Assembly: GCF_000934755.1 (NCBI RefSeq)
Contig: NZ_JYNP01000048.1
Span: forward strand, 1 to 48,599
Reading direction: 5' to 3'
Source: Desulfonatronovibrio magnus
GTDB lineage: Bacteria > Desulfobacterota > Desulfovibrionia > Desulfovibrionales > Desulfonatronovibrionaceae
DNA: 48,599 bases
A program made the position numbers and the translations under genes. The notes beneath the pieces were generated by a model. The model was given only the letters and a program-made list of their open reading frames with translations. It searched no databases and was not told where the DNA came from. Positions 1 to 48,599 of the stretch are shown piece after piece. Each line of letters opens with the position of its first letter. Within the stretch, counting starts at the first letter, position 1.

Positions 1-92
1 ACCCTGGAAGACTACCAGGTAGATAGGCCGGAAGTGTAAGCATGGCGACATGTTCAGCTAACCGGTACTAATAGTCCGTGAGTCTTAACCTA
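1..92 (+). rRNA. rrl: 23S ribosomal RNA, 3' end (partial)
   Basis: The window opens inside the last helix region of 23S rRNA. The conserved stretch GGTACTAATAGTCCGTGAG followed by CTTAACC is the usual bacterial 23S 3' end. The 5S gene follows about 40 bases later. The exact 3' end is estimated from the E. coli pattern. Confidence 0.92.
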
Positions 93-129
93 ACTATTAA
101 AAAACTTACCCTTATTAACTATACATTTT

Positions 130-247
130 GTTTCGGTGGCCATGGCGGAGGGGTCACACCCGACTCCATTTCGAACTCGGAAGTTAAGCCCTCCAGCGCC
201 GATGATACTTGGGGGCTACCCCTGGGAAAGTAGGTCGCTGCCGGAAC
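130..247 (+). rRNA. rrf: 5S ribosomal RNA
   Basis: About 117 bases with the hallmark 5S motifs ACCCGACTCCATTTCGAAC and GGAAGTTAAGCCC near the 5' half, and GGGAAAGTAGGTCGCTGCCG at the 3' end. The first bases (TTTCGGTGGC) pair with the last ones (GCTGCCGGAA) to close helix I. It sits in the normal 23S-5S order, and no tRNA gene lies between or directly after the two. The ends are set from helix I and may be off by 1-3 bases. Confidence 0.95.
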
Positions 248-268
248 ATCTCTTAAATGCCTTAAGGC

Positions 269-303
269 ACAAAAAAAGGGACTCATATGAGTCCCTTTTT
301 TTG
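269..303 (+). terminator. rRNA operon terminator
   Basis: Perfect hairpin AAAGGGACTCAT / ATGAGTCCCTTT with A- and T-runs on both sides, directly after 5S. The T-run makes it an intrinsic terminator of the rRNA operon. Because the A-run mirrors the T-run, it could also work from the other side. Confidence 0.93.
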
Positions 304-461
304 TGTGCTTATGTTGCTTTTCCGAAAAGACACTTCTTTACCAGCACTAAAGGCTGAATGCAACTGACTTCTCAACTAAGCCAAGCCTTCTGGATCAGCA
401 TCGAGCTACAACACGTTATGAGATGAAATATGGAGAAGAGTGAAGAATAAATCGTGGAACT
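304..461. other. Spacer after the rRNA operon, nothing recognised
   Basis: Between the rRNA terminator and the terminator of the next (minus-strand) gene. No tRNA, coding region or repeat was recognised. Confidence 0.5.
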
Positions 462-499
462 AAAAAAGGCCGCCTACTCCAGTTAAGGAATAGGCGCCC
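462..499 (-). terminator. Intrinsic terminator of the first Rpn gene
   Basis: Read on the minus strand, an arm containing GCGCCTATTCC pairs with GGAGTAGGCGGC and is followed by a run of T. It lies about 30 bases past the stop of the minus-strand gene at 528-1532. Confidence 0.75.
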
Positions 500-527
500 G
501 GAAAAATGAGAGGAGTTTATGAAAAGT

Positions 528-1532
528 TTAGTTGAGAACTTTGTTTACCAGTTGATCAAACTCTTCCACTGAGTTGACACGGTATGTTTTCTTGAAGAGC
601 GTATTAAGGATGTCTAAGGATTGAACAGATTTAATCTTTTCAGATAATGATTGTCCAACCACATCAAATCTTTCAGTTAAACTTTCAATGATTACTCTCT
701 GTAACGTACTGATTTCACCTTTCTGCTCCCAGTAAGGTTTACTCGTACGTTCCAGTTTCTCTTTAATTTCTTGTGCTGCTACGCCTAACATTTTTTCACC
801 CCCTGCAAAGTTTTTTACAGAATGGACAAGTCGTTTCCTATGAACTTTCCCTATGGAAAGAATATATCTTATGGATATTTCCAGATAATCTCTGGCTTCG
901 TCTCCATCCGGCAATTTTGCTATCAGGCTGTATATTTCATCAATTTTTGACTCAAGATCATCATAATGGATGTATTTGAGCAGTAAATGAAATATCTCCA
1001 TTACTATGCTTGTCTTAAAAGCTGCATCATCCATCCGGCCGATATCATGATGAATGTGGCGGAATTTAGGTACGAAATCTAAAAAATGTTCTGATGGCAG
1101 TTCAAAGTAATCCTCAAAATGAGTGCTGAACTTCCATGTGTCTTTGCCGTTATAAATAAGCACCGGAATAATCACAGGCAAGTGTGAACTCAGTTGATTA
1201 CTGTCTTTTAACTCAATCCATTTTTGAATTTCATAGTTGAGCATTTGCACTCTGGCAAACCAGTCAGGATAGCTCTTATGCTCGTATAAAAAATAAAGAC
1301 GCAGGGAATTAGCACTGCCTATGATATCGAGTGTGGCCATGACATCTGAGAAATACTCTTTCATTTCTCTGGATATAAATCCAGTCATAGATATGTGCAG
1401 ACTGTTCAGATCAACATGTCTTCGTATCTCGTATGGAATATAATACCTGATATAGTCAGCAACTACGTTCTTTCTTTTGAAGAAACCTTTAAAGCATTTA
1501 TCATGTGCCTGGCGGATGATTTCGTTTTCCAT
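528..1532 (-). CDS. Rpn family (PD-(D/E)XK) recombination-promoting nuclease / putative transposase_31
   Basis: About 334 residues. Members of this family (Rpn/YhgA-like, Pfam PF04754) are restriction-like-fold DNA endonucleases, annotated as 'transposases' for historical reasons; the E. coli Rpn proteins increase RecA-independent recombination. The predicted catalytic set is visible as D63 (FSDVMATL) and E84-x-K86 (LYEHKSYPD). A conserved hydrophobic core follows (HLPVIIPVLIYNG). The start at 1532 (MENEIIRQAHD) aligns with the paralogue at the far end of the window; a start 12 codons upstream (1568) is also open. The paralogue at 47363-48367 shares the same motifs in the same order. The gene is alone, with its own terminator, next to an rRNA operon and repeats, which is a typical mobile-gene setting. 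Whether it is an active nuclease here is inference. Confidence 0.85.
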   Translation of the reverse strand: MENEIIRQAHDKCFKGFFKRKNVVADYIRYYIPYEIRRHVDLNSLHISMTGFISREMKEYFSDVMATLDIIGSANSLRLYFLYEHKSYPDWFARVQMLNYEIQKWIELKDSNQLSSHLPVIIPVLIYNGKDTWKFSTHFEDYFELPSEHFLDFVPKFRHIHHDIGRMDDAAFKTSIVMEIFHLLLKYIHYDDLESKIDEIYSLIAKLPDGDEARDYLEISIRYILSIGKVHRKRLVHSVKNFAGGEKMLGVAAQEIKEKLERTSKPYWEQKGEISTLQRVIIESLTERFDVVGQSLSEKIKSVQSLDILNTLFKKTYRVNSVEEFDQLVNKVLN

Positions 1533-1669
1533 ACAGAAAAGTTTATCCCAGAATGTTTTGGTTTGCAAGCACCATCACAAACGTCTCCACGACCAATTTC
1601 AGGAGCCAATGAAATATTTTCATTTTTGCGGGCGACCTGATAAAGGGCAACGAGTATTATCATTATTGT

Positions 1670-1714
1670 AAGCTCCTCACCCGGGGGGACCGGTACCGAA
1701 CCTGCGAGTAACTG
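1670..1714 (-). repeat. 45-bp dispersed palindromic repeat, copy A
   Basis: Minus-strand copy of a 45-bp repeat that reads AGTTACTC-N-CAGGTTCGGT...GGTGAGGAGCTTA on its plus orientation, with a C/G-rich inverted repeat in the centre. Five further copies are at 5251, 9173, 34425, 34708 and 46030. It marks one end of the longer composite element 1670-2062. Confidence 0.85.
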
Positions 1715-2062
1715 TCTTTAAAGTGGAGCCTGCATCCTGCAGGCTATGTAATTCCGGGCGGCTGGAAGCCGCCTCCACATTGAAGATTAGTCCCGTATTG
1801 GACATTGGGACAGTCCCCGCGAGGTACTATAAAAATGATTGATGCTGCATTGGTTCCTGGAAGAAATTTGCTTTGATGAAAAAATCTACACAGCGAGGGA
1901 CAGTCCCCCTCCGGGCTGTAAGCCTCCGGGCAGGAAGCTGTGCCTGGCGTAAAGCGCTCATCTTTGACGGAATTTTTCAGGCAAATGTGCATCAATCATA
2001 AGCAAAAATCGTAAAAATATGAAAATTGTAACCGTTTGATTTTATTAGCAAAACGATTATAG
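1670..2062 (-). mobile_element. Composite non-coding repeat element, copy A (longest)
   Basis: From one end, the element holds the 45-bp repeat, then a module with TGGAGCCTGCATCCTGCAGG and GCCGCCTCCAC, and two GGGACAGTCCC motifs about 100 bases apart. Then comes a CTCCGGGC-rich stretch, a stretch with CATCTTTGACGGAA, and an AT-rich end with GATTTTATTAGCAAAACGAT. Large parts recur at 5251-5530 and, inverted, at 8981-9217, but internal modules differ. No transposase gene is inside, so it is a non-autonomous element if mobile. The ends are approximate, set by where similarity between copies stops. Confidence 0.7.
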
Positions 2063-2185
2063 TAATTAGTAAGAGAGGCTGAAGGTGGATGAGTAAAGGC
2101 TGAAAGGAAAAAAATAATGGCTGTGACAAAGGTAAGGCAGACAGGAGGACTGTTTATGTTTGAGGAAAATACACAAAGACTTGAG

Positions 2186-2213
2186 AGTTAAAAGTTATCG
2201 GTTAATTGTTAGT
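2186..2213 (+). repeat. Degenerate 7-bp tandem array (AGTTAAA-like, 4 units)
   Basis: Four consecutive heptamers: AGTTAAA, AGTTATC, GGTTAAT, TGTTAGT. The same family of units occurs upstream of mreB at 11150-11191. Confidence 0.55.
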
Positions 2214-2353
2214 ATCTGAAGAAAGAGGCTCCAAAATTTCAAACGCTTATAACTTATTCACGTCTGGGTGTTTAAAGGCCAAAAAAGAATCGTAATTTCA
2301 GTGTTTTGCATGAGAAGTTTTGACTTTCAAGTCAGATGAACATCTAAGTGCTT

Positions 2354-2385
2354 TGACATTTAGTACTGTTATGTTGTACTAAATG
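2354..2385 (+). promoter_or_regulatory. Inverted repeat over a promoter-like element
   Basis: CATTTAGTAC and GTACTAAATG form a perfect 10-bp inverted repeat with a 9-base spacer (2357-2385). TTGACA (2354-2359) overlaps the left arm and could be a -35 box; 17 bases further is TACTAA, a weak -10. Such symmetry over a promoter suggests an operator. The next gene starts 210 bases downstream, so the link to it is uncertain. Confidence 0.4.
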
Positions 2386-2595
2386 CTTGTCTGTAAATAT
2401 GGAATATACTGCTTCAGGGGCAGGTGAGCAATGGGCTTGTCAGTATTTTAATTGTTTTTTCTCAGCATTTATAGAATTTGTTTTCTGCTCATGTGCCTTT
2501 TCAGCAATTGTTTGAACCTGGAGAGCATGAAGCCTCTGTGTCGCATGCCAGGAGCTTATACCAGTAGTTAAACTGTCATAACAGGGAGGAGGAGA

Positions 2596-3222
2596 ATGAA
2601 GTTAGTTGTTTTTGGGGCAACAGGGAAGACAGGAAAGGAGGTCGTAAGGCAGGCTCTGCAAAAGGATTTTGATATTACAGTATTTGTACGTAACCCTGAC
2701 AAGGTTCTTTTAAGGCCTGCAAACCTGACAATCCTTCAGGGAGATGTTCTTGATCAGTCTGCTGTATCAAAAGCCGTGCAGGGCCAGGATGCAGTCATAT
2801 CAGTGCTGGGTGCCGGGATACGCAAGACAGATTTGAGGACAAAAGGGACGCGCAACATAGTTAAGGCCATGCAGGAACATGGCGTTAAACGCATTGTGAG
2901 CCAGTCTTCTTTGGGAATTGGGGAAACTATTGACAACCTTTCCATCATGGCCAGGTACTTATGTGTGCCGGTGTTTTTGAAAAATGCCTTGATTGATCAT
3001 GCGGGGCAGGAAGAACTGATAATGGAGAGCGAACTGGACTGGACTATTGTCAGATGTGCAGGCCTGACCAGTGGACCTTTGACTGAAAAGTATCAGCATG
3101 GCTTCACATCTAAAAAAAGTAATATCAAAGGGCGTATTTCCCGGGCTGATGTTGCCCATTTTATGCTCAGCCAACTCAAAGATTCATCCTACTTGAATAA
3201 GACTGTGAGCATTTCTTATTGA
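2596..3222 (+). CDS. NAD(P)-binding (NmrA/atypical SDR-like) protein
   Basis: 208 residues. The N-terminus holds a Rossmann dinucleotide-binding motif, GATGKTG, at residues 8-14, followed by an Arg in VFVRNPDK that would favour NADP. It then has the usual alternating strand/helix pattern with ILQGDVLD and DAVISVLG, as in the NAD(P)H-binding family PF13460 (BVR-B-like atypical short-chain dehydrogenases). The classic YxxxK catalytic motif is not evident, so it may be a reductase of unusual type or a redox-sensing binding protein. A good ribosome site (GGGAGGAGG) precedes the ATG. It is monocistronic and converges on gap. The substrate cannot be told from sequence. Confidence 0.85.
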   Translation: MKLVVFGATGKTGKEVVRQALQKDFDITVFVRNPDKVLLRPANLTILQGDVLDQSAVSKAVQGQDAVISVLGAGIRKTDLRTKGTRNIVKAMQEHGVKRIVSQSSLGIGETIDNLSIMARYLCVPVFLKNALIDHAGQEELIMESELDWTIVRCAGLTSGPLTEKYQHGFTSKKSNIKGRISRADVAHFMLSQLKDSSYLNKTVSISY

Positions 3223-3237
3223 ATTTGACGTTTTTAT

Positions 3238-3291
3238 GGCAGGCACTGGGCAGCCAGCAGTAAAGAGAGCCGTAAGGGAAAAGTGCCTGCC
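3238..3291. terminator. Inverted repeat between convergent genes, possible bidirectional terminator
   Basis: GGCAGGCACT and AGTGCCTGCC are a perfect 10-bp inverted repeat with a 34-base loop, followed by TTATTTT on the plus strand and, outside the other arm, AAAACGTC on the minus strand. It lies between two convergent stop codons. The long loop makes it less certain. Confidence 0.5.
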
Positions 3292-3327
3292 TTATTTTAG
3301 AAAGTGTCTTTATCCAGCCAAGAGAGA

Positions 3328-4350
3328 TTATAGTCCCTTCTTAGAAACATAAGCTGCCATGTCCGCAAGGCGGCATGCATATCCCCACTCATTGTCATAC
3401 CAGGCCATCATCTTGGCAGTTGTACCTTCTCCTCCCATAATCATGGTGAATTCTTCATCTATGACGCTGGAATTGGATTCTGCAATAAAGTCTGAAGATA
3501 CCATGGGTTCTCTTGTAAAGCCGAGAATTCCTTTGAGGGGTCCTGAAGCAGCGTCTTCAAAGGCTTTTCTGTATTCTTCAGTGGTGGTACTCTTTTGTAG
3601 AATCAGGGTGCAGTCTACAACAGATACTGTCGGGGTGGGCACTCGCAAAGAAAAGCCATCGATCTTGCCTTTAAGTTCGGGTATAACCAAGGCTACGGCT
3701 TTGGCAGCACCGGTAGTTGTAGGTATGATATTGCACGCAGCAGCTCTTGCCCGCCTCAGATCCTTGTGGGGCAAATCAAGAATGCGCTGGTCATTGGTGT
3801 AAGCGTGGACTGTAGTCATGGTTCCGTGGTCAATGCCAAACATTTCATGCACTACCTTGACAGCAGGAGCAAGGCAGTTGGTGGTGCATGAAGCATTGGA
3901 AATAATATGATGCTTTTCAGGGTCATAGTCTTTTTCGTTGACACCGAGAACTACTGTGACATCCTCTTCTTTGGCTGGTGCAGAAATTATTACCTTTTTG
4001 GCTCCAGCCTGAATATGAAGTCCTGCCTTGGGACCGGTGCGGAAAATTCCAGTTGACTCCAGAACAATGTCCACTCCATTGTCCCGCCAGGGAATCTGTG
4101 AAGGATCTCTTTCGGCAAAGCTGTCAATTTCCCAGTCTTCAACAATGATTTTATCTTGTTTGACATCGACATTAAAAGGAAATCTCCTGTAATTAGTGTC
4201 ATATTTCAGAAGATGGGCATTGGTATTAATGTCGAAAAGATCATTAATAGCCACGACTTCCAGCTCGTTTTTATGTGTCTCAAGGATGGCCTTAAGGACT
4301 TGCCTGCCCACTCGACCGAATCCATTGATTCCTATTCTTGTTTTGCTCAT
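3328..4350 (-). CDS. gap: Type I glyceraldehyde-3-phosphate dehydrogenase
   Basis: About 340 residues. It oxidises glyceraldehyde-3-phosphate with NAD(P) and phosphate to 1,3-bisphosphoglycerate in cytoplasmic glycolysis/gluconeogenesis. The N-terminus is the Rossmann motif INGFGRVGR. The catalytic loop is [12 protein letters not shown] with the nucleophilic Cys. The C-terminal substrate and inter-subunit motifs ([23 protein letters not shown]) are intact. The start at 4350 ([10 protein letters not shown]) has AAGGA at a proper distance; an upstream in-frame start at 4395 adds 15 unconserved residues. It lies 223 bases downstream of a GAF-domain gene on the same strand. Confidence 0.97.
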
Positions 4351-4440
4351 AACTTTATCCTTCAGTTTTATATGTTCAATGTTCACTCTACACATTTCAC
4401 TTCATAAACAATACGTAGATGAAAACAAATAATATGGTTG

Positions 4441-4460
4441 AAAAAAACCCTCAAATGGGT
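4441..4460 (-). terminator. Weak terminator after the GAF-domain gene
   Basis: On the minus strand ACCC-ATTTGA-GGGT is followed by seven T. The stem is only 4-5 bp, so this is tentative. Confidence 0.35.
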
Positions 4461-4573
4461 CAGGAATTACACAGGTATAAAAATATTAAAAAGAGAACAG
4501 TCGAAATGTGTTATATTTGAACGGTGTCAGAATAAATACATATATGCCCTGTGTCATACATTTAATAAAAGGT

Positions 4574-5137
4574 CTAATCTTCAAAAAGTCTGTACTCGAA
4601 TGCTTCCTGCAGTTCACAATCAAGTTTAAGTTTCTGATGCAGCCTTGCGTTTTCTATGGCTATGGCACTCAGATTGGCGACAATGGTCAAAAACTCAATT
4701 TCTTCATCAGTAAACTCCCGGCATGTTTCAGAGTAACCCCTGAGCACCCCGATGTACTGGTCTTCGATTTTAAGAGGTATGACCACAACAGATGCGATGC
4801 CTTCTTCTTTGGCCTTTTCAGGATACTGAAATCTTGGATCACTGCAGGCATTGTGAATGGTTACGTTTCTGCCTGACAATGCTTCCTGGTCAAGCCCGCT
4901 CTTTTCAACCCGCACAGCACCTTTACGGATATAACCCTTGCTTAGTCCATAAGAAGATCCGAGCATCAATCTTTTGCCTTCCTTATCCAAAAGTCTGATG
5001 GAAGCTGCTTTAAGCTTCATGGCTTCAGTGACCTGCCGGGAAATCTTGTGCAAAACTTTGGAAGGGTCCAAGCTTGAGTTAATGACCTTGGCCACTTCAT
5101 ACAGTGAATGATAATAGTCTTTTTCGGTTCCGCTCAT
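4574..5137 (-). CDS. Stand-alone GAF domain protein
   Basis: 187 residues, essentially one GAF domain (about residues 20-165). The protein starts with a helix (YHSLYEVAKVINSSLDPSKVL), has the core pattern ASIRLLDKEGKRLMLGSSYGLS, then VVVIPLKIEDQYIGVLRGYS and a closing helix (FLTIVANLSAIAIENARLH). GAF domains bind small ligands, haem or iron-sulfur centres, and usually sit in sensors. No kinase, GGDEF, HTH or phosphatase output domain is attached, so it must act through a partner or as a ligand-binding protein. Cysteines at NACSDPRF and SETCREF might bind a cofactor; this is a guess. A ribosome site (GAGGAGGT on the minus strand) precedes the ATG. Confidence 0.88.
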   Translation of the reverse strand: MSGTEKDYYHSLYEVAKVINSSLDPSKVLHKISRQVTEAMKLKAASIRLLDKEGKRLMLGSSYGLSKGYIRKGAVRVEKSGLDQEALSGRNVTIHNACSDPRFQYPEKAKEEGIASVVVIPLKIEDQYIGVLRGYSETCREFTDEEIEFLTIVANLSAIAIENARLHQKLKLDCELQEAFEYRLFED

Positions 5138-5211
5138 TAAGTACCTCCTCGTAAAAATACAGATTTATATGTTAGTTAAGATTTAAGATCCTGTCAAAGG
5201 AGCTGTAGGAG

Positions 5212-5229
5212 AACTTGAATTTTCAAGTT
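5212..5229. repeat. Short perfect inverted repeat
   Basis: AACTTGAA-TT-TTCAAGTT, upstream of the GAF-domain gene. Its two-base loop makes it a better protein-binding site than RNA hairpin. Related TCAAGT sequences recur near 2328 and 11132. Confidence 0.5.
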
Positions 5230-5250
5230 ACTGAATATCAGGCGTTTATT

Positions 5251-5294
5251 AGCTCCTCACCCGGGCGGCCCGGGACCGAACCTGCGAGTAACTG
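5251..5294 (-). repeat. 45-bp dispersed palindromic repeat, copy B
   Basis: Nearly identical to copy A (AGCTCCTCACCCGGG...GCGAGTAACT). The central CCCGGGCGGCCCGGG is strongly self-complementary. It forms the left end of the composite element 5251-5530. Confidence 0.88.
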
Positions 5295-5530
5295 AAAATG
5301 AGTCTCCTCTATGGACATTGGGACAGTCCCCGCGAGGAAACGTTAAAAAGTTTGATACTGCATTGGTTTTTGGCAAAAATCGGTTTTAATGAAAAAGTTT
5401 ACATAGCGAGGGACAGTCCCTGTGCCAAGCGCAAAGTTCCCATCTTTGACGGTACTTTTTTGGTAATTGTAAGTGAATCTTAAGGAAAAATCGTAACACA
5501 CTGAAAAACATAACAGCTTGAAATAATTGA
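5251..5530 (-). mobile_element. Composite non-coding repeat element, copy B
   Basis: It has the same order as copy A: the 45-bp repeat, GGACATTGGGACAGTCCC, GCGAGG, a stretch with ATACTGCATTGG, then GCGAGGGACAGTCCC, CATCTTTGACGG and an AT-rich end. It lacks the GCATCCTGCAGG module and the CTCCGGGC-rich stretch of copy A. It lies between the GAF gene and aat. Ends are approximate. Confidence 0.65.
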
Positions 5531-5547
5531 CATAAAAAAGTAGTTAC

Positions 5548-6255
5548 TTAGAAGTTTACCTGCTGCTGGTGAAAAATGTTTTGCCAGTTATGGTTAAGGC
5601 CCTTTTTAACGACGGCCCCTTGCAAGTTATGATAAAATATCCTGCCTGAAACCTCCTCTGCTCCGAAACGAAGCATATGCTGGGTAGTTTGCTGGCAATC
5701 TATAAAATGAAATTTGTTTTTAGCCAAAAAACCAACAAGTTTAACCAGGGCTACCTTGGAAGCATCAGGCAGGAAATAAAACATGGACTCTCCAAAAAAT
5801 GCCTTGCCCAGGGATACCCCATAAACTCCGCCAGCAAGCTTATTGTTGCTCCAGACTTCCACTGAATGAGCGTAACCTGATTTATGCAGACGAATATAAG
5901 CATCCATCATTTCAGGTACAATCCATGTTCCATTACCGTCCGGGCGTGACACGCCCGCGCAATACTCTATTACTCTTTCAAATGCCCTGTCTGCAGTGAC
6001 TGTGAAGCGTCCGGAATTCAGAGTGCGGCGCAGGCTGCGAGAGATATGCAGTTTCTCCGGATAAAGAATCAGCCTGGGGCTGGGAGCCCACCATAAGATG
6101 GGGGAGCCTGGGCTGTACCAGGGAAAAATACCCTTGGAATAGGCGTTAAGCAGTCGCTGTTCACTCAAGTCCCCGCCTATGGCAAGTAATCCATCCGGGT
6201 CAGCGTTTTCAGGGTGGGGAAATACCGTGCCCTTGGTCAGAAAAGATACACTCAC
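5548..6255 (-). CDS. aat: Leucyl/phenylalanyl-tRNA-protein transferase
   Basis: 235 residues, a normal length. Aat transfers Leu or Phe from its tRNA to proteins with N-terminal Arg or Lys, making an N-degron that ClpS hands to ClpAP. Family signatures are present: FPHPENADPDGLLAIGGDLS near the N-terminus, GIFPWYSPGSPILWW, then VEVWSNNKLAGGVYGVSLGKAFFGESMF and FIDCQQTTQHMLRFGAEEVSG (each conserved block seen in part). It is the third gene of clpS-clpA-aat, 51 bases after clpA, so pathway and gene order agree. Confidence 0.96.
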   Translation of the reverse strand: MSVSFLTKGTVFPHPENADPDGLLAIGGDLSEQRLLNAYSKGIFPWYSPGSPILWWAPSPRLILYPEKLHISRSLRRTLNSGRFTVTADRAFERVIEYCAGVSRPDGNGTWIVPEMMDAYIRLHKSGYAHSVEVWSNNKLAGGVYGVSLGKAFFGESMFYFLPDASKVALVKLVGFLAKNKFHFIDCQQTTQHMLRFGAEEVSGRIFYHNLQGAVVKKGLNHNWQNIFHQQQVNF

Positions 6256-6306
6256 TCATTTACTTTAAAGTTGAAAGTTAAATAGCTTTCTTTCATGACT
6301 GATAAA

Positions 6307-8547
6307 CTATGCTGATACTTTAAAATTAAGCTTGTCTTTTTTTCTGTTTAACTCCACCTTTATAACAGAATTTTTGTCAGTATTTTCAAACAAAAGTTTT
6401 TCAGCCAGGGGGTCTTTAATTTCTTCCTGTATAACCCTGCTTAAGGGTCTGGCCCCGAATGCCGGATCAAATCCTTTGCGGGCCAGCCAGGCTCTGGCAG
6501 GTTTTGAAAGTTCAATGCTTAACTTCTTGTCAGTGAGACGCTGGTTGAGTTCTACAATGTTTTTGTCAACAATGGATTCCATAACACCAGTACTTAAGGG
6601 TTCAAATGGAACTATAGCATCCAGACGGTTTCTGAATTCCGGGCTGAAAAGTTTTTGTACTGCATTGATGCCCTTGGCGCTTAAGTCACTGGAGCTTTCC
6701 TGGCCAAAACCTATGCTCTTGGAGCTCATTTCTCTTGCTCCGGCATTGGAGGTCATAAGCAAAGTGGCATGTCTGAAGTCAGCTTTTCGGCCATTATTAT
6801 CTGTTAGTGTGGCATAATCCATGATTTGTAATAATATGTTGAACATGTCGGGGTGGGCCTTTTCAATTTCATCCAAGAGCAGAATGCAATAGGGGTTTTT
6901 GCGGATGGCCTCTGTCAGCAAACCACCCTGGTCAAAACCTACATATCCGGGAGGTGCCCCTATAAGCCTGGCCACTGCATGTTTTTCCATATATTCGCTC
7001 ATATCAAACCGTATGAATTTGACATTCAAAACCTGGGCCAGCTGCTTGGAAAGTTCTGTTTTACCAACTCCGGTGGGGCCGATGAGTAAAAAACTGCCAA
7101 CTGGTTTGTTAGGCTCACGCAAACCGGCCTTGGACCTTTTGATGGCTTTGGCAAGGATGTTTACTGCATTGTCCTGACCAAAAATGACTTTTTTAAGATC
7201 ATGATCCAACTCGTGCAGTCTTGCTCTATCCGAACTGGAAATCTGCTGCATGGGGATTCTGGCCATGCTGGCAATGACTTTTTCAATATCTTTGGGTGTG
7301 ATCTGCTTTTTGCCTTTGGGAGCACCTTCCAGAACGTGAATGGAACCTGCCTCATCCATAACATCAATGGCTTTGTCAGGAAGGAAACGATCATTTATAA
7401 ACCGTGCTGAGAGATCAACAGCAGATTCTATGGCCGATGGCATGTATCTAACCTTATGAAATTCTTCGTAGTAAGGTTTCAGTCCCTTGAGAATGGCAAT
7501 ACTTTCAGTCAGTCCTGGTTCTGGCAAGTCGATTTTCTGAAAACGCCTGGAAAGCGCTTTGTCTTTTTCAAAGTGATTCTTGTACTCTTCATAAGTTGAG
7601 GAGCCAATGCAGCGTACTTCGCCGGAAGCGAGGACCGGCTTCAAGATATTGGATGCATCCATGGAGCCGCCGCTTGTAGCTCCTGCTCCGACAATGGTAT
7701 GTATTTCATCAATGAATAAAATTGCACCTTTGATATTTTTGATTTCATTGATCACGCCTTTAAGCCGGGCTTCAAAATCTCCTCGAAATTTGGTTCCGGC
7801 CAGAAGGGAACCCATATCAAGAGCAAATATTTTTGTTTTGAGAAAGGATTCAGGAACTTTCTTTTCAGATATGCGAAGAGCAAGACCTTCGGCCATGGCA
7901 GTTTTACCCACACCGGGATCACCTACGAAAATTGGATTGTTTTTTCTGCGCCGCAGAAGCACCTGAATAACGCGTTTCATTTCCATTTCACGTCCCACCA
8001 ATGGGTCGATAAGTCCCTTGGCGGCTTTCTGGACTAAGTTTTCGGTATATTGCTCCAGAAAGCTCTTTCCTTTTTTCTCTTTAGGCTTGCATCCAGGGCA
8101 GGCGGATCCCGGCTGATCAGTGTCCATTTCGTGAGAAATATACTCCAGAACATCAAGTCTGGTCAGCCCCTGAGTCCTCAGGTAGTAAACAGCAAACGCG
8201 TCATCCTCTTCAAGCATTACAGCAAGAAGGTCTCCTGCCTGGATCATGTTTTTGCCTGCTGACTGCACATGCTTAAGCGCCTTGTGCATTACTCTTTGAA
8301 CTCCTATGGTCTGAACAATTTCACGATCCCCTGAGGGGGGCAATACTTCGAGATGGTCAAGAAAAAATCTTTCCAACTGGTTTTTCAGTTTGAAAAGATC
8401 AGCTCCACATCCGGACAATACCTGTTTACCCTTGTTGTCCAGAAGGTATGCGTAGAGTATATGTTCAAGGGTCAGATACTCATGGTGCCTGACTTTGACT
8501 TCCCGAATGGCTCTGGCAATAATTCTTTCAAGTTCGCTGCTTAACAT
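6307..8547 (-). CDS. clpA: ATP-dependent Clp protease ATP-binding subunit ClpA
   Basis: 746 residues. It is a hexameric AAA+ unfoldase that feeds proteins into ClpP; with ClpS it degrades N-degron substrates. Domains in order are an N-domain (1-145), D1 with Walker A GDPGVGKT at 209-216 and Walker B ILFIDEIH near 277, and D2 with Walker A GPTGVGKT at 490-497 and a Walker B LLLDEIE. The ClpP-docking loop shows as KSIGFGQ, and a C-terminal D2-small domain follows. A CPGC pair (150-153) sits in the linker between the N-domain and D1, which is unusual and could bind metal. The start codon directly abuts the clpS stop, with GAAGAGG inside clpS as ribosome site, so the two are probably translationally coupled. 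clpP is not in the window. Confidence 0.97.
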   Translation of the reverse strand: MLSSELERIIARAIREVKVRHHEYLTLEHILYAYLLDNKGKQVLSGCGADLFKLKNQLERFFLDHLEVLPPSGDREIVQTIGVQRVMHKALKHVQSAGKNMIQAGDLLAVMLEEDDAFAVYYLRTQGLTRLDVLEYISHEMDTDQPGSACPGCKPKEKKGKSFLEQYTENLVQKAAKGLIDPLVGREMEMKRVIQVLLRRRKNNPIFVGDPGVGKTAMAEGLALRISEKKVPESFLKTKIFALDMGSLLAGTKFRGDFEARLKGVINEIKNIKGAILFIDEIHTIVGAGATSGGSMDASNILKPVLASGEVRCIGSSTYEEYKNHFEKDKALSRRFQKIDLPEPGLTESIAILKGLKPYYEEFHKVRYMPSAIESAVDLSARFINDRFLPDKAIDVMDEAGSIHVLEGAPKGKKQITPKDIEKVIASMARIPMQQISSSDRARLHELDHDLKKVIFGQDNAVNILAKAIKRSKAGLREPNKPVGSFLLIGPTGVGKTELSKQLAQVLNVKFIRFDMSEYMEKHAVARLIGAPPGYVGFDQGGLLTEAIRKNPYCILLLDEIEKAHPDMFNILLQIMDYATLTDNNGRKADFRHATLLMTSNAGAREMSSKSIGFGQESSSDLSAKGINAVQKLFSPEFRNRLDAIVPFEPLSTGVMESIVDKNIVELNQRLTDKKLSIELSKPARAWLARKGFDPAFGARPLSRVIQEEIKDPLAEKLLFENTDKNSVIKVELNRKKDKLNFKVSA

Positions 8548-8862
8548 TTATACCTCTTCCATGGTGCATTTGAGGGGATAACCTTCTTTCCTGGCCATAC
8601 TTTTTACCATAACAACCTTGGTCTCTGCAACCTCGGCAGTATAGATACCGCATATGCCGATGCCGTTTTTATGAACGCTCATCATAATCTGAACAGCTTC
8701 TCCCTCGGTTTTGTTAAATACTTTCTGCAGTACATAGATGACAAATTCCATGGTGGTATAGTCGTCATTGTGCAAAAGCACCTTGAACCGCCTGGGTTCC
8801 CGAATTTCATCATCCTCGAATGCTTCCTGGGAGACCTGTTCGTCAGTTATTTCTCTGGTCAT
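8548..8862 (-). CDS. clpS: ATP-dependent Clp protease adaptor ClpS
   Basis: 104 residues. ClpS binds N-terminal Leu, Phe, Tyr and Trp and docks on the ClpA N-domain. The core is visible: PRRFKVLLHNDDYTTMEFV (the substrate-pocket HNDDYT signature), VLQKVF, MMSVHKNGIGICGIYTAEVAETK, ending in a short tail. The acidic N-terminal extension (EDDEIREPRR) is normal for the family. It is the first gene of clpS-clpA-aat, with no gap to clpA. Confidence 0.96.
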   Translation of the reverse strand: MTREITDEQVSQEAFEDDEIREPRRFKVLLHNDDYTTMEFVIYVLQKVFNKTEGEAVQIMMSVHKNGIGICGIYTAEVAETKVVMVKSMARKEGYPLKCTMEEV

Positions 8863-8900
8863 AGTTTGAAACCCTAATATTTAAAAAATAAAAGTCAATC
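8860..8900 (-). promoter_or_regulatory. Possible promoter of clpS-clpA-aat
   Basis: On the minus strand TTGACT (8893-8898) is followed by an AT-rich stretch containing TAAATATTA, shortly before the clpS ATG. It has sigma-70-like features but was judged by eye only. Confidence 0.3.
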
Positions 8901-8980
8901 TTTCGTGCCCTGTTGATGTTATGAAGTTCACAGAAAGCAAATGGTTTTCTGTATCGCATCTGTTTAGCGCTTCTAAGTAA

Positions 8981-9217
8981 CTAGAATCGTTTTGCTAATA
9001 AAATCAAACGCTTATATTTTTCACATTTTCACGATTTTAACTTTGATTGATGCACATTTGCCAGAAAAGTTCCGTCAAAGATGGGAGCTTTGCGCCTGGC
9101 ACAGCTTCCTGCCCGGAGGCTTACAGCCCGGAGGGGGACTGTCCCAATTTTCAGAAAAGTGACAGACTCGTAAAGTTACTCACAGGTTCGGTCCCGGGCC
9201 GCCCGGGTGAGGAGCTT
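8981..9217 (+). mobile_element. Composite non-coding repeat element, copy C
   Basis: Inverted relative to copies A and B. It begins with the AT-rich end (AATCGTTTTGCTAATAAAAT) and continues with TTCCGTCAAAGATG and CTCCGGGC-type sequence. It then has GGGGGACTGTCCCAA and ends in the 45-bp repeat. Compared with copy A it lacks everything between the two GGGACAGTCCC motifs. It lies upstream of clpS and downstream of truA. Confidence 0.68.
9173..9217 (+). repeat. 45-bp dispersed palindromic repeat, copy C
   Basis: Reads AGTTACTCACAGGTTCGGT then CCCGGGCCGCCCGGGTGAGG to AGCT. It is the best representative of the consensus and forms the right end of the composite element. Confidence 0.88.
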
Positions 9218-9355
9218 TTAAGGAAAGCAGGGGACAGGCATTCCGGGCCCCACTTGAGCGTCAATTTGTGCTCTAAATGTGGTGAACAGGTACGAATTTC
9301 TGACATAAAAAATACACAGCAAGTCCAACACCGGATCGATTCACCTGGTGCAGTG

Positions 9356-10108
9356 TTAATCAGGGTAACAGATACTTTCCAGGCACAGCCCCTTAGCCGG
9401 TGCTGTAGCTGGGCCTGTGGTGCGGTCTTTGCCTTTCATGAGCTGATCAAGATAATGAACAGGGTACTTGTTTCGTCCAATAACCTCAAGGGTGCCGGCT
9501 ATGTTTCTGACCATTTGTTTTAAAAAACCGTCGGCAGAGATGCGCAGAACTGTTTCCTGAGGATACAGTCCAGCTGAAAAGGAAACTTTATGGACAGTCC
9601 TTGTACATGTGTTGACGCTGCTTCCGGTATTCATAAAGGCTCTGAAATCATGCCTGCCCACAAGCGAAGCAGCAGCCTCAGTCATAGCCTTGATATCCAG
9701 CGGGCCTGTTTTATGAACATAGCGTCTTCGCTGAGGATATACAAAGAGTTTTTCTGTCCAGTAAGTGTAATTATAGGTTTTGGACAGGGCGCTGAACCTT
9801 GAGTGGAAATCTCTGGATACTGTCTGAAGATCAATGACCCTGATGGATGAGGGCAACAGGCTGTTGAGGGCTTTGTTCCAAGGCAGGGATATTTTATCAT
9901 CTGGTGGATCAAAGTGGGCCACCTGACCTAGGGCGTGGGTTCCGGCATCTGTCCTGCCTGCTCCATGGACCCTTACCTGACAGGAGCAAATTCTGCTGAT
10001 GGCTTTCTCCAGAGTTCCCTGGACTGTTGGCTGTTCATGCTGTAATTGCCAGCCATTATATTCTGTTCCATCATAGGCCAGGGTCAGCCGAATACGTGTC
10101 AGTTCCAT
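9356..10108 (-). CDS. truA: tRNA pseudouridine(38-40) synthase TruA
   Basis: 250 residues. It isomerises uridines 38-40 in the tRNA anticodon stem. The catalytic Asp is D54 in GRTDAGTHA. The N-terminal LAYDGTEYNGWQ and the late motif ISADGFLKQMVRN are family hallmarks. The start overlaps the end of the upstream radical SAM gene by 10 bases, so they are cotranscribed. The length is usual. Confidence 0.97.
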   Translation of the reverse strand: MELTRIRLTLAYDGTEYNGWQLQHEQPTVQGTLEKAISRICSCQVRVHGAGRTDAGTHALGQVAHFDPPDDKISLPWNKALNSLLPSSIRVIDLQTVSRDFHSRFSALSKTYNYTYWTEKLFVYPQRRRYVHKTGPLDIKAMTEAAASLVGRHDFRAFMNTGSSVNTCTRTVHKVSFSAGLYPQETVLRISADGFLKQMVRNIAGTLEVIGRNKYPVHYLDQLMKGKDRTTGPATAPAKGLCLESICYPD

Positions 10109-11004
10109 TGCGAACCCTGAATAATCATTTTTTCAGCCATTAATTTGTTAAGGTCATTGAGAACAGCCATTTTTCCGGCAGCCCAGTCAGGTGCCAGAAG
10201 TTCACCTGGAGCGGGATCTCCGGTAAGACGGTGGATAACAATGTCCGGTCGCAGTCTGGACAAGGCCTGGACAGTCCAGGATATATATTCATGCAGACTT
10301 AGAGGCGTATATTCTCCCTGATACCACATTTGGGCCATGGCAGTTCCGCGGCAGACATAAAGATTGTGGATTTTTATTCCCTGGACAGGGAGGTCATTAA
10401 TAAAGTTAATGGTTTTCCTAAAGTTATGGATATTTTCCCCGGGCAGGCCTGCAATCACATGAGCACAGACCTTTATGCCAAGATTGTGCGCCATGGTGCA
10501 GGCCAGAGCAAAATCATCCGCCTTATGTCCTCTGTTGATACGCTGCAGGGTTAAATCGTCAGAGCTTTGCAGGCCAAGGTCTAACCATATTTCCTGTGCT
10601 GGAAAAGAAGCAAGAATTTGACATTTTTCCCTGTTTAGACAGTCAGGTCTGGTGCCCAGGCACAAAACAGCAAGGTCTTTCATGTCTGTGATTTGCTCAA
10701 GAGTGCTGGTAAGATGCCGGGAAGAACAATAAGTATTGGAATAAGACTGCAGGTATGCAGCCAGTTTCAATGATTTATTTTTTTTGAGCAGTTTTTCTCT
10801 GAATAGATTGTATTGATCTTTTAAAGAGATGTCTTTATTGAATAGTCCTGTACCTGATCCCTGCTCATTACAGAATGTACAGCCTTTGAAAGATATGGTT
10901 CCATCCCTGTTGGGGCAGCTGAAGCCTGCGTCTAAAGGTACTTTTCTTACCCTGGTTCCGAATTTTTTTTTCCAGTATGAAGATAGTTTATTATAAAATT
11001 CCAT
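10099..11004 (-). CDS. TIGR01212-family (YhcC-like) radical SAM protein
   Basis: 301 residues. The iron-sulfur ligand region is the family-specific one: SCPNRDGTISFKGCTFCNEQG, in which the Cys of CPNRDG is followed by GCTFC. Later motifs include LGTRPDCL, WLDLGLQSSDD and HVIAGLPGE, as in Elp3/HemN-type radical SAM folds. The biochemical role of this family is not settled; a tRNA-modifying role is plausible next to truA but is inference. It is first in a two-gene operon with truA. The ATG is at the edge of a Thr/Lys-rich basic start (MEFYNKLSSYWKKKFG), which fits the family. Confidence 0.88.
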   Translation of the reverse strand: MEFYNKLSSYWKKKFGTRVRKVPLDAGFSCPNRDGTISFKGCTFCNEQGSGTGLFNKDISLKDQYNLFREKLLKKNKSLKLAAYLQSYSNTYCSSRHLTSTLEQITDMKDLAVLCLGTRPDCLNREKCQILASFPAQEIWLDLGLQSSDDLTLQRINRGHKADDFALACTMAHNLGIKVCAHVIAGLPGENIHNFRKTINFINDLPVQGIKIHNLYVCRGTAMAQMWYQGEYTPLSLHEYISWTVQALSRLRPDIVIHRLTGDPAPGELLAPDWAAGKMAVLNDLNKLMAEKMIIQGSQWN

Positions 11005-12390
<1,386 letters not shown>

Positions 12391-12391
12391 C

Positions 12392-13246
12392 TTGGAAATC
12401 TCGCAAAAAAAAATCATCGGGCTTTTGTTCCTTTTTATAATTCTTTACCTGAGTCTGTACACCTGGAATGCCAGGTCCGGAGTTCTGGACCGTTTAGCTG
12501 CCTATACCGGGCTTGAGTTTGTGGGATGGGTGATCAAGCCTGGAAAGTTGCTGCACAACCATGCCGCTGATTTTTGGTCTACATATATAGATCTGGTGGC
12601 CGTGCACAAAGAAAACAAAGCTTTAAAGCAGCAGGTGAAAGAGCTTAAACTGCAGATTATGGCTAAGTCTGAGCGGGCTGCTTCAGCGTCCCGGCTGGAA
12701 AGTATGCTTGGATTTGCACCTCCATCAGGCTGGCAAAGCTCAGGTGCCAGGGTGGTGGCGCATGATTTTGGGCCAATAGGAGCCCTGAACTCTCTAATTG
12801 TCGATAAAGGCAAGCTTCAGGGCGTTGCGGTAGATATGCCGGTGATTCATCCTGACGGTGTTGTGGGCAGAACGTTCAGGAACGGGCTGAACTTTTCTTC
12901 AGTTCTCATTCTCTCGGATCCCAACAGCAGAATTCCTGTTATAAGCTCAGAAACAAGAGTACCGGGTATTATTTCCGGGCAGGGGTATCAAAAACCTCTT
13001 ACTTTACAATATGTTCATCTCAATTCTCAACTTGAAAAAGGGGAAATGCTGGTCACATCCGGCCTGGCCGGGATATACCCCAAGGGACTGCCTGTAGCCA
13101 GAGTCAGTTCAATATTACGATCTGAAGTTTCACTTTTTCTAATAGTAGAAGCTGAGCCAATGGTTGATTTCAGGAAATTGGAGGAGATTATGGTTCTCAA
13201 TAAAGACGAAAGACTTAAGATCAGAGATCTTGGTTTTGAGGGTTAG
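12392..13246 (+). CDS. mreC: Rod shape-determining protein MreC
   Basis: 284 residues. A bitopic membrane protein that connects MreB with PBP2/RodA. It has one N-terminal membrane segment (IIGLLFLFIILYLSLYTW, about 8-25), a coiled coil (about 75-100, KENKALKQQVKELKLQIM), then the beta-rich periplasmic MreC domain. The start is TTG; the ribosome site AAGGAGG is inside mreB about 15 bases before it, a long spacing. A rarer ATT six bases upstream would give better spacing, so the true first codon is open. Confidence 0.93.
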   Translation: MEISQKKIIGLLFLFIILYLSLYTWNARSGVLDRLAAYTGLEFVGWVIKPGKLLHNHAADFWSTYIDLVAVHKENKALKQQVKELKLQIMAKSERAASASRLESMLGFAPPSGWQSSGARVVAHDFGPIGALNSLIVDKGKLQGVAVDMPVIHPDGVVGRTFRNGLNFSSVLILSDPNSRIPVISSETRVPGIISGQGYQKPLTLQYVHLNSQLEKGEMLVTSGLAGIYPKGLPVARVSSILRSEVSLFLIVEAEPMVDFRKLEEIMVLNKDERLKIRDLGFEG

Positions 13247-13251
13247 GTATA

Positions 13252-13719
13252 TTGAAGCAGGTTTATTTCTGGCTTATTTTCAGTGTACTGGCGGTCTGGG
13301 GGCAGTACTTCGTTCCATCCATGGATTTTTTTACACCAGGGCTTGTAGTGTTATTGCAGCTTGGTCATGTTTCCATGGCTATGTGGTTGGGATTTTTCTG
13401 GATGATGGTACAGGAGGGTGCTGGGGGGCTGGCATTTGGAGCTATGATCCTTTTTTATTCCGGCATGATTGTTTTCTTTTATATTGGCGGGGTTTTTTTT
13501 GAAGTAAGTAATTTTTTATTTACATTTCTGATTTTTGTTTTTCTCGTCTTTTTTATGAGGGTGGTTGTCTCGGTTCTTGCTTCACTGCAAGGGGCTGTTT
13601 TGCCGGACAACTTCCTTCTCCATGACATACTGGTGCAGACAGGACTTTATTTTCTTGTCTGGATCGTAACGTTTAATCTCTTCAAAAAGCATTGTATTCA
13701 TGAGCCAGTTCAAAGGTAG
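13252..13719 (+). CDS. mreD: Rod shape-determining protein MreD
   Basis: 155 residues, almost entirely hydrophobic, with about five membrane segments, as expected for the inner-membrane MreD subunit of the elongasome. The sequence is poorly conserved in this family, so the call rests on size, hydropathy and position between mreC and mrdA. The start is TTG at 13252 with only a weak ribosome site; translation may depend on coupling to mreC, which ends 5 bases earlier. Its end overlaps mrdA by 20 bases. Confidence 0.88.
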   Translation: MKQVYFWLIFSVLAVWGQYFVPSMDFFTPGLVVLLQLGHVSMAMWLGFFWMMVQEGAGGLAFGAMILFYSGMIVFFYIGGVFFEVSNFLFTFLIFVFLVFFMRVVVSVLASLQGAVLPDNFLLHDILVQTGLYFLVWIVTFNLFKKHCIHEPVQR

Positions 13720-15487
13720 CAGCTTTTCATATGAAAAGTTTGGAGCCTGCCTGCTGCTTTTTTTAATTTTTATGCTTTTCAGCATCTTTGCACTCAGGCT
13801 GTGGTACCTGCAAGTGTATAAGGGAGAGTATTTTTCTCAGAAGGCAAGGGAAAATGTTGAGCGCAGACAGCATATATATGCGCCGCGGGGGCTGATATCC
13901 GACAGAAATGGTGTTCTACTGGCTGTCAATGAGCCATCTTACAGCCTGGCCATAGTCAGAGAGGACTGCCCGGATATTTCAGCTACCTTGAATCAGATCA
14001 GTGCCTGGACAGGTAAGGAATTACAGGAAATCGAGGCGGAGTTTCAGCGCGGCAGAAGTATGGTCAGATCTTTTGAAAATCAGATACTTGTTCCCAACCT
14101 GTCATTTGACATGCTGACCAGGGTTGAAACAGGATCACCATACTGGCCGGGGGTGAAAATTGTGGTTCAGCCCCGACGAAGGTATCTACAGGGTGAAGTT
14201 TTGTCTCATGTTCTCGGATATGTGGCCAGGGCCAACGAAGCAGAGTTACAGCGTGATCCTGAGTTGCGTCTCGGTGACAATGTGGGCAAATCAGGTCTTG
14301 AACTGACCATGGAACATACCTTGCGCGGCAAAAAAGGGCTGAAAAGGATGGAAGTCGACGCTTCAGGCAGGGTGTTGCATGAAGAAGAGATTGTTGCCCC
14401 TGTTTCCGGTCAAGATATAAGCCTCAGTATAGACCTTGATCTGCAGCAGAAAGCTCACAGCCTTATGGATGGCAAATCGGGATCGGTTGTTATCATAGAT
14501 GCAGATACAGGCCAGATAATGGCCTTAGTAAGCACGCCGAGTTACGATAATAATGAATTTGTCTTTGGTATCTCTCACCAGAACTGGCAGGAACTTCTGA
14601 ACAATCCTCACCATCCACTACAAAACAGAAGTATCCAGAGTACCTATCCACCTGGATCAGTATTTAAGCTAATAATGGCGGGCATGGCCCATATGGATCC
14701 AGAGGTCCGCACCACGGACCGGGTATTCTGTCCCGGACAAATGCGTCTTGGAAACAGAATTTTTCGATGCTGGCACAGCCATGGCTGGGTGGATATGACC
14801 AAGTCCCTGGTAGAGTCATGTGATGTGTATTATTATCAGCTTGGTGACAGGTTCGGTGTGGACAGGATCAGCAGTTTCTCAAAAGGCAGCGGTCTGGGCA
14901 AAAGGACCGGCATAGACCTTCCTCATGAAAGGGCAGGGCTAATTCCCACGAGAGAGTGGAAAAGGCAAAGGTTTAATGAAGGCTGGAGAGGAGGGGACAA
15001 CCTTAATCTTTCTATAGGTCAGGGCTTCACTCTGGTTACTCCTTTGCAGATCGCTCGCTTTACTGCCGCACTAATAAACGGAGGCTATCTGTATAAACCT
15101 TCTCTTCTTTTAGACGAAGTCAGAGCAGATCCTGAAAAGCTTCCCTGGAGCGAAGGGGCACGTGACTTTGTTTACAGAACCATGATTGAAACTGTTGATG
15201 GTGACAGAGGTACGGCAAGAAGACTTAGAACTTCAGGGGTTGTTGTGGGGGGTAAAACCGGAACTGCTCAGGTAGTGCGTCTTTTGCCCGAACATAAGGA
15301 AGATGATCCTGAAGCAGTGGAATACTGGCTCAGGCACCATGGCTGGATGGCTGCATTTGCCCATGCCGAGGGAAGAAGGTACTCCATTACAGTTCTCGTA
15401 GAGCATGGAGGTTCAGGCAGCGGAGCCGCCGGTCCAGTAGTCAGGGGGCTTCTGGACCATATTTTCAAGAAAGATAAAGCTGGTTGA
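13700..15487 (+). CDS. mrdA: Penicillin-binding protein 2 (elongation transpeptidase)
   Basis: 595 residues. It crosslinks peptidoglycan during lateral growth, paired with RodA. There is one N-terminal membrane segment (LLLFLIFMLFSIFALRLW), then the dimerisation domain (YAPRGLISDRNGVLLA). The transpeptidase domain has the active-site Ser at about 320 (PPGSVFK), SCD as second motif and KTG at about 519-521 (GGKTGTAQV). All catalytic motifs are intact. It starts inside the end of mreD, and its stop overlaps a possible upstream rodA start by four bases. Confidence 0.97.
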   Translation: MSQFKGSSFSYEKFGACLLLFLIFMLFSIFALRLWYLQVYKGEYFSQKARENVERRQHIYAPRGLISDRNGVLLAVNEPSYSLAIVREDCPDISATLNQISAWTGKELQEIEAEFQRGRSMVRSFENQILVPNLSFDMLTRVETGSPYWPGVKIVVQPRRRYLQGEVLSHVLGYVARANEAELQRDPELRLGDNVGKSGLELTMEHTLRGKKGLKRMEVDASGRVLHEEEIVAPVSGQDISLSIDLDLQQKAHSLMDGKSGSVVIIDADTGQIMALVSTPSYDNNEFVFGISHQNWQELLNNPHHPLQNRSIQSTYPPGSVFKLIMAGMAHMDPEVRTTDRVFCPGQMRLGNRIFRCWHSHGWVDMTKSLVESCDVYYYQLGDRFGVDRISSFSKGSGLGKRTGIDLPHERAGLIPTREWKRQRFNEGWRGGDNLNLSIGQGFTLVTPLQIARFTAALINGGYLYKPSLLLDEVRADPEKLPWSEGARDFVYRTMIETVDGDRGTARRLRTSGVVVGGKTGTAQVVRLLPEHKEDDPEAVEYWLRHHGWMAAFAHAEGRRYSITVLVEHGGSGSGAAGPVVRGLLDHIFKKDKAG

Positions 15488-15516
15488 TATTATATCCATA
15501 TATTCATCATAGAATC

Positions 15517-16623
15517 ATGATTGACAGACAACTTTTCTTCTATATCAACTGGCCCATGCTGGCTGTACTGTTTCTGCTTTTTACCGCTGGAGTTCTGAAT
15601 CTTTACTCTGCCAGTGCATTCAGGGTTGGGGACGGCATGGCTCTGACCATATTTTACCAGAGACAGATTATCTGGGGTGGTATAAGCCTGGTTTTCATGC
15701 TGGCGGTTATGCTTTTTGATTACAGACATTTGAAAACCGTGTCCTGGTCAGTATATATGCTGGCTTTATTTTTTCTGGTAATAGTCCTTTTCTGGGGCAA
15801 GTCCATATACGGGGCTCAACGCTGGATTGACCTGGGAATATTTAACTTTCAGCCAAGTGAATTCGCCAAAATAGGTGTGCTGCTTATGGGGGCTGCTTTT
15901 CTAGCCAGGCACAAGCCACCCCTGGGCTTTAAGGATCTCTGCAAGATAATGGTCATTGTTTTAGTCCCGGCCTACCTCATAACCAGGCAGCCTGACCTTG
16001 GATCTGCCCTGCTGCTTATATTTCTGATATGCGGGATGGTATTATTTCACGGAATAAAAAAAAGCCTGTTTAAAATTATATTACTAACTTTGCCCCTGAT
16101 AGCACCTCTGGGCTGGATGTTTCTCAAGGATTATCAGAAAACCCGACTTCTTTCGTTTCTTGATCCGAGCCAGGATCCACTGGGCTCGGGATATCATGTT
16201 ATTCAGTCACAAATTGCTGTTGGATCAGGAGGTTTCTGGGGAAAGGGTTTCATGGAAGGCACTCAGAGCCAGCTGCGCTTCCTGCCCGAAAAGCATACTG
16301 ACTTTGCGTTTTCAGTTTTTGGAGAAGAGTGGGGCTTTATCGGGGCAGTTGCTCTGCTCTCGCTTTTTTGTTTTTTTTTGTATCAGATTTTTTTATGTTC
16401 ACAGGAAGCTAAAGACAGGTTCGGCTCTCTTCTGTGCGCAGGGGTATTTTTCTATTTTTTCTGGCAGATTCTTATCAATATCGGCATGGTACTGGGATTG
16501 ATGCCGGTAGTTGGCATTCCGCTGCCTTTCATCAGTTATGGAGGTACTTCCATGCTGGTTAACTTTATAATGATTGGTCTTGTGCTGAATGTATCAATGC
16601 GCAGGTTCATGTTTAAGAGTTGA
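15517..16623 (+). CDS. rodA: Rod shape-determining protein RodA (SEDS glycosyltransferase)
   Basis: About 368 residues with around ten membrane segments. RodA polymerises lipid II into glycan strands with PBP2. SEDS motifs are present: NLYSAS, FQPSEFAKI, PDLGSALLL, EKHTDFAFSVFGEEWGF and PLPFISYGGTSM. The start at 15517 (MIDRQLFFYINW) fits family N-termini; a TTG start at 15484 overlapping mrdA is also open and adds 11 residues. No strong ribosome site is visible at either. Confidence 0.95.
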   Translation: MIDRQLFFYINWPMLAVLFLLFTAGVLNLYSASAFRVGDGMALTIFYQRQIIWGGISLVFMLAVMLFDYRHLKTVSWSVYMLALFFLVIVLFWGKSIYGAQRWIDLGIFNFQPSEFAKIGVLLMGAAFLARHKPPLGFKDLCKIMVIVLVPAYLITRQPDLGSALLLIFLICGMVLFHGIKKSLFKIILLTLPLIAPLGWMFLKDYQKTRLLSFLDPSQDPLGSGYHVIQSQIAVGSGGFWGKGFMEGTQSQLRFLPEKHTDFAFSVFGEEWGFIGAVALLSLFCFFLYQIFLCSQEAKDRFGSLLCAGVFFYFFWQILINIGMVLGLMPVVGIPLPFISYGGTSMLVNFIMIGLVLNVSMRRFMFKS

Positions 16624-16624
16624 T

Positions 16625-17020
16625 ATGCTGAACATATTTAAGAGCACCCCCAAATCAAAAGGAGTGATGATGGCCAAAGACGAAATAAATGCGTTCATGG
16701 GTATGGGAACCTCATATCAGGGAAAGCTGGAGTTTAAGGGTACTGTACGCATTGATGGAGATTTTGAGGGCGAGATTGAATCCGACGGCACATTGATTGT
16801 GGGCAACGAAGCAACTGTCAAGGGCAATGTTAGAGTCGGTCAGATGGTTTTGAGCGGAAAGTTTGATGGGATACTCAAGGCCCAGGTAAAGGTCGTGCTG
16901 TATAAGCAGGCAAACTTTCTGGGTAAAATAACAACACCTGCCCTGATGATCGAAGAGGGTGCGGTGGTCCGTGGTGAAATCAATATGGAAGAAGATTCAG
17001 TTGAACCCCAGCAGGAATAA
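16625..17020 (+). CDS. Bactofilin family cytoskeletal protein
   Basis: About 131 residues. Bactofilins are beta-helical, nucleotide-free filament proteins that localise cell-wall enzymes. The repeat pattern of the DUF583/PF04519 fold is clear: GKLEFKGTVRIDGDFEGEI, SDGTLIVGNEATVKGNV and MIEEGAVVRGEINM. The short N-terminus MLNIFKSTPKSKG, if used, resembles the membrane-binding N-tail of bactofilins. An alternative start at 16670 (MAKDEINAFMG) has a clear AAGGAG site and would remove it. It is last in the mre operon, so a role in cell shape is inferred. Confidence 0.9.
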   Translation: MLNIFKSTPKSKGVMMAKDEINAFMGMGTSYQGKLEFKGTVRIDGDFEGEIESDGTLIVGNEATVKGNVRVGQMVLSGKFDGILKAQVKVVLYKQANFLGKITTPALMIEEGAVVRGEINMEEDSVEPQQE

Positions 17021-17171
17021 AATTGCCAACTCTGTCTGCAGAAGAAAAACCGGATGGATTTTCTTGCCTGCTGGGTGGTGGAAAATCCATAATCGGCAGG
17101 ATTTTCTGTGAAAATTCTAACAATATTTTGAGGTATTAAAACTATATTTTCGGAATTTTCACAAAAATGTT

Positions 17172-17200
17172 TTGACACAAGCTTCTAAATCGGCTAAACG
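17172..17200 (+). promoter_or_regulatory. Probable promoter of the ATP synthase operon
   Basis: TTGACA (17172-17177), a spacer of exactly 17 bases, then TAAACG (17195-17200) as a weak -10. It lies in the 244-base gap between the bactofilin gene and the first ATP synthase gene, about 65 bases before the start codon. Confidence 0.45.
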
Positions 17201-17264
17201 CTCTGTGTCTTTCACCATAAAAAAGCAACTTTGAACTTAATTTCACATTCTCTTGGGAGGCGCT

Positions 17265-17687
17265 ATGATTGAACTTAATGTCACGTTTTTCATTCAACTT
17301 GTTAATTTTCTTATGGTTCTTCTATTGTTGAACGTAATTCTCTACAAACCCATACGCGGCATGCTCAGGAAAAGGGCTGAGATTATGTCTAACAGGGTGA
17401 ACGAGATAGAGTCATTTTCATCCTCAGCAGTAGATAAGATGAAAGCCTATGAAGCAGAGCTTGAAAAAGCAAGACTAAGGGCTCAGGAGATCAGAAGCTC
17501 CTTTAAGGAAGAAGGTTATTCCAAGGAAAAGGAGCTGGTTGAAACTGCGTCAGGCGAAGCTGGCGTGATGATCAGGGAGGCAAGGCAGAAAGTTTCTTCA
17601 GAAAAAGAATCTGCCCTAACCAAACTCAAGAAAGATGTGGAAAAATTCGCAACTACTGCAACTGATAGAATTCTTAGCAAGGCATAA
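17265..17687 (+). CDS. ATP synthase F0 subunit b'
   Basis: About 140 residues: one N-terminal membrane helix (FFIQLVNFLMVLLLLNVILY) and a long charged coiled coil, the layout of a b-type stator subunit. It differs from the next gene, so the pair is b' and b, as in cyanobacteria and Desulfovibrio-type operons. The start at 17265 (MIELNVTFF) has GGGAGG six bases upstream; a TTG 12 bases earlier is in the ribosome site. It is first in a seven-gene F1/stator operon. Confidence 0.92.
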   Translation: MIELNVTFFIQLVNFLMVLLLLNVILYKPIRGMLRKRAEIMSNRVNEIESFSSSAVDKMKAYEAELEKARLRAQEIRSSFKEEGYSKEKELVETASGEAGVMIREARQKVSSEKESALTKLKKDVEKFATTATDRILSKA

Positions 17688-17714
17688 TCATACATTTCTA
17701 TTAAGGAGGGCTGT

Positions 17715-18284
17715 GTGTTGAAAGGAAATAAAAACGTACCGATTATTTTGGCGCTCCTGTTGGTTGCTGCTGGAATTTTCAACGTTGTGGACCCTATGAA
17801 TTTTCATCCGGATCTGAAAAATCAGATCTGGAGGGTCATCAACTTTGTCATTTTTCTGGCTGTAATCTACTACGCCGGGGGTAAAAAACTGTTTACCTTT
17901 TTCCCGGGTCGAAGCAAGGAAATTGAGTCCGAACTCAATGATCTTGCAGCGCGCAGGGAAAATGCCGAGCAGAAATTGGCAGATGTGGAAAAGAGCATTG
18001 CCAATCTCGAGGAAGAGAGAGCCAAGCTGATTGAACAGGCCAAAGCTCAGGGTGAAGCCCTGAAGTCAGAGATCATTGCCAAGGCAGAAACTGCCGCGGA
18101 ACTGATCAAGCAGCAGGCCAGGGTCAGTGCAGAACAGGAAGCAAAGTTGGCACTTGAGGAAATCAAGGCCGAGCTTGCGGAGCAGGTAACAGAGGCTGCC
18201 GAAGCCATGATCAGGAAAAAACTCAAGGCCGAGGACCATAAAGCTTTAATTAACGACAGTCTAACAAGGGTGGTGCTAAATTGA
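17715..18284 (+). CDS. atpF: ATP synthase F0 subunit b
   Basis: 189 residues. A hydrophobic N-terminal stretch (IILALLLVAAGIF) and a second (VINFVIFLAVIYYAGG, about 37-52) precede a long Glu/Lys/Ala-rich coiled coil that contacts delta. The start is GTG at 17715 with AAGGAGGG upstream. The extra N-terminal hydrophobic stretch may be a signal peptide, as seen in some delta-proteobacterial b subunits; this is inference. The stop overlaps atpH by four bases. Confidence 0.93.
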   Translation: MLKGNKNVPIILALLLVAAGIFNVVDPMNFHPDLKNQIWRVINFVIFLAVIYYAGGKKLFTFFPGRSKEIESELNDLAARRENAEQKLADVEKSIANLEEERAKLIEQAKAQGEALKSEIIAKAETAAELIKQQARVSAEQEAKLALEEIKAELAEQVTEAAEAMIRKKLKAEDHKALINDSLTRVVLN

Positions 18285-18832
18285 TAGGTAATATAGTCGC
18301 ACGCAGGTACGCCCGGGCCCTTTTTGCCCTTGGACAGAAACAGGGCGATAAAGAGCTTAAGGCTTATGGTGAGGATATGACAAAGATTGTCAGTGCTTTA
18401 GAGGGAGCCCCTGAGCTGCTTAGGATTTTTAAAAATCCCATTTTTAATGCAGATGAAAAGAAAGGGATTCTAAAGCAGCTCCTGGCCAAACTCAAGCCAG
18501 GCCAGGTAGTCGGCAACTTCTGCTATCTTCTTGCTGACAAGGGAAGACTTGATTGTCTGCCCGAGATTCAAGTTTACTATTCAAAACTGTTAGATGAGTC
18601 TCAGGGTATTGTCAGGGGTGAAATCGTAACAGCCATTAAGCTGGCTGATAATATGAAACAGGAAATAGTTGGTAAGCTGGAAAAACAATCCGGACGGAAG
18701 GTTGTTCTCGATTACGAAGTAGAACCGGAAATTCTGGGTGGAATCAAGCTTAAAGTTGGAGATAAGGTTTTGGATGCCAGTATCAGGGCGCAACTGCAAA
18801 TTCTCAAAGAAAACATAAAGAGGGGTGAGTAG
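18281..18832 (+). CDS. atpH: ATP synthase F1 subunit delta
   Basis: 183 residues, the usual length. It joins F1 to the peripheral stalk. The N-terminal helical domain ([13 protein letters not shown], then [10 protein letters not shown]-like [16 protein letters not shown]) and the C-terminal [22 protein letters not shown] are family signatures. The start is TTG, overlapping the atpF stop by four bases, which implies translational coupling. Confidence 0.95.
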
Positions 18833-18836
18833 GGCT

Positions 18837-20345
18837 ATGCAAATAAAAGCAGAAGAAATCAGCCAGATCATTGAGGGCCAGATCAAAAACTACGAAAAAC
18901 GTGTGGAAATGAGTGAAACCGGAGTTGTTCTTTCGGTTGGTGATGGTATCGCCCGCGTTTACGGTGTTGAGAACGTTATGGCTATGGAACTTCTGGAATT
19001 TCCAGGAGGCGTTATGGGCATGGTACTGAACCTGGAAGAAGACAGTGTGGGTTGCGCATTGCTTGGTGAAGATACCGAAATCAAGGAAGGTGACTTAGTC
19101 AAAAGAACAGGCAAAATTGTACAGGTGCCTGTTGGTGATGCTGTGCGCGGCAGAGTTATCGATCCCTTAGGCAGACCATTGGATGGTCAGGGTCCGATTC
19201 AAAGCTCTGATACAAGGCTTGTTGAAATCAAGGCCCCGGGTATTGTCGAAAGAAAGTCAGTTCATGAACCCATGTATACAGGACTGAAGGCAGTTGATGC
19301 CATGACCCCCATCGGTCGCGGACAGCGCGAGCTTATCATTGGAGACCGTCAGGTTGGAAAGACGGCTGTTTGTGTAGATGCGATTCTGGCACAGAAAGAA
19401 AGTGATGTTCATTGCATTTACGTTGCCATCGGTCAGAAAAAATCAACTGTTGCTCAGGTTGTTGATGTTCTGAAGCAGCATGGAGCAATGGAATATACCA
19501 CTGTAGTTTCAGCTACTGCCTCTGATCCTGCATCACTGCAGTTTATTGCTGCCTACTCAGGCTGCACCATGGGTGAGTTTTACAGGGATAACGGCAAACA
19601 CGCGCTAATCATTTATGACGACCTTTCCAAGCAGGCTGTATCCTATAGACAGATGTCACTCCTTTTGAGAAGGCCTCCAGGACGTGAAGCATTTCCAGGA
19701 GACGTATTTTATCTTCACTCCCGACTTTTGGAGCGCGCGGCAAAGATGAGTGATGACCAGGGAGCAGGATCTCTGACTGCGCTGCCTATCATTGAAACTC
19801 AGGCCGGTGACGTATCCGCATATGTTCCAACAAACGTTATTTCTATTACCGACGGTCAGGTCTATCTCGAGCCCAACCTGTTTTATGCAGGTGTAAGACC
19901 TGCAATTAACGTTGGTCTTTCAGTATCCCGTGTTGGTGGTGCAGCTCAGATCAAGGCCATGAAAAAGGTTGCAGGTACTCTTCGTCTTGATTTGGCCCAG
20001 TACAGAGAACTGGCTGCATTTGCCCAGTTTGGCTCCGACCTTGACAAAAGCACACAGAGAAGGCTCACTAGGGGTGAGAGGCTTGTGGAACTTTTAAAAC
20101 AGCCCCAGTATCAGCCCATGAACGCGGCAGAGCAGGTAATTTCCCTGTATTGCGGTACAAAAGGTTATCTTGATGATATCCCTGTTGAGGCAGTTGCCAG
20201 GTTTGAAACAGAAATTCTCGAATATATAAGCAGTCAAAAGTCTGAAATTTTGAATGAGATCAAGGAAAAACAGGACATTGACGCGGATCTTGATAAAAAA
20301 ATTGCGGCTGCCATTGATGAATTCAAAAAGACTTTTAAGGCCTAA
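18837..20345 (+). CDS. atpA: ATP synthase F1 subunit alpha
   Basis: 502 residues. The non-catalytic nucleotide-binding subunit of F1. Walker A is [10 protein letters not shown], followed by the family blocks [43 protein letters not shown] (seen in part) and the signature [13 protein letters not shown]. The start at 18837 ([10 protein letters not shown]) matches the family N-terminus; a GTG 12 bases upstream overlaps the end of atpH. Confidence 0.98.
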
Positions 20346-20357
20346 CGGGAGATTTAA

Positions 20358-21239
20358 ATGGCATCATTAAGGGACATACAAAGAAAAATCGGCGGGGTCA
20401 AAAAGACCAAGCAGATAACCAAGGCCATGAATATGGTGGCCTCGGCCAAACTGCGAAACGCCCAGCAACGCATAGAGCGCTTTCGTCCCTACGCGGATAA
20501 ATATTCAGATGTATTGACAGACCTTGCATCACGTGTTGATTCCACAGCTCATCCTCTGCTGGAAAAAAGAGATGAGATCAAAACTGTTGGAATTCTCCTT
20601 ATAACATCAGACAAAGGCCTTTGCGGTAGTTTTAACGTAAATCTTTGTCAGGCTGCATTCAGGCTGGCCAATGAAAAGAAAGGGGATGGCAAGGAAGTCA
20701 AGTTTATCTGTGTGGGTAAAAAAGGACGCGACTTCATGCGCAAGAGGGGCTTTGAAATACTGGAAAGCTATGCTGACGTTATGAATGTGTTTGATTTCCA
20801 GCTGGCAAGTGACACTGGCAGTGTCATCATAAACAAGTATCTGGAAGCTGAGCTTGACGAAGTTCACGTAGTATTTGGACGGTTTGATTCCATTGTGAAG
20901 CAGACTCCTCAACTCAATCAGGTACTGCCAGTTGAGCAGGTTGAGGAAGATGAATCATCTGATGCAGGTGCCTCAAGCCAGTACATTTTCGAGCCGTCTG
21001 TGGAAGGATTGTTAGCTGAGCTTCTACCGCGTTATGTAAAAGTTCAGATTTACAGAGGAATGCTTGATACTTCTGCAAGTGAACACGCAGCCAGAATGAC
21101 TGCAATGGATAATGCCACCAAGAACTGCGATGATCTAGTGGGCCAATTGACTTTGGCATATAACAAGGCCAGGCAGGCAACAATCACAACCGAACTTATG
21201 GATATAGTAGGCGGTGCTGAAGCACTGAAACAAGGATAA
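20358..21239 (+). CDS. atpG: ATP synthase F1 subunit gamma
   Basis: 293 residues. The central rotor shaft. The N-terminal helix RDIQRKIGGVKKTKQITKAM and the C-terminal signature ITTELMDIVGGAEAL are diagnostic, with SDKGLCGSFN in between. It starts 12 bases after atpA, and a Gly-rich ribosome site (ACGGGAGA) is present. Confidence 0.98.
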   Translation: MASLRDIQRKIGGVKKTKQITKAMNMVASAKLRNAQQRIERFRPYADKYSDVLTDLASRVDSTAHPLLEKRDEIKTVGILLITSDKGLCGSFNVNLCQAAFRLANEKKGDGKEVKFICVGKKGRDFMRKRGFEILESYADVMNVFDFQLASDTGSVIINKYLEAELDEVHVVFGRFDSIVKQTPQLNQVLPVEQVEEDESSDAGASSQYIFEPSVEGLLAELLPRYVKVQIYRGMLDTSASEHAARMTAMDNATKNCDDLVGQLTLAYNKARQATITTELMDIVGGAEALKQG

Positions 21240-21252
21240 TAGGGGGCGATAA

Positions 21253-22665
<1,413 letters not shown>

Positions 22666-22688
22666 TACTTAAGCTATAAGGTGAAATT

Positions 22689-23117
22689 ATGGCTAACTTG
22701 ATAAAATTGGAAATTGTCACGCCTGACAGAAACCTGTTGAGTGAAGAAGTTGAATATGTTGGTGCACCAGGAGTTCAGGGTGAATTCGGTGTTATGCCCA
22801 ATCATATTCCATTCCTTTCAGCACTCAGCATTGGCAGCCTGTTTTATAAAAAAGACGGAAAGAAATTTTATGTATTTGTTTCCGGAGGCTTTGCTGAGGT
22901 CAATCCCACCAAGGTAACTGTCATGGCCGAAGTCGCGGAAAAGGCCGACGAGATAAGTGTCGAGCGAGCTCGAAAAGCCAGAGAAAAAGCTGAACAGCGC
23001 ATGGTAAAGCAAAAAGAAGAAATTGACCATGCTCGGGCTAGAGCTGCCATGGCGAGAGCCATGCACAGAGTAAAGTGCAGGGAAAGCGCAGTGAGCGCAG
23101 GCACCTGCTCAGTGTAA
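22689..23117 (+). CDS. atpC: ATP synthase F1 subunit epsilon
   Basis: 142 residues. It holds an N-terminal beta-sandwich ([36 protein letters not shown]) and a C-terminal helical hairpin (about 90-130) that can inhibit ATP hydrolysis. The C-terminal tail ([17 protein letters not shown]) extends past the usual helix end and carries two Cys. It is last in the operon; a terminator follows 22 bases later. Confidence 0.95.
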
Positions 23118-23138
23118 GACCTAACTCTATACAAAAAT

Positions 23139-23166
23139 AAAGCCTCGCATTTGCGGGGCTTTTTTT
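23139..23166 (+). terminator. Terminator of the ATP synthase operon
   Basis: AAGCCTCGC-ATTT-GCGGGGCTT followed by seven T, just after atpC. A strong intrinsic terminator. Confidence 0.92.
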
Positions 23167-23235
23167 GTGGATAACCCAACACATCTGCTGATGATATCTC
23201 AGCACCAATACTTAACCCCCAAGATAGTTTTAACA

Positions 23236-24630
23236 ATGTCTAATCAATTGTTTAGTAATACAATAGCAGTAGTTCTTGCAGCTGGAAAGGGCACGAGGAT
23301 GAAATCAGATAAACCAAAGGTTCTGCACGAGCTGCTCAACACGCCCATGCTTGGTTTATCCTTAAATACATTTCAATCCATGGGATTACTGGATATCAAA
23401 ATTATTGCCGGACATGGATACGATGTTCTTGCCGAAAGGTACCCTGAATATGAGCGGCAGATGATATTGCAGGAAAAACAACTTGGTACTGGTCATGCCC
23501 TGCAGGTGGCATGGCCTTATCTGAAATCGTCCCCAGCCAAATGGGTTATTGTTGCCAATGGTGACACCCCTTTGATTACCAGTGATCAAATCACCCAACT
23601 ATTGGAAGGTGTCAACAGACATAATGCCCAGGTTGGACTCCTGAGTTTGACTGTGAAAGATCCAGGAGGTTATGGGCGGGTTGTCAAAGATGAACAGGGA
23701 GAACTGCAAGCTGTTGTAGAGGCCAGAGATTGGGATTCCAATAAATACGGTGCTTATAGCGGCGAGGTAAATTCAGGCATTTATGCATTCAGCAAGTCAG
23801 CCTTAGAAGAATTGCTTTTTCTCCTTGACAATAAAAACGAGCAGCATGAATTTTATATTACCCAACTAATTTCTCTTGCAAAGAGCAGGGATTTAAAGCT
23901 ATTTTCAAGTTGCGCTGGTGCAAGTCCTGAGTTGCTGGGCATCAATAGTCCTGCTGAGCTTGTTGAGCAGGAAGAATATTTACGACTAAAAATAGTCAAA
24001 AGACTTTTAAATTCAGGGGTCATAATCAGATCATCAGGGCAGGTTCGCATTGGGGCAGAAGTATCAATAGAGCCTGGATCTGAAATTACAGGACCGTGCG
24101 AAATTTACGGCTCTTCCATAATCTCTGCGGGCACCCGGATTGACTCACATACTTACATTCAGGACAGTGTTCTGGAGAGTTGTCATATATTGCCTTTTTG
24201 TCATATCCAGGGATCTAAAGTTGGATTCGGAGCAACAGTTGGGCCCTATGCCCGTTTACGCCCGGGAACAGAGCTTAAAAAAAGAGCCAGGGCTGGTAAT
24301 TTTGTAGAGCTAAAAAATTCAATTCTGGGAGAGTCCAGTAAGGCAAATCATCTTTCATACATTGGGGATGCCAGTGTCGGATGTAATGTAAATATTGGTG
24401 CCGGTACCATCACTTGCAATTATGACGGTATCAAAAAGCATAAAACACAGATTAGTGATGATGTTTTTATTGGCAGCAATACCGCTCTTGTAGCTCCGGT
24501 GAACATCGGCTCCAACAGTATGGTCGGCGCAGGATCTACAATAACTGCTGATATTCCTGCCCAATGCCTGTCAGTTGCCAGGGCAAGACAGAAAAATTTA
24601 CCTGGCAAAAATCCCTTGAAAAAAAGATAA
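23236..24630 (+). CDS. glmU: Bifunctional UDP-GlcNAc pyrophosphorylase / glucosamine-1-phosphate N-acetyltransferase
   Basis: 464 residues. It acetylates GlcN-1-P and couples it to UTP, making UDP-GlcNAc for peptidoglycan and LPS. The N-terminal uridylyltransferase has VVLAAGKGTRMKSDKPKVLH. The C-terminal left-handed beta-helix has hexapeptide repeats (YARLRPGTEL, NFVELKN, LSYIGDA, VNIGAGTITCNYDG). The start at 23236 (MSNQLFSNTIAVVLAAG) is chosen by family alignment; no strong ribosome site is seen, and earlier in-frame ATGs fall in or near the terminator. Confidence 0.97.
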   Translation: MSNQLFSNTIAVVLAAGKGTRMKSDKPKVLHELLNTPMLGLSLNTFQSMGLLDIKIIAGHGYDVLAERYPEYERQMILQEKQLGTGHALQVAWPYLKSSPAKWVIVANGDTPLITSDQITQLLEGVNRHNAQVGLLSLTVKDPGGYGRVVKDEQGELQAVVEARDWDSNKYGAYSGEVNSGIYAFSKSALEELLFLLDNKNEQHEFYITQLISLAKSRDLKLFSSCAGASPELLGINSPAELVEQEEYLRLKIVKRLLNSGVIIRSSGQVRIGAEVSIEPGSEITGPCEIYGSSIISAGTRIDSHTYIQDSVLESCHILPFCHIQGSKVGFGATVGPYARLRPGTELKKRARAGNFVELKNSILGESSKANHLSYIGDASVGCNVNIGAGTITCNYDGIKKHKTQISDDVFIGSNTALVAPVNIGSNSMVGAGSTITADIPAQCLSVARARQKNLPGKNPLKKR

Positions 24631-24650
24631 AATCAATTTAATAAAAATTT

Positions 24651-24830
24651 ATGGAAGCTATAGAACAGCTGGCAAACAAAATCGATGAGCTCCTGCAGGA
24701 CAAGCAGTCACTTAAGCAGGAGAACCAGGCTTTGAAAAATGAGCTGGAAAATGAGCGTCAGAAGAATAATCTTGTTTTAAACAAGGTCAATGAAATACTG
24801 GAAAAAATTGACACTGAAAACTCATCCTGA
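24651..24830 (+). CDS. Small coiled-coil protein, probable ZapB-type cell-division factor
   Basis: 59 residues, short enough to be missed by usual length filters. It is almost entirely a heptad-patterned helix (IEQLANKIDELLQDKQSL, then ENQALKNELENERQKNN). ZapB-type proteins are short coiled coils that work with ZapA at the FtsZ ring. Its stop overlaps the zapA start (TGATG), so the two are translationally coupled. The ZapB assignment rests on size, coiled coil and context; sequence alone cannot separate it from other short coiled coils. Confidence 0.75.
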   Translation: MEAIEQLANKIDELLQDKQSLKQENQALKNELENERQKNNLVLNKVNEILEKIDTENSS

Positions 24831-25096
24831 TGCCTGGATATGATATACACGTTTTAGGCTTGGACCTGACATTCAAGACTGATGCAAGTCAAGATCGGGT
24901 CGAGCAGGCAAGTAAATTGCTCGAAGAGCGTTTCGCAGAACTTGAGAAAAGGGGCAGCAAACTCAGCAAGGAACGGTTGCTGATTTTTCTGCTTTTGAGT
25001 CTGGCAGATGATTATCTACAATCTGAAATAAAGCTTGCAAGCTCTCACAAAAAAATCAGCGAGCTTTTACGGAAAATAGATTCTAGTAATAAATAA
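24830..25096 (+). CDS. zapA: Cell division protein ZapA
   Basis: 88 residues. ZapA binds and bundles FtsZ filaments. The N-terminal domain has the family pattern (YDIHVLGLDLTFKTDASQDRVEQAS in pieces), and the C-terminal half is a long helix with LLIFLLLSLADDYL for the coiled-coil dimer. It begins in the stop codon of the ZapB-like gene. A probable 6S RNA lies just downstream, the same neighbour zapA has in many proteobacteria. Confidence 0.92.
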   Translation: MPGYDIHVLGLDLTFKTDASQDRVEQASKLLEERFAELEKRGSKLSKERLLIFLLLSLADDYLQSEIKLASSHKKISELLRKIDSSNK

Positions 25097-25127
25097 AGCG
25101 AATTTCCATGATTTTTATTGCAACTCT

Positions 25128-25304
25128 TTCCTGGCAGGTTTGTGATGAAGGCGATTTATTTTGAGCCAACATTTACCTCGAGGGAGCTGTTGTGCGGTTT
25201 TGGTGTGCAAACCCCGCACTGAACGGGGGAGCCTGAAAGAGCCGCTTCGGCACCCACTTATATATACGAGGTTCAAAATAAGTTCCCACACGGCCTGCCG
25301 GGGA
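25128..25304 (+). ncRNA. ssrS: Probable 6S RNA (SsrS)
   Basis: About 175 bases that fold as one long imperfect hairpin. The closing stem is CTGGCAGG with CCTGCCGG, the next stem TATTTTGAGCC with GGTTCAAAATA, then CCTCG with CGAGG. An open central region follows, with a terminal hairpin GTGCGG...CCGCAC. Length, rod shape with a central bubble, and the position right after zapA agree with 6S RNA, which binds the sigma-70 RNA polymerase holoenzyme. The sequence itself was not matched to a known 6S, so the call is mainly structural and positional. The ends are estimated. Confidence 0.55.
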
Positions 25305-25567
25305 AATATCATCAGTTAGATGCCTATTCTCAATCCTCCTGCCTGATACGACCATGGAAAGTTGACCATTAACTACTCCAACCTTTCGCGAGCTTGTCTA
25401 CTGATATAACAACTATCGGGTCCTTCCATTGCGCGAGACTGCTTGACCTGCATCACCATATTATCGATTCGCGAGGCCAGTTAGCCGTGCAAATCAATTT
25501 CTTACCAGCATGGACATATTCGGGTTGCCTGCGGTTAAGAAAATAACATATACTCAAGGAGTGGACC
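25305..25567. other. Spacer before rny
   Basis: No coding sequence or repeat recognised. It probably carries the rny promoter; CAAGGAG before the ATG at 25568 is the ribosome site. Confidence 0.45.
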
Positions 25568-27127
25568 ATGCTGAGCGCGATACTTATCACTGCTATTATA
25601 GCATTAGTGTCTGGGGCGGTTATTGCCGTAGTCGCACAAAAATATTTCGTCAACAAAGAGCTCAGGGATAACCAGGAGCTTGCAGGAAAAATTTTAGAAG
25701 AAGCCAGAAAAGAAGCATCAGCTCATAAAAAAGAGATGCTGCTCCAGGCCAAAGATGAGACATTCAAGCAAAAAAAAGAGCTTGAAGAAGAAGCAAGGGC
25801 CAGAGAAAAAGAGCTTAAAAAACAGGAACAGCGTCTACAGGAAAAGGAAGAGCGGTTAGAAAAGAAACTGGAAAAGGTGGCACAAAAAGAAAGTGATGTT
25901 GTTTCCTGGGAAAACAGGGTGGCTAAACAGGAACGAGCTATTGAAGACAGGGAACATGATCTGCAGCACCTTATTGATCTGCAGACTGCGAAACTGGAAG
26001 AGCTTGCCGGTCTGACAACCGAAGAAGCCAAGGCCAGGCTGATTGCTGACATCGAGAGCAGTACCCGTCACGAAGCTGCAAAAATGATACGTCAAATTGA
26101 AATGGAAGCGCAAGAGACAGCTGCCAAAAAAGCCAAAGAAATTCTTGCCTTGTCCATTCAACGCTACGCTGGAGACTATGTCTCAGAACATACAGTCTCA
26201 ACTGTGGAGCTTCCCAGTGAAGATATGAAGGGCCGGATAATTGGACGGGAAGGCCGCAATATAAGGGCAATTGAAGCTGCTACAGGGGTAGATCTGATTA
26301 TAGATGACACACCAGAGACAGTTGTTCTTTCTGCGTACAGTCCATTGCGCAGGGAGGTGGCAAAGCAGAGTCTTGAGAGGCTGATCAGCGATGGAAGAAT
26401 TCATCCTGCGCGCATTGAAGACATAGTTGAAAAAGTCAGACAGGAGATGGATGTCAAGCTTCGAGAAATTGGAGAACAATCTACTTTTGACGTAGGAGTG
26501 CACGGTATACATCCAGAGCTTATCCGCTTGCTGGGGCATTTGCACTACAGAACCAGCTTTTCGCAGAATGTTCTGCAGCATTCCATTGAAGTCGCTTTTT
26601 TGTGCGGCATCATGGCTGCTGAACTTGGTGTGGATCAGAAAAAAGCCAAAAGGGCAGGGTTACTGCATGATCTTGGCAAGGCTGTGGATCATGAGGTAGA
26701 GGGACCCCACGCTGTTATCGGCGCAGATCTGGCCAAAAAATACAATGAATCTAAAGAAATAATTCATGCTATTGCAGCCCATCATGAAGATATCCAGCCA
26801 ACAACCATACTTGCTGTTCTGGTTCAGGCAGCAGACGGCCTTTCCGGTGCGCGGCCGGGTGCCAGGAAAGAACTGCTGGAAAACTATGTCAACCGGTTAG
26901 AAGAGCTGGAAAAAATAGCTACTGAATTTCAGGGGGTTAACAGATCCTTTGCCATTCAGGCCGGTCGTGAGGTCAGGGTGATGGTGGACTGTGACCAGGT
27001 GGATGATGACAAGACACACCTGCTGTGTAAAGATATAGCCAAGAGTATTGAAGAAAACATGACCTACCCGGGTCAGATCAAGGTAACGGTCATCAGGGAA
27101 AAAAGGGCTGTAGGCTACGCCAAATAG
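25568..27127 (+). CDS. rny: Ribonuclease Y
   Basis: 519 residues. A membrane-anchored endoribonuclease that starts mRNA decay. It has an N-terminal membrane segment ([19 protein letters not shown]), a very long charged coiled coil (about 35-190), a KH domain ([19 protein letters not shown], about 220) and an HD domain ([12 protein letters not shown], with HHED later). All catalytic parts are intact. Present together with 6S/zapA upstream and tyrS downstream. Confidence 0.97.
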
Positions 27128-27179
27128 CCATGGTAAATCACTAACAATCAAAAAGCCTGGATATTATCAGGAGACATAT

Positions 27180-28385
27180 ATGGGAGTTGATCATTCTGAA
27201 GCTATGGAGCTTATCAAGCGCGGGTGCCATGAAATTATCGATGAAAAAGAGCTGGAGATGAAGCTCTCCAGGAACAAGCCTTTACGCATCAAGGCCGGCT
27301 TTGATCCAACTGCACCGGATCTTCACCTCGGACATACAGTATTAATCCAGAAACTAAAGCATTTTCAGGAGCTGGGACACACAATTATTTTTCTTATCGG
27401 CGACTTCACCGGCATGATAGGTGATCCCTCGGGCAAATCAGAGACACGCAAAAAGCTTACAAGAGATCAGGTAATTAAAAACGCTGAAACCTATAAAAGA
27501 CAGATATTCAAAATTCTTGATCCTGAAAAAACAGAACTGGCCTTTAACTCCACCTGGATGGACAAGTTCGGTGCCGCAGATTTTATTGAACTGTGCTCCA
27601 TGTATACAGTGGCCAGAATGATGGAAAGAGATGACTTTGAAAAAAGATACAAAGACAACAGGCCCATTGCCATTCATGAATTTTTGTATCCCCTTGTACA
27701 GGGCTATGATTCCGTCGAGCTGATAGCTGATGTAGAGCTTGGAGGCACGGACCAGAAGTTCAACCTGCTTATGGGACGTGTTTTGCAGCGTGAATACAAT
27801 CAGGAGCCCCAGGTTATTCTGACCATGCCCATCCTCGAAGGTACTGATGGCGTTCAGAAGATGAGCAAATCTTTAAATAACTATATTGGCATTGAAGAAC
27901 CGGCTCCTGAAATGTTCGGTAAACTTATGTCCATATCAGATGATCTCATGTGGCGTTATTATGAATTACTATCTGATCTTGACATGTCTGAAATTGAATC
28001 CATGAAACAAGGGGTTCTTAGCGGTGAAATTCATCCAAAAAAATGTAAGGAAGAGCTTGCCCAGGAGATCACGTCCCGGTTTCACGGACGCGAAGCCGGC
28101 TTGCAGGAGCGCGAGAATTTTAATAAGGTTTTTGCCAAACAGCAGTTGCCGGAGGATATGCCGGAGTTGAGCTGCAAAGTAAATGATGCCCTTACTGTGG
28201 TAGATGTTCTAAGCAGGTCAGGGCTTTGCGCATCAAGAGGTGAGGCCAGAAGACTCTGCAAGCAAAACGCGGTTGGTTTATATGAAGGGTCTCGCATTAC
28301 TGATCCTGATTTTAAATTTACGCCTGGTGATCATGTCTTAAAGGTTGGCAAAAAAAGATTTTTAAAACTTTATGTAACTGATTGA
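27180..28385 (+). CDS. tyrS: Tyrosyl-tRNA synthetase
   Basis: 401 residues. Charges tRNA-Tyr. The class I signatures are HLGHTVL (HIGH) and KMSKSLNN (KMSKS). A C-terminal S4 RNA-binding domain (about 335-400) begins at [17 protein letters not shown]. The pattern [13 protein letters not shown] matches the TyrZ-like bacterial subgroup. AGGAGA precedes the ATG. The gene is 52 bases after rny and may be cotranscribed with it. Confidence 0.97.
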
Positions 28386-28413
28386 GGGCTTCTTTTTAAC
28401 CGAGAAAATCAAT

Positions 28414-29277
28414 ATGCTTTACTGCTTTGTATCTAAATTTAAAATCTGGGCCTCCATGATCAAGCTGGAACATTCAGTCTTTGCTCTGCCCTTTGCATAT
28501 ATTGGCATGCTTTGGGCAGCACAGGGCAAACCCGGCTGGTCTACTTTTATATTCCTGACCCTGGCCATGGTTGCTGTTCGTTCGTTTGCCATGACCTTTA
28601 ACCGCATTGCAGACCTTGAATATGACAGAGAAAATCACAGAACCAGCAACAGGCCTCTTGTAACTGGTGAAATAAGCCTGAGAGATGCTTATATTTTTCT
28701 TGCCGGAACAGGACTGATTTTCATCCTTTCATGCTTTATGCTCAATCCGCTGTGCCTTTATCTCGCTGTGCCTGCTCTTTTATGGTCAGCCATTTACAGC
28801 TACAGCAAAAGATATACACACTTATGTCATTTTTTTCTCGGTTCGGTTCTCGGTCTGGCTCCAATAGCGGGCTGGATAGCTTATGATCCGAGTTTCGCCT
28901 TGCCTCCGTTTCTTCTATTCTGGGGAGTTTTATTCTGGGTGGCAGGTTTTGATATACTTTACTCCTGCCAGGATGCTGGCTTTGATCAGGAAAAGAGTCT
29001 GCATTCTATACCGGGTAAGTACGGCCTGGATACTGCTTTTACCCTTGCCGGGTTTTGTCATGTTAATGCATCAATTTTCATCCTCATGGCCGGTGCTGCA
29101 ATGGGAGCAGGCTGGCTCTATTATCTTGTCTGGCTCGTAATTTCCGTGATTCTTTTAATTGAGCACCGGATCATATCGCCAGCTAATCTCCAGAAAATCA
29201 ATGTTTCCTTTTTCACTCTAAATGGTCTTGTGGCTGTGCTGCTTTTTGCTGGGGTGCTTGCTGATTTGTTTATTTGA
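28414..29277 (+). CDS. UbiA-family prenyltransferase (menaquinone biosynthesis, MqnP/UbiA-like)
   Basis: 287 residues with about eight membrane segments. UbiA-family enzymes attach a polyprenyl chain to an aromatic ring. The first Asp-rich motif is NRIADLEYDRENHRTSNRPL and the second is DILYSCQDAGFDQEKSLHS, both needed to bind prenyl diphosphate through Mg. Desulfovibrionales make menaquinone by the futalosine route, so the likely role is MqnP; this assignment comes from organism type, not from a sequence feature. The start at 28414 is the first in-frame ATG; an ATG 14 codons later (MIKLEHSVFALPF) matches family N-termini as well. Confidence 0.87.
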   Translation: MLYCFVSKFKIWASMIKLEHSVFALPFAYIGMLWAAQGKPGWSTFIFLTLAMVAVRSFAMTFNRIADLEYDRENHRTSNRPLVTGEISLRDAYIFLAGTGLIFILSCFMLNPLCLYLAVPALLWSAIYSYSKRYTHLCHFFLGSVLGLAPIAGWIAYDPSFALPPFLLFWGVLFWVAGFDILYSCQDAGFDQEKSLHSIPGKYGLDTAFTLAGFCHVNASIFILMAGAAMGAGWLYYLVWLVISVILLIEHRIISPANLQKINVSFFTLNGLVAVLLFAGVLADLFI

Positions 29278-29346
29278 CCGCGCGGCACATAAACGCAAGA
29301 TGCAGAACAGATATCAAATCGCCAATACACATGAGGTTTATAAACC

Positions 29347-30789
29347 ATGACTGATGTCAATTTCCCGGACTACAGGGGTGCTCTGGAATATTACTGTCTT
29401 GGATGCAACCAGGTTTTTTCCATAAATAAATTGCATTACACCTGTCCACGCTGCTCCGGCGTATTCCTTCTTACTGACAGGTCTTTTGACAGTTTGAAGC
29501 AAACACCTGGGCGCAAATGGCGTGAAATACTGGATGCAAGAGCGGCATCCAAGAATCTTGCTCTTAGAGGGATTTTCAGGTTTTACGAGCTTATTGCTCC
29601 AGTAGTGGAAAAGCAGGATATTATATACTTAGGCGAGGGTAATACACCCATTATTCCTGCATCAAAACATCTTGAGGCCCAAACTGGTCAGAAGCTGGCT
29701 TTTAAGAATGATGGCCAGAATCCCAGTGCTTCCTTTAAGGATAGAGGTATGGCCTGCGCGTTCAGTTACTTGAAAAAACTGGTGCGTGAAAATGGATGGG
29801 ATCAAGTTTTGACCATCTGTGCATCCACAGGGGATACATCTGCCTCGGCAGCTCTTTATGGTGCGTATGTGGGCGAGCCTGTCAAAACTGTAGTCATACT
29901 GCCCATGGGTAAGGTGACAACCCAGCAGCTTTCCCAGCCTCTTGGCAGCGGTGCCAGGGTTATAGAGCTGCCTGGAGTGTTTGATGACTGCATGAGAGTT
30001 GTGGAGTATCTAGCAGATAATTTCCGAGTAGCACTTCTTAATTCTAAAAATGCCTGGCGTATCCTGGGGCAGGAAAGTTATGCTTTTGAAATTGCCCAGT
30101 GGTATGACTGGGATTTACAGGGCAAGGCTGTGTTTGTTCCCATTGGCAACGCTGGAAACATAACTGCTATAATGGCCGGTTTTCTGAAAATGTACGAACT
30201 TGAAATAATCACTGCTTTGCCTAGAATATTCGGGGTGCAGTCCAGTCATGCGGATCCAGTGTTTAAATATTACAGTCAGGATAGACAAGACAGGAAATAC
30301 AATCCTGTACAGGTCCAGGCCAGTGTGGCTCAGGCAGCAATGATTGGCAATCCTGTTTCTTTCCCCAGGGTTCAGGCTCTTGCTCAAAAGTATGAAAAAA
30401 TTGAGGGAGATGGCAGTTTCCATGTCATTCAGGTGGAAGAGCAGGCCATTGTGGAAGGTATGCTTCTCGCCAATCAAAATGGTCATATTGCCTGCACTCA
30501 GGGTGGAGAATGCCTGGCAGGAATGCTCAAGGCAAGGGAGTCAGGTTTGCTGAACAGAGAAGAGACGGCTATTCTGGATGCTACTGCTCACGCACTCAAG
30601 TTCAGCGACTTTCAGGATAAGTATTTCAGCAACAGTTTTTCTCCTGAATATGAGATTACACCAAGGCAAGAATATATCAATTTGCCTGTGGAGGTTATGA
30701 GTCTGGAAGATAAAAACAGGCTGAGCCAGGAAGAGTTCACAAAGGCGGCAGTTAAAGAGATTGCCGGCCTGCTTGGGTTGAGCTCATGA
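29347..30789 (+). CDS. thrC: Threonine synthase
   Basis: 480 residues. A PLP enzyme converting O-phosphohomoserine to threonine. The PLP lysine is in NPSASFKDRGMA; the phosphate-binding Gly loop is IGNAGNIT; CASTGDTSASAALYGA is the usual family block. An N-terminal zinc-ribbon-like segment (YCLGCNQVFSINKLHYTCPRCSG, given here in parts as CLGC and CPRC) precedes the core, as in many archaeal/bacterial ThrC of this subgroup. The length is slightly above average because of this domain and a C-terminal extension. Confidence 0.95.
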   Translation: MTDVNFPDYRGALEYYCLGCNQVFSINKLHYTCPRCSGVFLLTDRSFDSLKQTPGRKWREILDARAASKNLALRGIFRFYELIAPVVEKQDIIYLGEGNTPIIPASKHLEAQTGQKLAFKNDGQNPSASFKDRGMACAFSYLKKLVRENGWDQVLTICASTGDTSASAALYGAYVGEPVKTVVILPMGKVTTQQLSQPLGSGARVIELPGVFDDCMRVVEYLADNFRVALLNSKNAWRILGQESYAFEIAQWYDWDLQGKAVFVPIGNAGNITAIMAGFLKMYELEIITALPRIFGVQSSHADPVFKYYSQDRQDRKYNPVQVQASVAQAAMIGNPVSFPRVQALAQKYEKIEGDGSFHVIQVEEQAIVEGMLLANQNGHIACTQGGECLAGMLKARESGLLNREETAILDATAHALKFSDFQDKYFSNSFSPEYEITPRQEYINLPVEVMSLEDKNRLSQEEFTKAAVKEIAGLLGLSS

Positions 30790-30850
30790 AGTTAATGCCC
30801 CCCTTGGGCTCGTAACCCAGAAAAATAACCACGATCATGGAAGGAAGCTG

Positions 30851-31870
30851 CTAATACACCCTGAAATAATCCCTGTTCCATATCTGGACGTTTTTTCTAA
30901 TTATGGAATATCTCTGGAAATGCCTTTCATTGATTCGTTTATGTCCCCAGAAATCACTTATGCACTTTTCAGGGAGCATAACCCGCTTAACCGGTCTTCC
31001 CAGTGCAGCAATTCGGGCGGTAAAGTAACTGCGAAGAGCCAGGGATCTGCACTTACTGCCAAGCCCTGGATCCCAGGGGCCTGCCCATATGCTGTCAAGC
31101 AAAGACTTTTCAGGAGTCAGCCCGATCCTGATTACTGAAATGCCTGCAAGCCAGAGACTTAAAAGCCCAAGAGAAACAAGGTGAACTGTCTGAGCTAAGG
31201 ACCATGGACTGAACAATCCAAGACAGAACATATTTTTAAGCTCGGTATTATCCAGTACAAGGCAAGGATAAATGCGGGCCAGTGCTGGTTCTGCCTGAAT
31301 GGTTTTCCGGATATCTTTTAAAAAGATAGCGCCGCTGCAACCTGGCAGGCCAGGCATTAATTGAATGCCCAGATCAAAACCGGACTCCTTTATCAACTGA
31401 CAAGCCTTAATGGCGGTCCTTCCTGAATATCCCCTGCCAGCCTTTTTCAATACATTGTTATCAAAGCTTTGCACCCCAAGCTCAATCAGATCAACCTGAT
31501 GAGCTTGTAATTTTCTCAGGATGGACTTGCTTACGTAATCCGGGCGAGTGGAACAACGAATATGATTAACAGCACCTGCCTGTTTCAGGGCTGACGCAGT
31601 TTTAAGCATCATCAGCAGATCTTTTTGCCTGATGGCAGTGAAAGTGCCTCCATAAAATCCGAGACCTATTGGAGCTTTGGTCCTGTTATACCTCTCGGTG
31701 ATACTTTGAAAAAAAGACTGAGCTAATCTATGTAAGGGAATGGGTGTCTGACCGGTTTGAGCCAGTTGAGAACAGAAAGAGCACCGATGAGGACATCCAG
31801 CAAAAGGAACAAATACCGGCCATATGGGACCGAACGCTTTATTGGGTTGAGGATGTTTAAATTGTATCAT
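30851..31870 (-). CDS. Radical SAM protein (Elp3-like core)
   Basis: 339 residues. The iron-sulfur motif is CPHRCSFCSQ (CxxxCxxC). Downstream blocks GFYGGTFTA, STRPDYV, LIELGVQSFDN and IQLMPGLPG are typical of the Elp3/MiaB radical SAM core. No HAT domain or TRAM domain is visible in the C-terminal third, so it is not a full Elp3 or MiaB. The reaction is unknown. It is convergent with thrC (stops 61 bases apart) and monocistronic. Confidence 0.85.
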   Translation of the reverse strand: MIQFKHPQPNKAFGPIWPVFVPFAGCPHRCSFCSQLAQTGQTPIPLHRLAQSFFQSITERYNRTKAPIGLGFYGGTFTAIRQKDLLMMLKTASALKQAGAVNHIRCSTRPDYVSKSILRKLQAHQVDLIELGVQSFDNNVLKKAGRGYSGRTAIKACQLIKESGFDLGIQLMPGLPGCSGAIFLKDIRKTIQAEPALARIYPCLVLDNTELKNMFCLGLFSPWSLAQTVHLVSLGLLSLWLAGISVIRIGLTPEKSLLDSIWAGPWDPGLGSKCRSLALRSYFTARIAALGRPVKRVMLPEKCISDFWGHKRINERHFQRYSIIRKNVQIWNRDYFRVY

Positions 31871-32166
31871 GGTTGAGGATGATTACCTTCTAAAACAAGG
31901 GGTTGCAAAAAAAGATTAAATGAAATATGAAGTTCTGCAACAGTTTAGCTTGCATCTGTTACAGAAACCGTCTCAATGATCATGAATGGGGTTGCCCCTA
32001 AGGTTGCCGGCAGGGCTGGTTCAGTGGTCCACGCGGGTCTGAAAATGTTAAAGGTAAAAGTCATAAATTCTGGCAATCAATGGATGGTCTGCAATGTTAC
32101 AGGTACGAGCTATATGATTTAATCATGGCTGTCGAGCCCAAGACATATTATACTGGAGGAATACTT
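31871..32166. other. Spacer between the divergent radical SAM and HIT genes
   Basis: 296 bases, no repeat or tRNA. CATGATTTAATCATG-like symmetry near 32115-32125 is weak. The GGAGGA ribosome site of the HIT gene is at 32155-32160. Confidence 0.4.
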
Positions 32167-32577
32167 GTGAATGATTGTATATTTTGCGGCATAGTTGGCG
32201 GGAAAATTCCCTGCGCTAAAGTTCTGGAGACCGACAATGTCATAGCTTTTCTTGATATTGCCCCTGTTGCAAAGGGACATACTCTGGTCATTCCTAAAAA
32301 GCACCTGGCGAATATTCTGGAAATGGACATAGATCTGGCTGCTGATCTGCATGAAGCCGTACAAAAGGTTGGCAGATCAATGCTTGCCTCTTTGAAAGCT
32401 GATGGCTTCAATCTGGGTATGAACAATTTTGAGGCTGCAGGACAGTTAGTAATGCATGCTCATTACCATATAATACCTCGTTACAACGGCGATGAGCTGA
32501 AACTATGGCCGCAGCATTCTTATGACAATGAAAAGGAAATGGAGATTTATCGCTCAAAAATTGCTCTTATATGGTGA
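32167..32577 (+). CDS. HIT family protein (histidine triad)
   Basis: 136 residues. HIT proteins are nucleotide hydrolases or transferases, often acting on AMP-lysine or dinucleoside polyphosphates. The zinc-like start CIFCGIVGGKIPC and the triad HAHYHIIPR (HxHxH) are present. The start is GTG at 32167 (VNDCIFC) with GGAGGA six bases upstream, matching usual family N-termini. An ATG at 32125 or 32080 would add unconserved residues. Confidence 0.93.
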   Translation: MNDCIFCGIVGGKIPCAKVLETDNVIAFLDIAPVAKGHTLVIPKKHLANILEMDIDLAADLHEAVQKVGRSMLASLKADGFNLGMNNFEAAGQLVMHAHYHIIPRYNGDELKLWPQHSYDNEKEMEIYRSKIALIW

Positions 32578-32726
32578 AAGAGGAGTATGCTACTAAGACA
32601 AACATCTCATTTTTTTCATAAACGCGTAATGCTCCCAGTCATAAATTCAGAGTGCTGAAGAGGTAAACCCGAGGATGGTTGAATAAATATTTCGTAAAAC
32701 TGCTGACAAATTCAAGGGGATTAAAT

Positions 32727-33020
32727 ATGTCGCAAACGCTGACAAAAGCTCATATTGTTGACAAAATATTCAAAGACAGTCCCAAGAGACGTTCTGATGT
32801 CCAAAAACAGGTAGAGGCTTTATTAAAGATAATCAAAAAGGGTATTAAAAAAGATCACTCTTTGCTGATCAGCGGCTTTGGAAAGTTTGAAACTCGCAAT
32901 AAAAAGCCGCGCAGAGGCAGAAATCCCTATACTAATGAGGATTTGATGCTTGAGGGGAGAAAAGTAGTAGTTTTCAGGCTTTCACATAATTTACGAAAAA
33001 CAATCAATCAGCAAGGATGA
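32727..33020 (+). CDS. HU/IHF family DNA-binding protein
   Basis: 97 residues. A nucleoid protein that bends DNA. It has the core [18 protein letters not shown], in which the arm tip RGRNP contains the intercalating Pro, and the closing LRKTIN. It is closer to integration host factor alpha than to HU in length and in its N-terminal [10 protein letters not shown]. Start ATG with AAGGGGAT upstream. Its last 17 bases overlap the 3' end of the convergent rlpA gene. Confidence 0.92.
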
Positions 33021-33822
33021 ACGCTCCAGGGTACTCTTTCTGTAATTTATCCCGAGCCTGTTCAGCTGCAAGAAGATTGCTGAACTTTCCAGCTTGAACA
33101 CGCCAGAAATTGCTATTATCTCGAGATATTTTTTGAATTCTGGATTCACTGTAACCGCTGGACCTGAGGTTTCTTCGGAATGCTTCGGCGTTGTCTCTGG
33201 AAGAAAATGACCCTACCTGAACATAAAAATTACCCTTCATCTGGTCACGGGGCACGCTGCCTGTGGCCTCAACCCTGACCCGGGCTGTACCAGGTCCGAT
33301 CATGTCGATTTTTCTGGCTGCGGCAAATGAAAGGTCTATTATTCTGTTGCGGGCAAAGGGCCCACGGTCATTAATTCGAAGGTCAATGACTTTTCCGTTG
33401 TCCAGATTAGTGACCCTCACCTTGGTATTCATGGGCAGCACCCTGTGAGCAGCAGTCATTTCGTACATGTTGAAGATTTCCCCGTTGGATGTTTTACGTC
33501 CATGAAATTTGGGGCCGTACCAGGATGCTATACCTTCTTCTTCGTAACCTTCATATGTGCTTAACGGAGTGTATGTCTGGCCTAATACTGTATACTTATT
33601 CTGTGTTGGGTGGCTGTTTTGCAGGCTTCCGGAAGATGCAGTCTGACTGGATTGAGCCGGTGAAGATGCTGGCGGCTGAACCGGCGCTGCAGGTCGAGCG
33701 GTCTGGTCCGGGGTGCGCACTGGTGGAGGTTGAATTTTTTTTGCACATCCTGCTAATTGAGTCAGGGACAAAAAGACTATCAGTATCAAACATATGTATT
33801 CAGTAATTGACATACTGCGCAT
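33004..33822 (-). CDS. rlpA: RlpA septal ring lytic transglycosylase, lipoprotein
   Basis: 272 residues. A lipoprotein with a DPBB lytic transglycosylase domain that cuts denuded glycan at the septum. The signal peptide ends in the lipobox LAGC (about 23-26). A low-complexity Pro/Ser/Gln linker follows, then the DPBB domain ([19 protein letters not shown], with [17 protein letters not shown]) and a C-terminal SPOR domain ([19 protein letters not shown]) that binds denuded glycan. GAGGA precedes the ATG at 33822. The 3' end overlaps the convergent HU/IHF gene. Confidence 0.95.
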
Positions 33823-34052
33823 GGCTTTTCCTCACTTTAATGGGCAGTCGTGATGTTTTAAAAGAATTAATCCGAACTTGATCTTATTCAACGGTCATAA
33901 AAAATTTTCAATTTCTTTTTTTTATCAGTTTAACACTTATTAGTAAAGTATTTTGAGATGGCCTTTCAGAATAAATGTGAGCTGCGTCCACAACCCAGCT
34001 GATATAAGGATCGTTAAGATTTGGGGATACTGAGAGTTTTAGGCTTAAGGAA

Positions 34053-34087
34053 GAAGGCTGAAGGCTGAAGGTTGAATGTTGAAGGCT
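34053..34087 (+). repeat. 7-bp tandem array (GAAGGCT, 5 units)
   Basis: GAAGGCT, GAAGGCT, GAAGGTT, GAATGTT, GAAGGCT in exact register. No protein coding across it. Confidence 0.75.
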
Positions 34088-34365
34088 GTTGAAAATAGAA
34101 GGAGGAAGGTTTAAGTTTTGGGAGTCTGGATATTATTGCTCTTGTCAATATCAAAAATCTTCCTGTTTTCTGGTGCAAGCTTCAAGCGGTAAAATTGCTG
34201 AATCTATTAGTAATTTATATAGGAACTTGAACTTTTTTGCATACAAGTAAAACCTAATTAGCAATAAATTCAGAGCATTATGGTTTTACCATATAGATTG
34301 TTTCGGTCGCTTAGGCTCTCTCGTGGGTGACAGGTTTTGAGCAACTACATCCCTGACAGCTCAGG

Positions 34366-34402
34366 TGTCATTGCGAGCGAGTCTTCGAGCGCGGCAATCT
34401 CA
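34366..34402 (+). repeat. TCATTGCGAGCGAG-type inverted repeat
   Basis: TCATTGCGAGCGAG ... CGCGGCAATCT is a common dispersed repeat type in many bacteria, with weakly complementary ends. Confidence 0.6.
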
Positions 34403-34424
34403 AACGTGCTAAGGCTGATTTTTT

Positions 34425-34469
34425 AGTTACTCACAGGTTCGGTCCTGGCCAGTCCGGGTGAGGAGCTTA
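34425..34469 (+). repeat. 45-bp dispersed palindromic repeat, copy D
   Basis: AGTTACTCACAGGTTCGGT, a diverged centre (CCTGGCCAGTCCGG) and TGAGGAGCTTA. It is not attached to the long composite element. Confidence 0.85.
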
Positions 34470-34540
34470 CAAGTAACTTCAAAAAAACTGGCCCCCGGAT
34501 CAAGTCCGGGGAGACGGTTAAAGCAAGTTTTTACTCTTAT

Positions 34541-34568
34541 CGTCATTCCGGCGAAGGCCGGAATCCAG
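34541..34568 (+). repeat. CGTCATTCCGGC-type palindromic repeat
   Basis: CGTCATTCCGGCGAAGGCCG followed by GAATCCAG. A repeat type very common in diverse bacterial genomes; the arms ATTCCGGC / GCCGGAAT are perfectly complementary. Confidence 0.75.
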
Positions 34569-34707
34569 TTCTTTTCTTGTTCACAAGCTCCAGACTGGGA
34601 ACACCTCTTTTTTTTGTGGCTCCATCCACATTTTAAAGAAGCGGCTGAAGCCGCAAGAACTAAACCCCCCAGGCTCCAGCCTGGGAACGAGTGTTAAGGC
34701 TGTTTTG

Positions 34708-34752
34708 AGTTACTCTGAGGTTCGATCCCGAACCGCCCGGATGAAACGCTTA
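34708..34752 (+). repeat. 45-bp dispersed palindromic repeat, copy E (diverged)
   Basis: AGTTACTCTGAGGTTCGAT, CCCGAACCGCCCGG, ATGAAACGCTTA. Recognisable but with several changes, so an old copy. Confidence 0.75.
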
Positions 34753-35016
34753 CAATTCGAGTGTTACGTTGTAGTATTGTGTGTAATTATTTGTTACCGG
34801 ATCAAAAAAGATGTTAATAAAAATTTTTGTTTTTCGTGATATTAGTACTGGCAATTTTTTTAAACTTAAGCTATTTGTTAAATAAATAACATGCGCGGAA
34901 CGAGTTTGATTATTTATTAACTGTAAAATCATTTGTGCTTCAGGCGTTCCCGGGTAGTGAATCCGGGCTAGTTAAGGACAAACCATTTTATTTACCAATT
35001 GGCAAAGGGGGTCAAT

Positions 35017-38000
35017 ATGTCACAAGAGAAAGTAGGCGCAGTCATGGTTGTCGGTGGTGGTATTGCCGGCATTCAATCCGCTCTGGACCTGGCTGAAGCC
35101 GGCTATTACGTTTATCTTGTGGAGAAGTCAGCCGGTATCGGCGGCGTAATGTCGCAATTAGACAAGACTTTTCCCACCAATGACTGCTCCATGTGAATTA
35201 TCTCGCCAAAATTGGTCGAGTGCGGTCGGCACTTGAATATTGAGCTTTTGACTCTGGCTGAGGTAGAAGGAATCAGTGGCGCTGAAGGAAACTTTCAGGT
35301 CAAAGTTCGTCAGAAACCACGAGTAGTGGACATGGAAAAGTGTATCGCCTGTAACCTTTGTGCGGAAAAGTGTCCCAAAAAGGTTGCTGACGAATACAAT
35401 GAAGGGCTGGTCAAGAGAAAGTCCGCCTACATTAAGTATGGTCAGACTGTTCCCTTGAAGTACGCCGTAGAGATGGACACCTGTATTTATTTTGTCAAGG
35501 GAGGCAACAAGGGCAAAAAGGGCGGCGGAAAATGCCGGGCCTGTGAAAAATACTGTCCTACCGGAGCCATTGATCTTGACCAGGAATTCAAGGACGAGAT
35601 CAAGGAAATCAACGTGGGATCAGTTATTCTCACGCCAGGCTTTAAATCTTTTGATCCCACTCCTTTTGACACCTATCAGTACTCCAATTTCAAGGATGTA
35701 GTTACCGGGCTGGAGTATGAAAGACTGCTTTCCTCCAATGGACCCTGTATGGGGCACCTTGTAAGACCTTCTGACCAGAAGGAGCCCAAAAAGATAGCAT
35801 GGCTCCAATGTGTTGGTTCAAGAAATATCAACAAATGTGATAATGGGTACTGTTCCTCTGTTTGCTGTATGTATGCCATTAAGCAGGCCATAGTTACTGC
35901 CGAGCATACCACAGGAGACGTTGAGCAGACGATCTTCTACATGGATATAAGAACCCACGGAAAAGAGTTTGACCAGTACTTTGAACTGGCCAAGAAAAAG
36001 GGCATCAAGTTTGTACCCAGTCGAATTCACAGCACCTATCCTGGAGACGGCGGCGGAGTTGAGGTTGAATATTTCGATGAATCCAAGGGACAAAGAGTAG
36101 TTGAAGGCTTTGACATGCTGGTTCTTTCAACTGGTCTTGAAGTAAGCGAAAGTGTCAAGGAACTGGCTGGTAAACTTGATATCAAGCTGGACAAGTACAG
36201 TTTTGCAGAAAGTTCCAGCTTTACTCCTTCAGCTACGAATATTCCAGGTATTTTTGCCAGTGGCTGTTTCCAGAGCCCTAAAGATATTCCTCAATCGGTT
36301 ACAGACGCATCAGCAGCTGCGGCATCAGCAGCAATATCCTTAAGCAGTCAGAGAGGGACCCTGGCCAAGGAAAGGACTTTTCCGGCTGAAAGGGATGTAT
36401 CCACTGAGGAACCAAGAGTGGGCGTCTTTGTATGTTCCTGTGGCATCAATATTGCCGGAACCATAGACGTTAATAATCTGGCCGAATACGCAAAAGGGCT
36501 GCCCAATGTGGTTTTTGTGGATAATAACCTCTTTTCCTGTTCTCAAGATACCCAGGTTATGATCAAGGAAAAGATTACTGAACATAATCTGAACAGAGTA
36601 GTGGTGGCAGCCTGTACTCCCAGAACTCATGAGCCGTTGTTCAGAGAAACCATGAAAGATGCCGGGCTCAATGAATACCTTTTTGAAATGGCCAATATCC
36701 GCAATCAGAACAGTTGGGTGCATTCCCAGGAGCCGGAGAAAGCCTTAGAAAAGGCCAGAGATCAGGTGCGCATGGCTGTGGCTAAAGCGTCCATGCTGGT
36801 GCCCTTGGAACATCTGACAGTTAATGTTAACCAGTCTGCCCTGGTTGTGGGAGGCGGTATTTCAGGCATGATTTCTGCCCTGGGGCTTGCTGATCAGGGT
36901 TATGAAACTATTCTTCTGGAAAAGACCGACAGGCTGGGCGGAAATGCCTGGAGCTTAGTCAGCACCTGGCGTGGTGAAGATATCAAGAAATTCCTGGAAG
37001 AGATAATTAACAAGGTGGAAAACCACCCCAATATCAAACTTTATAAAGATGCCCAGCTCAAGAGCAGCAAAGGCGCTGTGGGCGATTTTGTCAGTGAAGT
37101 GGAAATAGCTGGTGAGAAGAGGGCCATCAAGTATGGTATTGCAGTAGTATGTACTGGCGGTAAGGAGCTCAAACCCGAAGAATACCTTTACGGTCAGGAT
37201 CAGAGGATCTTTACCCATCTTGAGTTTGACAAGGAGCTCATGGACCATAAACCTGCTCTGGAAAAGGCCAAAGGCGCTGTGTTTATTCAGTGCGTAGGTT
37301 CACGCGAACCGGACAGGCCATATTGCAGCAGGGTTTGCTGTACGCATACCATGCATTCAGCCCTGGAGCTCAAAAAAGCCAACCCAGACATGCCTGTTTA
37401 TGTCCTTTACCGTGACATCCGTACTTATGGTGCAAGAGAAGATCTATACAGAGAAGCCAGAGAAAAGGGTGTTATCTTCATCCGGTACAACCTTGAAAAC
37501 AAACCTGTTGTTGCCAAGGACGGTGAAGATATCGTTGTCACAGTCAAGGATCATGTACTGCAGCGAAATGTAGAGATCAGGCCCGGATACCTGGTTCTTG
37601 CTTCTGCAATCCTGCCTTCGGACAACAAAGATCTGGTGGATCTGTACAAATGTGGTCTGAACAGCGATGGCTTCCTGCAGGAAGCACATGCCAAACTGCG
37701 TCCTGTTGACTTGAGTGTTGACGGTATGTTCCTGGCAGGCCTCTGTCATTATCCCAAGCCTGTAGATGAAGCCATAGCTCAGGCTCAGGCGGCGGTTTCC
37801 CGAGCTTCCACCATCCTGTCCAGAGCTGTGATGCCTCTGGATTCCATTAAATCATATGTTACTGAAAATTGTGATGGTTGTGCCATTTGCGTGGATACTT
37901 GTCCTTACGGCGCCATCAAGTTGACTGGATATGAAGAAGATGGGGTAGACCATAAAAAGATTGAGACCAACAAGGCCCTGTGTAAAGGTTGTGGTATTTG

Positions 38001-38094
38001 CGAAGCAACCTGTCCCAAGCATGGGGTATATATCCATGGGTTTACCAATGAGCAGCTTAAGGCCCAGATTTATGCGGCTTTAGAAAATGTTTAA
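35017..38094 (+). CDS. hdrA: HdrA-like electron-bifurcating subunit, double module, selenoprotein
   Basis: 1025 residues if UGA at 35194-35196 is read as Sec60. HdrA carries FAD and several iron-sulfur clusters and bifurcates electrons in Mvh-Hdr complexes. Module 1 has [17 protein letters not shown] and NDCSMU followed by [12 protein letters not shown], where relatives have Cys at the U. A ferredoxin-like insert follows ([14 protein letters not shown] from about 109), then [20 protein letters not shown]. Module 2 starts at a second FAD motif (GGGISGMIS, about 612), with [17 protein letters not shown] and a C-terminal 2x[4Fe-4S] ferredoxin (from about 952). Module 2 has no CSMC/CSMU-type loop. 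The reading frame is the same on both sides of the UGA. The start at 35017 ([15 protein letters not shown]) has GGGGG upstream. It is first in the cluster hdrA-mvhD-mvhG-mvhA. Confidence 0.93.
35194..35234 (+). promoter_or_regulatory. Sec UGA codon and SECIS candidate in hdrA
   Basis: UGA at 35194-35196. A stem AGTGC (35219-35223) / GCACT (35229-35233) presents the five-base loop GGTCG, 27 bases after the UGA. A loop with GGUC resembles the E. coli fdhF SECIS loop. A second possible stem lies closer (CTCGCC at 35202-35207 with GG-T-CGAG at 35214-35220). Confidence 0.72.
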
Positions 38095-38113
38095 TAACAA
38101 AGGAGAAATTTAG

Positions 38114-38548
38114 ATGGCTGAAAAGTATGAACCCGTCATTGTCGGATTTCTCTGCAATTGGTGCGCATATGCCGGCGCAGACCTGGCCGGCGTTTCTCGT
38201 TTGCAATATCCCACAAACATGCGCGCAATCAGAGTAATGTGTTCGGGAATGGTCCATCCGAATTTGGTTGTTGAAGCTCTGGAAAAGGGCGCTGATGGCG
38301 TCCTGGTCCTGGGCTGACACCTTGGTGAATGTCATTACCTGGATGGTAATCACAAAGCTTTTGCCAGGGCACAGGCCATAAAACTGGTATTGGAAGATCT
38401 GGGAATTGATCCTGAGAGATTCAGATTAGACTGGGTATCATCTGCCGAGGCTCCAAGGTTTGCCAAAGTAGTATCCGAGTTCACTGAGCAGATAAAATCT
38501 CTGGGTCCCAACCCTGTCAAAGCCCAAAAAGAGGCAGTAAACGCCTAA
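38114..38548 (+). CDS. mvhD: MvhD-like electron-transfer subunit, selenoprotein
   Basis: 144 residues if UGA at 38315-38317 is Sec68; without it the protein would stop at 67 residues and lose half of the conserved fold. MvhD passes electrons from the MvhAG hydrogenase to HdrA through a [2Fe-2S] centre. The motifs are [13 protein letters not shown] near residue 13, CSGMVHP, and GVLVLGUHLGECHY, where relatives have Cys at the U. The C-terminal half ([30 protein letters not shown]) is typical. A clear AGGAGAA ribosome site precedes the ATG; it is 19 bases after hdrA and 43 before mvhG. Confidence 0.93.
38315..38350 (+). promoter_or_regulatory. Sec UGA codon and SECIS candidate in mvhD
   Basis: UGA at 38315-38317. 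ATTACC (38334-38339) pairs perfectly with GGTAAT (38345-38350) and shows a TGGAT loop, 22 bases after the UGA. The same loop at the same distance is present in mvhA. Confidence 0.78.
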
Positions 38549-38591
38549 TGGCAGCGGGAATGCACTTCCCGTCCTTATGGAGGTAGCTTAT

Positions 38592-39524
38592 ATGACCAAG
38601 GTAACAGTAGCTGAAGAGTGGTTGAATGCCTGTGCGGGGTGTGAGATCGCTATTCTCAATGTTGGAGATGTCCTGGTGGACCTGCTGGTCAACAACCTGG
38701 AATTTGTACATATACCGGTGCTCATAGATAAAAAATACTTTGGGCAGACCGGTGAGGATAAAGAGCTGAGTATACCTGAAGCAGTGGTGGGCATTGTGTC
38801 AGGTGGAGTGCGCAACGAGGAACATAAAGAAGTTCTGCTTGAAATGCGCAAAAAATGTCAGATTCTCATAGCCCTGGGTACCTGTGCCACTGATGGCGGT
38901 ATTCCGGCCATGATCAATATGTATTCTGAAGAGGAACTTAAACAGTTTTATTACAAGGATTCACCTACCACTGATCCCGCCGAATATCCCACAGAGCATA
39001 TTCCACCCCTTTTGGATCAGTGTTATGCGCTGGATGAAATAGTCAAGGTGGACGTGTCCCTGCCCGGGTGCCCACCGCACCCTGACTGGATAGCTGGAGC
39101 CATCCTGGCCCTTCTCGATGGCAAGACCGAATTCAAGATGCCTGAAAGATCTGTTTGTGATGCCTGTCCTACGGTCAGGGAAAGCAAAAAAGGTATAGCA
39201 GACATCAAGCGTCTTTATATGGCTGCAGAATATGATCCGGAAAAGCCTCTCAATGAGATGCGCTGTCTTCTGGAACAGGGACTGTTGTGTCTCGGGCCGG
39301 TAACAGGCGTTGGCTGCGGGGGAACTAAAGGTGCTCCGAGGTGTATTTCTGCCAGGGTGCCCTGCAGAGGCTGTTATGGTCCCGTCAGAAAAGGTGCCAA
39401 ACCTTTGGTGGATTATATGGGAGCCTTGGCTTCCGTGGGATTTGATCCCGCTAAGATGCCTGATCGCCGCGGGTATCTGGCCCGTTTTTCCGGTGCTCAC
39501 GGCGTACTCAAAAAGATTGGTTAG
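38592..39524 (+). CDS. mvhG: MvhG-like [NiFe] hydrogenase small subunit
   Basis: 310 residues. It carries iron-sulfur clusters that take electrons from the NiFe site. The proximal cluster ligands are in AGCEIAIL, GTCATDGG and LPGCPPHPD. Further clusters come from CDACPTVRE and a C-terminal Cys-rich part (CLGPVTGVGCGG, CISARVPCRGCYGP). There is no twin-arginine signal, so the enzyme is cytoplasmic, as expected for Mvh. The start at 38592 (MTKVTVAEEWLNAC) has GGAGGT upstream; an ATG at 38577 would overlap that site. Not a selenoprotein: no internal UGA. Confidence 0.95.
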   Translation: MTKVTVAEEWLNACAGCEIAILNVGDVLVDLLVNNLEFVHIPVLIDKKYFGQTGEDKELSIPEAVVGIVSGGVRNEEHKEVLLEMRKKCQILIALGTCATDGGIPAMINMYSEEELKQFYYKDSPTTDPAEYPTEHIPPLLDQCYALDEIVKVDVSLPGCPPHPDWIAGAILALLDGKTEFKMPERSVCDACPTVRESKKGIADIKRLYMAAEYDPEKPLNEMRCLLEQGLLCLGPVTGVGCGGTKGAPRCISARVPCRGCYGPVRKGAKPLVDYMGALASVGFDPAKMPDRRGYLARFSGAHGVLKKIG

Positions 39525-39533
39525 GAGGATAAC

Positions 39534-40982
39534 ATGGGAAAGACTTTAAATATAGCTCCCATAACCCGCATTGAAGGGCATGCCAGTGTATCGATACATC
39601 TTGATGATACTGGGAATGTATCTGATGCCAGGATGCATGTTCTGTCCCTGCGTGGTTTTGAGCAATTTGTTTTAGGCAGGCCGGTGGAGGAAGTTCCGCG
39701 CATAGTTCCTCGCATCTGCGGTATTTGCCCCTGGCATCATCACCTGGCCTCCAATAAGGCAGCTGATGCCTGTCTTGGGGTCGAACTGCCACCAACTGGC
39801 AGAAAGTTGCGTGAGCTGTGTCAGATGATGGCCTACATTCCAGACAAGATTCTGCATTTCTATTTTCTGGCTGCTCCGGATTTCGTGCTTGGACCGGACG
39901 CAGACTATTCCGTCCGCAATGTTGTTGGAATAGTAGGAGCTAATCCTGAGCTGGCCAAGAAAGTAGTACATATGCGTTATAAGGGTCAGATGCTGCTTGA
40001 AAAGTTTGCAGGCAAGGTTATTCATCCCGTTGCCGGTGTTGTAGGTGGTTTTTCCAAGCCACTGCTTGAGGAAGAGCGTAAGGAAATCCTTGCAGGTATC
40101 CAGGAACTTAAGGACTTCAGCATATTTACCATTAAGTTTGCCAGGGAAGAAGTGTTCCCCAAATACTTGGATGCAGTAAAGATACTGGGAGTATTTCCTT
40201 CTGGCTACCTTGGAACCGTGAGACCTTCTGATGGAGCTCTGGAGCTTTACGACGGCGAACTCAGGATGATGGATAAAGACGGAAATTTTGATCAGTTTAC
40301 CTATCCGGAGTATGTAGATTACATTGGTGAGCATACAGAGCCGTGGACTTATCTCAAATTCCCTTATTCCAGAAAGGCTGGCAGCCTCAATCTCGATGAA
40401 AATGATCCAGTGGGCGTTTACCGCGCCAATACTCTGGCCAGAATTAATGTGTGTGACAAAATGGCTACACCCATGGCTCAGGAAGAGCTGGAAATTTTCC
40501 GCAAAGAGTTTGGTCGGCCCACCCATTTGACCCTTTTGTATCACTGGGCAAGACTTATTGAGCTTGTACAGGCCTGTGAAAGAGCCGAAGAGCTTCTGAA
40601 TGATCCTGAAATCACAGGACGTGAGCACAGGGCTAAAAATATTGAGCCAAGAGCCGGTGACGGGGTTGGATGTGTTGAGGCACCAAGGGGAACGCTGATT
40701 CACCATTACAAGACAGATGATAATGGAATGGTGACCATGGCCAACATGATTGTGGGTACAACCCACAATAATGCTCCCATGAACCTGTCAGTAAAACAGG
40801 CTGCCAGGGCACTTATCAAAGATGGAAGTTATGATCAGGGTATACTGAATCGTGTGGAGATGGCCATACGCGCCTACGACCCGTGAATGAGCTGCGCAAC
40901 ACACCGCCTGGATGGCGGCATCAACGTTGAGCTGAAGATTTACGATTCGCAGGGAAATGTCATTGAAACCATGGGTAAATAG
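39534..40982 (+). CDS. mvhA: MvhA-like [NiFeSe] hydrogenase large subunit, selenoprotein
   Basis: 482 residues if UGA at 40884-40886 is Sec451. The NiFe-binding motifs are RICGICPWH (Cys62, Cys65) and DPUMSCATH (Sec451, Cys454, His457). Other hydrogenases have DPCxxCxxH, so Sec replaces the first Cys of the C-terminal pair, as in known [NiFeSe] enzymes. After His457 a 25-residue tail (RLDGGINVELKIYDSQGNV and on) follows; maturation proteases normally remove such a tail after this His. A stop at the UGA would delete two nickel ligands and leave a dead enzyme. AGGAGG precedes the ATG; it is nine bases after mvhG. Group 3 (cytoplasmic, Mvh-like) by context and lack of signal. Confidence 0.94.
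40884..40918 (+). promoter_or_regulatory. Sec UGA codon and SECIS candidate in mvhA
   Basis: UGA at 40884-40886. CCGCC (40904-40908) pairs perfectly with GGCGG (40914-40918) and shows the loop TGGAT, 22 bases after the UGA, identical in loop and distance to mvhD although the stems differ in sequence. Confidence 0.8.
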
Positions 40983-41009
40983 ATTAGACAGAATAAAAGA
41001 AATGGTTTA

Positions 41010-41047
41010 AAAGAGGCCGTCTTCACATGAGTGAGGGCGGCCTTTTT
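41010..41047 (+). terminator. Terminator or attenuator between mvhA and the maturation protease
   Basis: AGGCCGTC and GGGCGGCCT pair (one G-U) with an 11-base loop and are followed by TTTTTC. It lies directly before the protease ribosome site (CAGGAGAG), so it could lower expression of that gene compared with the structural genes. Confidence 0.65.
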
Positions 41048-41066
41048 CAATTTTACAGGAGAGAAA

Positions 41067-41558
41067 ATGGACTGGTCAAGCATGTTTAATTCCAGAGTAG
41101 TCGTCTTTGGGTGCGGAAATACATTGTATGGTGATGATGGATTAGGGCCCAAAGTAGTTGAAGCTCTTGAAAAGGATGAATCACTTGGAAAGGATATAGC
41201 AGTCATTGATGCTGGCACATCCATCAGGCCACTGCTTTTTGACCTGATTATGGGCGACAGGCACCCGGAGCGAATTATTGTGGTGGATATTACCACTGAT
41301 GAAGATATTGAGCCAGGAGAAATCAAGGAAATTGACGTTGATCAGGTTGACCCGAAAAAAATATCTGATTTTTCCATGCATCAGTTTCCCACCACTAATC
41401 TTCTTAAAGAACTGAAGGACAGTACTGATATTAAGCTGAACATTCTGGTGGCCAGACCTGTAAATGTTCCTGAAAAAATGGCTGAAGGCTTGACTCCGGA
41501 GATGGAAAGGGCTGTTGGGAGTATTGTAGACCGGATCAAGGAGATTGTAGCTGTCTGA
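41067..41558 (+). CDS. Hydrogenase maturation protease (peptidase M52 family)
   Basis: 163 residues. These proteases cut the C-terminal tail of the hydrogenase large subunit after nickel insertion. The signature is VVFGCGNTLYGDDGLG with an Asp where HyaD/HycI have the nickel-binding Glu, then the Asp of VIDAGTS and a His in SMHQFP. Glu-to-Asp at the first site is seen in the Frh/Mvh-type branch, in line with its neighbour. The start at 41067 (MDWSSMFNSRV) has CAGGAGAG; a GTG 36 bases earlier is inside the terminator hairpin. The natural substrate is probably the MvhA just upstream. Confidence 0.93.
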   Translation: MDWSSMFNSRVVVFGCGNTLYGDDGLGPKVVEALEKDESLGKDIAVIDAGTSIRPLLFDLIMGDRHPERIIVVDITTDEDIEPGEIKEIDVDQVDPKKISDFSMHQFPTTNLLKELKDSTDIKLNILVARPVNVPEKMAEGLTPEMERAVGSIVDRIKEIVAV

Positions 41559-41627
41559 TTTTGCTTTATTTTTCCAGATGATATGATACTGCCTGACTTC
41601 CTGTTGCCTCAAGCTGAACTTTTCTTA

Positions 41628-41676
41628 AGCTCGTAGCTCGTAGCTCGTAGCTCGTAGCTCGTAGCTCGTAGCTCGT
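41628..41676 (+). repeat. Perfect 7-bp tandem array (AGCTCGT, 7 units)
   Basis: Seven identical AGCTCGT units without one mismatch, between the maturation protease and lepA. Perfect short arrays are prone to copy-number change. Confidence 0.95.
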
Positions 41677-41685
41677 AGACTAAAT

Positions 41686-41720
41686 CTTAAAACTTAAAAC
41701 TTAAATCTTAAAACTTAAAA
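41686..41720 (+). repeat. 7-bp tandem array (CTTAAAA, 5 units)
   Basis: CTTAAAA, CTTAAAA, CTTAAAT, CTTAAAA, CTTAAAA. It ends 13 bases before the lepA ATG and follows the AGCTCGT array after only nine bases. Confidence 0.93.
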
Positions 41721-41733
41721 CCTCAGTTCCTCA

Positions 41734-43536
41734 ATGATAAACCAAAAAAATATTCGTAACTTCAGTATAATAGCTCATATTGATCATGGTAAATCAACTC
41801 TTGCGGACAGAATTCTGGAAATAACCGGTCTGCTTGGTGAAAGAGATAAAAAAGATCAGTACTTAGACAGGCTGGAGCTTGAGCGGGAAAGGGGCATTAC
41901 CATCAAGGCTCAGTCAGTGCGCATTCCGTATAAAAGTAAAGATGGACAAGACTACGTGTTGAACCTCATTGACACACCTGGTCATGTGGATTTTTCTTAT
42001 GAGGTTTCAAGAAGCCTTGCAGCCTGTGACGGTGCTCTTCTTGTTGTTGATGCCACTCAGGGGGTTGAGGCCCAAACCCTTGCCAATGTTTACATGGCTC
42101 TGGATCATGATCTTGAAGTGATCCCTGTGTTGAATAAAATTGATCTTCCCAGTAGTGAGCCTGAGCGCATTGCTTCAGAGATTGAGGAAATAATCGGATT
42201 AGACTGTTCTGATGTGTTGAAGGTCAGCGCCAAGACAGGTCAGGGTGTGCCGGACGTATTGGAAAGACTTATAAAGGATATTCCTCCTCCAGTTGGAGAA
42301 CGTCTTCAGCCTCTTAAAGCTCTGATATTTGATTCATGGTATGATTCATATCTCGGAGTGGTGGTTTTGTTTAGAGTTCTGGACGGAAGCATTAGTAACG
42401 GTCAGGAAATCATGATGTTTTCCAATCAGAAAAAATTTGAGGTTACCAGGCTGGGTGTTTTTTCCCCTGATCCTCAGGAAATAAAAGAGCTTGGACCGGG
42501 GGAGGTTGGTTTTTTATGTGCAGGGGTCAAAGATCTGCAAGAAGCCAGAGTAGGCGATACCATAACTTCAACCGATAATCCTACTCAAACTCCCTTTCCA
42601 GGATTTAAGCGTATCAAGCCAATGGTTTTTTGCGGACTTTACCCTGTGGAATCAGCTGATTATGAGGGTTTAAAAAACGCATTGGAGAAACTGCAGCTCA
42701 ACGACGCCGCCCTTGACTATGAGCCGGAAACCTCACAGGCATTGGGCTTTGGATTTCGCTGCGGATTTCTGGGCTTGCTCCATATGGATGTCATTCAAGA
42801 GCGACTGGAGCGGGAGTTTCAGGTTAATCTCATTGCTACAGCTCCTTCTGTTATTTATAAGGTCGTAGGTGTGGATGGAGTCGAGTTTGAGATAGATAAT
42901 CCGTCCAAACTTCCTCCAGTGCAGGAGATACAATGCGTAAAAGAGCCATTTGTGAAAATGGAGATTCATGTTCCCAATGAGTATGTAGGCAATGTACTCG
43001 GTTTGTGTGAGGAAAAAAGGGGCGTTCAGGTAAATATGCATTACCTGTCCTCCACCAGGGTTATTATAACCTATGAATTGCCTTTTGCTGAGATAGTCTT
43101 TGATTTTTTTGATCGTTTGAAATCAGTGACAAGAGGGTTTGCCTCGCTGGATTATGAAGTTATAGACTACCGTGAATCAGATCTGGTCAAGTTAGACATA
43201 ATGATCAACAGTGAGCCTGTGGACGCCATGGCAGTTATTGTTCACCGTGAAAAAGCATACCACAAGGGCAGGGCTCTGGCTCTCAAGCTCAAACGTGCTA
43301 TTCCCAGGCAGCTTTTTGAGGTCATCATCCAGGCGGCCATTGGCAATAAGATTGTAGCGCGGGAGCGAACAGCTCCTCTTCGGAAAAATGTCACTGCCAA
43401 GTGTTACGGAGGTGACATTACACGGAAAAGAAAGCTTCTGGAAAGACAAAAAGAGGGTAAACGCAGAATGAAAAAAATGGGGAGTGTTGAAATTCCCCAG
43501 GAAGCCTTTCTGGCAGCCCTGCAAAGTGATGACTGA
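41734..43536 (+). CDS. lepA: Elongation factor 4 (LepA)
   Basis: 600 residues, the normal length. A translational GTPase that acts on stalled or initiating ribosomes. G1 is [10 protein letters not shown]3 is DTPGHVDF and G4 is NKID; the LepA-specific C-terminal domain ([20 protein letters not shown] in parts) is complete. The start fits the family ([17 protein letters not shown]), but no Shine-Dalgarno is visible; the 5' leader is the CTTAAAA array instead. Confidence 0.97.
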
Positions 43537-43619
43537 TTCATGAATATGGATCAGACTGGCTGTAATGATAGACTGGGCGACTGGTTACTCAATAACAAGA
43601 AAAAGGACGGAATAAATAG

Positions 43620-44231
43620 ATGAACCCACGTTGGCAGAATATGCTTAAAGAATATGCTGAGGCATTGATCATAGCTCTGGTATTAGCGCTTTTTATTCGT
43701 ACATTTATTGTTCAGGCATTCAAAATTCCTTCAGGGTCTATGCTGCAGACTCTTCAGATAGGTGATCATCTTCTGGTCAACAAGTTCAAATATGGGATAC
43801 ACATGCCTTTTATGGACAGATACATATTTGAATTTGATGGTCCTGAAGTTGAAGATATAATCGTCTTTGAGTTTCCTGAAGATCCTTCCAAGGATTTTAT
43901 CAAAAGAGTGGTGGGCGAACCTGGTGATGTCATTGAGCTGCGTGACAAGCAGCTTTATCGTAATGGCGAACCAGTCCAGGAAGGCTATATTCAGAATACC
44001 GATGAAAGGGTAGTCAATGGCCGTGATGAAATGGAGCCCTTTACAGTTCCGGAGAATGCATATTTTGTCCTGGGAGATAACCGCGATGAGTCGTATGATT
44101 CGAGATTCTGGGGAATTGTGGAAAGGGAGAAGATTCTGGGTAAAGCCTGGATCATTTACTGGTCCTGGGAAGGTTTTTCCAATATCCGCTGGAACAGGAT
44201 TGGTAGAAGTGTGCATGCCATAGGGGATTAG
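43620..44231 (+). CDS. lepB: Signal peptidase I
   Basis: 203 residues. It cleaves signal peptides at the outer face of the inner membrane. It has one N-terminal membrane segment (ALIIALVLALFIRTFIV), the catalytic Ser in IPSGSMLQTL, the catalytic Lys in DFIKRVVG, and the box GDNRDESYDSRFWG. It lies 83 bases after lepA, the classic lepA-lepB pair. Confidence 0.96.
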   Translation: MNPRWQNMLKEYAEALIIALVLALFIRTFIVQAFKIPSGSMLQTLQIGDHLLVNKFKYGIHMPFMDRYIFEFDGPEVEDIIVFEFPEDPSKDFIKRVVGEPGDVIELRDKQLYRNGEPVQEGYIQNTDERVVNGRDEMEPFTVPENAYFVLGDNRDESYDSRFWGIVEREKILGKAWIIYWSWEGFSNIRWNRIGRSVHAIGD

Positions 44232-44267
44232 AAATTGGCCTTAAACTGATTTTAAATGTGATTTTAT

Positions 44268-45809
44268 ATGTTTGCTAAGGTTACTACTGCAGCGCTGCTG
44301 GGAATAGATGCTTTCAGGATTGAGCTGGAAGTGGATTACGCCAGGAGCGGATTGCCGGCATTTACTATGGTAGGGTTGGCTGAGGGTGCGGTTCGGGAGA
44401 GCAAGGAAAGAGTTTTTTCAGCCCTGAAAAACAGCGGTTTCAAGCTCCCCCCGGCCAGGATCACTATCAATCTGGCCCCGGCAGATATACGCAAGGAGGG
44501 ATCAAGCTATGATCTTCCCCTGGCTTTGGGGCTCTTATGTGCCTCAGGAGTGATTCCTCCCCATAAGCTGACCAATATCTTCATGGCAGGAGAACTTTCT
44601 CTTACCGGTGAACTCAAGCCTATCAACGGAGCTTTGCCCCTGACCCTGAAGGCTCGTGAAGACAAGGCTTCTCATGTGCTTGTTCCCCACCTGAATGCAC
44701 AGGAGGCAGCAGTAGTCAAGGAGATGAATGTTTACGGCATCAAAACTCTTGGACAGGCTGTGGAATTTCTTCTGGGGGGCGAATCCATTGAGCCCACTCA
44801 GTTTGATCTTGAGGATCTCTGGAAGGAAGGAGCCAGATTTTTTATCGATTTTTCAGAAGTAAAAGGTCAGGATCACGCCAAAAGAGCAATAGAGATTGCT
44901 GCGGCAGGAGGCCACAACCTCCTGCTCATCGGACCTCCCGGAAGCGGCAAGACCATGCTTGCCCAGCGCATACCCACCATCCTCCCACCCCTGACTTTTG
45001 AAGAAGCTCTGGAAGTAACTAAGGTTTACAGCGTGTCCGGGCATCTTGCTCCTGGCCAGGCCATGATTGTTCGCCGTAACTTCCGTAGTCCGCACCACAC
45101 CATATCTGATGCTGGACTAATTGGAGGCGGCCATTATCCCAAACCCGGGGAAGTTTCTCTTGCCCATCGGGGAGTTTTATTTTTAGACGAGCTGCCTGAG
45201 TTTAAGAAACATGTGCTGGAAGTTATGCGTCAGCCTCTCGAAGACGGAGAGGTCACTATTTCAAGAGCAGCCATGTCACTTAAGTATCCGGCCAGCTTTA
45301 TGCTGGTGGCGGCCATGAATCCCTGTCCGTGCGGATACCTAACTGACGATCAGCACAATTGTATTTGCAGTCCTGTGCAGGTGCAGCGCTATCGTTCCAG
45401 ACTTTCCGGGCCATTGCTGGATCGTATTGACCTGCACATTGAAGTCCCTGCCGTACCATACAAAGATCTTAAGCAGGCCAGTAGCAGTATTGATTCCCAA
45501 ACCATGAGCGAGAATATTGCACGCGCAAGAAAAATCCAGCAAATCCGCTATCAGAATCTGCCTTTTTTTACCAACAGCCAGTTATCCGGCAAATGGCTCA
45601 ATGACTTTTGTTCCCTTGGTGACACCGAGCATGATTTTCTTGAGGGTGCTGTAAGCAGTCTCGGGCTTTCAGCCCGTGCTTATGTTCGCATCCTTCGTTT
45701 GGCCAGAACCATTGCAGATCTTGAAGGTGTAGAAACGGTGCAGGTGAATCATTTGTCTGAGGCAATAAATTATCGAACTCTGGACCGTCAGGATCAGGTC
45801 GGCTTTTAG
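44268..45809 (+). CDS. ComM/YifB-type AAA+ ATPase (Mg chelatase-like)
   Basis: 513 residues. ComM helicases drive branch migration during natural transformation; in other bacteria the role is unclear. It has an N-terminal ChlI-like (Lon-protease-fold) domain (VGLAEGAVRESKERV, INLAPADIRKEGSSYDLPLA), Walker A GPPGSGKTMLAQ, Walker B GVLFLDELPEF, AAMNPCPCGY with a Cys-rich zinc-like motif (NCICSP), and a C-terminal Mg-chelatase helical domain. It lies 37 bases after lepB. Confidence 0.95.
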   Translation: MFAKVTTAALLGIDAFRIELEVDYARSGLPAFTMVGLAEGAVRESKERVFSALKNSGFKLPPARITINLAPADIRKEGSSYDLPLALGLLCASGVIPPHKLTNIFMAGELSLTGELKPINGALPLTLKAREDKASHVLVPHLNAQEAAVVKEMNVYGIKTLGQAVEFLLGGESIEPTQFDLEDLWKEGARFFIDFSEVKGQDHAKRAIEIAAAGGHNLLLIGPPGSGKTMLAQRIPTILPPLTFEEALEVTKVYSVSGHLAPGQAMIVRRNFRSPHHTISDAGLIGGGHYPKPGEVSLAHRGVLFLDELPEFKKHVLEVMRQPLEDGEVTISRAAMSLKYPASFMLVAAMNPCPCGYLTDDQHNCICSPVQVQRYRSRLSGPLLDRIDLHIEVPAVPYKDLKQASSSIDSQTMSENIARARKIQQIRYQNLPFFTNSQLSGKWLNDFCSLGDTEHDFLEGAVSSLGLSARAYVRILRLARTIADLEGVETVQVNHLSEAINYRTLDRQDQVGF

Positions 45810-46129
45810 TGTTGAGCGCAATCCCTTACTTTATTCCATTACCTGTCATTATGGTTTTATGATTTTTTTAACACTACAGCGATACTTTAATTAAGCTTGA
45901 AGAGGACTGGCTCTTTTGCCGCCGGATCCTGTCCCAATTTCCTGATATGGGACTGTTCTTCAAAGTGGAGGCAGCTTCCACCCGCCTGGTCTTTAATAGC
46001 CTGCAGGATGCAGGCTCCACTTTGGAGGCAGTTACTCCCACCTTCGGTCCCGGAACGCCCGGGTGAGGATCTTATGACCAGGAACGGAGAACCAGGCACT
46101 TTGAACTCTCAAGAGGTTATGATTAATAA
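45810..46129. other. Repeat-bearing spacer before the nucleotidyltransferase module
   Basis: Non-coding. It contains TCCCAATTTCC / TGGGACTG-like sequence and the inverted GGAGCCTGCATCCTGCAGG-type module also found in composite copy A (here AGCCTGCAGGATGCAGGC, from about 45999). The 45-bp repeat copy F follows. Confidence 0.7.
46030..46074 (+). repeat. 45-bp dispersed palindromic repeat, copy F
   Basis: AGTTACTCCCACCTTCGGT, CCCGGAACGCCCGGG, TGAGGATCTTA. It sits next to a truncated piece of the composite element (about 45905-46030). Confidence 0.83.
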
Positions 46130-46444
46130 ATGAACAGAACACTTCCAGAACAACATCATGTTTTCAAGCTGGCCGGAAAATACGTGTGGTGGAAAAAACC
46201 TGAACAGGCCCTGGAAGACAAAAGACATTTTCTTGCATCTTTGATGACCTTTGCCACAATGGAAGATACGCGGTGGATGGAGCAGAACTTTTCCACAGAT
46301 GAACTGATAAATGTTTTAAAAAAACCTCCAATTGGCATTTTTACTGCGCGCGCATGGCACTTCTGGCATTATAGACTGGGATTAGCAAAAAATGAATCTG
46401 AAATCCCGGATTTGCCAAAACGGAACTGGCACATGCAGGGCTGA
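46130..46444 (+). CDS. Small protein paired with an AbiEii-type nucleotidyltransferase (putative antitoxin)
   Basis: 104 residues, many aromatic residues (KYVWWKKPEQAL, TARAWHFWHYRLG). Small genes with a W-W-x-x-P-E-x-A-L pattern commonly precede AbiEii/AbiGii-type nucleotidyltransferases and are thought to be antitoxin-like (compare DUF6922). The gene lies eight bases before the nucleotidyltransferase start, so they form a two-gene unit. No DNA-binding motif can be seen. The antitoxin role is inference from arrangement. Confidence 0.75.
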   Translation: MNRTLPEQHHVFKLAGKYVWWKKPEQALEDKRHFLASLMTFATMEDTRWMEQNFSTDELINVLKKPPIGIFTARAWHFWHYRLGLAKNESEIPDLPKRNWHMQG

Positions 46445-46451
46445 TAATTTT

Positions 46452-47120
46452 ATGGACAGCTTTAAACCATACTTATCTATTCTACCTCCTGCGCAAAAAA
46501 GCATATGGAACGAACTGACAATAGTTCCTGGAAATTTTGTTTTATATGGCGGTACAGCCATTGCGCTGCAACTGGGGCACAGATCGTCAATAGATTTTGA
46601 CTTCTTCTCATCTGATTCTTTTGAGAACGATCATCTATGTCAGGCAATGTCCTCACTTGGCTCATTTGAAATAATTCAATCACGAAAAAACACCCTGACG
46701 TTAATAATTACAGCTGAATATGAACCTGTAAAACTTTCTTTTTTCGGAGGATTCGAAAATGGAAGAATCAATCCGCCTATAGTCACTGATGACAGGATAT
46801 TACGGGTTGCTTCTTTAGAGGATCTAATGGGACATAAGCTTAAAGTTATTTTGCAAAGGGTTGAAGCCAAAGACTATATTGATATTGCCTGTCTCCTCAA
46901 CAGCGGACTTTCTCTTGAAAAAGGATTGTCCTGCGTTTTAGCATTATGGCCTCATGCACCGATTCAGGAAATTGTGCGGGCTTTGACCTATTTTCAGGAA
47001 GGTGATTTTTCTGAACTAAATGATTTACACAGGCAGACATTGATCAAGGCATGTTCCAGTATTTCATTTCAGAATGTTGTGAAATACCCGCTAAACTCAA
47101 GGAAATTATCAGATTATTAA
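46452..47120 (+). CDS. Nucleotidyltransferase AbiEii/AbiGii toxin family protein
   Basis: 222 residues. This Pfam PF08843-type family adds nucleotides to tRNA or proteins in type IV toxin-antitoxin and abortive-infection systems. The catalytic loop is LYGGTAIALQLGHRSSIDFDFF: GG at 33-34, Asp48 and Asp50 as metal ligands. The second conserved block HKLKVILQRVEAKDYIDIACLL carries the Lys and Asp of the family. Residues are intact. The start at 46452 (MDSFKPYLS) gives an 8-base gap to the partner gene; an ATG at 46392 would overlap it. Confidence 0.85.
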   Translation: MDSFKPYLSILPPAQKSIWNELTIVPGNFVLYGGTAIALQLGHRSSIDFDFFSSDSFENDHLCQAMSSLGSFEIIQSRKNTLTLIITAEYEPVKLSFFGGFENGRINPPIVTDDRILRVASLEDLMGHKLKVILQRVEAKDYIDIACLLNSGLSLEKGLSCVLALWPHAPIQEIVRALTYFQEGDFSELNDLHRQTLIKACSSISFQNVVKYPLNSRKLSDY

Positions 47121-47362
47121 CATTCATAAAATAATTATCACCTGACGCGGGCTGTGCCCGCTACCCAAGAAAAAGAAAATGTATGTGAGACGTGCAACAG
47201 TAATCTAAAGCTGCAAGCGGTATGCGCATCTGTCCGAGCAGACCACGGCTGAGGCTGTGAATGTGGAGCCTCTGGGTAAGGCAGCATAGCTGCTGATGAT
47301 GTGTGAGGCCACCCTGTTGGTACGGGGTGGCCTTATTATGTGGTAATTGGAAAGGAAGGAAG
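47121..47362. other. Spacer with a degraded coding-like stretch and a strong hairpin
   Basis: The plus strand has CATCTGTCCGAGCAG onward in one frame (HLSEQTTAEAVNVEPLGKAA, then stop at about 47287). This looks like the end of a lost protein, unrecognised. The hairpin AGGCCACCC (47306-47314) / GGGTGGCCT (47325-47333) is followed by TTATTAT on the plus strand. Confidence 0.4.
47306..47340 (+). terminator. Strong hairpin, possible terminator
   Basis: A perfect 9-bp stem with a 10-base loop, followed by TTATTAT, a poor T-run. It could end transcription from the nucleotidyltransferase genes. Confidence 0.45.
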
Positions 47363-48367
47363 TTAGTTGTCGGTAATCTTTCGGACCTGGTCAGTGAATT
47401 GATCCATGTTTTCAGCTCTCAATGAGAAGTCAAAGAGGGCGTCCAGAACTTCTAAAGATTGTATTGTTTTTATGCGGTTGACTATTTCGGGCTGAAGGAT
47501 TCCTAATCTAGAATTGGCAACTTTTAAAACTGATTCACATGGCGACTCAATTCTAGCAACCCCCTCCCAATAAGGTCTCCTTGATTGCTCAACCCCCTTT
47601 AAAATTTCCTGCACTGCTACTCCTACCATATCCTCACCTCCTGGAAATCGCCTGGTAAGCTCGGTTACTCGCTCCTCACTCAAAGGACCCGATGCCAGTA
47701 CGTATTTCAAAATATTAAACAGATATTCTTTCCTTTTATCCTCATCAGGCAGCTGCTCAAGCAAGTCAAATATTTCCTGCAGCTTTATGTCCAGTTCAGG
47801 GAAGTGAATGTACTTAAAAAGCAGATGAAAAATTTCCATAAGGATAGAGGTTTTGAAAGCCTCGTCTGCCATATGTGTTATGTCATGCAGTAAATGCCTG
47901 AACTTAGGAATAAAAACTCTGAATGACTCATGGGGTATGTCAAAATAGTCTTCAAAGTTGTGGCTGAAGTTCCACTTATTTACACCGTGATAAATAATCA
48001 CGGGAATAACTATAGGCAAGTAGCCTGCCAGCTTGTTACGTCTGTAAAGGTTCATCCATTTCTGGACTGAATAGTGAAGAGCTTGAAGCAGTGCGTACCT
48101 GTCCGGGTAACTTTTATGTTCAAAGAGGAAATAGAGTTCTGCAATCTCGCCGCTTTTTTTTAGCCGAACCCTGACAACCACGTCAGTAAGAAACTCTTTG
48201 AACTCTTCAGCTACAAACCCGCTAATATCAATTTCTATTTCTGACAGATCTAAGTAGGCCTTGATTTCATCCGGTATGTGATAGTCTATGAAATCTCGGA
48301 CCAGCTCTTCATCCTGGAAAAAGGTCTTGAAGCCTGCATCGTGTGGGGATGGAATTTCAAATGACAT
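47363..48367 (-). CDS. Rpn family (PD-(D/E)XK) nuclease, second paralogue
   Basis: 334 residues. Same family and same length as the gene at 528-1532. The catalytic set is D62 (LTDVVVRV) and E83-x-K85 (LFEHKSYPD). Shared blocks include LPIVIPVIIYHG, FVPKFRHIHHDI / FIPKFRHLLHDI and EIFHLLFKYIHF. The start at 48367 (MSFEIPSPHDAG) parallels the first copy's MENEIIRQAHD; an ATG at 48397 adds ten residues. The C-terminal part differs more than the nuclease domain. It points away from the recombinase fragment. Confidence 0.85.
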   Translation of the reverse strand: MSFEIPSPHDAGFKTFFQDEELVRDFIDYHIPDEIKAYLDLSEIEIDISGFVAEEFKEFLTDVVVRVRLKKSGEIAELYFLFEHKSYPDRYALLQALHYSVQKWMNLYRRNKLAGYLPIVIPVIIYHGVNKWNFSHNFEDYFDIPHESFRVFIPKFRHLLHDITHMADEAFKTSILMEIFHLLFKYIHFPELDIKLQEIFDLLEQLPDEDKRKEYLFNILKYVLASGPLSEERVTELTRRFPGGEDMVGVAVQEILKGVEQSRRPYWEGVARIESPCESVLKVANSRLGILQPEIVNRIKTIQSLEVLDALFDFSLRAENMDQFTDQVRKITDN

Positions 48368-48428
48368 AGTGAAAAGATATCTTATGGTTTGGGACAATGC
48401 AAGAAGATTAAATATCAGCTTTTAGTTG

Positions 48429-48599
48429 ATACTTCCGGTTGGGCCAATTATATGGTTTACAGTTAGAGAAAAAGCTGGTCTGGAAGACGTAAAGCTGCAC
48501 ACTCTCCGGCACAATTTTGCCAGCTTTTTGATAAACCCCGGACGCTCAATGTATGAGGTTGGAGACTTACTCGGACATAGTAAAAATTGAAATGACTAT
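48429..48599 (+). pseudogene. Tyrosine recombinase (phage integrase family), frameshifted fragment, runs off window
   Basis: In frame: REKAGLEDVKLHTLRH, NFASFLINPGRSMYEVGDLL, then GHSK. The HxLRH motif and LGHS are the catalytic-box signatures of the C-terminal domain of phage-type integrases. A stop (TGA 48588-48590) follows a run of five A. With one A fewer the frame continues as KIEMT, as in other integrases, so a one-base frameshift is likely. Only the last third is present; no 5' part was found in the window. The fragment is truncated at its start by the second Rpn gene region. Confidence 0.75.

Follow-up and report, generated by a model that had tools for sequence, protein, structure and literature searches.

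That the products of hdrA, mvhD and mvhA in one operon of Desulfonatronovibrio magnus are three selenoproteins, each with selenocysteine (Sec) at an in-frame UGA codon, is well supported by sequence comparison. The operon lies in the window (the whole 48,599-nucleotide stretch of DNA analyzed), which belongs to contig C16 of a genome of 4.81 Mb in 134 contigs (completeness 97.53). The features of the locus are as follows.

35017–38094, + strand: hdrA, double HdrA-type flavoprotein/Fe-S protein with Sec (TGA read as Sec, family matches, solved relatives)
35194–35196, + strand: UGA (Sec) codon of hdrA, U66 in the 1031-aa reading
38114–38548, + strand: mvhD (FrhD/VhuD/FlpD family) with Sec (TGA-as-Sec translation, family matches)
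38315–38317, + strand: UGA (Sec) codon of mvhD, U68
38577–39524, + strand: mvhG, hydrogenase small subunit, without UGA (open reading frame and family matches)
39534–40982, + strand: mvhA, [NiFeSe]-type hydrogenase large subunit with Sec (TGA-as-Sec translation, family matches)
40884–40886, + strand: UGA (Sec) codon of mvhA, U451, which opens the C-terminal UxxC motif
41031–41558, + strand: hydrogenase maturation protease, HycI type (family matches)

Translation with TGA as Sec gave exactly one in-frame TGA apiece in hdrA, mvhD and mvhA, each at a Cys site, and none in mvhG, as the preliminary description had proposed. The reading frames are open on both sides of all three codons, which bears out its claim that they continue undisturbed. 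The harm to gene finding that it foresaw was reproduced with table 11, under which hdrA falls into two ORFs of 65 and 960 aa, mvhD ends at 67 aa and mvhA is shortened to 450 aa. The Sec residues stand in the contexts NDCSM-U-IISPKL (hdrA), VLG-U-HLGECHY (mvhD) and AYDP-U-MSCATH (mvhA); the UxxC motif of mvhA presumably supplies nickel ligands, as in its family. For hdrA, a TTG at 34999 is an alternative start that would make the protein 6 residues longer than the ATG at 35017, which was the start chosen in the preliminary description. A sigma-70 promoter scan was discarded, as it returned 11 sites against 11.3 expected.

The best family matches were HdrA2/HdrA for hdrA, VhuD and FlpD for mvhD, VhuG for mvhG, and VhuA and VhuU for mvhA. 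All four structural proteins stayed under the curated cut-offs among the NCBIfam matches listed (for hdrA, 25 of 130); the Pfam matches PF02662, PF00374 and PF01058 exceeded theirs. Solved relatives of the locus proteins are 5odc, 9sw2 and 7bkb, and the nearest ones of MvhA and MvhD include methanogen HdrABC-MvhADG complexes. In one of three stretches that matched the solved HdrA 5odc_A, residues 16–390 of HdrA aligned to its residues 147–505. Taken with stretches of 32–43% identity to the HdrA of a second cluster, on contig C3, this alignment indicates that the predicted protein consists of an HdrA that lacks its customary N-terminal region and, behind it, another HdrA-like unit.

Relatives were collected by scanning genome contigs with MvhA, and 58 loci were fetched; the closest full-length ones are 88–92% identical and labelled Desulfonatronovibrio and Desulfonatronospira. 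The mvhA site was readable in 55 of the 58 loci (TGA in 44, TGT in 8, TGC in 3). At the mvhD site, TGA occurs in 33/41 rows and TGY in 8/41 (40 loci, one of which gave two rows). The hdrA site has TGA in 24/26 rows and TGY in 2/26, a count that leaves out 10 rows of 25–33% identity in which the aligned codon is not TGN. Three of these 10 accompany a TGA row from the same locus, and for six others the site is expected, judging by gene spacing, outside the fetched stretch. Since the relatives have TGA or TGY at these sites in the rows kept, in-frame UGA at the Cys sites is beyond chance. The alignment to homologues suggested in the preliminary description thus returned Cys or UGA at each site in those rows.

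These data bear on the possibility that the UGAs arose from errors of sequencing or assembly, or mark true stops in decayed genes. Nothing favors that explanation beyond the table 11 reading, which stops there. Against it, the frames are open on both sides, and of the 24 loci in which all three sites are readable, 22 have UGA at all three, two have Cys at all three (L071 and L074) and none is mixed. An order-level survey of 120 genomes, the window's own included, points the same way. It yielded 41 MvhA matches past E 1e-100, in 27 genomes; all 20 matches of at least 59% identity that reach the site, with the window's genome among them, have one TGA inside (counted anywhere in the match). Three of the 41 are N-terminal fragments that stop short of the site, and the 18 matches at or below 49% identity are all stop-free. 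Because the UGAs are conserved, we regard error or decay as refuted and its probability as negligible. Locus L069 has UGA in mvhA, Cys in both of its mvhD rows and no usable hdrA row; it is a possible partial exception to the all-or-none pattern.

Bacterial SECIS elements are hairpins that closely follow the UGA and have a loop containing a G. At all three sites a hairpin with a loop G lies just 3′ of the UGA, its stem starting 19–22 bases past the first base of that codon.

35216–35236, + strand: SECIS-like hairpin of hdrA, 8 pairs, loop GGUCG, core GUGC[GGUCG]GCAC
38334–38350, + strand: SECIS-like hairpin of mvhD, 6 pairs, loop UGGAU, AUUACC[UGGAU]GGUAAU
40904–40918, + strand: SECIS-like hairpin of mvhA, 5 pairs in the window, loop UGGAU, CCGCC[UGGAU]GGCGG

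A figure legend in an earlier study likewise mentions the loop G (PMC1794560). For mvhA, a sixth pair is present in 34 of 45 UGA sequences. Pairing was counted over distinct UGA sequences, the window included (24 for hdrA, 34 for mvhD, 45 for mvhA), and paired cells numbered 184/192, 204/204 and 257/270, respectively. The Cys homologues gave 5/16 (n = 2), 27/48 (n = 8) and 21/66 (n = 11). When the 3′ side was slid by 1–3 columns as a control, at most 89 (hdrA), 157 (mvhD) and 181 (mvhA) cells paired, a comparison biased toward the hairpins, which were picked by eye on the window sequence. In the mvhA stem, C-G changes to U-A on both sides at two pairs (in 5 and 13 sequences). One pair of the hdrA stem varies likewise (C-G in 7, U-A in 10), with 4 of the 24 sequences unpaired there. 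The pairs of the mvhD stem are invariant among UGA sequences, so this stem offers evidence of conservation and none of covariation, and its conservation may in part reflect the protein sequence. Broken pairs occur in mvhA of L042 and L047 (one) and in hdrA of L033 and L082 (two).

Folding of single sequences was weak at the three sites (z of −1.97, −0.56 and −0.79 for 51 nt; −1.46, −1.25 and −0.04 for 67 nt), so the case for the hairpins rests on comparison. An Rfam scan of 34500–42000 matched no SECIS family; its sole match was a lncRNA model with an E value of 2.4, which we took as chance. The candidate hairpins are conserved among the UGA genes and not among Cys homologues, a pattern that makes them SECIS-like. 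Hydrogenase proteases cleave off the tail behind the UxxC..H motif. The mvhA hairpin starts within the His codon of this motif and hence lies mostly within the part that codes for the tail that such a protease would remove.

The genome also holds the machinery for Sec insertion. The search for selA, selB, selC and selD that the preliminary description had recommended found all four above curated cut-offs: tRNA-Sec (selC) scored 81.9 bits against a gathering score of 47, SelB 386 against 242, SelA 612 against 268 and SelD 374 against 125. Among 14 control genomes, tRNA-Sec was above cut-off in 5, SelB in 2, SelA in 1 and SelD in 2; weaker matches turn up in some or all of them, and for this reason only scores over the cut-off were counted. 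The selD gene itself has one internal TGA, in the context GAG-U-ASK, which fits the UxxK motif given for SelD (PMC13188914). Contig C127 carries a separate hydrogenase gene, with a TGA in the context AFDP-U-LGCAVH, that matches HysA at 852 against a cut-off of 780. At least five Sec genes are thus predicted in the genome (hdrA, mvhD, mvhA, selD and hysA).

Full Sec machinery argues against a genome-wide reassignment of UGA (e.g., to Trp) in which that machinery would play no part. In hdrA, mvhD and mvhA, moreover, UGA stands at Cys sites only, once per gene, and the protease gene and the gene at 41734–43536, both a short way downstream, end at UGA under table 11 and run on if it is read through. 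No point supports reassignment, and we consider it wholly implausible.

The arrangement has precedents. The gene order hdrA-mvhD-mvhG-mvhA, with Sec in hdrA, mvhD and mvhA, is that of the known hdrA-frhD-frhG-frhA operon, reported from Deltaproteobacteria in 2006, in which the HdrA, FrhD and FrhA families contain Sec (PMC1794560). The novelty implied by the preliminary description, which compared the cluster with methanogens only, is therefore not supported. In that study, the Sec operon is carried by Syntrophobacter fumaroxidans (three similar operons) and Desulfotalea psychrophila; it has gained a glpC gene there, its hdrA is duplicated or fused, and transfer from archaea was proposed (PMC1794560). 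The window shares with their glpC-hdrA-frhD-frhG-frhA operon the order, the Sec families, a non-Sec FrhG and a duplicated HdrA. It differs in that its two HdrA units form a single 1031-aa protein and its contig has no glpC-type (CCG-domain) gene. As no glpC-type ORF was found upstream of hdrA, the five-gene form is not present here.

In Desulfobacterium autotrophicum HRM2, a Sec-containing MvhA2DG hydrogenase clustered with a Sec-containing HdrA1 was reported in 2009, and its authors suggest bifurcation (PMC2702500). The accessible part of that report includes HdrA1 and four MvhD by name among the Sec proteins and does not specify the Sec residue of MvhA2. A cytoplasmic Sec Mvh hydrogenase clustered with a Sec HdrA is common to both organisms; there the cluster is joined with hysAB, whereas the HysA-type Sec hydrogenase of the window's genome is on C127. 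The Vhu/HdrA-U operon of Methanococcus maripaludis (PMC11097638) unites the same Sec subunits, HdrA, VhuD and VhuU/MvhA. It is an archaeal system, however, and VhuA and VhuU, separate NCBIfam models, are one protein in the window. Sec HdrA and MvhD are also described in Desulfococcus multivorans (PMC5109826), frhA-frhD-hdrA has been called a typical selenoprotein operon (PMC13188914, 2026), and these selenoprotein families are catalogued in PMC9312934. The operon was not found for Desulfonatronospira among the matches listed in a literature search, which does not prove its absence there.

The operon of the window is thus a well-supported further example of an established kind, not a discovery. 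What it contributes is one more genome, a variant whose contig lacks glpC, and a protease gene downstream. Had UGA been taken as a stop alone, three genes of one energy-conserving complex would have been broken, and the locus provides a clear, conserved case for asking what makes selenium occur jointly at three redox sites within a single complex.

Almost certainly, the proteins would form an HdrA-MvhDGA complex in the cytoplasm, with selenoproteins as three of its redox subunits. In the mechanism that we propose, each UGA would be decoded as Sec by SelB and tRNA-Sec under the direction of its hairpin. The adjacent protease (41031–41558), which probably processes the C-terminus of MvhA, would, by analogy with its family, trim the tail past UxxC..H. 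Hydrogen would be split at a Ni-Fe-Se centre of MvhA and, judging from solved HdrABC-MvhADG homologues, electrons would reach the HdrA flavin by way of MvhG and MvhD. There they may be bifurcated between ferredoxin and a second acceptor of higher potential. The operon does not give this second acceptor, because no HdrB-type gene lies beside it. Contig C16 has no CCG-domain gene of HdrB or GlpC type, so hdrB is not encoded with the complex as in HdrABC-MvhADG; all 16 matches in the genome lie elsewhere, and one of these CCG proteins could serve the complex in trans.

It is conceivable, and in our view rather unlikely, that the triple-Sec HdrA-MvhDGA, which has no HdrBC beside it, constitutes a distinct bifurcation module with an obligate need for selenium, whose three Sec sites are gained or lost together and whose double HdrA would direct electrons not to a heterodisulfide but to another acceptor. 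A different relationship would be a selenium-dependent pair, in which an all-Cys HdrABC-MvhADG cluster takes over from the Sec operon under selenium shortage. M. maripaludis alternates between isoforms with Sec and with Cys according to its selenium supply (PMC11097638), and the genome does carry a six-gene Cys cluster: on contig C3, hdrA, hdrC, hdrB, mvhD, mvhG and mvhA stand in a row, stop-free, and the HdrB and HdrC matches are located there. We nonetheless doubt such an exchange. The identity between the two clusters is low (32–43% for the hdrA stretches, 58% for mvhD, 33% for mvhG and 43% for mvhA) and the Cys cluster has hdrBC in addition, which suggests a separate enzyme and not an isoform. 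It has Cys at all three Sec sites, in the contexts NDCSACILTPL (hdrA), GGCHYGDCHY (mvhD) and YDLCLACATH (mvhA).

At L069, one of the relative loci compared with the window, mvhA carries the in-frame UGA and the mvhD rows carry Cys. The hairpin sequence is largely retained in these Cys rows, with pairs broken. Judged from sequence, L069 mvhD looks like a fairly recent change from Sec to Cys.

The interval between mvhD and mvhG in Desulfosarcina widdelii (L035) holds an additional gene:

L035 4762-6003: FrhB/FdhB-type gene, with matches to PF04432 and PF04422

A similarly sized gap separates mvhD from mvhG in further relatives (e.g., L031, L038, L047, and L049, as well as L053). The FrhB/FdhB-type gene is missing from this interval in the window.

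At four of the 24 UGA-bearing hdrA loci (L031, L035, L040, and L047), the open hdrA frame extends 5′ of the UGA across a helix-turn-helix segment. A match to PF12728 (HTH_17) and the FAD-binding start of HdrA lie within a single open reading frame in L035. By sequence, HdrA may be fused to a DNA-binding domain at these four loci. The window hdrA has no helix-turn-helix segment upstream of its UGA. A dispersed intergenic repeat seems to sit 5′ of hdrA in the window, since the stretch 34458-34697 includes a repeat, translating as VIPAKAGIQ.FSCSQAP, that also occurs in the stretch adjoining selD on another contig of the same genome (C23, L111).

Two transposase-family proteins, both above the cut-off and related to each other, lie one near each window end:

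528-1568, minus strand: PF04754 (Transposase_31, YhgA-like) protein, 346 aa
47363-48397, minus strand: PF04754 (Transposase_31, YhgA-like) protein, 344 aa
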